Source: Candidatus Gastranaerophilales bacterium (GTDB taxonomy: Bacteria > Cyanobacteriota > Vampirovibrionia > Gastranaerophilales > Gastranaerophilaceae). Taken from it: a DNA stretch of 43,604 nucleotides. The stretch is taken from NCBI GenBank assembly GCA_944323285.1, contig CALURV010000026.1:1-43604 (forward strand). Direction: 5' to 3'. The position numbers and the translations under genes are program-made. Shown here one piece after another: positions 1-43,604 of the stretch (position 1 is its first letter; every line of letters starts with the position of its first letter). The notes beneath the pieces are model-generated. The model was not told the origin of the DNA. It searched no databases and saw nothing but the letters and a program-made list of their open reading frames with translations.

Positions 1-110
1 CCTTTTGATAGACATAACTCATTAGCTTCATCTAAAGATTTAAAGCCATATTCTTTTAGAACTTTGTCTATAGTTTTTTGACGTCTATCTTGTCCTTCAA
101 ATTTTGCCAT
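1..110 (-). CDS. GGGtGRT protein, N-terminal part (cut by window edge)
   Basis: Only the first 36 or so codons lie in the window; the gene continues beyond position 1. The visible N-terminus reads MAKFEGQDRRQKTIDKVL and continues with LDEANELC, which I recognise as the start of the GGGtGRT family, proteins of unknown biochemical role usually encoded next to a NifU-like Fe-S scaffold. The neighbouring upstream gene is exactly such a scaffold, 39 bases away on the same strand, which supports the call. An AAGGAAA ribosome binding site lies about 8 bases before the ATG. The family's Gly-rich signature is outside the window, so the assignment rests on the N-terminus and on context. Confidence 0.75.
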   Translation of the reverse strand, partial: MAKFEGQDRRQKTIDKVLKEYGFKSLDEANELCLSK

Positions 111-149
111 AGTTTTATTTCCTTATTTTAATTAGTTATACAAATTCAA

Positions 150-842
150 TTATTGCTTACGAGGGTCTATTGTTTTAACAGCATCAGCAAATCTGCCGTA
201 TGTACCAATATTCTTTTCATAAGCTTCTTTTGGATCTTTTCCTGCTTTAATAGCATCCATAACTTTACCCAAGTTAACAAACTTGTATCCGATAACTTCG
301 TCATTCTTATCTAAACCAAGTTCTAAAATATAACCTTCTGCAAGTTCTAAATATCTAACACCTTTTTGTTTTGTAGAGTGAATTGTACCGACTTGAGAAC
401 GAAGACCTTTTCCTAAATCTTCTAAACCTGCACCTATTGGAAGTCCACCTTCAGAGAACGCTGTTTGAGTTCTTCCATATACTTTTTGTAAGAATAATTC
501 TCTCATTGCAACATTTATAGCATCACAAACCAAGTCTGTATTTAAAGCTTCCAATATTGTTTTTCCCGGAAGAATTTCGCCAGCCATTGCTGCTGAGTGA
601 GTCATACCAGAACAACCTAAAGTTTCTACTAAAGCTTCCTGTATAACACCTTCTTTAACATTTAATGTTAACTTACAAGTACCTTGTTGCGGAGCACAAC
701 ATCCGCAGCCGTGAGTTAAACCTGAAATATCTTTAATTTCTTTGCACTTTGTCCATTCTCCCTCTTGAGGAATTGGAGCAGGCACACCTTTTACACCTCT
801 TTTTACACAACACTGATTTTCTATTTCATGTGTAACTTGCAT
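150..842 (-). CDS. NifU-like iron-sulfur cluster assembly scaffold
   Basis: A 230-residue protein of the NifU-like scaffold type found beside GGGtGRT genes in anaerobes. It is cysteine-rich in the first half: a Cys-Cys pair at residues 11-12, HGCGCCAPQQGTC near residues 44-56 and LGCSGMTHS near 76-84, the last being the NifU/IscU-like cysteine loop. The expected role is to hold a nascent Fe-S cluster for transfer to apoproteins in the cytoplasm; this is family knowledge, not shown here. The start is secure because AGGAGG precedes the ATG by 5 bases. It is the first gene of a probable two-gene unit with the GGGtGRT gene downstream. A TATAAT-like -10 box on this strand at 911-916 could serve it, but I see no convincing -35. 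Confidence 0.8.
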   Translation of the reverse strand: MQVTHEIENQCCVKRGVKGVPAPIPQEGEWTKCKEIKDISGLTHGCGCCAPQQGTCKLTLNVKEGVIQEALVETLGCSGMTHSAAMAGEILPGKTILEALNTDLVCDAINVAMRELFLQKVYGRTQTAFSEGGLPIGAGLEDLGKGLRSQVGTIHSTKQKGVRYLELAEGYILELGLDKNDEVIGYKFVNLGKVMDAIKAGKDPKEAYEKNIGTYGRFADAVKTIDPRKQ

Positions 843-1003
843 ATTACCTCCTGTTTCTATTATCCGTAATGTTTATTAATTACACTCTAACCTACTATTG
901 GCTACTAAAAATTATATTTTAAACAAAAATAATTGTATACATTTACAATATACATTTATTAATATAATACAGTTTTACTTATTAATTATAAATAATAAAA
1001 AAA

Positions 1004-1042
1004 GCATAAAGAAAAACGGCATTGTGCCGTTTTTCTTTATGC
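1004..1042 (-). terminator. Rho-independent terminator of the transglycosylase gene
   Basis: A perfect 18-bp inverted repeat (1004-1021 and 1025-1042) with a 3-base loop TTG. On the minus strand it is followed by a T-rich run (complement of the A-run at 997-1003). The stem overlaps the TAA stop codon and last Ala codon of the gene ending at 1037. It could also act weakly for transcription from the other side. Confidence 0.9.
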
Positions 1043-3262
1043 TAAACCATATTTTGCCAATACTTCCTGGTATTTATTAGCGACCCTGTTACTAAGCTCT
1101 GTTTTAGTTATATTCCCGTCACCATTAGCATCAAGACCCGAATTTGCATTATAATATACGGATGTCGAGCTGTCAGATGAAGAACATAATACTTCTCTAT
1201 TTAAGAATGCAGGTAAGAAACATAATGTATACAAGTCACCACCTGACAATCTTTGACCTGAACCGCCAGTCCAATTAGTAAAATATTGTTCAACATAATC
1301 TAATTGTTCAATAGCACTCATATTAAGCAGCTCTTCTGTTGTTGTACCTAAAGATCTTGCAGTTGATGGCATAAATTGAATCAAGCCTGTTGCACCGCCA
1401 TTATTATTATAAGCTGCAGGATTAATACCCGATTCACTTTGCATCATGCCTATTAAGTCTTTCGGATCACAATTTATATTCTTTGCGACTTCTTCAAGTT
1501 TAGCGCAGAAACCATTTCCCAGTTTTGCATCTAACTGAGCTACCAATTCATCAGGTAAACTTCCACTGTAATGTGAATTATCTGATTCTGTTTCTTCAGC
1601 TTCTTTTGTTCTAATTAATTTATTTACTTCATCTAATCCATTTAAAGCTTCTGTTAATTCTTCTTGGGCAGTTGGCAGTTTATCTCTTAATTCATTGAGT
1701 TCCTGCTCTACTGCCTTAAATTCTTCAAGTGCTTTTACAACAGGACTATTAGGATCATTTTGACAAACTTCTAAAATTTCTTTTTCTATGTCTTCCTTTT
1801 CTTCTTTAAGGACATCAAGTTCTTCTTCTTTTCCTTTCAATTGATCTTTCAATCCTTCTGTGCCGCCACCACCATTTAATAATTTATCTAAACGATCACA
1901 CTCTTGTTCATCAGCTGGAATTGTTGTATTCTCCAGTTCATCTATTTGTTCTTGCAGTTCTTGTTTTGCTTGATCTATTTTTCTTTGTTCTTCAGGATCA
2001 TCTGACGATACACCTTCATACGAAGATAATGCACTCTTCAAAGAAGATAATGTTTTATTATCAGCATCAAGTTTATCATTTGCTTTATTTAATGAAACTT
2101 CGGTTTCTGCTATCTGGGAATTTAAAGAATCAATTTCACCGGTTGTTGATTCAATTGCTTTTAGATTTTCTTCTCTTCTTTGTTTTAGTTCATCACTTAT
2201 ATTCTCATCATTTTCTACAGCTTCATCATAAGCTTCTTTGGCATCTTTATATTTTCCACCTTCAATTTCATCAATATCAGAAAGAATTGTATCAACATTT
2301 TCTTTCGCATTATCAGCATTAGTTTGTCTTGTTGTTTGTTCTTGTTTTAACTGTTCTAAATTCATATTATTTATATTCGATGGGGTTGTATTATTCATTC
2401 CTGTAGTTCCTGAACTTGTTCCACCACTTGAAGTTCTTCCTGTTGAACTCAAATTTTGAGTAGGATTAGATGTTTGCCTAGCAGAAATATTATCATTTCC
2501 TCCAATACTTTCAGCAGCAACCGTTTCAGGAATTTCATCAACAGATAAAGCATTTTCCGGAAGTTTTATATCATATTGAAAAGTACCATCTTTTATGGCT
2601 TGAAGAGCTTCTTCCAACGCTTCATAGCTTAATTCTTCACCATCTCCTTGAACAAAGCTTTCAAATAATTCTTTTTCAAAATCACTTATCTCTCCATCAC
2701 CATCTATATCAAGATATTCTAAAGCTTCTTCACTGCTATATATTGTTTCCAATATCCCATCTAATTCGCTATTTTCGCCACCTTTAATGTCTTTTATTCC
2801 TTGTGCGATTCCATCAAATATTGTTTCGTAACTATCTGGATTTTCTTTCATTAAAGCATCAACAGAATCTAGAAATGCTGTTATTTCATCAACATCAATA
2901 GTATCATTTGAATTTGTATTAATAGCATCAAATAAATCTGCATCACTATTAAATGCATCAGTTAGTGCAGTCGCTATAAAAGTATCGTTAATTGGATTTT
3001 CTGGATTATTATCAATTGTTGTATCATCTTCTTTAGGTTCTGTTTCACCTGATGTAAGCATTTCTTTTATATCATTTATACTTTTAGAAAATATAGAAAC
3101 ATCAGCATATCCACCATCTACAAGATATTTCTGAAAATCAGAACTGTACATAAATATACTAAGTTCCGGGCTATATAACTCTATTTTCGACGAAACATCT
3201 TCGCCATATTTATTTATTAGATAATCAATAAAACCAGTTTGTATTTCAGAAATATTTCCCAT
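1037..3262 (-). CDS. EF-hand, coiled-coil and SLT lytic transglycosylase domain protein
   Basis: A 741-residue modular protein. Residues about 100-210 hold EF-hand-like calcium loops (NTNSNDTIDVDE near 120, DIDGDGEISDFE near 187). Residues about 290-570 are a long Gln/Glu/Lys-rich coiled coil. Residues about 590-690 are a soluble-lytic-transglycosylase domain with the catalytic Glu in MMQSESGINPAAYN and the GLIQFMPSTA motif. A final EF-hand loop, DANGDGNITKTE, lies near 709. Such domains cleave the MurNAc-GlcNAc bond of peptidoglycan with 1,6-anhydro product formation. There is no signal peptide: the N-terminus is MGNISEIQTGFIDYLI, so export, if any, is not by a recognisable Sec signal. Calcium control of the enzyme is inference. 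Single-gene unit with its own terminator. Confidence 0.85.
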   Translation of the reverse strand: MGNISEIQTGFIDYLINKYGEDVSSKIELYSPELSIFMYSSDFQKYLVDGGYADVSIFSKSINDIKEMLTSGETEPKEDDTTIDNNPENPINDTFIATALTDAFNSDADLFDAINTNSNDTIDVDEITAFLDSVDALMKENPDSYETIFDGIAQGIKDIKGGENSELDGILETIYSSEEALEYLDIDGDGEISDFEKELFESFVQGDGEELSYEALEEALQAIKDGTFQYDIKLPENALSVDEIPETVAAESIGGNDNISARQTSNPTQNLSSTGRTSSGGTSSGTTGMNNTTPSNINNMNLEQLKQEQTTRQTNADNAKENVDTILSDIDEIEGGKYKDAKEAYDEAVENDENISDELKQRREENLKAIESTTGEIDSLNSQIAETEVSLNKANDKLDADNKTLSSLKSALSSYEGVSSDDPEEQRKIDQAKQELQEQIDELENTTIPADEQECDRLDKLLNGGGGTEGLKDQLKGKEEELDVLKEEKEDIEKEILEVCQNDPNSPVVKALEEFKAVEQELNELRDKLPTAQEELTEALNGLDEVNKLIRTKEAEETESDNSHYSGSLPDELVAQLDAKLGNGFCAKLEEVAKNINCDPKDLIGMMQSESGINPAAYNNNGGATGLIQFMPSTARSLGTTTEELLNMSAIEQLDYVEQYFTNWTGGSGQRLSGGDLYTLCFLPAFLNREVLCSSSDSSTSVYYNANSGLDANGDGNITKTELSNRVANKYQEVLAKYGLA

Positions 3263-3357
3263 AACTCACCTTTTTCTTTTTACATTTTATTTATCGGCAA
3301 ATTATTTATAAACTTAAATTTAATAATTTAAATCTATTAACTTTTGTTATCTTTATT

Positions 3358-3387
3358 TTGTTACTAATTAATTTTTGTTAATATATT
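3358..3387 (+). promoter_or_regulatory. Candidate sigma70-type promoter of the broken SGNH gene
   Basis: TTGTTA at 3358-3363, an 18-base spacer and TATATT at 3382-3387. The -10 box ends 6 bases before the TTG at 3394, so a transcript would begin at or near that start codon. The region is very AT-rich and chance matches are likely. Confidence 0.3.
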
Positions 3388-3393
3388 TTAAGA

Positions 3394-4383
3394 TTGTTTG
3401 ATTATATAGATATAGACCATTACTCTTTTATAAACAATTATGTAATGATAAATGAAAAAAAGTTTAATTGTTTTTTTAATATTGTATTTATTTTAATAAT
3501 TTTTATGTTTGCAAATTTTGCTATTTTTTACCTCGTAATAACAAAAAATTATACAAATCCAAATATAAAAGACATAATATTAGAGTACAAAAATTTTCTA
3601 TCAAGAGATATTAGTTATAAAGATTCTTTTGAAAATTTAATTCTATCAAAAAATATAAGAAAAGTAGAAAATAAATATTCAAAAGAAAAACCAGTATTAA
3701 TATTTGGATGTTCTTTTGCAGAAGGTTTAGGATTAAAAGATAATGAAACTATTTCATATAAATTAGGGGAAATGACCTCTCGACCAATTTATAATAGGGG
3801 TATTAGCGGTACGGGAGTTCAACATATGCTATTTCAGCTAAAAAACGAAGAATTTTATAAAATTGTACCAAAACCTGAGTACATTATATATGTATTCATG
3901 GATGGACATACTCAACGTATATTCACTCCTGTATCATTATCTTATAATAATTGTTATACAGCTTTTTATAAAAAAAGGGGGGGGAATGAATTCAAACTTA
4001 AGAAAAGAAACTTTTTCTCAGATAAAATAATTATAAAACATTATATATCCAATCAGCTGACTTGGAATTTTTTAAACAGAATCAATAATTACAATGATTT
4101 TACTGAAAGATTATTAATTGACTACATTCAAGAATCAAGAAAAGAAGCAGAAAAACACTGAGAAAAAGACTTAAAATTTGTTGTAATTTTTTATAGAGAT
4201 CCAATAAGACAAGAAACAATAAAAAAATTAGATAATCTAGGATATATAATTATTACAAAAAAGGATTTTAAAATTAATGTATGGGATAAAAAATTTAAAA
4301 TTTCAGAAACAGATGAACATCCAAACGGACTTGCTTGGGATTATATAGTACCTGTAATAGTCAAAAAATTAAATTTAATCTAA
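3394..4383 (+). pseudogene. SGNH-hydrolase-like membrane-anchored protein, interrupted by in-frame TGA
   Basis: The first 255 codons read to a TGA at 4159-4161; the same frame then continues for 73 sense codons to a TAA at 4381-4383. The continuation aligns by eye with the C-terminus of the paralogue at 6431-7339: the strand after the stop (KDLKFVVIFYRD) matches PDVKFIVLDMED, and the end carries TDEHPNGLAWDYI with the His-Pro expected near the catalytic His. The N-terminal part has a membrane segment (about residues 24-47), the nucleophile motif FGCSFAEG (paralogue GCCMTYG) and an NRGISGTGVQHMLFQL block. A one-base change (TGG to TGA) could explain the stop. The start may be TTG 3394 or ATG 3445; neither has a Shine-Dalgarno. 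The gene also contains an A7G8 tract. It may still give a truncated protein lacking the C-terminal His. Confidence 0.8.
3970..3984 (+). repeat. A7G8 homopolymer tract inside the SGNH-like gene
   Basis: Seven A (3970-3976) followed by eight G (3977-3984), reading Lys-Lys-Arg-Gly-Gly in the coding frame. It is the longest G run I see in this AT-rich window. Poly-G tracts in AT-rich genomes are known slipped-strand mispairing sites in surface genes (for example in Campylobacter). The present tract length keeps the gene in frame across it. Confidence 0.85.
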
Positions 4384-4406
4384 ATAATTAACAAAAAGGA
4401 GCATAA

Positions 4407-5264
4407 ATGAAAGTTAAACATCCATTTTTTATATCAATATTTATTTTATCATTTTTCATAATAAATAAAGTTTTTGCGGAATATAATTCTTATGGAAATT
4501 TTTATAATAACGAACAAAATATAGAAGTAGCACAACCAATACCATTAAGTTATAAAAGCAAACAAGAAATTTATAACCTTAGAAAAAATGCTGTTAAAAA
4601 ATCAATCTTTAATTCTGAATACTATGAACCTTCTGAAGAAGTATTTGGACAAATTGAAGATGGAAAACCTTGGGTTAGTATGAACAGCTGTCTTTCTATG
4701 GACAATCAGAAAAGTATTATAACAGGAGCTTCTGAAGAAGCTAGATTTATTTTAAATCCATCTGCTTTAGTTCAGATAAACTTTCCTTTTTCAAATTGGT
4801 GTGAACAAGGACAATTTAAACCATATTTGCATTTAAAAAATATAAAATACATAAAAGACAAAAACGAAGTAATCGTTATATATGAAAAATTAAATCAAGA
4901 TACACTTTCAAATAACAGTTATTTTTCATTTTGCGGAATTAATGCAAGAGATTTAGGTTATAAATATGCATATGTAGATCCTCAAAAATCAACATATGAT
5001 TTGCAGTTTGTTAATACTTCAAATATAAGTAACAGAATTGTAGAATTTCAAGATTTCTTACACACCGGAGGTTCTTGCAGACATGAAGGTGGATGCAATA
5101 ATGCTTCACCTGCGCAGCCAATGTTAGATTTTGAAAATTCGCACAGAGCTAATACGCCTTATGAATACAACAAAGAAATTTATATAAAACTATGGAAAAA
5201 TAAGCCATCATCACCAAATGAAAGACCTGATATTGTGGAAAGAATAATAATAGAAAAGGCTTAG
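4407..5264 (+). CDS. Secreted protein of unknown function
   Basis: A 285-residue protein I do not recognise. It begins with a clear Sec signal peptide (hydrophobic stretch residues 6-19, likely cleavage after NKVFA at residue 24). The mature part is hydrophilic and has several cysteines (MNSCLSM, SNWCEQG, FSFCGIN, GGSCRHEGGC), consistent with an extracytoplasmic disulfide-bonded or metal-binding domain; the GGSCRHEGGCNN stretch near residue 225 is the most distinctive part. AAGGAG precedes the ATG by 6 bases. It lies 23 bases after the interrupted SGNH-like gene on the same strand and could be cotranscribed with it, suggesting a role in the same surface process; that is inference. Confidence 0.7.
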   Translation: MKVKHPFFISIFILSFFIINKVFAEYNSYGNFYNNEQNIEVAQPIPLSYKSKQEIYNLRKNAVKKSIFNSEYYEPSEEVFGQIEDGKPWVSMNSCLSMDNQKSIITGASEEARFILNPSALVQINFPFSNWCEQGQFKPYLHLKNIKYIKDKNEVIVIYEKLNQDTLSNNSYFSFCGINARDLGYKYAYVDPQKSTYDLQFVNTSNISNRIVEFQDFLHTGGSCRHEGGCNNASPAQPMLDFENSHRANTPYEYNKEIYIKLWKNKPSSPNERPDIVERIIIEKA

Positions 5265-5353
5265 AAGTTAACTATTCCCAAGACTAAATATATTATCAGA
5301 TTAACTATATAAACTTAGTTCGTTTTGTATATATTCAGAAATTTTTTCCAATG

Positions 5354-6427
5354 TCATTTATCTTTTCTTCTTTTGAAATAATTAATATAATTACTTATAA
5401 CTTGTTTTTTCCCAATATAATCAAGAGTTAAAAGATGTGGTGGCAAACTATTCATATACTCTTTTAACAAGTCATTTTTTAGTATTTTTACAAAATTATT
5501 ATAATGTCTATGAAATGGAGAAAATATTTCATATTCAATTTTTTCTGAAGCATACTCAGCACCAGAATTATAATTAATTAATGAAAATGACGGTCTTGCA
5601 AAAAATCTTTTTGTTAAATTTATAAACAAAAGAATATCTTTATAATTTAATGAACAAATCACAAACATTATTTCAAAATTTTTGATTTTATTATCCTTTT
5701 TTAATCTTTTTATATATTCAAGATTCTCTATAACTTTATTAAAATTATCTCTTCTAAATATTTTTTTATATGTCTCTCTGGTAGCAGAATGAAGTGAAAC
5801 ATGTATAGTATTAATTTTATTCTCTATCCCTAAACTCTTAATGTTTTTTTCATTAAATGAAACTCCATTTGTTATTAAGTTAAACTCAAGATTTTCATTA
5901 ATTTCTAACATTTTGCTTATCATATTACGTGAAAATTTTCCATCTAGAAATTCACCAGCATGATTTAATTCAACAATACGCACATATTTTATAATCGGAA
6001 GTATTTTTTCTTCAAATACATTAGTCCATTTTTCAACTTCTTCCTTAGACATCATTGATACTTCATCTCGGCAAAAAACACATTTTTGATTACAGGAACA
6101 ATCAAATGCAAAATAAATTAATTTGGGATAATCTTTTGTATATTCTTCTAACTCTTCAGGAACTTTAAACCCATAAGATTCAATAGCGTTTACTCCAAAT
6201 TTTAAACACAATTCCGTTTTACAATAAGAATAATCATTTTTAGAAAGAATATTCTTTCTAATCTTCCTAATCTCATTCCCATTCCATATTTCATCAAATG
6301 ATTTTTCGAAAATATTTCCCAATGAAATTTTATGAAAATTACTTGTACAGATATAGCAGTTACCACTATTTTCAATTCTTAGCATATTCCAAGGGGCTAT
6401 ACAAATATCAGAATTTAAGAGCACCAT
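5354..6427 (-). CDS. Radical SAM protein with N-terminal SPASM-like cysteine region
   Basis: A 357-residue radical SAM enzyme. The [4Fe-4S]/SAM motif CNQKCVFC (CxxxCxxC) lies near residue 115. Ahead of it is an auxiliary-cluster-like region: CIAPWNML near residues 9-16, CYICTSN near 24-30, a GNIFEKSFDEIWNG block and YCKTEL-C near 67-73. This resembles a SPASM region placed before rather than after the core. Such enzymes modify peptides, sugars or lipids by radical chemistry; the substrate cannot be told. Its ATG follows the stop of the upstream SGNH-like gene by only 3 bases, so the two are translationally coupled and probably work on the same polymer or surface molecule. It stops at TGA; 13 further sense codons in frame are not obviously conserved. 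Confidence 0.8.
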   Translation of the reverse strand: MVLLNSDICIAPWNMLRIENSGNCYICTSNFHKISLGNIFEKSFDEIWNGNEIRKIRKNILSKNDYSYCKTELCLKFGVNAIESYGFKVPEELEEYTKDYPKLIYFAFDCSCNQKCVFCRDEVSMMSKEEVEKWTNVFEEKILPIIKYVRIVELNHAGEFLDGKFSRNMISKMLEINENLEFNLITNGVSFNEKNIKSLGIENKINTIHVSLHSATRETYKKIFRRDNFNKVIENLEYIKRLKKDNKIKNFEIMFVICSLNYKDILLFINLTKRFFARPSFSLINYNSGAEYASEKIEYEIFSPFHRHYNNFVKILKNDLLKEYMNSLPPHLLTLDYIGKKQVISNYINYFKRRKDK

Positions 6428-6430
6428 TTT

Positions 6431-7243
6431 TTAATTAAATTCCTTAACTATATTTGGTAAAACCAATTTCCAATATTCTGAAGATGGATGAGCAAACTCA
6501 TCACTCCAATATTTTTTGTCAAGTTCCCATATTGTTTTACCATCAGTATATTTTGTTAAATCAATTAATTTTATACCTTGACTATTTAACTCTTTGTTTT
6601 CTGTTCTATCACTATCATCATAAAGCTCACCTATATCTTCCATATCCAAGACAATAAATTTAACATCAGGATACAATTCCTTCGCTTTCTTATATGATTC
6701 TAGTATATAAAAATCAACCAATTTTTTATCAAAATGATTTCTACTATAAAGAGATTTCACTGTATATAAAATTAATGACCTATTTAATAAAGAATTTAAA
6801 CTTTTTACTAACTTCCCATTTTTTATTTTATATGTTAGATAATAAGGTTCATTTGCACTACAATTTGAATATATACGTCTATAATGATCTCTAATTATTG
6901 TATAAACGATATAATCAGGTTTTACTTTTATCTCTTGAGGAAATTTAGAATCAGTTAATTGGTAAAACATATGTTGGAGACCCCATCCTGGAGTTCCTCT
7001 ATTTATAACAGTCATACCAGTATACTTGTTTAACATAGCAGACAAAGTATCTTTATCTTCTACAGCCACTCCATAAGTCATACAACAACCAAAAGTTACT
7101 ATTACTCCTTTTTTAGGACCATAAGAAGTTGGACGAAATTCCTGAAAAAATACTCCGTTCTTATACAAATCTTCAAACTTTTCTGTTGAAAATACATAAG
7201 TAAAATTGGGATCTTCTTTATGTAAGAAATAATACGAAGCCAC
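6431..7243 (-). CDS. SGNH-hydrolase-like protein with Cys at the nucleophile position; 5' end disrupted
   Basis: A paralogue of the interrupted gene at 3394-4383. The open part, from GTG 7243, gives 270 residues. The nucleophile motif reads TFGCCMTYG, with Cys54 where the paralogue has Ser (TGT versus TCT, one base). The block NRGTPGWGLQHMFYQL and the terminal DEFAHPSSEYW (His252) match the paralogue. The GTG has no good ribosome site. The open frame runs further upstream and encodes a membrane anchor (NIIIILFIVVIAEV) but meets a TAA; beyond it, still in frame, is ATG 7339 followed by RKKIKIVLV. Removing one copy each of the 16-bp and 11-bp repeats in between restores one continuous anchor. 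The gene is therefore either off, decayed, or starting at a non-ATG codon. The radical SAM gene follows by 3 bases. Confidence 0.75.
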   Translation of the reverse strand: MASYYFLHKEDPNFTYVFSTEKFEDLYKNGVFFQEFRPTSYGPKKGVIVTFGCCMTYGVAVEDKDTLSAMLNKYTGMTVINRGTPGWGLQHMFYQLTDSKFPQEIKVKPDYIVYTIIRDHYRRIYSNCSANEPYYLTYKIKNGKLVKSLNSLLNRSLILYTVKSLYSRNHFDKKLVDFYILESYKKAKELYPDVKFIVLDMEDIGELYDDSDRTENKELNSQGIKLIDLTKYTDGKTIWELDKKYWSDEFAHPSSEYWKLVLPNIVKEFN

Positions 7244-7262
7244 TTCAGCTATTACAACAATG

Positions 7263-7323
7263 AATAATATTATAATAATATTATAATAATATTAACTAAT
7301 ACTATTTTTAACTAATACTATTT
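7263..7323. repeat. Two short tandem duplications at the 5' end of the SGNH-like gene
   Basis: Two exact copies of a 16-bp unit (7292-7307 and 7308-7323) adjoin two exact copies of an 11-bp unit (7272-7282 and 7283-7293), with 9 bases of a third 11-mer at 7263-7271. The extra copies add 16 + 11 = 27 bases, nine codons, but place a TAA in the reading frame between the ATG at 7339 and the membrane segment. Confidence 0.9.
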
Positions 7324-7346
7324 TAATTTTCTTTCTCATAATTCAA

Positions 7347-7355
7347 ATTATATCA
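7347..7355 (-). promoter_or_regulatory. Extended -10 promoter element before the SGNH-like gene
   Basis: On the minus strand this reads TGATATAAT, a perfect extended -10 element. Seven bases separate it from ATG 7339, so the transcript would start at or within a base of the ATG (leaderless). No Shine-Dalgarno is present. Confidence 0.5.
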
Positions 7356-7375
7356 CAATACATTCTTTATAGCTA

Positions 7376-10300
7376 TTATTGATTTCCCAAACTAAATATA
7401 TCATATATTTCTTGATCAGAAAGCTCTGTAATAACTTTTTCTCCTTCAAATACAGCTAAATTAACAAGTTCTTTCTTTTGTTTAATCATCTCATCAATTT
7501 TTTCTTCAAAAGTACCAATAGTAACTAAGCGGTGAACCATAACATTTTTATCTTGACCTATACGGTAGCTTCTATCAGTTGCCTGCTCTTCAACGGCAGG
7601 ATTCCACCATAAATCATAATGAATAACATTTGTTGCTGAAGTTAAATTAAGTCCTGTACCGCCGGCTTTCAATGATAAAAGCATTATTTTCTGCTCGGGA
7701 TTTGTTTCAAATTCTTGCAGCATTTTTTGTCTTTGGGTTGTATTCAATGACCCATGGAAAAATAACGGAGATATATTTAACTCATTTTGTATTATTGTTG
7801 ATAAAATATTTCCCATTTCTTTATATTGAGTAAAAGCTATAACCTTTTCATCATTTTCTAAAATTTGTGATAATAAAGAAATAAATTTTTCAGTTTTCCC
7901 TGAAACATCTTTTGTCATCTCCCCATATTTCAAATACTGAAAAGGGTGATTACAAATTTGTTTTAATGCAGTTATAAGTTTAAATATAATTCCACGCCTA
8001 TTTATTCCTTTTTGACCTGAAATATCAGTCATCAATGAATTCAACGTTTTTTCATATAAAGCTGCTTGAGTCTTTGTTAAATAACAATATTCATCAAGTA
8101 CCATTTTTTCAGGCAGATCATCAATTATTGTTTTATCTGTTTTTAAACGTCTTAATACAAAAGGTGAAATCGAAAGCTTTAATTTATCTGCCTGTTCATA
8201 CTGTTTAAATCTTTCAATAGGTATAGCATAACACTTTTGAAAATCTCTAATTGAACCTAAATATCCTTTATTTATAAAATCAAATATGCTCCATAATTCT
8301 GTTAATTTATTTTCAACAGGAGTACCTGTCATAGCTATTTTTATATCTGATTTTAAAGATTTAACAGCAGCCGTTTGTGATGTATCAGGATTTTTAATAT
8401 TCTGCGCTTCATCTACAACAACCATTCCCCAAGTTGTTTTCTTTACTTCTTCAATATCTATTCTTAAAATTGCAAAAGTAGTAATTAACACATCCGCCTT
8501 TAAATCTAATTGGCGTTCAGGCCCATGGTATGCACTCGCTTTCAAAGATGGGGCAAACATTTTTAGCTCTTTTATCCAATTACCCATCAATGTTGTAGGA
8601 CATATTACTAAAACAGGCGCTTTTAATGTCCCCTCTTCTTTTAATTTTAAAATTAAACTAATAACCTGAATTGTTTTACCAAGTCCCATATCATCTGCTA
8701 TACAAGAACCAAAACCTTTTGTTGTATTAGTATAAAGCCATTTTAAACCACCAATTTGATATGGTCTTAATTCACCATTTAACGTTTCGGGTACACTAAC
8801 TTCTACAGTTTTTCCTATATCTTTAACTATATTGGCAAATGCCTCATCATAATCAAATTCATATTCGTTTAAATGCCCTGAAAATGCCGCATGAAGCATC
8901 TCCATTCTTGTTATTTTATCTATTTTTGGATTTTTTAATTTATTTATTATTGACTGTGCTTCACTTTGGTCTATCAATATATATTTATTTTTAAATTCAA
9001 TAATTCCATTTGCATCCTTTATCAGTTTTTCAAATTCTTCAACACTGACTTTTTCATCTCCTATTGAAACTTGAAAAGAGAAATCAAAAATGCTGGACAA
9101 ACTTATATTACTTCCTTTTCCATTTAAAATATCTGCAACATCTTGTTCTCTATATGTTTTTATTTTTGCATTTATGGATGCCCTTGGAACCACTATATTG
9201 CCAAAATTTGGAGGGAAATTTATATCTATTCCTGCTTTGTTTAAATAATATGCAGTATGTATCATTAACTTATAAACATCATTTAATGATAAATACATTT
9301 TTAAATTATCTTCATCTTCAAACAATGTCTCAAGTTCTTTATAATAACGAAGTATATAATTTAATTGTTTTTCAACGATATTTACCAAATAAGAATTTTG
9401 ATAACCCCAATAAAATCCTTCATTATATATTTCTAATAAAGGACGAGCAGGTTCTTTTTCGTTTAATTTTTTATCGTTTGCTTTTACAGATATTGTTAAT
9501 AAAAATTTATCTTCTTCTATTTTTTCAATATCTAATTGCGGACTTACCGGATATTTTCCAATATATATTTCATCAAGCCATTCACTTATTGCATCTGCTA
9601 AATCTAAAGAACGAATATATCTTTTACTATTTTGCGGCTTTATAAAATATACAGAAGATACCATTTCTTTAAATTTATATGACTTAAACTTTAAAAACTT
9701 GAAAATTACATAATTCAAATAATCCTCTATTAATAAATCTGCAATATTTTTTATATTAGATAGTTTAGAAAAATCTAAACTATATACTTCATCTAAGGAA
9801 CATTGAAGAAAATCATTTATTGAAAATATTTCATAAGAAATAGTAAAAAAGTTATCTGTTTTATTAACTTTCGGAAGAAAATATAATTTTTCAACTGTCT
9901 TTTTAACAAACTGTGTAATTATATTAAGTATTCTAAAAGATTCTGTTATATTTGAGTTAGAAACAATTGAGTCAAAACCTGAAAAATATTCCCAAATAAG
10001 TTCCATAGGGATTTTATATCCTATTTTCTGGGTTTTAACTCCATTTTGCTCTATTTCATAAACAATTGATGAAAATCTATACATAGAGCCTTTTGTTTTT
10101 AAATAAAAATCAAAATTATTAGTAGGACTAACAAAAACTTCTAATGTTTTTCCATCTTTAATTAAATAAAAATCAGTATTCTTTATAACATGACTTGAAT
10201 TTTGAAAAGTTGTAGCAAATTCATCTTCTACAAGTTGATAAATGGTACTAATCATTAATCTGAAATCTTTTTTTTCACACCCTACAGGATTTTCTGTAAG

Positions 10301-10378
10301 ATTATGAAACATCTCATCTATATTATTTTTTTTAAAAGAAAATGCAAACTTATTTTTTTCAACTTTGTCGCAAACCAT
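7376..10378 (-). CDS. SNF2-family DEAD/DEAH-like helicase
   Basis: A 1000-residue Swi2/Snf2 ATPase. The N-terminal half (about 1-530) is a poorly recognisable region as in bacterial SNF2 proteins; I see no CxH zinc motif of a SWIM domain. The ATPase core has motif I DDMGLGKT near 563, motif II DEAQ near 655, motif III MTGTPVENKLTELW near 690, the C-terminal helicase motif SLKAGGTGLNLT near 905, and the arginine-finger motif QATDRSYRIGQ near 930. These enzymes translocate on double-stranded DNA and remodel protein-DNA complexes; in E. coli RapA recycles RNA polymerase. A GAGGAAA ribosome site precedes the ATG. It appears to be a single-gene unit, divergent from the TRL-like gene. Confidence 0.92.
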   Translation of the reverse strand: MVCDKVEKNKFAFSFKKNNIDEMFHNLTENPVGCEKKDFRLMISTIYQLVEDEFATTFQNSSHVIKNTDFYLIKDGKTLEVFVSPTNNFDFYLKTKGSMYRFSSIVYEIEQNGVKTQKIGYKIPMELIWEYFSGFDSIVSNSNITESFRILNIITQFVKKTVEKLYFLPKVNKTDNFFTISYEIFSINDFLQCSLDEVYSLDFSKLSNIKNIADLLIEDYLNYVIFKFLKFKSYKFKEMVSSVYFIKPQNSKRYIRSLDLADAISEWLDEIYIGKYPVSPQLDIEKIEEDKFLLTISVKANDKKLNEKEPARPLLEIYNEGFYWGYQNSYLVNIVEKQLNYILRYYKELETLFEDEDNLKMYLSLNDVYKLMIHTAYYLNKAGIDINFPPNFGNIVVPRASINAKIKTYREQDVADILNGKGSNISLSSIFDFSFQVSIGDEKVSVEEFEKLIKDANGIIEFKNKYILIDQSEAQSIINKLKNPKIDKITRMEMLHAAFSGHLNEYEFDYDEAFANIVKDIGKTVEVSVPETLNGELRPYQIGGLKWLYTNTTKGFGSCIADDMGLGKTIQVISLILKLKEEGTLKAPVLVICPTTLMGNWIKELKMFAPSLKASAYHGPERQLDLKADVLITTFAILRIDIEEVKKTTWGMVVVDEAQNIKNPDTSQTAAVKSLKSDIKIAMTGTPVENKLTELWSIFDFINKGYLGSIRDFQKCYAIPIERFKQYEQADKLKLSISPFVLRRLKTDKTIIDDLPEKMVLDEYCYLTKTQAALYEKTLNSLMTDISGQKGINRRGIIFKLITALKQICNHPFQYLKYGEMTKDVSGKTEKFISLLSQILENDEKVIAFTQYKEMGNILSTIIQNELNISPLFFHGSLNTTQRQKMLQEFETNPEQKIMLLSLKAGGTGLNLTSATNVIHYDLWWNPAVEEQATDRSYRIGQDKNVMVHRLVTIGTFEEKIDEMIKQKKELVNLAVFEGEKVITELSDQEIYDIFSLGNQ

Positions 10379-10401
10379 ATGTTTCCTCTGTATATAAAAT
10401 T

Positions 10402-10407
10402 ATTATA
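10402..10407 (-). promoter_or_regulatory. -10 box of the SNF2 gene
   Basis: On the minus strand this reads TATAAT, 23 bases before the ATG at 10378, leaving room for the GAGGAAA ribosome site. No clear -35 is visible. Confidence 0.45.
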
Positions 10408-10460
10408 CACAAAAATATATTAAAAAATATTTATTTTATATTTATATAATTATAAACATC

Positions 10461-10469
10461 TGATATAAT
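10461..10469 (+). promoter_or_regulatory. Extended -10 promoter of the TRL-like gene
   Basis: TGATATAAT, a consensus extended -10 element. It gives a predicted start about 20 bases before the ATG at 10496, with GGAGG in the leader. Confidence 0.55.
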
Positions 10470-10495
10470 TATACTTTAAAGAATTGGAGGTTTCT

Positions 10496-10810
10496 ATGAA
10501 AAAGCTATTGTCACTTGCTGTTATTTCTCTAATGTTTACAGCAATTAGTTCAACATCTGCTCAGGCTGAATCAGTTTATGGTGCAATTTACAAAAATGCA
10601 CAACAACCTGGCGGCGGTTCAGGTTCTGTAGCACCATATAAACAGGGTGAAGCTGTATGTCGCAGTTTCTTTGGTATAGTAGCTCTTGGTGATTGTAGTA
10701 TTAATAAAGCTATGGAAAATGGAAAAGTTAAAAGCCTTTCTCATTATGATGAACATGTAAGAAATATTCTAGGCTACAAAACAGTTAAAGTAGTTGCATA
10801 CGGACAATAA
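10496..10810 (+). CDS. TRL-like family exported small protein
   Basis: A 104-residue protein. The first 24 residues are a Sec signal peptide (MKKLLSLAVISLM, cleavage after AQA). The mature part matches the TRL-like family pattern: a GAIYKNAQQPG start, a KQGEAVCRSFFGIVALGDCSI core, and a terminal block with NGKVKSLSHYDEHVRNILG and a final VVAYG. Family function is unknown; members are small periplasmic or surface proteins. I chose the ATG at 10496 because GGAGG lies 6 bases before it; an upstream ATG at 10484 overlaps the ribosome site. It has its own promoter and terminator. Confidence 0.8.
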   Translation: MKKLLSLAVISLMFTAISSTSAQAESVYGAIYKNAQQPGGGSGSVAPYKQGEAVCRSFFGIVALGDCSINKAMENGKVKSLSHYDEHVRNILGYKTVKVVAYGQ

Positions 10811-10828
10811 AATAAATCTTTAGAATTT

Positions 10829-10858
10829 GAAAGGGCTTAAAAAAGCCCTTTCTTTTAT
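10829..10858 (+). terminator. Rho-independent terminator after the TRL-like gene
   Basis: A 10-bp perfect stem (10829-10838 with 10843-10852), an AAAA loop and a following T-rich tail. It separates the TRL-like gene from the radical SAM gene downstream. Confidence 0.9.
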
Positions 10859-10894
10859 TTCTATAAACTGATAAAATTTTTATTAGGAGATTTT

Positions 10895-11902
10895 ATGAAG
10901 TATAAAAGCTGTCACTTAATAGAACATGGTATCTCTATTGATATCGATTCAATAAAGGCTTGTTGTCTTTCTAGAGAATTTAATAAAGGTCAATTACCAA
11001 TAATTGACAAGTATGAAAATAATATAATTAATTGGCAAGAACTTTTTGATATAAAAAGAAAACATAGAAAACACCAAAAAGTTATGGATTTATCTTTATG
11101 TCAAGGTTGTTATAATCTCCGCGAAGAAGATTGGGACGAAGAAGATTATATTTCATATATCAATTTTGATCATTGGAGTCAATGTAATTCTAATTGTATA
11201 TATTGCTGTGTACAACAAACAAAATCAAAAACTAAAAATAATGTATTAAAAGCAATGAAAGAACTTATAAACTCTGGTAAATTTAAAAACAATGGAGAAA
11301 TAACTTTTCAAGGAGGCGAACCCACTCTATTAAAAGAATTTGATGACCTTATTAAACTTTTTACAAAACAAGGTTCAAAAATAAGAGTTCATTCTTCCGG
11401 AATATTATTTAACAGAGCGATCAGAGATGGTTTAAAGAAAGGAGATGTTTCTGTTGTAATATCTCCTGATTCTGCAAAAGATGAAACTTATAAAAAAATA
11501 AAAAGGGTTGATAAATCAAAAAGTGTTTGGAAAAACATTGAACACTACAGAAGAAGATTAAAAGATAGCTTTGCCAATTTAGTTAAAGTTAAATATATTA
11601 TTATTCCTGGTATAAATGATAATTTGGAAGAAATAGATTTATTCCTGGAAAAAATAAAAAAATTAGATATTAAAAGTATTATTGTTGATATTGAATATAC
11701 TTATGCAAACCAACATATTAATAATATTTCCCCACATATTTATATATTGATGGATTATATTGAAAACTTTGCAAATAAAAATAATATAAACTATGAATTA
11801 TATGATTCAGCAAAATATGCTAATCAAAATCGCACATTTGATAAATTGAAGCAATTTGATAATAATTTCATAAAAGAAGAAATTGCTAAATATATTAAAT
11901 AA
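10895..11902 (+). CDS. Radical SAM protein with N-terminal auxiliary cysteines
   Basis: A 335-residue radical SAM enzyme. The CxxxCxxC motif is CNSNCIYC near residue 102, and the FQGGEPTL motif (GGE, SAM amino-group contact) follows near 146. Before the core lie extra cysteines (Cys6, the Cys-Cys pair of KACCLSRE near 22-23, LCQGCYNLREEDW near 68-80). This is the same layout of an auxiliary-cluster-like region ahead of the core as in the enzyme at 5354-6427. The substrate is unknown. AGGAG precedes the ATG by 6 bases. The stop lies 2 bases from the convergent stop of the membrane protein gene, leaving no room for a separate terminator. Confidence 0.82.
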   Translation: MKYKSCHLIEHGISIDIDSIKACCLSREFNKGQLPIIDKYENNIINWQELFDIKRKHRKHQKVMDLSLCQGCYNLREEDWDEEDYISYINFDHWSQCNSNCIYCCVQQTKSKTKNNVLKAMKELINSGKFKNNGEITFQGGEPTLLKEFDDLIKLFTKQGSKIRVHSSGILFNRAIRDGLKKGDVSVVISPDSAKDETYKKIKRVDKSKSVWKNIEHYRRRLKDSFANLVKVKYIIIPGINDNLEEIDLFLEKIKKLDIKSIIVDIEYTYANQHINNISPHIYILMDYIENFANKNNINYELYDSAKYANQNRTFDKLKQFDNNFIKEEIAKYIK

Positions 11903-11904
11903 TT

Positions 11905-13407
11905 TTATATATTCTTAATTCTTCCTTGTTCCTTAAAAACTTCAACTATATCAGATAAATCCCAATATTTGGTTTTTATTTTAAACGGTGCTGTTTGAAT
12001 ATATAAAACATCTTTGGTTTTATCATAATATGTATTTTTAGCGTCATCAAAACAGAATTCACTGTAATCACAAAAGTATTCTGAAGGGTAAATTATTTTA
12101 GATTTTTGACCTTTTTCTGTTAAAAATATTGCTTGAAGCATAGTCCCAAAACACATATTATTATTTAAAAAAGTATATTTATTAAAATCTTCTTGAGGAA
12201 TGTTGAAGACCACATTATCTGATTTATTAATTAAATTTTTTAGATAAGATTCATATTTCCCAAATTCATAAAAAGAATGTATCTGCCATGTTAAATTTAA
12301 TATTCCAAAGATACTTGCAATAATTATTAAATTAGAGAATAAAAACTTATTATATTTTGATACATCTATATTGAAATAATCTAATAATATAATTAACAAG
12401 CATACAGGATACATAAACCACAATACTAAACTATAATAATGCAATTCAATTTTAGGATTATGAACAAATCCTGTTTTCCAGTACAATATAAGGATAGCAA
12501 ATAAAACAATCGGTGAAATAAAAAATAATAAACTTTTCCAATTAAATTGTTTTTTATAAAACACAGCAATAATTACACATAAAAATGCAAACCACGTAAC
12601 AATCAAATTTCCAGAAAAAAGATTATTAAAAGTAAGAATAGAAGAATCTATCCATTGAGAAATTCCAAGAGAAATATTTGCAGAAGCTTTTAGACCAAGA
12701 TAAATAGTCCTTAAAGGAATATAAATAAAATATAATAGTCCAAAAAAACCAATCAAAGCTTTTGCCCATTGTGCCTCTTTTTCATCATCTCTTTTTATAT
12801 ATAAGTTACTGAATATAAAGAAAATAAGTCCAAGAATGGCTGTAGTTTCAAAAGATTCAAACATATATATAGATAATAAAAAAATTGGAATTACATCTTT
12901 ATAATTAAATTTTTCGCAAGAAAGAAAATATGCTAATAATGAGAAATAAAAAGGTATTGCTATATGAACTTCCCTAATTGCCCATATAGCATTTGGTATA
13001 CAAAACATTATATAAAATAGAAAACCTATTGCAGCTATATCATATCTTTTAGTTCTTCTTGCTGATAGATACATTATTATCAGAGCAAATAAATGAACTA
13101 TAAAATAAGAAGAAGACCAAAGCTTTAATGAATGTATTATAGAATTATCTTTAATAAAATTGAAGAAAATATTGAAAGGAATTGCAATAAGTATATCGTC
13201 AAAAGTTCTTGTTCTTTTTTGTGTAATCATTAAAAATTTAGAATGATTATCATCAACTTGAAATATTACAGAAGCAAAAGATGCAGGAATATCAAAGAAT
13301 AAACCAACTGAATTTTGCCAATAAAAAAATATAAAACAAATAAATGTTACTAAAAAAGAAATAACAAACCATTTATTTTTCTTAAATATATTTTCAATTA
13401 ATTGCAT
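11905..13407 (-). CDS. Polytopic membrane protein, possibly glycosyltransferase-like
   Basis: A protein of 500 residues with about ten membrane segments spread over residues 10-390 and a soluble C-terminal tail of roughly 110 residues containing QEDFNKYTFLNNNMCFGTM. The topology (large N-terminal membrane domain, small C-terminal soluble domain) is like membrane glycosyltransferases of the GT-C type that use polyprenyl-linked sugars, but I see no definite DD or DE catalytic motif, so the assignment is open. I start at the ATG at 13407; the frame is open up to 13503, but that extension would overlap the start and ribosome site of gatC on the other strand. It resembles in general build the membrane half of the protein at 16774-18960. 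Confidence 0.65.
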   Translation of the reverse strand: MQLIENIFKKNKWFVISFLVTFICFIFFYWQNSVGLFFDIPASFASVIFQVDDNHSKFLMITQKRTRTFDDILIAIPFNIFFNFIKDNSIIHSLKLWSSSYFIVHLFALIIMYLSARRTKRYDIAAIGFLFYIMFCIPNAIWAIREVHIAIPFYFSLLAYFLSCEKFNYKDVIPIFLLSIYMFESFETTAILGLIFFIFSNLYIKRDDEKEAQWAKALIGFFGLLYFIYIPLRTIYLGLKASANISLGISQWIDSSILTFNNLFSGNLIVTWFAFLCVIIAVFYKKQFNWKSLLFFISPIVLFAILILYWKTGFVHNPKIELHYYSLVLWFMYPVCLLIILLDYFNIDVSKYNKFLFSNLIIIASIFGILNLTWQIHSFYEFGKYESYLKNLINKSDNVVFNIPQEDFNKYTFLNNNMCFGTMLQAIFLTEKGQKSKIIYPSEYFCDYSEFCFDDAKNTYYDKTKDVLYIQTAPFKIKTKYWDLSDIVEVFKEQGRIKNI

Positions 13408-13501
13408 AAAAAAAATATACCATAATTTATGAAATTGTTTAATAAATACATGAAAAAAGACCTTTCTTATGATAAAATTTTGGTAGTATTTTGGAGGGAA
13501 C

Positions 13502-13783
13502 ATGATAAGTACAGATGATGTTAAACATGTTGCAAAACTTGCAAGACTAGAGTTAACAGAAGAAGAAATAGATAAATATTCAAAACAACTTGGTGAAATC
13601 TTAAAATATGTAGAGCAAATGAATGAAGTTGATACAACAAATGTGGAACCAATGCCTCATCCTATTCCTATTTATAACGTTATGAGAGAGGACGAAGTAA
13701 AATACGAACAAACAAAAGAAGAGATGATGGCAAATGCTCCGTTTGAAGAAGATGGATTTTTCAGAGTACCTAAAATTAATTAA
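13502..13783 (+). CDS. gatC: Asp-tRNA(Asn)/Glu-tRNA(Gln) amidotransferase subunit C
   Basis: A 93-residue protein typical of GatC in length and sequence: [16 protein letters not shown] at the N-terminus, a [19 protein letters not shown] core and the closing [14 protein letters not shown]. GatC stabilises the GatA-GatB complex that amidates misacylated Glu-tRNA(Gln) or Asp-tRNA(Asn). GatA and GatB are not in this window, so the complex is encoded at split loci. TTGGAGGG lies 6 bases before the ATG. pyrG follows after 14 bases, so both are probably cotranscribed; both use glutamine amide nitrogen, though in different reactions. Confidence 0.95.
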
Positions 13784-13797
13784 GAATTGAGGAATTG

Positions 13798-15432
13798 ATG
13801 AGCACAAAATATATATTTGTTACTGGCGGTGTTGTATCTTCATTAGGAAAAGGTATAGTAGCAGCATCTTTAGGCAGGTTATTAAAATCTAGAGGTTATA
13901 GTGTTGTAATCCAAAAATTTGACCCATACATTAATGTTGACCCGGGAACAATGAGTCCATTTCAACACGGAGAAGTTTTTGTTACAGATGACGGAGCTGA
14001 AACAGATTTAGATTTAGGTCATTACGAAAGATTTACAGATACAAATCTGGGGAAAATAAATAATGTTACATCAGGAAGCATCTATCAAACAGTTATAAAT
14101 AAAGAACGCCATGGTGATTATTTAGGCGCTACTGTACAAACAATTCCCCATATAACTAATGAAATAAAATCAAGAATAAAAAAAGCTACTCAACAATTTA
14201 AGCCTGATTTTCTTATTGCAGAAATAGGCGGTACAATAGGTGATATAGAAAGTCTTCCATTTATTGAATCAATAAGACAATTCAGAAGTGAAGCCGGTTT
14301 TGGAAACAGCCTTTCAATACACGTTACTTTACTTCCATATTTACCGACATCCGGTGAACTAAAAACAAAACCATCTCAGCATAGTGTTACAAATTTAAGA
14401 AGCTATGGAATTCAACCTGAAATTTTAGTATGCAGAACAGCAAAACCAATTCCAAAAAAAGAAAAAGAAAAGCTGGCATTATTTTGTTCGGTTCCCAAAG
14501 ATGCTGTTATTGAATGCAGGGACATGAAAAGTATTTATGAAGTTCCGCTTGCACTTGAAGAACAAAATCTAGCTTCTGTTGTTCTTCAAAGATTATTTGT
14601 TCAAGAGCAACAACCCAATTTAGAATCTTGGAAAAATTTAGTATACAAAATCAAAAATCCTGAAAAGACAATTAAAATAGCTATTGCCGGCAAATATACC
14701 AAATTATCGGATGCATATATTTCTGTAGTTGAGTCATTAAAACATGCAGGTTATGAAAAAAATGCTCAGATTGATATTAAATGGATTAATTCTGAAGATT
14801 GCATAGAATATGATAAAGCAAAAGAAGCATTAATAGATGTTGATGGACTTGTTGTACCAGGAGGATTTGGGATAAGAGGCATTGAAGGTAAATTAAATGT
14901 TATAAAATATGCAAGAGAAAATAATTTACCATTTTTAGGATTATGTCTTGGCATGCAATGTGCAGTTATTGAATATGCAAGAAATGTTGTGGGATTAAAA
15001 AATGCAAATTCAATGGAATTTAATGAAAATACACCATATCCTGTTATTGATTTGATGACGGAACAAAAGCATGTTGAAGGTTATGGCGGTACAATGAGAC
15101 TTGGACAATTTGAATGTCATATTCAGAAAGGTACAAAAGCAGAAGAAGTTTATGGTACAGATTTTATTTTTGAACGCCATCGTCATAGATATGAAGTTAA
15201 TAATGAATATAGAAAACAAATATCAGATGCCGGTTTGGTATTTTCAGGATTATCTCCTGATGGAATGCTTTGTGAAATGATAGAACTACCTAAAAATGAT
15301 TGGTTTGTAGCTTGTCAATTCCATCCTGAATTTAAATCAAGACCTGAACATCCGCATCCATTATTTAAAGGTTTAATTAATGCGGCTAACAATAGAGTAG
15401 AGAAAAGAGCAAAAGAACTTATAAAATTATAA
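13798..15432 (+). CDS. pyrG: CTP synthase
   Basis: A full-length (544-residue) CTP synthase, which makes CTP from UTP, ATP and glutamine. The synthetase domain starts with [16 protein letters not shown], and [20 protein letters not shown] is present. The C-terminal class I glutamine amidotransferase domain has the oxyanion region GGFGIRG, the nucleophile Cys in LCLGMQCA and the His/Glu pair in [19 protein letters not shown] take the ATG at 13798, preceded by GAGG, over a TTG one codon upstream. Second gene of the gatC-pyrG unit; repeat copy A with a hairpin follows and may end transcription. Confidence 0.98.
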
Positions 15433-15439
15433 AATTTAA

Positions 15440-15596
15440 TTGTTAGAAGGATAACTTGGCAACAAAATACTAACTGCTCTCCTCCATTTCACTACGGATA
15501 CAAGCTCACTCAAAAACAAAGTTTTTGGTTCGTTTTGTAAAAAAAATTCACTCACACTTTCAGCTTATCGTGAATTTTTTCTCGGACAATTTAAAA
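15440..15596 (+). repeat. Dispersed intergenic repeat, copy A (long form)
   Basis: A non-coding segment sharing 88 identical bases (15487-15574) with copy C at 43517-43604. It ends in the hairpin module (AAAAAATTCAC, 18-base loop, GTGAATTTTTT) and CTCGGAC that also occur in copy B at 34.2 kb. It contains a second small hairpin, CAAAAAC-AAA-GTTTTTG. The first part (15440-15486) is diverged from copies B and C. It fills the gap between pyrG and the SGNH-like gene. Confidence 0.9.
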
Positions 15597-15662
15597 TTAT
15601 ATAGTTATATTTTTAAGAGAGGTTATATTGTTCAATCTTATTTTTTATGTTACTATTACAAT

Positions 15663-16691
15663 ATGAGAAAAAAATTAAATAAAATCTTAGGGTATTGTTT
15701 TCAGGTTATTTTATGGTTTATTATTATAGATGTAATAATTTTTCGTTTTTGTTTTCATATAGGCTTTCCTACTCATTACGAAAAAGATGATTATTATATA
15801 GAAGCACCATATGCAATGTATGTATCGAAAGATATTTCAAAGTCATATTTATACAACCGAGAATATAATAAAGAAGAATCTATATTTAATGATTTACATG
15901 AAAATGATATAAAAGTAGCATTTTTTGCAGGTTCTACTGGAATTTTAGGAGAGCCAAAACTTACAAAGTTAATAGAAAAAGAACTATCTGAAAAACTGAA
16001 AAGAAATGTTTTTGTTGGCAATTTTTCAATCTTATCTGGTACTAGTAGGCAGCACATGCATATGTTATTAGAATATTTTAAAGATTTCAAACCAGACATA
16101 GTAATTTTTTATAACGGATTTAATGAAATTGTAGTTCCATTTGGTGAAGATCCAAGACCAGGATATCCATATAATCAATTTTATATTGAAATTCCAGAAT
16201 GGAAAAAATGTTTAATAAAGTATTCAGCAATTTTTGGATTGATTGAAGAACATTACGAAATTATAACTCAAAGAAATAAACTACGTAACCAAATTGGCTA
16301 TATGTCTGCTGATTGGTATGATAATATAGTTTTTAACTATTTTGATACATTGGATAAAGCAAAAATAATTACAGAGAACACTATAAAATCCAGATATTTT
16401 GGTAAACCTATATTTGTTACTTTTTTTCAGCCATTTATAGAAAATAGAGATGGTTATGATATATATGGTAGAAATAGTGAAGTCGAAAATTTAACAAAAG
16501 AAATAAGGAATAAAATTCCCAATTATAATTATATTTATGACCTACATGAAGAATATAATCAATTTAATAAAGAAGAAATATATGATGATGTATGTCATGT
16601 TCATGGCAAAGCCCATGTTGCTATGGCTAAGAAAATAGCGGATTTAGTATATGAAGAATTAAAACAAAGAAAACTATTAAATAAGATTTAG
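15663..16691 (+). CDS. Membrane-anchored SGNH/GDSL-hydrolase-like protein
   Basis: A protein of 342 residues. A single N-terminal membrane anchor (about residues 9-30) is followed by an SGNH-type domain: the block I motif FFAGSTGILGEPK with Ser as likely nucleophile, block III FYNGFNEIVVPFG with the Asn, and the C-terminal DDVCHVHGKAHVAMAKKIADLV with a DxxH pair. The family includes esterases and O-acyl-carbohydrate deacetylases or acyltransferases acting outside the membrane; the substrate is not evident. I start at the ATG at 15663; the open frame upstream runs into repeat copy A and is not coding-like. No Shine-Dalgarno is visible, and TACTAT lies 6 bases before the ATG. Confidence 0.8.
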   Translation: MRKKLNKILGYCFQVILWFIIIDVIIFRFCFHIGFPTHYEKDDYYIEAPYAMYVSKDISKSYLYNREYNKEESIFNDLHENDIKVAFFAGSTGILGEPKLTKLIEKELSEKLKRNVFVGNFSILSGTSRQHMHMLLEYFKDFKPDIVIFYNGFNEIVVPFGEDPRPGYPYNQFYIEIPEWKKCLIKYSAIFGLIEEHYEIITQRNKLRNQIGYMSADWYDNIVFNYFDTLDKAKIITENTIKSRYFGKPIFVTFFQPFIENRDGYDIYGRNSEVENLTKEIRNKIPNYNYIYDLHEEYNQFNKEEIYDDVCHVHGKAHVAMAKKIADLVYEELKQRKLLNKI

Positions 16692-16740
16692 TTCTGCCAT
16701 ATATTTTAGGACCTATGTCTCTTGAATTTATTAATATAAT

Positions 16741-16780
16741 ATTCAGCTTATCGTAAATTTTTTCTCAGACAAATTAAAAT
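16741..16780 (+). repeat. Remnant of the dispersed repeat (hairpin end only)
   Basis: The segment from ATTCAGCTTATCGT through TTTTTTCTCAGACAAATT differs at only a few bases from the 3' end of copy A (CAGCTTATCGTGAATTTTTTCTCGGACAATT). It lies between two convergent genes and overlaps the stop codon of the minus-strand gene at 16774. Confidence 0.75.
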
Positions 16781-18960
16781 CTAGGTTCAAGAAGAACAAA
16801 AACTTTCTTTTTATAAATATCATCTTTTTCATTTATTTCATTAATTAGGCAAAAATCATTTATTTTATTAATATCCTTGTCCTCAACAAATTTAAAAACT
16901 TCATTTGCTTTTTTTGTATTTTTCATTGCTAAATATATTACAGCCTTATTTATATATAAATTCAGCATATTTCCTTGTATTTTTATCATTTCATTACAAG
17001 TATTTAATGCCTTCTTATAATCTTTTTTATGATAATAATATATTTTCATTAATTTATATAAAAATGTCAGATTATTTTTATCCAATTTATGTAATTTTAA
17101 GTATATTCGTTCTGCATTTCTTATATCATTTAATCGTTCATATATATCTGCAATATTTCTTAATGCATCAATATCTTTTGAATTTTTCTTCAAATATTTT
17201 AAATATAAATCTAATGCTTTTTCTAATTTACCATTTTTATAATTCAAATATGCTTCAGCTTTCAATAGAATAATTTTATTTTCTTTGGTTACATTATTTT
17301 TTTTAATATTTGAAAGACTTAGATGATATTTCTTATAATAATTTAATTTATTAAAAGAAATATCATTTTTCAATATATCACTTTTTGTTTCCTTCTTGAT
17401 GTTTAATAACACTAGTCTTTTTTCCAGTTCCTTTTTTGCCCTTTCATCATCAACAAATATAACTCCTATAAATTTTCTATTATATTCATTTATTAAATAA
17501 TAGCGATGAAGTAGATAATAAGAATCAAAATATCTATTTTTCATTAATATACAATATTTATCTATATCATAATCAGAAAATTCTCTTTCAAATCTATATT
17601 TATCATCAAACATAAAGATTTCTCTAGAAAAAACTTTTTCCTGTTTTAGATAACTAACAGGTAAAATTGCTGTTTCTCCTAAAAGATTATATACTAATAG
17701 TGTCTTCTCCATATTATATATAAACATTTTTATATCTTTTTTTTCTTCTTGTATGCAAATATCATTTTTGATAAAAATTGACAATAATATTATGTTTATA
17801 ATTAAAATTATAGTTAAAATTACTTTTCTTAAAGAGGAATATGTAAAATAAAAAGCACCTGTCAATAAAACAATTATAAACTCTAATACACAAACATATA
17901 AAAATTGATATAATTCCCTCTGAAATAAAAAACCTGAATAATTTATGTCCGGCGTTTCTCTAAATATTATTAAAGATAAATTCATCATCAAATAGCCTAA
18001 TAATAATGAAAAACAGGTTATTAATATTATATTTATAATATAATTTCTGCGTTTCCATAAACACACAGATAGAACTATAATAATTATATAAAAATAAACT
18101 TTACTAACAAATATATTCATTATATATGCTTGAATAAAATCAAATAAATTAATTTTTATATTATAAATTAGATTACTCCAATCATATGAATAACCAACAA
18201 TTTTTGTTCCTGAAATATAATTAGAAAAAATATAAAAAGAAAAACATCCAACTAAAAAAGATATTATTAATAAAAAGAAATTTTTATTATGTAATAGATT
18301 CTTATTGTATATACTAATTAATATTGTAAAAATTATTATAAAGAAGAATGTTGCAACATTCAATATTTCCACCCAAATCCCCAATAAAAATGAATTAATT
18401 ATTATTAGTATTTTTAGTAATAAGCTTATTTTTCTTTGAGTTAAGAAAATATACAATAAAAAAATGACAAATAAAAAATAGAATAAAAAACTAAAAAAAT
18501 ATTCAAAAAATACAACGCTTTCTTCCATTTTTCCAAAATAAACATTATAACAATTTTGATTAGTTATTGGAATTCCCATTAAAAAAAATATAGCCGGTAA
18601 TATAAACAAATTTTCAATATTTATTATTTTGAATTTTTCTTTTGCCATTGCAAAAAATCCAATTGATGTTACTGTACAAATGCATAAAAATGAAATTGAT
18701 TTTATTATTGCCTCTATTCCGCTTATAAAATCTTGTGGATGTATTGATAAAAAATCAGGTAAAACAATCTTAGTCAACTTGTATATAATAGAAGCAGGGA
18801 TTCTTCCCCAGTCCGGCAATCTACCTTTTATAATATAAGGTATTAGATAATCATGATAAACCAAATAAAAATACTTTTGAAAAGAAAAAACAATCAAAAA
18901 AAGAATTAAAAAAACCATTATATTTAATAATAATATTATAATTTTCTTATTTCTTTCCAA
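16774..18960 (-). CDS. Polytopic membrane protein with C-terminal TPR repeats
   Basis: A 728-residue protein. Residues about 1-400 carry roughly eleven membrane segments; residues about 560-705 carry tetratricopeptide repeats, with successive copies seen around AYLNYKNGKLEKALDLYLKY, ALRNIADIYERLNDIRNAER and INKAVIYLAMKNTKKANEVF. The middle (about 420-550) is soluble and charged. This is the layout of membrane glycosyltransferase-like or O-oligosaccharyltransferase-like proteins with a TPR tail, but no catalytic motif is certain. The start is TTG at 18960, supported by AGGGAGAG 6 bases before it. It follows era on the same strand after 59 bases, with a TATAAT in the gap, so it probably has its own promoter. 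Confidence 0.7.
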   Translation of the reverse strand: MERNKKIIILLLNIMVFLILFLIVFSFQKYFYLVYHDYLIPYIIKGRLPDWGRIPASIIYKLTKIVLPDFLSIHPQDFISGIEAIIKSISFLCICTVTSIGFFAMAKEKFKIINIENLFILPAIFFLMGIPITNQNCYNVYFGKMEESVVFFEYFFSFLFYFLFVIFLLYIFLTQRKISLLLKILIIINSFLLGIWVEILNVATFFFIIIFTILISIYNKNLLHNKNFFLLIISFLVGCFSFYIFSNYISGTKIVGYSYDWSNLIYNIKINLFDFIQAYIMNIFVSKVYFYIIIIVLSVCLWKRRNYIINIILITCFSLLLGYLMMNLSLIIFRETPDINYSGFLFQRELYQFLYVCVLEFIIVLLTGAFYFTYSSLRKVILTIILIINIILLSIFIKNDICIQEEKKDIKMFIYNMEKTLLVYNLLGETAILPVSYLKQEKVFSREIFMFDDKYRFEREFSDYDIDKYCILMKNRYFDSYYLLHRYYLINEYNRKFIGVIFVDDERAKKELEKRLVLLNIKKETKSDILKNDISFNKLNYYKKYHLSLSNIKKNNVTKENKIILLKAEAYLNYKNGKLEKALDLYLKYLKKNSKDIDALRNIADIYERLNDIRNAERIYLKLHKLDKNNLTFLYKLMKIYYYHKKDYKKALNTCNEMIKIQGNMLNLYINKAVIYLAMKNTKKANEVFKFVEDKDINKINDFCLINEINEKDDIYKKKVFVLLEPRF

Positions 18961-19019
18961 AACTACTCTCCCTAATTTTATTATATTATATAATAAAAAT
19001 ATATGGCTTCTTGAAATTT

Positions 19020-19907
19020 CTAATACATTTTTTCTAAATCTTTAGATTTTTTTCTCCAATCTTTTATAACTTTAACTTGTAAATCTAAAAATACTTTTCT
19101 ATCAGCAGTATATTCTAATTCTTTTCTTGCCTCTGTTCCTATTTTTTTAAGCATAGAAGCATTTTTGCCAATAAGGATACCTTTTTGAGTTTCTTGTTCA
19201 ACAATAATTTTAGCCGTTATCTTATCTAAATTTTCTTTTTCTTCATAATTTTCTATAATAACAGCAACACTATGGGGAACTTCATCATGTGTATACAATA
19301 ATATTTTTTCTCTGATTATTTCACGAGCAATATTTCTCATTGTTTCATCTGTTATTTGTTCGTCGTCATATATCTTTTCGCCAACAGGCAATTTTCTCTT
19401 TATATTGGATAAAAGAGTATCAACATTTCTTCCTGTTTTTGCCGATATTTTTATACAAGAATAATTTTTTTCAAATAACATTTTATAAGATAAAAGATTT
19501 TCTTCTCTTTTATTCATATCTTTAAGTAGGTCAAATTTATTAACAACAATAAGCATCTCCCCTTTATAGTCTTTTAGTAGATTTTCAACAATCCACTTAT
19601 CGCCGCGGCCTGCCGAAGTAGAACCATCAACAACAAAAAGAATTAAATCAACATCACCGATAGCACTTTTTGCCTCATCAACTAAGCATTCACCCAATTT
19701 GTCAATTGGTTTATGAATACCTGGTGTATCAACAAATACAACTTGCATTCCCTCATCTGTATAAATCCCGTTTATTCTTCTTCTTGTAGTTTGAGCCTTG
19801 TTAGTTGTAATTGCTATTTTTTGACCTATTAAACGATTTAAAATAGTTGATTTACCAACATTTGGTCTGCCTATTATTGCAACATATCCAAACTTATAAT
19901 GTTTCAT
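19020..19907 (-). CDS. era: GTPase Era
   Basis: A 295-residue Era GTPase, which binds the 3' end of 16S rRNA and assists small-subunit maturation. Motifs in order: G1 GRPNVGKST, G2 region KAQTTRRRI, G3 DTPG, G4 NKFD, G5-like SAKTG, then a C-terminal KH domain with KGILIGKNASMLKKIG. I choose the ATG at 19907 because the coding similarity begins just after it; longer frames upstream lie inside the CDF-CorC gene. It overlaps the upstream gene by 14 bases, indicating translational coupling. Confidence 0.95.
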   Translation of the reverse strand: MKHYKFGYVAIIGRPNVGKSTILNRLIGQKIAITTNKAQTTRRRINGIYTDEGMQVVFVDTPGIHKPIDKLGECLVDEAKSAIGDVDLILFVVDGSTSAGRGDKWIVENLLKDYKGEMLIVVNKFDLLKDMNKREENLLSYKMLFEKNYSCIKISAKTGRNVDTLLSNIKRKLPVGEKIYDDEQITDETMRNIAREIIREKILLYTHDEVPHSVAVIIENYEEKENLDKITAKIIVEQETQKGILIGKNASMLKKIGTEARKELEYTADRKVFLDLQVKVIKDWRKKSKDLEKMY

Positions 19908-21744
19908 CAGTATCTTTATTTTCTTCTTGAGTAGTTTTATCAACAAACGGAGTATCTTTTTTCATAATTACTCTTGAAATTCTAATACCATCAAGCTCTA
20001 TAACTTCAAAAGAAAGATTTCTATCTTCCACCTTATCACCTATTTCAGGTTCTCTTCCAAGAAGACCAAAAACATAACCGCCTAAAGTTTGGAAGTCTTC
20101 ATTTGGTATATCTAAATCAAATCTTTCATTAATATCTTCTATATCCATTTGAGTTGATACATTTAAAGTATAATCATCTATTTTGATAAGCTCAGGAGTA
20201 GGTGCTTCATCAAATTCATCATAAATTTCGCCTACTATTTCTTCTATAATATCCTCAACAGTAACAATACCTGCAATTCCTCCGTGTTCATCAACAACAG
20301 CTGCTATTTGATTTTTTGTTGAAGTAAAATCGCTCAATAAATCACTAATAAATTTGTTCTCTGGGATAATTAAAATTTCACGAGCTAAGGATTTAATTTC
20401 AAAACCTTCTTGTTCATAAGTTTTATCTCTCAAAGCTTTTAGAGCATCTTTTGCATTAATAACACCTATCAAATTATCAACCGTATCTTCGTATATTGGT
20501 ATACGTGTATGACCTGAATCTATTATCAAATCCATTAAAGTATCAAGGCTATCTTCTGCATCAACAAAAACAACCTTTGGTCTTGGCACCATAATTTCTT
20601 TAACTACAGTTTGAGCAAAAGAATAGAAATTAGAAAGCATATTAGCTTCTTTATTATCTATTACTTCTATCTTTTCACCTTCTTGAATTATTTTATCAAA
20701 TTTATCTTCCCAGTTTTCTTCAGCATCATTTGAATCAATTTCAACGGAAATATGAGAAATATTATTAAAATGTTCTCTTATTTTTCTTTCTACCATTTCA
20801 GAAATATCATCAGCTTCTTTTACTTGAATATCCGGGTCAACTTCTATTTTAATATTAACAATTAAGCCTGAAGTACCCATATTCATAGTTTTAAGTTCTT
20901 TAACGCAGCTAACACAATGAAGATTTTCTGCTATTTGTTTAATAACTTCTTCTACTTGAGGTTCAGCAGATAAACCTGTTAAAAGATTAACATTATTTTT
21001 AAGCATATAACCTGCTAAAAATAAAAGCATTAAAGCAATAATTCCTGAAGCTATACCATCAGGAATATGAGCAAGATTTTCGGGCAACATAAATTTAGAA
21101 ATAGTAACAGCAACAAATGCAACTACAACGCCGGTTAAAGCAACAACATCTTCATACCAAACATATTTAGTTGTAGGAGTATTTATTTTATGTACATATT
21201 TCATAGATTTAATAAAATCTATAAAAGGATTAACATGTTTTACTTTTGACTCATCTAGAACAGCATGTACAGCACTATTAACAGCCCAAGACTCAAAACA
21301 AATACTTGATATAAGTATTACTGCAAGTATTTTATAATGTTGAAGTAAATCTACAACACCATGAGTATTAATAAATATTTTATTATAAGAGCTATAAAGA
21401 GACACTGCAGCACCAAAAAACATAAGAATGCAAGCAATAATAGTCCAAACATTAGTTTCTAAACCGTGTCCAAAAGGATGAACACCATCAGCCGGTCTTG
21501 AACCGCGTTTTAGACCAACCATAAGACAAATGCTATTAAATGAATCTACTCCAGAGTGCACAGCTTCTGCGAACATAGCTGAACTTTTTGTAAAGTACCA
21601 AGAAACTAATTTTATTAAAGCTATTAATATATTAGCAATAAAAGCCCTAACTACTGCTCTAAAATTTAATCGATTACTTTTTTCTTTTAAATTTGAAAGA
21701 GCCGGATTTTCTATTTTATTGTCTGCTATAGTTTCTGATTCCAT
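19894..21744 (-). CDS. Fusion of CDF cation efflux domain with CBS pair and CorC/HlyC domain
   Basis: A 616-residue protein. Residues about 25-255 are a cation diffusion facilitator transporter with membrane helices and the metal-site motif HSGVD near 65, followed by GLKRGSRPADGVHPFGHG. Residues about 265-345 look like the CDF cytoplasmic dimerisation domain (MNMGTSGLIVNIKIEVDPDI). Residues about 380-520 are two CBS motifs (VVKEIMVPRPKVVFVDAEDS; AAVVDEHGGIAGIVTVEDII). Residues about 530-600 are the CorC/HlyC transporter-associated domain (TLGGYVFGLLGREPEIGDKV). CBS-CorC modules normally follow a DUF21 membrane domain (CNNM type), not a CDF domain. The likely job is divalent-cation export with adenine-nucleotide control by the CBS pair; that is inference. 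AAGGAAC precedes the ATG. era follows with overlap. Confidence 0.88.
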   Translation of the reverse strand: MESETIADNKIENPALSNLKEKSNRLNFRAVVRAFIANILIALIKLVSWYFTKSSAMFAEAVHSGVDSFNSICLMVGLKRGSRPADGVHPFGHGLETNVWTIIACILMFFGAAVSLYSSYNKIFINTHGVVDLLQHYKILAVILISSICFESWAVNSAVHAVLDESKVKHVNPFIDFIKSMKYVHKINTPTTKYVWYEDVVALTGVVVAFVAVTISKFMLPENLAHIPDGIASGIIALMLLFLAGYMLKNNVNLLTGLSAEPQVEEVIKQIAENLHCVSCVKELKTMNMGTSGLIVNIKIEVDPDIQVKEADDISEMVERKIREHFNNISHISVEIDSNDAEENWEDKFDKIIQEGEKIEVIDNKEANMLSNFYSFAQTVVKEIMVPRPKVVFVDAEDSLDTLMDLIIDSGHTRIPIYEDTVDNLIGVINAKDALKALRDKTYEQEGFEIKSLAREILIIPENKFISDLLSDFTSTKNQIAAVVDEHGGIAGIVTVEDIIEEIVGEIYDEFDEAPTPELIKIDDYTLNVSTQMDIEDINERFDLDIPNEDFQTLGGYVFGLLGREPEIGDKVEDRNLSFEVIELDGIRISRVIMKKDTPFVDKTTQEENKDTDETL

Positions 21745-21836
21745 TTTGTTCCTTGTTTATCAGTTTATAACAGAATAGATTATAAAATAAATGAGTTAAA
21801 ATGTCTATTGTTATGTATTTTCATTATTTTAATAAG

Positions 21837-21870
21837 AAAAATATTCCACTAGTAGAAATGGAATATTTTT
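21837..21870 (-). terminator. Terminator after the small membrane protein gene
   Basis: An 11-bp perfect inverted repeat (21837-21847 with 21860-21870) around a 12-base loop. On the minus strand it ends in TTTTT, 26 bases past the TAG stop at 21896. Confidence 0.7.
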
Positions 21871-21895
21871 AATTTTTTATTATTCAACTTTTTTA

Positions 21896-22129
21896 CTATC
21901 CATTCATTTTATCGTTTATATTTTTTAAATTATCATTTATAGACATAACAAGATAAATCATAAAGAAAGCAATTACAAAAGCAACTATTCCGCCCCATAA
22001 AGATATAAAACCTGCCCAAAGTCCTTGATTCATCATAACCATAAAAGCAGACACAAAAACACCTATTAAAGTAAAGAACGCTACTATATTTACTATAAAT
22101 CCGCCATATTTAACCACAAAATTTTTCAT
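21896..22129 (-). CDS. Small two-helix membrane protein, unknown function
   Basis: A 77-residue protein with two hydrophobic segments (about 9-32 and 37-61) and a short charged C-terminus (SINDNLKNINDKMNG). I do not recognise a family with certainty. The start is good: AAAGGAATAAAAA precedes the ATG. It is a single gene with its own terminator, upstream of the CDF-CorC gene. Confidence 0.7.
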   Translation of the reverse strand: MKNFVVKYGGFIVNIVAFFTLIGVFVSAFMVMMNQGLWAGFISLWGGIVAFVIAFFMIYLVMSINDNLKNINDKMNG

Positions 22130-22323
22130 TTTTTATTCCTTTCAATATTTAACTCGCTCTACATTATAAATGGAATTAATATAAAAGAAATTAGCAAACT
22201 TGGCATATTCAAGAGATTTTAATAAAAATTTTACTGAAATTCTCTTTAAAAATTTTTATTTATATATTAAAATTGGAAAGAATTGAGATAAATTTATAAA
22301 ATACATTGAAAATTTAATACTAG

Positions 22324-22345
22324 AATCGGGATGTAGCGCAGTTTG
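22324..22345 (+). repeat. Detached copy of the tRNA-Pro 5' end
   Basis: 22 bases identical to 22522-22543, covering the 5' acceptor strand and the first half of the D arm of tRNA-Pro(CGG). It then departs from the tRNA sequence, so it is a fragment and not a second tRNA. Confidence 0.85.
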
Positions 22346-22521
22346 ACTCTGCCGAGCGAATTTTGCAAAAGGGTGAAACCCGAGTAGGTGAGAACCGAAG
22401 TGACAACAGCGATAGCGAAAGGAACAACAGGTTCGAGAGACAGCAAAATTCAAGAAACAAAATGATTAAATATCATTTTGTGAGAGGTAGCACCGTAGGT
22501 GCGCTACTTTCGAAAAAAATC
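22346..22521 (+). other. Structured, purine-rich non-coding segment between tRNA fragment and tRNA-Pro
   Basis: 176 bases bounded by the two copies of the tRNA 5' end. It contains a 9-bp inverted repeat GAATTTTGC / GCAAAATTC about 75 bases apart, small hairpins (GGGT-GAA-ACCC; AAAATGAT-TAAAT-ATCATTTT; GTAGCACC-GTA-GGTGCGCTAC with a bulge) and repeated GGTGAG/GCGA-type words. The words AAAAGG(G)TGA, GGTGAG and GGAACAA also occur on the reverse strand of the dispersed repeat copies B and C, suggesting a relationship. I see no credible coding sequence. The rest of 22130-22323 holds nothing I can name. Confidence 0.5.
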
Positions 22522-22524
22522 AAT

Positions 22525-22598
22525 CGGGATGTAGCGCAGTTTGGTAGCGCACCGTGTTCGGGTCGCGGGGGTCGCAAGTTCGAATCTTGTCATCCCGA
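22525..22598 (+). tRNA. tRNA-Pro (anticodon CGG)
   Basis: Cloverleaf folds fully: acceptor CGGGATG with CATCCCG, D stem GCGC/GCGC, anticodon stem CCGTG/CGCGG (one G-T pair) with loop TTCGGGT giving anticodon CGG, T stem GCAAG/CTTGT with loop TTCGAAT, discriminator A. The CCA end is not encoded. A T-run follows. Its 5' and 3' ends are both partly duplicated nearby. Confidence 0.95.
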
Positions 22599-22641
22599 TT
22601 TTTTATATTGCCTCGCAAGTTCTTCCAATCGTGATTTTCTA
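22582..22641 (+). repeat. 60-bp direct repeat, copy 1 (includes tRNA-Pro 3' end)
   Basis: Identical to 22716-22775. It begins inside the T loop of tRNA-Pro and runs 43 bases past the tRNA into ATTGCCTCGCAAGTTCTTCC and beyond. Confidence 0.9.
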
Positions 22642-22715
22642 ATTAAAAAAACAAAAGAAAATCATCTCTCGGAACCCGTCAAACTACGGCTCATTTCTTC
22701 GCCTCGTTTGTCGTG

Positions 22716-22775
22716 GAATCTTGTCATCCCGATTTTTTATATTGCCTCGCAAGTTCTTCCAATCGTGATTTTCTA
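22716..22775 (+). repeat. 60-bp direct repeat, copy 2
   Basis: Exact second copy of 22582-22641, separated by 74 bases. It contains the last 17 bases of the tRNA-Pro gene, so it is a detached 3' tRNA fragment. The spacer contains ACTACGG and CTCGGA, words also found in the dispersed repeat. Confidence 0.9.
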
Positions 22776-22817
22776 TACAGACTTTCCTTCCTTTCTATAA
22801 ATTTTCTTAACCAAGGA

Positions 22818-22846
22818 TTGATAATATATTATCAATCTGCTATAAT
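22818..22846 (+). promoter_or_regulatory. Strong promoter with palindromic operator-like site for the SprA-like gene
   Basis: -35 TTGATA (22818-22823), 17-base spacer, -10 TATAAT (22841-22846) preceded by TGC (extended -10). The -35 is the left end of a perfect 18-bp palindrome, TTGATAATATATTATCAA (22818-22835), positioned where a repressor would block RNA polymerase. The predicted start is about 20 bases before the TTG codon. Confidence 0.65.
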
Positions 22847-22872
22847 TATAGTAGGAAGGGAAGTTTAAGGAA

Positions 22873-23253
22873 TTGATTAATCCATTAAGTTTTAATGCAA
22901 CTAGCTTTTATAATCAACAAAAAAAAGCTTTAATAACGCAACGTTATAATGAGGTATACGCTCATGAACAAAAGCATAAAAGTGCTGCCGGTTCTCTAGG
23001 CGGAGCTATTTTTATTGAAAAAGATTCTCAAGGAATACCAATCGGCGGACACGTTGATATTAAAATGCCTGTTTTAGACAAAAAAAATCCCGATAAAACA
23101 ATAAAACATGCAGATACTGTTATCAAAGCGGCAATGGCACCATCAGACCCTTCAAATCAAGATTATAAAGTTGCCGAAAAAGCAAAAAATATAAAAACTC
23201 AAGCCCAAAATTATCAAAAAAAATCAGGACAAAAACTAGATATTATGGCATAA
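22873..23253 (+). CDS. SprA-related putative metalloprotease
   Basis: A 126-residue protein of the SprA-related family. The zinc-protease motif HExxH is visible as YAHEQKHKSAAG (His31, Glu32, His35). It is followed by GGHVDIKMPV and the family's conserved end block KAAMAPSDPSNQDYKVAEKA. Family members are predicted metalloproteases of unknown substrate. The start is TTG with AAGGA just before it. There is no signal peptide. It is much shorter than many SprA-like proteins, which carry a longer variable N-terminus; here the N-terminus is just before the motif. It has its own strong promoter with an overlapping palindrome, so it is likely regulated by a dimeric repressor (inference). Confidence 0.75.
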   Translation: MINPLSFNATSFYNQQKKALITQRYNEVYAHEQKHKSAAGSLGGAIFIEKDSQGIPIGGHVDIKMPVLDKKNPDKTIKHADTVIKAAMAPSDPSNQDYKVAEKAKNIKTQAQNYQKKSGQKLDIMA

Positions 23254-23262
23254 TATCCAATT

Positions 23263-24432
23263 TTAACTATTCGCTTGTTCTATATACTTTTCAGCCAAAC
23301 TGGAAACATTTACTGTAAATTGATCATAATCAAAATCTTCAGGTGTTTTTAATATTGTACCAACTTTATCTGAAAGAAGCCTATCCAGTTGCATACCTGT
23401 GTCGCCTGTACCTTTATTCCAAGCATAAGCACAATATTCTCTTTCATTCATAGCAGCATCTTCTACCGTAAGAGCATACCTAATATAATCCAAGTCTTCT
23501 GCTTTTAAAGTAAAACCATCAGAGACCTTAGCGAGATGTTCATTCAATTTTTCTAAACATAGTTCTTCATTATATTCGTCATCAACATTTTTATCACCAT
23601 TTTTAGAGTCATTTACTGCCATAAGCCAAGATTTCAATAGAGTTCTTGTTTCTTCTCGGTCTTCAGCACTATCAATACCTTCATATATAGTTGTTATATT
23701 ATTAAGAATTTCTTCACCTTTTATTTGAGCAGTATTTTTCTCATCTTCTGTAGTCAAACCTAATTTTTCTTCCAATTCTGTATGTTCTTTATTCAATACA
23801 TTTTTATACTCATCATAGTTTTCATACAAGGAAGTTAAAACAACCATAGTAGCAACAGCTGCTTTATCCGGATTATCATATAAATTATTAGTTGCAACGC
23901 CTTTAGCTGTTATTCCATATTCTTTTAATATATCTTTTTGTTCTTGAGTTAACTTATCTCCATTTAAGAAATCATAAATTTTCATTTGAGTAAGACCCGA
24001 AGACGCGGATGCCCCGCCCATAATATTTACATCACACCATTTGGCTACTTTCCTAAAAAACCCACCAATACCAGTGTTTTCAGATACATACCCTTCCTCT
24101 TTCCCCATACCTGTTTCTTGACTTGCAAGAGCTAAAGCTATACAAGCAAGATTATCATATTCTTCATCAGTCAAGCCCAAATCTGACATCAATGCAGTCT
24201 TATTTGTTTTTAAGCCCTCTAAAAATTTTTCGCCATCTGTATCTATATTATCATCAACTTGAATATTTTCTGAAAATGTTTCATCAAATGTTGTTCTGTC
24301 ATGTTCTGTCTTTTCTGTACCAAATAAAGTTGTAATATCTTCTAAATCAATATTAGTACTGTTAAAACTTGAATTATCTTTATTATAATCAGGACAATTT
24401 AGATTATAATTGTTATTTATTCCGCCACTCAT
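23263..24432 (-). CDS. Lysozyme-like fold protein without signal peptide
   Basis: A 389-residue acidic protein I cannot place firmly. Residues about 85-150 contain LACIALALASQETGMG and, after a loop, ASSGLTQMKIYDFL, the arrangement of the catalytic-Glu and GLxQ motifs of lytic transglycosylases (Glu near 98). The rest is charged, with helical stretches. The N-terminus MSGGINNNYNLNCPDYNKDN is low-complexity and shows no signal peptide, as for the transglycosylase at 1037-3262. AGAAGG precedes the ATG. Convergent with the SprA-like gene (9 bases between ends). A peptidoglycan-cleaving role is inference from the motif pair. Confidence 0.55.
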   Translation of the reverse strand: MSGGINNNYNLNCPDYNKDNSSFNSTNIDLEDITTLFGTEKTEHDRTTFDETFSENIQVDDNIDTDGEKFLEGLKTNKTALMSDLGLTDEEYDNLACIALALASQETGMGKEEGYVSENTGIGGFFRKVAKWCDVNIMGGASASSGLTQMKIYDFLNGDKLTQEQKDILKEYGITAKGVATNNLYDNPDKAAVATMVVLTSLYENYDEYKNVLNKEHTELEEKLGLTTEDEKNTAQIKGEEILNNITTIYEGIDSAEDREETRTLLKSWLMAVNDSKNGDKNVDDEYNEELCLEKLNEHLAKVSDGFTLKAEDLDYIRYALTVEDAAMNEREYCAYAWNKGTGDTGMQLDRLLSDKVGTILKTPEDFDYDQFTVNVSSLAEKYIEQANS

Positions 24433-24638
24433 TTTTCTACCTTCTTATAACTTTTTTCTATAACGGCAGAATTTTTCAAATCTTTAATTTTTAATTTAAT
24501 TTCATATAATATTTCCGTTACTGAAGCATTCTCATTAATAAAACTCTCTATTTTTAAAAACATCACTCTAAAATAATTAACTTTTAAAATTACCTTGCGA
24601 GGATAAAAAATTTAATAGATTTATATTAATGTTAACTT

Positions 24639-25847
24639 ATGCATAAAATTAAAAGATATACTCTGTTAGATTATATAAATCCTTCTTTTCAAATTGAAAA
24701 TTCCTTAAAACAAGAACGAATATTTGAATATAATAATAAACCGATTAAAGACGGGGATATTGTTTATTTAATGGATAGAGAGTTAAGATTAAAAGACAAT
24801 TTTGCTTTAAATTTTGCAATTCAAAAAACTAAAGAATTAAATAAAAATCTTAAAATTGTTCATTTGAAACAACTATATGAAACAGAAAATAAACAAAACT
24901 TTTATAATAAACAAATTGAAAAATTAAAAAAAAGCTTAAACGGTTATAACTTCATAATAACAGATACTATAGATAGTGCCGATACAGGTTTATTAATAAT
25001 AGATTTTAACCCTATTAAAGACAAACATTATTTAAAAAATATTAACTGCAAGATATTAGAAATAGACTCACATAATATAATACCTGCAAGATTTATATCT
25101 GATAAACAGGAATATAATGCAGCAACATTCAGAAAAAAAGTATATTTTAATATTTATAATTTTTTAAATGAATTTCCTCAAATAGCTTCTTTTAAAACAA
25201 AAGCTGAAGAAGAACTTGAAAATTTTATAAATAATAAACTTGATTTTTATGCTGAATTTAAAAACGTTCCAAAGAAAAAAACAACTTCTGACTTATCTAA
25301 ATATTTAAATTTAGGATTTATATCTTCTCAAAGAGTTGCAATAGAAATTATAAAATCAAATGCTTCAAGAAAGAATAAAGAAAGTTTTTTAGAAGAGTTA
25401 ATAATAAGAAAAGAGCTTTCTGATAACTTTTGTTTATACTGTAAAGACTATAAAACATTAAAATGTATACCTAACTGGGCTAAAGAGACACTAAACTCAC
25501 ACATAAAAGATTATAGGGAATTTATTTATACAAGAACTGAATTTGAGCAAGCGAAATCTCACAATAAACTTTGGAATTATGCACAAAATGAACTTATTAA
25601 TAAAGGAAAAATTCATGGATATTTAAGAATGTACTGGGCAAAAAAGATTCTTGAATGGACAAAAACTCCGGAAGAAGCACTTGATATAGCAATATATTTA
25701 AATGATAAATACGCTTATGATGCACCTTCAACTAATGGCTATACAAATATTTTATGGTCAATTGCCGGCTTACACGATAGAGCATTCGCAGAGCATCCAA
25801 TTTTCGGTAAAATCCGTATTATGAAAGGGAAAAATATAGAAATATAA
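24639..25847 (+). CDS. Class II CPD photolyase
   Basis: A 402-residue deoxyribodipyrimidine photolyase of class II, which uses reduced FAD and blue light to split cyclobutane pyrimidine dimers. The N-terminal antenna-type domain has GDIVYLMDRELRLKDNFAL. The C-terminal FAD domain shows the class II signatures: IIRKELSDNFCLY, HGYLRMYWAKKILEWTKTPEEAL, and NGYTNILWSIAGLHDRAF followed by HPIFGKIRIM. It is somewhat shorter than usual members, mainly at the N-terminus. The ATG has no visible Shine-Dalgarno. A light-dependent enzyme is notable if this is a gut organism. It stands alone, with 206 bases upstream in which I see nothing definite. Confidence 0.92.
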   Translation: MHKIKRYTLLDYINPSFQIENSLKQERIFEYNNKPIKDGDIVYLMDRELRLKDNFALNFAIQKTKELNKNLKIVHLKQLYETENKQNFYNKQIEKLKKSLNGYNFIITDTIDSADTGLLIIDFNPIKDKHYLKNINCKILEIDSHNIIPARFISDKQEYNAATFRKKVYFNIYNFLNEFPQIASFKTKAEEELENFINNKLDFYAEFKNVPKKKTTSDLSKYLNLGFISSQRVAIEIIKSNASRKNKESFLEELIIRKELSDNFCLYCKDYKTLKCIPNWAKETLNSHIKDYREFIYTRTEFEQAKSHNKLWNYAQNELINKGKIHGYLRMYWAKKILEWTKTPEEALDIAIYLNDKYAYDAPSTNGYTNILWSIAGLHDRAFAEHPIFGKIRIMKGKNIEI

Positions 25848-25902
25848 AACCGTCTATTTCTCTTTATAAATTACCCCAGTATATCTCAATAATCAAATTA
25901 TC

Positions 25903-25975
25903 TGGAGCGTAGGGGACTCGAACCCCTGACCCCAACACTGCCAGTGTTGTGCGCTACCAGCTGCGCTAACGCCCC
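25903..25975 (-). tRNA. tRNA-Ala (anticodon GGC)
   Basis: On the minus strand: acceptor GGGGCGT with ACGCTCC (one G-T pair), D stem GCGC/GCGC, anticodon stem CAACA/TGTTG with loop CTGGCAG giving anticodon GGC, T stem AGGGG/CCCCT with loop TTCGAGT, discriminator A. CCA is not encoded. Confidence 0.95.
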
Positions 25976-26055
25976 TTCTTATTCTTTTATATCAAAAAAA
26001 TATTTTCTTAGCAAAAAAAATTATTATCATTTTTATATGAACAAAGGAGATTAAT

Positions 26056-26415
26056 ATGAGAGTTAATAATATTTCTGATAACTTATCTTTTGGAAGAGTA
26101 TATGCTTGTGCCGGCTCAAAAGAACAAATGAATGAATTAAAAAATATAGTTCAAAAATCAAAAGGAAATGGTATTTTCTTTGAAGCCACTGATTTATATG
26201 TGAATAGAATAGGAGCAGGTCTATGTACACAAGCTGCTCATAATGGCAAAGAGATTGCTTTTGTTGTTGCTGGCAAAAAAGATGTTGATAATGTATCTTT
26301 TATGCGCCCCGGCTGGGGGTCTATTAATGGAATAAGTCAACACATTAACAGATTTGTAGAATTAACAGACGTAAAAAAACAAGCCCGCGCTATTCAAAGA
26401 ATGATGAAAAAATAA
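26056..26415 (+). CDS. Small hypothetical protein
   Basis: A 119-residue protein I do not recognise. It is basic at the C-terminus (KKQARAIQRMMKK) and has a glycine-rich middle (MRPGWGSINGISQH). The start MRVNNISDNLSFGRVYA resembles the short Asn/Ser/Phe-Gly leader seen on many small proteins of this kind of genome, but this is an impression only. AAAGGAG lies 7 bases before the ATG, making the call as a gene secure. No signal peptide or membrane segment. Confidence 0.65.
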   Translation: MRVNNISDNLSFGRVYACAGSKEQMNELKNIVQKSKGNGIFFEATDLYVNRIGAGLCTQAAHNGKEIAFVVAGKKDVDNVSFMRPGWGSINGISQHINRFVELTDVKKQARAIQRMMKK

Positions 26416-26448
26416 AATTAAAATAACATAATACTTTGTTGCAAAAAC

Positions 26449-27153
26449 CTATAAAAGTCCTTCGGAAAGTAAAAATCTTCCTAAAGGAATAACTTCACAA
26501 TAATTTGCCAAAGAATCTACAAAACAATCATTTTCACAAAAACCGCCTGATAAATATATTTTTTTAGGCTTTTTTGCAAATATCCATGCATTATACGCTA
26601 TGCCATGAATAAACTTAGATATTGCATTTTGAGCATTATTCCCTTTTGCAATATCATCCATTATCTTTTCAAGACCAAAAATACCGCAAGTTATTACGTA
26701 TTTATCTTTTTGAAATTTTAACTCTTTTACATCCACATTATAAAATCTTAAAAGCATTTCAATAGTAGCTCCTGTTGAACTTGAACAAGAACTGTTCCAA
26801 TCTAAATCTTTAAATTTACCATCTTTGAATTGGGCCCATTTTGAATCCCTGCTTCCCATATCTAAAACCATTGCATCTTCACTTACAAGTTTTTTAAAAC
26901 CATTAATTAAAGCTATTACTTCATTTTCATAATCTTTTTTTGAATTAAGCGCACTCACAGACATATGCCCTGTTGCTCTATCAAATTTAAAATCAATATT
27001 TTTAAGCATTGAAGACGGTATTACATAATAATTATAATTATTTTCCGTTTTAACTAAATAAGAAGAAAAGTCACGCATTAAATCAGATGAAGTTCTTTCT
27101 ATAATTTTAGACCAGGTAGTACCTGCATCAAGAACAATATTAATTTTTTTCAT
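26449..27153 (-). CDS. BadF/HgdC-type ATPase (CoA-dehydratase activase-like)
   Basis: A 234-residue ASKHA-fold ATPase. Phosphate-binding motifs: DAGTTWSK at residues 9-16 and DMGSRDSK near 97-104; adenosine-side motif YLSGGFCEN near 200. Two cysteines in SCSSSTGATIEM (near 121) and CGIFGLEK (near 153) correspond to the two that hold the [4Fe-4S] cluster between subunits of the HgdC homodimer. Such activases pass electrons, driven by ATP, to a 2-hydroxyacyl-CoA dehydratase or a related double-cubane-cluster protein. No dehydratase subunit is in the window. Its ATG overlaps the TGA stop of the upstream partner gene, so the two proteins are made together. Confidence 0.8.
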   Translation of the reverse strand: MKKINIVLDAGTTWSKIIERTSSDLMRDFSSYLVKTENNYNYYVIPSSMLKNIDFKFDRATGHMSVSALNSKKDYENEVIALINGFKKLVSEDAMVLDMGSRDSKWAQFKDGKFKDLDWNSSCSSSTGATIEMLLRFYNVDVKELKFQKDKYVITCGIFGLEKIMDDIAKGNNAQNAISKFIHGIAYNAWIFAKKPKKIYLSGGFCENDCFVDSLANYCEVIPLGRFLLSEGLL

Positions 27154-27878
27154 CTTAACCTCAGGAATGCTTCAATTTTCGCTTTTGTAGAATTTGTAAC
27201 AGTATCATCTATATCAATATATAACCCATTGTACTTATCTGCCAAATATTTAGCAAGCTGTGCTTTTGAGCAAAAAGATTGAGAATAAAAAACTGTAGGA
27301 ACATCTTTATCAATATACATTTCAAGTTCAATATCAGCAGGCGACATAGCTTCTACGCACCTTGTCCAGCCATATAAATGTGTCTCATTAGGAAATAATT
27401 CCAATATTGATAAATCATTCGGAGGTACTCCCCAGAAGCCAAACTTTGCTTTACTTTGTTTTAACTTTAAACCTTCATTTGAATCATATATTCCCTTTGT
27501 TATAAGCTCAACCTTTTCTCTTAAAGGTAAATTTGATGTTGATATTTTTATTTCTCTTTTATATGTCTTTTCCTCAAAAATGCTTGAAACAATATTAAAT
27601 CCCATATCTTTAAGAAGTTCATAACAAAACCAGCCGCTATCACATTTATCTTTTCCTATTGGTGCAAGTATTATTAATAATTCATTTTTATAATGAAATG
27701 CAGCATTAATAATATTTTTTATAATTGCACAATAAGATTCGGGCAAAATATCTTGCTTATTAAAACCATAATCTATATCGAAATCTACCCAAATTGCATT
27801 GGGGTACATTTTCTTATATTTATCTATTAAATCAGGATGAGGATAACCCCAAAATCCTATTATATTTTTTACATTCAT
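27150..27878 (-). CDS. Partner protein of the BadF-type ATPase, unknown function
   Basis: A protein of 242 residues, translationally coupled (ATGA overlap) to the BadF-type ATPase. It contains two related segments, IIGFWGYPHPDLIDKYKKMY near the start and FGFWGVPPNDLSILELFPN near residue 155, suggesting an internal duplication of a GFWG-x-P-x-x-DL unit. Cysteines lie in KCDSGWFCYE, WTRCVEA and QSFCSKA and could bind a cluster. It may be the electron acceptor or adaptor of the activase; that is inference from coupling alone. I take the ATG at 27878, which has TATAAT 6 bases before it; a longer frame begins at 27914. Confidence 0.6.
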   Translation of the reverse strand: MNVKNIIGFWGYPHPDLIDKYKKMYPNAIWVDFDIDYGFNKQDILPESYCAIIKNIINAAFHYKNELLIILAPIGKDKCDSGWFCYELLKDMGFNIVSSIFEEKTYKREIKISTSNLPLREKVELITKGIYDSNEGLKLKQSKAKFGFWGVPPNDLSILELFPNETHLYGWTRCVEAMSPADIELEMYIDKDVPTVFYSQSFCSKAQLAKYLADKYNGLYIDIDDTVTNSTKAKIEAFLRLR

Positions 27879-27922
27879 AAATAAATTATAATATAAATGA
27901 TGTCTTTTATTCATAAACCCTG

Positions 27923-27928
27923 TATAAT
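27923..27928 (+). promoter_or_regulatory. TATAAT box 6 bases before the Nudix start codon
   Basis: A consensus -10 whose predicted start site coincides with the ATG at 27935, with no Shine-Dalgarno: a leaderless-mRNA arrangement. A similar box on the opposite strand lies before ATG 27878. Confidence 0.45.
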
Positions 27929-27934
27929 TTTTTT

Positions 27935-28465
27935 ATGAGAAATTTATATGAAAAAACATTAAATTCAGAAACAATATACAAGGGAAAAGTTTTTACTATA
28001 ACAAAAGATGATGTTGAATTATCTGACGGTTATAAAACAATAAGAGAAGTAGTTCACCACTCAGGAGGAGTTGTTATTGTTGCTGAAAAAAATAATAATA
28101 TATTAATGGTAAAACAATTCAGATACCCTGCGCAAGAAGTATTATATGAGCTTCCGGCAGGAAAATTTGACAAAGGAAATGAAGATATATTATCAGCAGC
28201 AAAAAGAGAGTTGGAAGAAGAAACAGGGCACATTGCAAATTCTTGGGAATCTTTAGGCTTTATATGGACAAGCCCCGGTTTTTGCAATGAAAAACTATAT
28301 TTTTTTAAAGCTAAAGACTTATCATTTAAAGGTCAGCACCTGGATGAAGGAGAAATTTTAGACTATATAGAAATAAAAAAAGAAGATGTCTTTTCTATGA
28401 TAAAAAACGGACAAATTAATGATTCAAAAACAATTTCTGCACTTATGAGGGCATATTTCCTATGA
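27935..28465 (+). CDS. Nudix hydrolase, ADP-ribose pyrophosphatase type
   Basis: A 176-residue Nudix enzyme of the ADP-ribose pyrophosphatase group, which splits ADP-ribose to AMP and ribose 5-phosphate. The typical leader is present (VVHHSGGVVIVAEK, VKQFRYPAQEVLYELPAG). The Nudix box reads GKFDKGNEDILSAAKRELEE followed by ETG, with one residue more than usual between the first Gly and the first Glu; the REL-EE-TG core is intact. First gene of a tightly packed unit: its TGA overlaps the ATG of the HAD gene by 4 bases. The promoter suggests a leaderless transcript. Confidence 0.88.
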   Translation: MRNLYEKTLNSETIYKGKVFTITKDDVELSDGYKTIREVVHHSGGVVIVAEKNNNILMVKQFRYPAQEVLYELPAGKFDKGNEDILSAAKRELEEETGHIANSWESLGFIWTSPGFCNEKLYFFKAKDLSFKGQHLDEGEILDYIEIKKEDVFSMIKNGQINDSKTISALMRAYFL

Positions 28466-29265
28466 TAAAAATGGTAGTTACAGATATTGACGGGACAATA
28501 TATACCCCTGAACAAGGTATAAAAAAAGAAGTAAAAGAATGTATACAAAATCTTTGTAATAAAGGAATTTACGTTGCAATTGCAACAGGCAGGACATATG
28601 GAAGTGCAAAAAGTATTGCAGACAGAATTGGTATTAAATGCCCGTTAATATGTTATCAAGGCGGGCTTATTAACTCTTATGACGGTAAATTACTTGATGT
28701 TAAGTATCTTGATAAAAATATTGCAAAAGAAATTATTGCTGATTGTAAAAAAAGAAATATCCACCTCAACGTATATGTTGAAGACAAATTATACGTTGAA
28801 GAAGATGATGACTACATAAAAGATTATATTGGCGATAAAGGAATTGATTACTTTAAAGTAAACTCTTTTGATGAACTTGATTTTACTAAGTTAAACAAAT
28901 TATTGGCAATAAGATACGATTGTAAATTTATAGATAACTTAATAGCAGAGCTTCAAAATAAATATCCGCAAATATACGTTGTAAAATCACACGATTATTT
29001 TTGCGAAATAGCAAATAAAGAAGCTACAAAAGGAAATGCAATAAAATTTCTGGCAAACATGTATGGAATTAAACTTGATGAAGTACTTGCGATTGGAGAT
29101 CAAAATAATGATATAGAAATGATAGAAACAGCCGGTATTGGCGTTGCTATGGCAAACGGTACTGAAGAAATAAGAAAAAAAGCAGATTATATAACAGATT
29201 CTGTTCAAAATGACGGTTTTATAAAAGCAATTAATAAATTTGTATGGGGAAATAAAAATGTATAG
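28462..29265 (+). CDS. Cof-type HAD-IIB phosphatase
   Basis: A 267-residue haloacid dehalogenase superfamily phosphatase of the Cof type. Motif I DIDGT near residues 8-12 (Asp nucleophile and Asp acid/base), motif II ATGR near 41, a long cap domain, Lys in KGNAIKFL near 191, and motif IV GDQNNDIEMIE near 213. These enzymes dephosphorylate small phosphorylated sugars or cofactors; the exact substrate is not predictable. It overlaps the Nudix gene by 4 bases and ispF by 8 bases, so the three are one operon. Confidence 0.9.
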   Translation: MIKMVVTDIDGTIYTPEQGIKKEVKECIQNLCNKGIYVAIATGRTYGSAKSIADRIGIKCPLICYQGGLINSYDGKLLDVKYLDKNIAKEIIADCKKRNIHLNVYVEDKLYVEEDDDYIKDYIGDKGIDYFKVNSFDELDFTKLNKLLAIRYDCKFIDNLIAELQNKYPQIYVVKSHDYFCEIANKEATKGNAIKFLANMYGIKLDEVLAIGDQNNDIEMIETAGIGVAMANGTEEIRKKADYITDSVQNDGFIKAINKFVWGNKNV

Positions 29266-29746
29266 GATAGGACAGGGTTTTGATATCCATAAACTTGTTG
29301 AAGGCAGGAAATTTATTCTTGGCGGAATTGAAATAGATTACGACAAAGGACTTTTAGGACATTCTGATGCAGATGCACTTGTTCATTCTATTATAGATGC
29401 TCTTTTTGGAGCTTTAGCTCTCGGAGATATAGGTACTCATTTCCCTGATACAGATTCTGAATATAAGAATATAGACAGCTTAATTCTATTAAAAAAAGCA
29501 TATAATTTAGTAAAACAAAACGGATATAAAATAAACAATTTAGATAATACTATTATGGCTCAAGAACCTAAAATGAAACCATATATTCCATTGATGCAGG
29601 AGAAATTAGCTTCTGTCTTGGAAATTGATAAATCTTTAATATCTATAAAAGCAAAAACAATGGAAGAACAAGATTCTGTGGGAAATAAAAAAGCAGTAGC
29701 AACTCAGAGCATTGTACTTTTAATAAAAAATACTAATACTCAGTAA
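29258..29746 (+). CDS. ispF: 2-C-methyl-D-erythritol 2,4-cyclodiphosphate synthase
   Basis: A 162-residue IspF, fifth step of the MEP isoprenoid pathway (CDP-ME 2-phosphate to MEcPP and CMP). The zinc and substrate residues are visible: GQGFDIHKL (Asp9, His11), LGHSDADALVHSIIDAL, and DIGTHFPDTDSEYKNIDS. The C-terminal loop is KAKTMEEQDSVGNKKAVATQ, a divergent form of the usual KATT-E-LGF-GR stretch. I start at the ATG at 29258 (GGGGA ahead), not the ATG six codons earlier. Last gene of the Nudix-HAD-ispF unit; its end overlaps the convergent exbD gene by 14 bases. Confidence 0.93.
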   Translation: MYRIGQGFDIHKLVEGRKFILGGIEIDYDKGLLGHSDADALVHSIIDALFGALALGDIGTHFPDTDSEYKNIDSLILLKKAYNLVKQNGYKINNLDNTIMAQEPKMKPYIPLMQEKLASVLEIDKSLISIKAKTMEEQDSVGNKKAVATQSIVLLIKNTNTQ

Positions 29747-30122
29747 TTGAAATATTGGTTACACCAACATTTCTAGCTTCATCCATTAATTTAACAACAG
29801 CCCCATGTGTTGAATTTTCTTGCGACATTATCAATAACCCGTCAGGGCTATTTTGTACCTGCTGCGCAATAAAACTGCCAAGCTCATTAACCGGGACTTC
29901 AACATCATCTACCATATATTTATCATCATTTGTAACTACAACTTTTAACAATTTAGAATCTTTAATTTCATCTTGAACTTCAATCATATTAGGAACGGCA
30001 AGATTTAACCCTTGTTGATCTAACAAAGGTGCAATAACCATCATTATAATAAGCAATACCAAAAAGATATCGGTTAGTGGTGTTATATTTATTTCATTAA
30101 AAGTTTTTCTTTGTCCTGCCAT
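29733..30122 (-). CDS. ExbD/TolR family protein, second copy
   Basis: A 129-residue ExbD/TolR protein: short cytoplasmic N-terminus, one membrane segment (ITPLTDIFLVLLIIMMVIAP) with the functional Asp, and a periplasmic domain. Works with ExbB as proton-driven motor for TonB. It is the last gene of the tonB-exbB-exbD-exbD unit, 11 bases after the first exbD. The membrane segment is almost identical in DNA to that of the first copy. AAGGATAA precedes the ATG. Confidence 0.92.
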   Translation of the reverse strand: MAGQRKTFNEINITPLTDIFLVLLIIMMVIAPLLDQQGLNLAVPNMIEVQDEIKDSKLLKVVVTNDDKYMVDDVEVPVNELGSFIAQQVQNSPDGLLIMSQENSTHGAVVKLMDEARNVGVTNISITEY

Positions 30123-30133
30123 TTTAATTATCC

Positions 30134-30655
30134 TTACTCATCCCAGTTGTAGTCTTGACTATTAACTTGAGATTTATTTTCATGTATATCTTCTTTAATT
30201 GCATTGTTTTTTAAAGCATTTTTTTCAAGATTTCGCTGTTCTTTTTTAGTTAAAGGTTCACCTGCAACAACCAGCTTTGTATATTCTGCCTCTTGAGCTG
30301 CTTTCATTATTTTTAATATTTCTGTATTTTTAGTTTGACTATCAGCTTTAACAACAACTTCAGGTTTTTCAATATTTGGCTTTAAAGCATTAAGTTCCTG
30401 AACTAAATTATCTGAACTAATAGGCTTTCCATTTATATAAAATTGACCATTTTTAGTTACTGAAATTTCAGCATTTTTTTGTTCAATAGATATTCCGCTG
30501 TTAATTTCAGGAATATTAATATTATTATCAACCGATTGAAAAGAAGGAGCTATTACCATCATTATAATTAGCAATACCAAAAAGATATCGGTTAATGGTG
30601 TTATATTTATGTCTGTAAATAAATTTTTCTTATTATCTGAACTAGAAAATGCCAT
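30134..30655 (-). CDS. ExbD/TolR family protein, first copy
   Basis: A 173-residue ExbD/TolR protein with the same membrane segment as its neighbour and a longer C-terminal tail (about 35 extra residues, rich in Lys, Asn and Glu, ending NSQDYNWDE). The periplasmic domain reads NGQFYINGKPISSDNLVQEL, typical of the family. AGGAAAAT precedes the ATG; it follows exbB by 11 bases. Two different ExbD subunits may form a heteromeric motor with the single ExbB. Confidence 0.92.
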   Translation of the reverse strand: MAFSSSDNKKNLFTDINITPLTDIFLVLLIIMMVIAPSFQSVDNNINIPEINSGISIEQKNAEISVTKNGQFYINGKPISSDNLVQELNALKPNIEKPEVVVKADSQTKNTEILKIMKAAQEAEYTKLVVAGEPLTKKEQRNLEKNALKNNAIKEDIHENKSQVNSQDYNWDE

Positions 30656-30666
30656 TTTTTATTTTC

Positions 30667-31302
30667 CTAAACTAATGCTTTTTGTTGTACTTTTTCTTCT
30701 GAATCAGTGAAACTTAAGAATAATAATTTAATAAGTTGAAAATCATCTTCATATCTTTTCACTGTTGATTGGAATAAGTTATATAAAACAACAGCAACAA
30801 TAGCAACACCAAGACCGAAAGCGGTAGCAATAAGAGCAGAACCAATACCCATTGCAACAGCTGCTGATTGATTTCCTTGTGAAGCTAAGTCTTGGAAAGT
30901 ATACAAAATTCTTACAACTGTACCAAATAAACCTAAGAACGGACAAACACCGCCGACTGTACCTAATATTGTAAGATACTTTTCAAGTTTTCTTGTTGCT
31001 AAATTTGCAGAAATATCAAAAGAACGTGAGAATCCTTGTTTTTGTTCTGAAAAAATTCTAACCGCTTCTTCAGAAACTTCACCTATAACTCCGCCTAATT
31101 GAATACTTAAGCTTTTAGCAGCTTCTAATCTATTATTAACTAATTCTGTTTTTAAAGCTTTAATAAATCTAACAACATCTCTTTTATTTTGATTATAGAA
31201 ATTGAATCTGTTTATAGCAACGGCCACCGTTAATATAGAACATAATAAAATAGGTAAAAGTACCGGCCAGTCCAGTTTAATTGAATGTAATAGTAATTCC
31301 AT
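30667..31302 (-). CDS. exbB: ExbB/TolQ/MotA-type proton channel protein
   Basis: A 211-residue ExbB/TolQ family protein with three membrane segments (about 13-30, 112-133 and 155-180). The family core is visible as LTILGTVGGVCPFLGLFGTV and ALIATAFGLGVAIVAVVLYN, which line the channel that uses the proton gradient to energise TonB. AGAGGAAAT precedes the ATG. It lies between tonB and the first exbD in the same unit. Confidence 0.93.
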   Translation of the reverse strand: MELLLHSIKLDWPVLLPILLCSILTVAVAINRFNFYNQNKRDVVRFIKALKTELVNNRLEAAKSLSIQLGGVIGEVSEEAVRIFSEQKQGFSRSFDISANLATRKLEKYLTILGTVGGVCPFLGLFGTVVRILYTFQDLASQGNQSAAVAMGIGSALIATAFGLGVAIVAVVLYNLFQSTVKRYEDDFQLIKLLFLSFTDSEEKVQQKALV

Positions 31303-31347
31303 AATTTATTTCCTCTTTTCTTATTATAATTTTCTTATCTTCATAAC

Positions 31348-32538
31348 TTAGTACATTGATACACCTAAAACATTGTAATCAAATGTAAATTGAATATCTA
31401 CACTGTTACCTCTGAATTCTGGAGGTAAAGGTCTGAATGGTGCTGTTAATTTAACTGCATTTACAGCTGCATCATCAGCAGCTTTCAGCCCTGATGACTT
31501 ACTTACTTGTATATTTAATAATCTGCCGTCTCTGCTTATAGTAAATAGTAAAATAACACGTTTACTTTCATTACCTTTAGGCGGATCCCAATTCATTTTA
31601 ATACGTCTTTGCAATTCTTTCATATAAGGCCCGAAATCAGGTTCCTTAATTGCATCTATACCCGGCGCTCCTTTTGGATTACCCGGACCCGGGTTTCCAA
31701 CGTTACCACTGCCTGTACCGTATGAATTAGAAAATCTTCCGTTTCCGCCGCCATAAGATCCCGAACTTGAACCCGAACGGGAAGCTGAAAAACTTGGAGA
31801 AGGAGCAGAGCTTCCGCTTCCTTTTCCACCAGCAGAACCACCGCCTATTTTAGGCGCAGCAGTAACTGGAGCAGTTGTTGGCTGAGCAACTTGCGGTATT
31901 GCAGATTTTGGAATAGGTATATTAAAATTAGATAATGGTTTAGGAGTAGCCTTTGGAACAACCGGAGCCGGTGCCGGCTTTGGAGCAGGAGCTTTTGGCG
32001 CAGGCGTTTGTTGCTGCTGAACTTGCGATTGTTTTACAGGTTGTTTAACCTCCGGCTTTGCTGCAGGTTTTGTTACTGCAGGCTTCGACGGTTTCGTTTG
32101 TTGTTTTACAACCGGTTTTTGTGTCGGTTGTTTCGGAGCTGCAGGTTTTTTATCGGGTGATTTTGGAGCTGATGCTTGAGGTAATGAAACAGGTCTTTTA
32201 GGATCATGTTTGCCTCCGGCTCGTGAATTTTTATCTGCTCTATTTTTCGTATTTTTATCTATCGGAGGAGCTTCTTTTTCTACTAAAACAAACTCTATAT
32301 CTTTAGGTTTAAGATTAGGTTTTTTTAGCATATCAAAATCTATACCCAATAATCTTAAAACAATTGATGCCAACAAAAGAATGATAATAACAGCAGGATG
32401 TAATAATATTGAAACTATTAATGCTTTTTCAAAACTAATTTCATCTTTTTCTCTGCGAACTACCGCAGGCAATTCATACACAGATTTTGAATTTATATTT
32501 TTTTCTATAGTGTTATTATCATTCTTTAAAACTGACAT
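31348..32538 (-). CDS. tonB: Energy transducer TonB
   Basis: A 396-residue TonB-like protein: cytoplasmic N-terminus of about 40 residues, one membrane segment (about 43-66), a long Pro/Ala/Lys/Gln-rich linker (about 95-215) able to span the periplasm, a Gly/Ser/Asn-rich stretch (about 225-290), and a C-terminal TonB domain (about 300-396; YMKELQRRIKMNWDPPKG, VSKSSGLKAADDAAVNAV). It transmits motor energy to outer-membrane receptors; no receptor gene is in this window. First of tonB-exbB-exbD-exbD. TTAGGGA lies directly at the ATG. The two secreted-protein genes upstream are on the same strand with gaps of 65-70 bases and may belong to the same transcript. Confidence 0.9.
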   Translation of the reverse strand: MSVLKNDNNTIEKNINSKSVYELPAVVRREKDEISFEKALIVSILLHPAVIIILLLASIVLRLLGIDFDMLKKPNLKPKDIEFVLVEKEAPPIDKNTKNRADKNSRAGGKHDPKRPVSLPQASAPKSPDKKPAAPKQPTQKPVVKQQTKPSKPAVTKPAAKPEVKQPVKQSQVQQQQTPAPKAPAPKPAPAPVVPKATPKPLSNFNIPIPKSAIPQVAQPTTAPVTAAPKIGGGSAGGKGSGSSAPSPSFSASRSGSSSGSYGGGNGRFSNSYGTGSGNVGNPGPGNPKGAPGIDAIKEPDFGPYMKELQRRIKMNWDPPKGNESKRVILLFTISRDGRLLNIQVSKSSGLKAADDAAVNAVKLTAPFRPLPPEFRGNSVDIQFTFDYNVLGVSMY

Positions 32539-32607
32539 TCCCTAAATTCCCATTTGCTAGTTATTTTATCAAAAAATAAATAATAAAACAAATAGCCTGT
32601 TTACTAA

Positions 32608-33384
32608 CTAATATGGATTATTAGTAGATACAGTTATTGGCTGATCTAAAACAATATTTAATTGAGCACCTTGAGGTATATCAATATTGCCTCCTTTATC
32701 AAATAAAGATTTGCCAAGACCCAATCCTCCACCAAGCGCTGTACCATATATAGCACCTTTACCGACACTACCTGAAGACAAAGCCCCCATAGCTGTACCT
32801 AAAGCAGCACCTGCTGCAGCTCCTATGCCAATATCTTTTGCATATTCCTTTGTAGTATCTTTTCCGGTACTTGCTTTTAATATCCCTGTTCCATCATCTG
32901 TTTGTATACTTGCATTCAAAGGTATCATTTGGCCATATGGCGTCATTATATTTGTAAATTTAATTTGAAGTTTACCGCTTCTTGTTGCAAAACCTGCCTT
33001 TTTTGCTTGAATTACTGTACCATTTATTTTACTTCCAGCTGCTGCTATTAAATCTTTTCCATAATAGAAATCAGATGAAAGATACATTGTTACACTATCA
33101 CCTACTTTTGCAGTTTCAGAACTTATAGGCGCCATTGTAGTTGCAGCAAATGAGGTATTTACAGGAACCATAATAACATTTCCTTGCAAATTATTATAAT
33201 TACTACTGTTATATCCTTGATTTTGATATGAATTTACTGGAAGCGGATATTGTGTTTGATTATAAGCATTTGTATTATATTGCATTGTCGGAGTTTGCAC
33301 TGTAAAATTTGAAGCTGCAAATACACTGCTCGGAGTTAATACAAATGATGCAATTATTGCAATTGATAATAATTCTTTTTTCAT
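32608..33384 (-). CDS. Exported protein with glycine-zipper segment
   Basis: A 258-residue exported protein. Signal peptide 1-23 (MKKELLSIAIIASFVLTPSS), then an Asn/Gln/Tyr-rich stretch (to about 70), a beta-rich domain (VGDSVTMYLSSDFYYGKD to MIPLNASIQTDDG, about 95-170), and a glycine-zipper segment (GAAAGAALGTAMGALSSG, about 185-225) that may insert in a membrane. The central domain resembles that of the neighbour at 33450-34049: both have GD-x-V, a K(I/F)-x-G turn, K(L/I)QI and a PxG/PDK-x(4)-I pattern. AAGGAG precedes the ATG at 33384; I reject the nine-codon longer start. Function unknown; an envelope role with TonB/ExbBD is inference. Confidence 0.7.
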   Translation of the reverse strand: MKKELLSIAIIASFVLTPSSVFAASNFTVQTPTMQYNTNAYNQTQYPLPVNSYQNQGYNSSNYNNLQGNVIMVPVNTSFAATTMAPISSETAKVGDSVTMYLSSDFYYGKDLIAAAGSKINGTVIQAKKAGFATRSGKLQIKFTNIMTPYGQMIPLNASIQTDDGTGILKASTGKDTTKEYAKDIGIGAAAGAALGTAMGALSSGSVGKGAIYGTALGGGLGLGKSLFDKGGNIDIPQGAQLNIVLDQPITVSTNNPY

Positions 33385-33449
33385 GTTTTTCTCCTTACTT
33401 ACCCTTGTCATAATACTCGTTATCTATAACGATAAAAATAATTTTTAGT

Positions 33450-34049
33450 TCATTTTACTTCAATATTTTCTTCTATAATTAAAAATAATTCTGCTCCGGG
33501 TTTAACAACAGTATGTCTTCCCATCTCTAAAACATTTAATGGCGCTGCCTGTAAAAAAGGCTTTAATTTTTGTGAATAATGAGGAACTTTTCTATAATAT
33601 ACACTAGAAGTTTCCTTTCCTCCTATATAATTATCGTTTTCATTATATATATGGCCTTTTATTTTATATACCTTTTTATCAGGTGTTATCAATTTATTTA
33701 TTTGTATTTTTATTGCACCATCTCTTCCCTGAACAGGCTCTAATAAATCTTCTATTTCGCCATAAAATTTACTATTTTCAGGGATGACATTTGTTTCATA
33801 TATATACATATCCTGACCATTTAAAAACCAAACTTCATCACCAATATCAGATGTTAATGTTGAAAATTCAATTGGAACTATTACTTTTATAAAAGTTCCC
33901 TCTCTGATTTTAAGGCTTCCTTTTGTTTCTGTTGCATAAACTTTCTCGGAACTATTTATAATAAATAAAAATATTATGAATATTCCTGCTATTATCTTTT
34001 TAATATTTACCATATTAATAGTATTAATTTTTTCTTTAAAAAAAGCCAT
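33450..34049 (-). CDS. Exported protein related to its downstream neighbour
   Basis: A protein of 199 residues (187 from the internal Met at 34013). A hydrophobic stretch (KKIIAGIFIIFLFIINSSEK) forms a signal peptide, probably cleaved after VYA. The mature part is one beta-rich domain, GDEVWFLNGQDMYIY to KIQINKLITPDKKVYKIKG, which parallels the domain of the protein at 32608-33384 and looks like the outer-membrane-adjacent beta domains of TrbI-like proteins; that comparison is tentative. Neither start has a clear ribosome site. It is the first gene of the minus-strand run that leads to tonB. Confidence 0.6.
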   Translation of the reverse strand: MAFFKEKINTINMVNIKKIIAGIFIIFLFIINSSEKVYATETKGSLKIREGTFIKVIVPIEFSTLTSDIGDEVWFLNGQDMYIYETNVIPENSKFYGEIEDLLEPVQGRDGAIKIQINKLITPDKKVYKIKGHIYNENDNYIGGKETSSVYYRKVPHYSQKLKPFLQAAPLNVLEMGRHTVVKPGAELFLIIEENIEVK

Positions 34050-34130
34050 ATTTTATAAATAACTATTTACTAAAACTTACAAAAAATAGTATCACATAAT
34101 TGTATTAGCTATCAATAAAATTAAAATTTT

Positions 34131-34253
34131 ATTTAATCTAGTATTGTACTTTGTTACCTCTCATCCTCGCTAACAAAATACTCACCTTTTGAAAACGCCA
34201 CTCGAAAAAATTCACTCACACTTACACCTTATCGTGAATTTTTTCTCGGACAT
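34131..34253 (+). repeat. Dispersed intergenic repeat, copy B (short form)
   Basis: Shares its first about 65 bases (ATTTAATCTAGTAT to ACTCACCTTTTGAAAA) with copy C at 43436-43500 with few differences. It then passes directly to the hairpin module (12-bp stem 34204-34215 with 34234-34245, 18-base loop) and CTCGGAC shared with copy A, lacking the about 75-base middle module. It lies in the gap between divergent genes; the remainder of the gap shows only AT-rich DNA and the bioD -10 box. Confidence 0.9.
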
Positions 34254-34301
34254 TCTAATATTTATACAACTAATGTATGTATTAAAAAATGTATAGTTTG
34301 T

Positions 34302-34307
34302 TATAAT
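34302..34307 (+). promoter_or_regulatory. TATAAT box 6 bases before the bioD-like start codon
   Basis: A consensus -10 that would start transcription at the ATG at 34314; no Shine-Dalgarno is present. Confidence 0.45.
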
Positions 34308-34313
34308 TTTTAT

Positions 34314-35030
34314 ATGAATATATATGTAACAAGTATAAATCAAAATAGCGGAAAAACCTTTATATCTGCAGGTATTGCTGCTTTAATGCAATCTCTTGGA
34401 TATAACAGTGGAGTTTATAAACCAATTCAAACAGGAGCAATTGATAAAGGTAAATTTCTTATTTCCCCAGACTTAACTTTTGTAAAAATGCTGGACCCAT
34501 ATATCAAAACCCATTCAACTTATATGATGAAAAATAAAGCACTTCCTATTGTAAGTTCTGAAAAAGAAAAGATAAATATTGATATACAGGAAATCAAAAG
34601 AGATTATTCTCTATTTTCTAAAAAAACAGAAACAGTTGTTGTTGAAGCACCTTGCAGTCTTATGACTCCGTTAAGTCAAAATATATTTACATATAACATT
34701 CCTTTAATACTTAATATACCTGTTGTTTTTATAATAAATCCATCTTCAGATTCCGTAGGACAATATCTTTCTGAAATTTATAATGCTAAATCGTTAGGAT
34801 TAGATATTTCAGGAGTAATAATAAATAAATTTCCTGTATATTCAGAATCTTTAGAAATAACAACATTTCCTTCGTTAATTGAAAAATATTGTGATGTAAA
34901 AGTTCTTGGTTTAATAAGAAATTTTAAAGGTAAAAGTATCCAGGCAAATATATTAATAAATGAAATATTAAATGGTATTGACATCGAAGATGTATTCCGA
35001 ATGAAAATACCTAAATTAAATATATATTAA
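34314..35030 (+). CDS. bioD: Dethiobiotin synthetase-like ATPase (BioD-like)
   Basis: A 238-residue BioD-type P-loop protein. The Walker A is NQNSGKTFISAGIA (residues about 7-20), followed by GVYKPIQTGA (substrate-binding KPIQTG), VVVEAPCSLMTPL (Walker-B-like, usually EGAGG-x(3)P) and the late INKFP motif (nucleotide base). BioD closes the ureido ring of dethiobiotin from DAPA, CO2 and ATP. The EGAGG motif is altered to EAPCS, so a related role rather than true BioD is possible. No other biotin genes are present here. It ends 2 bases before the convergent stop of the PBP1A gene. Confidence 0.7.
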   Translation: MNIYVTSINQNSGKTFISAGIAALMQSLGYNSGVYKPIQTGAIDKGKFLISPDLTFVKMLDPYIKTHSTYMMKNKALPIVSSEKEKINIDIQEIKRDYSLFSKKTETVVVEAPCSLMTPLSQNIFTYNIPLILNIPVVFIINPSSDSVGQYLSEIYNAKSLGLDISGVIINKFPVYSESLEITTFPSLIEKYCDVKVLGLIRNFKGKSIQANILINEILNGIDIEDVFRMKIPKLNIY

Positions 35031-35032
35031 TA

Positions 35033-37111
35033 CTACATTTCCGGGATAACTACTTCTTCTTCTGTTTTATCGTCTTGTTCTTTTTTTCTTAATAATTTTT
35101 CTCGAAGAGGAATATTTAATTGTGTTGGAATTGATTTAAAATCATCTTTATCTTTTTTATTCTCTTTTGATTTATCTTCTTTGCTTTTTTTATCAGAATT
35201 ATCCTCATTAGAAGTTGAAGCATTTTCCATAGAATCCGATACTTCTTCTTCATTTTTAGATTCATCATAAGATATAAATTCAACTTTATCATAATCAAAT
35301 TCACTGCTGCCATATTGTGCAGTAGCAACAATCATCATATCCTTCCAAATTCTTGCAGGAGCACTTCCGCCTGTTAAACCAATACTATGATTATCATCAT
35401 TACCAATAAATACACCGGTAACAATATCAGGAGTATAACCTATAAACCAAGCATCTTTATTTTCATTTGTAGTTCCTGTTTTCCCTGCCATTGGCTTATT
35501 TATATATGCACCTCTCCCTGTCCCGTTTGTTATAACCTTTCTGAGCATTGCTGTCATAATACCGGCTGTATCTCTATCTAAAACTTTTGTTATTTTTGTT
35601 CTTTTTGCCTCATAAATAACTTTACCTCTTTGAGTTTCTATTTTTTCAATAGAATAAGGCTGAACTTTATAACCACCATTAGCAAAAGTACCATATACTA
35701 TAACCATGTCATACAACTTAACACCATTTGAACCAAGTGCAATAGTATAATCATGGGTTATAGGAGTTGTAATACCAAGAGTTCTTGCCATATCAATAAC
35801 AGGACCTATGCCAACATCTTTAATTAACTTAACTGCAACCACGTTAGATGACAAAGCTAAAGCCTTATATAAAGGCATTTTCCCCTTATATTTATTTCCA
35901 TAATTATGCGGACTCCATTTTCCAATAGTAATAGGCGAATCCTCGATAATATCATTAGGCATCCAACCTTTATGAATAGCCGCAGCATATACAATAGGCT
36001 TGAAGGATGAACCCGGCGGTCTTACGGCTTGAGTAATTCTATCATATTGGCTTTGAGTATAATCTTTTCCTCCGCAATATGCAATTATTGCTCCTGTCAT
36101 AGGAGAAAACGAAAATAAAGCAGCATTTTGTTTCGGTTTTGTAAGTCTCCAAGCTGCAAGATTCTTATCTATTGCTTCATTTGCTGCAACTTGTGCTTTA
36201 TAATCAAGTGTTGTAGTTATTTTGTATCCGCCTTGTGAAATTTCTGTTTCATCAAAACCTAAATTCTCAAGTTCTTTCATAACATAATCTATAAAATAAG
36301 GAGCTACATTTGTACTTGAATATCCTGGCTTTTTATTTAATACTATTTTTTCTTTTATAGCCGCTTCATATTGTTTTTTGGTTATAGTTTTCATTATGTA
36401 CATTCTTTTAAGAACTTTATTTCTCCTTCTTTCAGCAAGTTTAATATTCTTAAAAGGAGAATAAACAGAAGGTGCTTGCGGTAATCCTGCTATTAGGGCA
36501 CATTCTGCTAAAGTTAATTTTGATAAATCCTTGTCAAAATACGTTGAAGCGGCAGCTCCAACACCGTATGCTCCAGAACCTAAATATACATTATTTAAGT
36601 ACATTTCTAATATTTTATCTTTTGATATTGTTTTTTCAATTCTGGCTGCAATTTGTATTTCTTTTATTTTTCTGGTAAATGTCTTCTCATTTGATAAAAA
36701 TAAAATTCTAGCTAATTGTTGGGTAATTGTACTTGCCCCTTGTGTAGCCTTTTTATTTATCACATTAACTATAACCGAACGCATTATACCAAAAATATCA
36801 TACCCTTCATGAGTATAAAAGTTCTTATCTTCTGTTGATATAATCGCATCTTTTAAATATTTAGGAATTTCATCTATCGTTACCTGTTCATAGTGAAAAG
36901 TCTGAAATGTCTTTATTAAATGACCATCTGATGAAAATACTCTTGTAACTATATTTCTATTATAATTTTCTAATTGAGGAATTGGTCCAAGTTCTGCCAA
37001 ATACATTTTTACAGCAACATATCCTGCCAATATAAATGCAGCCATTATTATAAATAATACTTTTATAAATGTAAAAAATGGATTTGATTTTTTCTTATTT
37101 TTCTTAGGCAT
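35033..37111 (-). CDS. Penicillin-binding protein 1A (GT51 + transpeptidase)
   Basis: A 692-residue class A PBP that polymerises lipid II and cross-links the stems. N-terminal anchor (about 10-33), GT51 glycosyltransferase with catalytic Glu in STEDKNFYTHEG (about 95), TQGASTITQQLARILFLS and KILEMYLNNVYLGSGAYGVG; then the transpeptidase with nucleophile PPGSSFKP (about 368), LSSNVVA and KTGTTNENKDAWF (about 544). The C-terminal tail (about 620-692) is a Lys/Glu/Asp/Ser-rich low-complexity extension ending in a Glu-rich stretch. I use the ATG at 37111; a TTG four codons earlier is possible. Confidence 0.95.
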   Translation of the reverse strand: MPKKNKKKSNPFFTFIKVLFIIMAAFILAGYVAVKMYLAELGPIPQLENYNRNIVTRVFSSDGHLIKTFQTFHYEQVTIDEIPKYLKDAIISTEDKNFYTHEGYDIFGIMRSVIVNVINKKATQGASTITQQLARILFLSNEKTFTRKIKEIQIAARIEKTISKDKILEMYLNNVYLGSGAYGVGAAASTYFDKDLSKLTLAECALIAGLPQAPSVYSPFKNIKLAERRRNKVLKRMYIMKTITKKQYEAAIKEKIVLNKKPGYSSTNVAPYFIDYVMKELENLGFDETEISQGGYKITTTLDYKAQVAANEAIDKNLAAWRLTKPKQNAALFSFSPMTGAIIAYCGGKDYTQSQYDRITQAVRPPGSSFKPIVYAAAIHKGWMPNDIIEDSPITIGKWSPHNYGNKYKGKMPLYKALALSSNVVAVKLIKDVGIGPVIDMARTLGITTPITHDYTIALGSNGVKLYDMVIVYGTFANGGYKVQPYSIEKIETQRGKVIYEAKRTKITKVLDRDTAGIMTAMLRKVITNGTGRGAYINKPMAGKTGTTNENKDAWFIGYTPDIVTGVFIGNDDNHSIGLTGGSAPARIWKDMMIVATAQYGSSEFDYDKVEFISYDESKNEEEVSDSMENASTSNEDNSDKKSKEDKSKENKKDKDDFKSIPTQLNIPLREKLLRKKEQDDKTEEEVVIPEM

Positions 37112-37188
37112 TATCTTTACCAATTTGTTATAATATCTACTGTAATATTTTACCAGAGAAATAAATTAAAAAACTTAATTGTTAACAA

Positions 37189-37575
37189 ATGTCTATAGAT
37201 TTAATCAAATCAATTTATTATGAACTTTTATCATATTTTGTTGTACAAAAACCTAAATATAAAATTGAGGGTAAATGCATACAATGCGGAAAATGTTGCA
37301 GCCAAATCAGAGCAAAAGGTATGAAAAATGAAAAAGATTTAAAAATTATGCAATTTCTTTTTCCTTGGTATAAAAATTTTTATATTCTAAAAATTATAGA
37401 TGAAGAAGTTATTTTAGGTTGTAAAAATCTTCTTAAGAATGGAAAATGTAAAATTTATAATTTTCGTCCTTTTGTTTGTAGAAATTACCCAGCAAAAAAA
37501 CTTCATAAAGAAGCAGCCTTATTAGAAGGCTGCGGTTATAAAATTGTAAGAAAAAAATTTAAGGACTATTTATAA
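37189..37575 (+). CDS. YkgJ-like cysteine-cluster protein
   Basis: A 128-residue protein of the YkgJ type. A Cys-rich N-terminal motif CIQCGKCCSQI (about residues 29-39) and later CKNLLKNGKCKIYNFRPFVC ending with RNYP (about 84-107), plus a final Cys near 116, form the conserved metal- or Fe-S-binding set of the family. Function is unknown in general. No Shine-Dalgarno is seen. Its 3' end overlaps by 17 bases the convergent GT41-like gene. Divergent from PBP1A. Confidence 0.8.
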   Translation: MSIDLIKSIYYELLSYFVVQKPKYKIEGKCIQCGKCCSQIRAKGMKNEKDLKIMQFLFPWYKNFYILKIIDEEVILGCKNLLKNGKCKIYNFRPFVCRNYPAKKLHKEAALLEGCGYKIVRKKFKDYL

Positions 37576-39148
37576 AATCTGCCCAAGCTTTTTCATATTT
37601 ACTTTCCAAATCTTGAGTAAATTCTTTTTCATTCACTCTCAATTCAGACTCATTAATTTTATCACGCAAAGAATTTCTTAAATCAATGAGTTTATCTTTA
37701 TTATTTGCAAGTTCACAAGCAGCTTTAATATAATCATCTCCACATTCAGCATTAAACTCATCTAAATTTAAAATATGATTAATTCTTCCGGCTCCTCTTG
37801 ACTGCAAACCATCACCTAAAAGACTTATGGTAGGCACTCCCATTAATGCTGTTTCAATTGCAATTGACATACCGCTAAAAGGATATGGATCAAGTGAAAT
37901 ATCTGCTTGAAAATATGCTCTATAATGCACGTCATACTTATGAGAACTAAAAATTACTCTCTCGGCAGAAATTCCCCATTTCTCAAATTTTTCCTTTAAA
38001 AACTTTATTATTTTTCTTGTTAACTGGGTTCTATATATTAACAACTTTGAATCAGGTATTTCCTTTAATATTTTTGACCACAAATATATTGTTAAATCAT
38101 TAATCTTAGAAGTACAATTAAAACTTCCAAATGTAATATATCCATTTTTTTTGAATGGATTATCTTCAATATCCGGAAGCTGTTTTTCCATAAATATCTG
38201 ATATCCTTTATCTAAGTATAAAGGCTTTTCAGTATATAAATATGCTTTATTTTCGGGAATTGAAAATCTATCAGTCAAAATGTAATCTACTTCTTTCATG
38301 CCAAGTGTATTTAAATAACCTAAGTATGAAATTATAATTGGTGCGGGTTTATATAAACTCGCATATACTTTTAAATGAGTATACCCACCAAGATCAATTA
38401 ATATGTCAATATCATTATCATGAATTAATTTAGCTATTTTATTGTCTTCAAGTTTTGCACACGGAATTATTTTAAATCCTATCTTTTTTATTCTCTCTGT
38501 AGTTCCATCATCTTTTTCTGAACCATTAAAAATAAAGAAATTAAATTTTTCCTGATTATGATTTTCCCAAATAGGTATTATATAATTCATCATAGTATGC
38601 GCATGACAATCAGATGATAAATAACCAATATTTAGTTTTTTATTTTTTTGTTTCTTTTTTTCTTTATAATCATATTTTTTTATATTTTTAAACAATACAT
38701 TTTTTATTTGAGCAACTTCATATTCTGATTCATCTTTTATATCCTGTTGATCATAATAAGAAGATTTTGTCATTGCAAACAATTTACAAGCTGAATCATA
38801 CTTATTAACCTCAATATTTAAAGCTTTATTATGATAGTCAATACTTTTATCTGTATCAATATAAAAATATGCATGAGCTAATCTTGAAAATACACTAGTT
38901 TGTCCTGACGGATATTCTTTTAAATACTCTTCATAATAATAGGTAGCTTTATCTTTATCCTCAATCTTATAATAAGTATTAGCAAGTCTTATATATAAAG
39001 AAGCAAGAGAAGCTTTTTCAAGCTTCTTCGCCATAATAAGAGCTATTTTATAAGTTTTAATAGCTTCTTTATATAATTCTTTGTCATATAAAGACTGACC
39101 TTCATCCATTAACTCTTGAAAAGAATTTTTTTCTTTATCTTCTGCCAC
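37559..39148 (-). CDS. TPR and GT41-type (OGT-like) glycosyltransferase
   Basis: A 529-residue protein. Residues about 10-140 hold TPR repeats (ELYKEAIKTYKIALIMAKKL, ASLYIRLANTYYKIEDKDKA). From about 170 it is a GT41 catalytic domain as in O-GlcNAc transferase and SPINDLY: LNIGYLSSDCHAHTMMNYI, ILIDLGGYTHLKVYASLYKP, ISYLGYLNTLGMKEVDYILT, and DISLDPYPFSGMSIAIETAL near 440 with MGVPTISLLGD. These enzymes transfer GlcNAc or another sugar to protein Ser/Thr or Asn. The acceptor here is unknown. Start is GTG with GTGGAAT ahead. It is last in the ftsI-murE-gpsA unit (14-base gap after gpsA). Confidence 0.88.
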   Translation of the reverse strand: MAEDKEKNSFQELMDEGQSLYDKELYKEAIKTYKIALIMAKKLEKASLASLYIRLANTYYKIEDKDKATYYYEEYLKEYPSGQTSVFSRLAHAYFYIDTDKSIDYHNKALNIEVNKYDSACKLFAMTKSSYYDQQDIKDESEYEVAQIKNVLFKNIKKYDYKEKKKQKNKKLNIGYLSSDCHAHTMMNYIIPIWENHNQEKFNFFIFNGSEKDDGTTERIKKIGFKIIPCAKLEDNKIAKLIHDNDIDILIDLGGYTHLKVYASLYKPAPIIISYLGYLNTLGMKEVDYILTDRFSIPENKAYLYTEKPLYLDKGYQIFMEKQLPDIEDNPFKKNGYITFGSFNCTSKINDLTIYLWSKILKEIPDSKLLIYRTQLTRKIIKFLKEKFEKWGISAERVIFSSHKYDVHYRAYFQADISLDPYPFSGMSIAIETALMGVPTISLLGDGLQSRGAGRINHILNLDEFNAECGDDYIKAACELANNKDKLIDLRNSLRDKINESELRVNEKEFTQDLESKYEKAWADFINSP

Positions 39149-39162
39149 TTTTTATTCCACCC

Positions 39163-40170
39163 TTAACACAATTTATATTCTTCTTCTTGTTTTAATTTTC
39201 TGTTCATCAGCTTATTTAAAACTTCTTCAGGAGTAATCTCAGTATATACAGCTTCATATATCGCAGATGAAACAGGAACATCAATATTTAATTTAGCAGC
39301 AAGTTCACATAATGCCTTAGATGTCTTTACTCCTTCAGCTACAGAACCAAGTTCATTTAAGATATCATCAATTTTTTTTCCTTTACCAAGCATAGAACCG
39401 ACTGTAAAATTCCTGCTAAATGGGCTGGAACAAGTTGCTATTAAATCTCCCATGCCGGATAACCCATATAATGTAGAAGGACTAGCACCAAGAGCAACAC
39501 TAACTCTTACAATTTCAGCCATGCCTCTTGTTAAAAGCGAACCTCTGCAATTATCTCCCAATTTCATAGCATCAGCAAACCCTGAAGCAATAGCTATTAC
39601 ATTTTTTAAGCTTCCGCCAAGTTCAACACCTATAACATCAGAATTAGTATATAATCTGAACTTAGAAGGAACTGTTAAATGTTTTTGAACATACCCAGCA
39701 ATCTGCATATTATCACAAGCAACAGAAGCAGCTGTAGGACATCCGTTTAAAATCTCTTTAGCTAATGTAGGCCCTGAAAGAATAGCAAGTTTTGTATCCG
39801 GCAATTCATCTTTTATTACTTCTGACATTCTTTTTAAAGACGGTAATTCTAATCCTTTTGAAAGATTTACAAGTACTTGATTGGATTTTAATCCAATTTC
39901 TTTCAATTGCTGACATACGCTTCTTATCCCTGACGTTGCAACAACAAGAAGTATAATATCAGCTCCTTCTATTGCTTCTTTTAAGTTATCTGTAATTTCT
40001 ACTTTTTTATCAAGTTCAATCGTTAAAGGTTTATCTGTTCTTTTTTTTATTTTAAGCTCATCTGTTATATCACTTTTTCTACCCCAAACACAAATTTCTT
40101 CAAAATTATTATTTAGAAGCCAAGCAAGAGTTAACCCCCAACATCCGGGACCTAATACAGTTAATTTCAT
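39163..40170 (-). CDS. gpsA: Glycerol-3-phosphate dehydrogenase [NAD(P)+]
   Basis: A 335-residue GpsA, reducing dihydroxyacetone phosphate to sn-glycerol 3-phosphate for phospholipid synthesis. The N-terminal Rossmann motif is GPGCWGLTLA. The catalytic region shows LVNLSKGLE, LSGPTLAKEI, VELGGSLKNVIAIASG with the catalytic Lys, and GLSGMGDLIATCSSPFSRN. AGGAGG lies 5 bases before the ATG. It follows murE by 27 bases in the same direction. Confidence 0.95.
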   Translation of the reverse strand: MKLTVLGPGCWGLTLAWLLNNNFEEICVWGRKSDITDELKIKKRTDKPLTIELDKKVEITDNLKEAIEGADIILLVVATSGIRSVCQQLKEIGLKSNQVLVNLSKGLELPSLKRMSEVIKDELPDTKLAILSGPTLAKEILNGCPTAASVACDNMQIAGYVQKHLTVPSKFRLYTNSDVIGVELGGSLKNVIAIASGFADAMKLGDNCRGSLLTRGMAEIVRVSVALGASPSTLYGLSGMGDLIATCSSPFSRNFTVGSMLGKGKKIDDILNELGSVAEGVKTSKALCELAAKLNIDVPVSSAIYEAVYTEITPEEVLNKLMNRKLKQEEEYKLC

Positions 40171-40197
40171 ACGCTACCTCCTATTTAATAAACTATT

Positions 40198-41661
40198 TTA
40201 TACACACTCAAAAACTTTTCTTGCTTCTTCTCTATCATCAAAATGGATAGTTTCATTCTTTAATATTTGATAATCTTCATGTCCTTTACCTGCAATCACT
40301 ATAACATCATTAGGTTTAGATATTGTTTTTAAAAATTTTATTGCCTCACCTCTATCCGGTTCAACAAATACTCTTTGCGTATCTACTGTTTTTATACCTG
40401 TCATAATATCAGAGATAATTAATTGAGGATCTTCACTTCTTGGATTATCAGAAGTTACAACAACCTTGTCAGAAAGTTCATCTGCAATTTTACCCATTTT
40501 GGGTCTTTTTGTAGTATCTCTATCTCCGCCGCATCCAAACAGGCATATTAGACTACTTTCCTTTGGAGTTAATTCTCTTGCAGCTTTAAGTACATTTTCA
40601 AGACCATCCGGAGTATGAGCATAATCAACAATTACAAGTGGTTTTTTACTGACTATTTCAAATCTTCCTGCTACACTTTTAGTTTTTTCAAGTGCATTTA
40701 TTATTATTTTATAATCAATATTCATTGCTAAAGCACAGGCAAAAGCAGCAAGTGCATTATAAACACTGAACATTCCATTTAAATGCAATTTTATTTCTTC
40801 TTGTCTGCCATTGAATTCGACTTTTAATCCTGCCCCATCTATAGAAAAATCAACATTATTTGCTTTCACATCTGCATCTTTTTTTACACCGTATGTTAAT
40901 ATTTTTACACCAGAAGGAATCACGCTTATAAAATCCTGAGCATATTCATCATCAGCATTTATAACAGCAAATGCCCCTTCTTTTAAATTTTCAAATAATA
41001 TTGCTTTAGCCTTAAAGTAATTTCTCATAGTAATATGATAATCAAGATGATCTTGTGTTAAATTTGTAAAAACAGCACCATCAAAATCACAACATCCGAC
41101 CCTATTTTGTTCAAGAGAATGAGAACTTACTTCCATAACAACATTATTAATTTTGCTATCAGCCATTAACCTTAAATCCCTCTGCAAATCTGAAGGCTGA
41201 GGTGTTGTATGTTTTGCTTCTTTATATTCATCACTGCTTGATAATTTATATCCTAAAGTACCTATTAAAGCGCATTTTTCATTATTTTCTTCCAAAATTT
41301 TCTGAACCAAATGAGTTACGGTTGTTTTACCATTAGTACCTGTAACACCAATTAAATTGATTTCTTTAGATGGTTCATTATAAAAAGCAGCTGCAATATT
41401 TGCCATTGTTCTTTTTGTATCATTTACAATAATTTGAGGAATATCAATATCTAAATTTTCTTCACAAAAAAGAGCCGCAGCACCATTTGCTACAGCCTGT
41501 TTTGCAAAATTATGACCGTCAGAATTTTCTCCTTTAATACATAAAAATATATCGCCTAATTTAACCGCTGCTGAATTATAACAAATGCCTGTTATATTGG
41601 CATCTTTAAAATTTTTCATTTCATACTTGTCTAAAAATTTTACTAAATTACTTAACAACAT
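40198..41661 (-). CDS. murE: UDP-MurNAc-tripeptide ligase MurE (meso-DAP type)
   Basis: A 487-residue MurE that adds the third residue to UDP-MurNAc-L-Ala-D-Glu. Motifs: GVTGTNGKTT (P-loop, near 110), TTPQPSDLQRDL (substrate), MEVSSHSLEQNRV, FTNLTQDHLDYH, and SDNPRSEDP near 407. The DNPR motif is the signature for meso-diaminopimelate as substrate, so the wall is A1-gamma type. It sits between ftsI and gpsA with gaps of 18 and 27 bases. Confidence 0.96.
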   Translation of the reverse strand: MLLSNLVKFLDKYEMKNFKDANITGICYNSAAVKLGDIFLCIKGENSDGHNFAKQAVANGAAALFCEENLDIDIPQIIVNDTKRTMANIAAAFYNEPSKEINLIGVTGTNGKTTVTHLVQKILEENNEKCALIGTLGYKLSSSDEYKEAKHTTPQPSDLQRDLRLMADSKINNVVMEVSSHSLEQNRVGCCDFDGAVFTNLTQDHLDYHITMRNYFKAKAILFENLKEGAFAVINADDEYAQDFISVIPSGVKILTYGVKKDADVKANNVDFSIDGAGLKVEFNGRQEEIKLHLNGMFSVYNALAAFACALAMNIDYKIIINALEKTKSVAGRFEIVSKKPLVIVDYAHTPDGLENVLKAARELTPKESSLICLFGCGGDRDTTKRPKMGKIADELSDKVVVTSDNPRSEDPQLIISDIMTGIKTVDTQRVFVEPDRGEAIKFLKTISKPNDVIVIAGKGHEDYQILKNETIHFDDREEARKVFECV

Positions 41662-41679
41662 ATCCTAATACCTCTTTAA

Positions 41680-43398
41680 TTATTCTACTACATTTTTATC
41701 AGGCTGGATATTTAAAATTCTTGCACACTGAAGAGCAACTTCTTTAAACACCGGAGCTGCAACTGTATTACCCCATACCGGACCACCTGCAGAAGCAGAA
41801 TCTATCACCACATATATTAAAATTTGTGGATTATTAGCGGGGAGAAAACCTATAACAGAAGCATATAATGCATTGGAATATCCTTTTTTATTTTCCATTG
41901 GTTTTTTTGATGTTCCCGTTTTTCCTGCAACTGTATATTTATCTAAATTTATATAAGACTTTGAATTAGAAACACTCTTAGCAAGAAGCTGAGTAACTAT
42001 TCTGGCTGTTTCAGGACTAATCGCTTGGACTCTTTTTATTTTTTCTGCTTCTTCCTCCGGAGAATATTTTATAACATGAGGTGTTACTCTAACTCCATTA
42101 TTTGCAATAGCAGAAACAGCAGAAATCATTTGCATTGCAGTAACAGATGCACCATAACCATATCCCATAGAAGCTTGTCTTGATTTATCCCATTTAAATG
42201 GTTTGGGAAGTAAACCGGATGACTCACCAGCTAAATCAATACCACTTTTCTTTCCTATCCCGAGATTTGACAATATAGTATAAAATTCAGAAGGCTCCAT
42301 CATTAAAGCAATATTAGCACTTCCAACATTACTTGAATGTTCCAACAAATAAACAAGATTTATCATGCCAGGATTGGGATTTTTATGATAATCATAATTT
42401 TGAATAGTCCAACTTCCAAGTTTCATTTTACCGGTATCCAAAATTCTAGACCACGGCTTTATTTTACCTGTTTCTAAACCTGCTGCAACAGTTAAAGTCT
42501 TAAATGTAGAACCCGGAGGATATACATCCGTAAGAGTCCAATTTTTCAAATCAATTGCCGCTGTTTTCTTATAATTATTTGGATTATATCTTGGATAAAC
42601 AGCATAACCTAATATTTCTCCATTTTTTGGATTCATTACAATTACAGCACCTCTTGACGCTTGTTTAGAATTAATAATATTTAATAATTCTCTTTCACAA
42701 ACATGTTGAATAGCTGAATCTATAGTTAATGTAACAGTTTTACCTGTTCTTGGCGTTGATGCTAAAACAGGATCTGTTCCTGCTTCATATATAATATCCC
42801 CTCTAGGTGTTCTTTCTATTTTTATTTCTTCACCAACATCTTCTAACTTTTCTTTTGCAGTTAATTCAACACCAGAAGCAGTATCTGCATCTGGATTATA
42901 ATATCCTATTACATGAGCAGCCAATTCATCTTGCGGATATACTCTCTCATTTTTTTTATCTAAACTTATTTCTCTTAAACCTAATTTTTTTATTTCTTCT
43001 GCCGTTTTTCTATCAACATCTTTCTTTAGAAGAATAACTGTAGCACCCTTATTTATATGATTTTCCAATGTTTTTTTATCTATTTCCAAGTATGGAGATA
43101 AAATTTCAGCAAGTTCCTTTGGCGTATGATCAAAATACTCTCTATGCGCATATAAATTATATGAGGTTTGATCTGTTGCAAGTCTAACTCCATTTCTATC
43201 TACTATTTGTCCTCTCATTATAAAGTTTTTGCTATATCTCTGATTTTTCGCTCTTATTTTATAATGCCTTATATCAACTACCTGTAGTAAAAATAAATAT
43301 ATTATAGAAATACAGAATAACCCCAAAACAAATATATGAGCATATTTAATTCGCTTTTCAATACTCTTAAGTTTATTTTTTTCATTAATTTCTGACAT
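41680..43398 (-). CDS. ftsI: Division transpeptidase FtsI (PBP3 type)
   Basis: A 572-residue class B PBP. Membrane anchor (about 19-40), dimerisation domain starting at MRGQIVDRNG, and transpeptidase with the nucleophile YPPGSTFKT (about 298), SSN (about 356) and KTGTSKKP (about 493). Its place directly before murE is the usual division and cell wall arrangement, so I name it FtsI rather than PBP2. AAGGG lies 7 bases before the ATG and is inside the 3' arm of a small hairpin. First gene of the ftsI-murE-gpsA-GT41 unit in this window; the sequence upstream is repeat copy C. Confidence 0.92.
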   Translation of the reverse strand: MSEINEKNKLKSIEKRIKYAHIFVLGLFCISIIYLFLLQVVDIRHYKIRAKNQRYSKNFIMRGQIVDRNGVRLATDQTSYNLYAHREYFDHTPKELAEILSPYLEIDKKTLENHINKGATVILLKKDVDRKTAEEIKKLGLREISLDKKNERVYPQDELAAHVIGYYNPDADTASGVELTAKEKLEDVGEEIKIERTPRGDIIYEAGTDPVLASTPRTGKTVTLTIDSAIQHVCERELLNIINSKQASRGAVIVMNPKNGEILGYAVYPRYNPNNYKKTAAIDLKNWTLTDVYPPGSTFKTLTVAAGLETGKIKPWSRILDTGKMKLGSWTIQNYDYHKNPNPGMINLVYLLEHSSNVGSANIALMMEPSEFYTILSNLGIGKKSGIDLAGESSGLLPKPFKWDKSRQASMGYGYGASVTAMQMISAVSAIANNGVRVTPHVIKYSPEEEAEKIKRVQAISPETARIVTQLLAKSVSNSKSYINLDKYTVAGKTGTSKKPMENKKGYSNALYASVIGFLPANNPQILIYVVIDSASAGGPVWGNTVAAPVFKEVALQCARILNIQPDKNVVE

Positions 43399-43421
43399 AA
43401 AAAAACCCTTAATAACAGGGT
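43399..43421 (-). promoter_or_regulatory. Terminator-like hairpin overlapping the ftsI ribosome site
   Basis: On the minus strand a 5-bp stem ACCCT/AGGGT (43405-43421) is followed by TTTTTTT and then immediately by the ftsI ATG. The 3' arm supplies the AAGGG ribosome site. The stem is short, so a working attenuator is uncertain. Confidence 0.35.
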
Positions 43422-43435
43422 ATCATAAGAATATT

Positions 43436-43604
43436 ATTTAATCTAGTATCGCACTTTGTTCCCTTCTCATCCTCGCAAACAAAGTACTCACCTTTTGAAA
43501 ACTCTGCTCACCTTCGTTTCACTACGGATACAAGCTCACTCAAAAACAAAGTTTTTGGTTCGTTTTGTAAAAAAAATTCACTCACACTTTCAGCTTATCG
43601 TGAA
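43436..43604 (+). repeat. Dispersed intergenic repeat, copy C (long form, cut by window edge)
   Basis: Begins with the same ATTTAATCTAGTAT module as copy B, continues with the middle module shared with copy A (88 identical bases to 15487-15574), and enters the hairpin module at the window end. It shows that copies A and B are long and short versions of one composite element. Confidence 0.9.

What the first reader, a model, noticed from the sequence alone, without database searches (positions are those of the whole stretch)
6431..7339. Two tandem duplications (16 bp + 11 bp) switch off a membrane-anchored SGNH-like gene
From ATG 7339 the frame gives MRKKIKIVLV, then hits a TAA made by the duplicated segment. 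Deleting one copy of each repeat rebuilds an uninterrupted anchor running from RKKIKIVLV into NIIIILFIVVIAEV and then the SGNH domain. The sum of 27 bases keeps the frame but brings in the stop. Together with the G8 tract in the paralogue, both copies of this family carry repeat-based on/off potential, which looks like a contingency system for a surface polymer.
Basis: partly seen in the sequence, partly recalled or inferred. Interest (0 to 1): 0.65.

Follow-up and report, generated by a model that had tools for sequence, protein, structure and literature searches.

The report
Duplication-broken membrane-anchored SGNH-fold gene
In a gut relative of cyanobacteria, two short neighbouring DNA duplications have recently cut the membrane anchor off a surface-type enzyme gene that is intact in three related species; it looks like an ordinary broken gene in a large family rather than a purpose-built on/off switch.

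Summary
On the minus strand, an exact 16-bp duplication (7324-7293) abuts an exact 11-bp duplication (7292-7271). They sum to 27 bp and put a TAA at codon 16 of the frame from ATG 7339. The same-locus orthologue in a sister species (76% aa identity) has a single-copy anchor of exactly the length predicted without the duplications. Two more species (53-57%) also keep the anchor. So the duplications are derived and they break the gene. ATG 7339 is the right start: an extended -10 box lies 7 nt upstream, conserved in the sister species, and such spacing is a sharp genome-wide peak (leaderless mRNAs). The inactivation is recent: dN/dS is about 0.25 and this lineage shows no amino-acid acceleration.

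The contingency interpretation is not supported for these repeats. Almost every repeat-number state is OFF and no single-unit contraction reopens the frame. No orthologue has such repeats. Two other members in this genome are broken by unrelated lesions. The neighbour is stopped by TGA at a Trp codon, while its G8 tract is in frame. Best reading: a fresh loss-of-function allele in a turnover-prone family.

Side finding: in other species of the genus, poly-G/C tracts split SGNH genes at the anchor-domain junction, like true homopolymer phase variation.

The parts
7346..7356 (-). extended -10 promoter element TGTGATATAAT; TATAAT ends 7 nt upstream of ATG 7339 (leaderless-type promoter)
   Evidence: same element and same 7-nt distance in G012; genome-wide peak of TATAAT at 6-7 nt before ATG: 20+13 genes against about 3 per position elsewhere in the first 18 nt
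7337..7339 (-). ATG, native start codon of the SGNH gene
7293..7324 (-). exact 16-bp tandem duplication (7324-7309 and 7308-7293), the only exact 16-bp tandem duplication found in 1.82 Mb of own genome
7271..7292 (-). exact 11-bp tandem duplication (7292-7282 and 7281-7271) within an A+T-rich run of 2.9 copies (7263-7294)
7292..7294 (-). premature TAA (codon 16 from ATG 7339), at the junction of the two arrays
6431..7291 (-). rest of the SGNH-fold coding frame after the TAA, 286 open codons; block I GCC in place of the family's GCS; conserved N, DH..R and D..HP motifs
   Evidence: fold
7241..7243 (-). GTG, first standard start codon after the TAA; would give a protein without its anchor; no Shine-Dalgarno sequence seen before it
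5354..6427 (-). radical SAM/SPASM gene, partner of the SGNH gene in all four species that hold the orthologue; starts 3 nt after the SGNH stop codon
3394..4383 (+). SGNH paralogue with in-frame G8 tract at 3977-3984 and a nonsense TGA at 4159-4161 where its two closest paralogues have Trp; the frame goes on after it to a TAA near 4383

Best explanation
This is a recent loss-of-function allele. A leaderless, membrane-anchored SGNH-fold gene, first gene of a conserved two-gene unit with a radical SAM/SPASM gene, picked up two adjoining short tandem duplications in the very A+T-rich DNA that encodes its transmembrane anchor. SHOWN: the duplications, their absence from orthologues, the premature stop, and an intact downstream frame with no excess of amino-acid change. 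INFERRED: the 11-bp unit arose by replication slippage (about 10 bp of overlap already existed in the single-copy sequence), the 16-bp unit by a template-switch type of duplication (only 1 bp of overlap). Each changes the frame or brings a stop; together they are in frame again but leave a TAA. The cell then makes at most a 15-residue peptide and no anchored enzyme, and translation of the radical SAM gene may fall too because the genes are nearly contiguous (inferred). Because the family is large (about 10 copies in this genome) and other copies here are broken by a nonsense codon and by a frameshift, loss of single members is ordinary turnover or selected loss, not a dedicated repeat switch.
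For: Repeat anatomy and stop. Orthologue at the same locus without repeats, with an anchor of equal length; two further species with the anchor intact. Duplication class unique in this genome, other large non-triplet duplications outside genes or at gene edges. dN/dS 0.25 against the sister species and 13 vs 17 lineage-specific amino-acid changes, so no long neutral decay. Start codon fixed by promoter geometry. Repeat-number grid: not switchable in one unit step. Two other family members in this genome broken by other lesions: TGA in the neighbour, frame change after the anchor in L010.
Against: Two independent duplications within 62 bp is unusual for random decay when the genome holds so few; a hot spot or repeated cycles would also explain it. 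Only one genome of this species is held, so fixation versus polymorphism is unknown. Homopolymer-type splitting of the same family exists in related species, so the genus is not free of possible contingency.
Confidence: 0.7

Rival explanations
1. Reversible phase variation by spontaneous short tandem duplication inside the reading frame, as reported for the pneumococcal capsule genes cap3A, cap8E and tts. The anchor region is a duplication hot spot, and cells that lose the duplications switch the gene back on.
For: Precedent exists (PMC4243769 contrasts its irreversible mutation with capsule loss by spontaneous sequence duplication, citing Waite 2001 and 2003; PMC2995930). The duplications are exact, hence young. 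The downstream frame is preserved. The family belongs to a genus where homopolymer tracts split other members.
Against: Two stacked lesions: loss of either unit alone leaves the frame closed. No duplication at this place in three orthologues, and only one exact duplication of 10 bp or more elsewhere in the SGNH loci scanned. No strain variation could be seen with the data held.
Confidence: 0.13
2. The gene is still used. Translation starts at a weak downstream codon (GTG 7243, or an ATT/ATA codon next to the TAA), giving an anchorless or nearly normal protein.
For: The frame after the TAA is open for 286 codons and retains most of the hydrophobic segment (YYYNIIIILFIVVIAEV). No relaxation of selection is detectable.
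Against: The promoter places the mRNA 5' end at about ATG 7339, conserved in the sister species. No Shine-Dalgarno sequence is seen before GTG 7243. Intact homologues carry a positively charged N-terminus plus transmembrane helix, which a start at GTG 7243 would remove. A recent lesion also leaves no detectable relaxation.
Confidence: 0.09
3. Assembly artefact or chimera: the contig merges two strains that each carry one duplication, or mis-assembles the A+T-rich repeat.
For: The genome is a 36-contig draft at 96.9% completeness and no reads are available.
Against: The whole doubled array is about 62 bp, shorter than one short read. Such exact duplications are nearly absent elsewhere in the assembly, and the flanking SNF2 and radical SAM genes are intact.
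Confidence: 0.08

Closest known systems
Spontaneous tandem duplication in pneumococcal capsule genes cap3A, cap8E, tts (Waite et al. 2001, 2003, as cited in PMC4243769 and PMC2995930)
   Same: Short tandem sequence duplication inside an open reading frame abolishes a gene that belongs to, or may belong to, the cell surface.
   Different: There the duplications are reported to cause high-frequency phase variation; here two stacked duplications are present, reversion is unseen, and single-unit loss does not restore the frame.
Simple-sequence (homopolymer) contingency loci, e.g. poly-G/C tracts of Campylobacter (PMC8355987, abstract)
   Same: Repeat-length change shifts the frame of a gene. Relatives in this genus have SGNH genes split at G9-G10/C11 tracts.
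   Different: The 16/11-bp units are two-copy, not a hypermutable tract, and nearly all copy numbers are OFF. The window paralogue's G8 tract is in frame.
SGNH/GDSL-fold carbohydrate esterases and acetylesterases (PDB 2wao, 1wab, 4rsh and others)
   Same: Predicted fold of the intact orthologue matches them at Z 11-12; C-terminal D..HP motif present.
   Different: Block I is GCS in the family instead of GDS, and GCC (Ser to Cys) in this orthologue group; block III reads DH..R rather than GxND.
Recent bacterial pseudogenes
   Same: Single family member with a premature stop, otherwise intact frame, orthologues intact.
   Different: Nothing essential; the inactivating lesion is a double tandem duplication rather than a base change or one-base indel.

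Membership tests
Repeat-number contingency locus (simple-sequence phase variation) | Change by one repeat unit toggles the reading frame between open and closed | tested here: not met
   Grid of copy numbers: apart from the trivial (0,0) state only (1,1) is open; no 11-bp or 16-bp removal alone reopens the frame
Repeat-number contingency locus (simple-sequence phase variation) | Repeat tract present in orthologues with differing copy number | tested here: not met
   G012, G035, G027 orthologues lack the repeats
Repeat-number contingency locus (simple-sequence phase variation) | Mixed states within a population or between strains | not testable with these tools
cap3A-type tandem-duplication phase variation | Short exact tandem duplication within the reading frame closing the gene | tested here: met
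cap3A-type tandem-duplication phase variation | Frequent precise reversion | not testable with these tools
   Would need cultures or deep reads; single-unit loss does not restore the frame here
Pseudogene / loss-of-function allele | Frame-closing lesion that is derived relative to intact orthologues | tested here: met
Pseudogene / loss-of-function allele | Relaxed selection since inactivation (expected only of old pseudogenes, not defining for a recent null allele) | tested here: inconclusive
   No relaxation seen: dN/dS 0.25; 13 vs 17 lineage changes. Expected if inactivation is very recent, so it dates the lesion rather than refuting it
SGNH/GDSL hydrolase superfamily | SGNH alpha/beta fold | tested here: met
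   AlphaFold2 model of intact orthologue, pLDDT 61, pTM 0.62; the top 50 VIA-align rows are almost all named SGNH/GDSL esterases, lipases or thioesterases, Z 10.4-11.8; weak sequence match to PF13472
SGNH/GDSL hydrolase superfamily | Catalytic Ser of block I (GDS) | tested here: not met
   Cys in all 4 members of this orthologue group, Ser in the other 25 aligned members; hence 'SGNH-fold protein', hydrolase activity unclaimed
SGNH/GDSL hydrolase superfamily | Block V D..H(P) | tested here: met
   His275 and Pro276 invariant in 29 sequences, acidic residues just before the His in this gene (DEFAHP)

The most novel reading that the evidence does not exclude
Membrane-anchored SGNH genes of this gut genus are a phase-varied surface family in which on/off lesions gather between anchor and catalytic domain: poly-G/C tracts in some species, short tandem duplications in the species of the window. 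The double duplication would then be one OFF state of a population-level switch in a non-photosynthetic gut cyanobacterium.
Probability: 0.15. Interest if true: 0.55.

Novelty: new member of a known kind. Interest (0 to 1): 0.25.

Why it matters
The locus itself is an ordinary but unusually clean case of a gene closed by microduplications, with an orthologue that shows the prior state. Its wider use is as a pointer. The SGNH family is large in Gastranaerophilales, members are lost by varied lesions, and some sister species carry many poly-G/C tracts, including in this family. If confirmed by reads, that would be evidence of homopolymer phase variation in this little-studied, mostly uncultured gut lineage.

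Tried and rejected
(1) TGA read as Trp to rescue the paralogue: rejected, TGA ends 101 of 1174 long ORFs in this genome. (2) GTG 7243 as native start: rejected by the orthologues' anchors and the leaderless promoter geometry. (3) Genome-wide tendency to short tandem duplications: rejected, only a handful of exact non-triplet ones in 1.82 Mb. (4) Poly-G/C tracts enriched in SGNH genes relative to their flanks in four tract-rich species: not seen, 5 in 57 kb inside or within 60 bp of the matches against 11 in about 164 kb around them. (6) DNA hairpin in the doubled region as a driver: weak, z = -1.9, 9 of 200 shuffles fold as well. (7) Literature on phase variation in Melainabacteria: one irrelevant hit. 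(8) PDB sequence search: only weak, 4rsh at E 0.017, later supported by fold comparison.

Full report
WHERE IT IS. The window is contig C26 of a 1.86-Mb, 36-contig, 28% G+C draft genome, 96.9% complete. The sister species that carries the orthologue is recorded as Candidatus Gastranaerophilales, so this is a gut, non-photosynthetic relative of cyanobacteria (the ecology is general knowledge, not tested). TGA is a normal stop here (101 of 1174 long ORFs).

OBSERVATION. On the minus strand from ATG 7339 the sequence is ATGAGAAAGAAAATT, two exact copies of AAAATAGTATTAGTTA, two exact copies of ATATTATTATA, then ATATTATTCATTG. The frame stops at codon 16 (TAA) and the SGNH frame runs open for 286 codons directly behind it. 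Repeat runs of this kind are rare: in 1.82 Mb of this genome there is one exact 16-bp duplication (this one) and only four exact non-triplet duplications of 14 bp or more; random sequence of matching composition gave none. The other three lie between genes or at a gene edge.

THE ANCESTRAL STATE. The closest relative (G012, the same contig as L070) has the orthologue at the same place, between the SNF2 helicase gene and the radical SAM/SPASM gene, 76% identical in protein. Its N-terminus is MKRFFKILFINISIILFILVVAEV, exactly as long as the window anchor with single-copy units. Two more species (G035, G027; 57 and 53%) have the same SGNH-radical SAM pair at another chromosomal place, again with an intact anchor. 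The doubled state is therefore derived.

THE START CODON. Both the window and G012 have TGTGATATAAT with its last base 7 nt before the ATG. Counting TATAAT upstream of the first ATG of 1151 long ORFs gives a sharp peak at 6 and 7 nt (20 and 13 genes, against about 3 at other positions in the first 18 nt), the mark of leaderless mRNAs. This gene belongs to that class, so ATG 7339 is very likely the real start, and GTG 7243, deep in the message with no ribosome site in view, is not.

AGE. Against the sister species the post-stop coding region has dN/dS about 0.25. Using G035/G027 as outgroups, 13 amino-acid changes fall on the window lineage and 17 on the other. There is no sign of long neutral decay, so the inactivation is recent.

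IS IT A SWITCH? In a grid of 0-4 copies of the 16-bp unit by 0-6 copies of the 11-bp unit, apart from the trivial (0,0) state only (1,1) is open. With two or more 16-bp units the TAA comes before the 11-bp array, so the latter cannot matter. Removal of only 11 or only 16 bp never opens the frame; only other, multiple-of-three deletions between direct repeats of at most 5 bp do. A contingency tract would toggle with single-unit steps. No such repeats occur in the orthologues, and the SGNH loci L002-L039 plus L111-L113 show just one other exact duplication of 10 bp or more (12 bp, L023). Pneumococcal capsule genes do switch by spontaneous duplication (Waite et al., cited in PMC4243769 and PMC2995930), so the idea has a precedent, but it is not what this anatomy suggests.

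THE FAMILY. A protein search finds 10 family members in this genome. Besides the window gene, the neighbour at 3394-4383 is stopped by TGA 4159-4161, where its two closest paralogues (L004, L009) have Trp; its G8 tract is in frame. Member L010 has its anchor and its domain in different frames. So three of ten are broken, by three kinds of lesion. The intact orthologue models as an SGNH fold (pLDDT 61, pTM 0.62) that matches SGNH/GDSL esterases at Z 11-12. The whole family has GC[S] where GDS is usual, and this orthologue group has Cys in place of the Ser, so activity should not be assumed.

In other species of the genus, homopolymer tracts of 8 or more G or C vary from none to hundreds of 8-mer windows per genome, and some split SGNH genes between anchor and domain: G10 in L204 (G024), C11 in L230 (G024), G9 in L248 (G023), each with the anchor and the GCS block in different frames. 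They are not enriched in SGNH genes relative to flanking DNA. In 1.82 Mb of the window's own genome there are only two tracts of 8 or more. This is a lead for homopolymer phase variation in the genus, separate from the tandem duplications.

VERDICT. Observation confirmed; inactivation supported; contingency system by these repeats not supported. The most likely account is a recent null allele made by two microduplications in A+T-rich anchor DNA. Not tested: within-population variation, transcription, translation, enzymatic role, and any link to a surface polymer.

Noticed in passing
Genus-wide; L204, L230 (G024), L248 (G023), coordinates: SGNH-family genes of sister species are split into two frames by G9-G10/C11 tracts between membrane anchor and catalytic block I, like OFF states of homopolymer phase variation.
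   Followed up: partly
41 genomes of the genus: Counts of GGGGGGGG windows differ from 0 to about 350 per genome between species of one genus, far above the chance expectation (about 0.4 tracts for the window genome) in many of them; cause and targets unknown.
   Followed up: partly
L174:1501-1511 (G001): G11 tract directly behind a DPPYG motif in a probable DNA methyltransferase frame; a candidate phase-variable modification gene.
   Followed up: no
L128:14281-14290 (own genome, C5): G10 tract immediately upstream of the ATG of a 148-aa gene (resembling YhcH/TabA by eye, not tested), in the same TATAAAAAAAGGGG context as the window's G8 tract.
   Followed up: no
own genome, upstream regions: Sharp peak of TATAAT 6-7 nt before ATG, a sign that dozens of genes in this lineage have leaderless mRNAs.
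   Followed up: partly
window 6431-7243 and orthologues in L070, L112, L113: This orthologue group has Cys instead of the block I Ser (GCC vs GCS) and is always paired with a radical SAM/SPASM gene; a possible Cys-nucleophile SGNH protein.
   Followed up: partly
L010:1296-1500 (own genome, C30): Another SGNH-family member has its anchor and domain in different frames (frameshift of unknown origin).
   Followed up: partly
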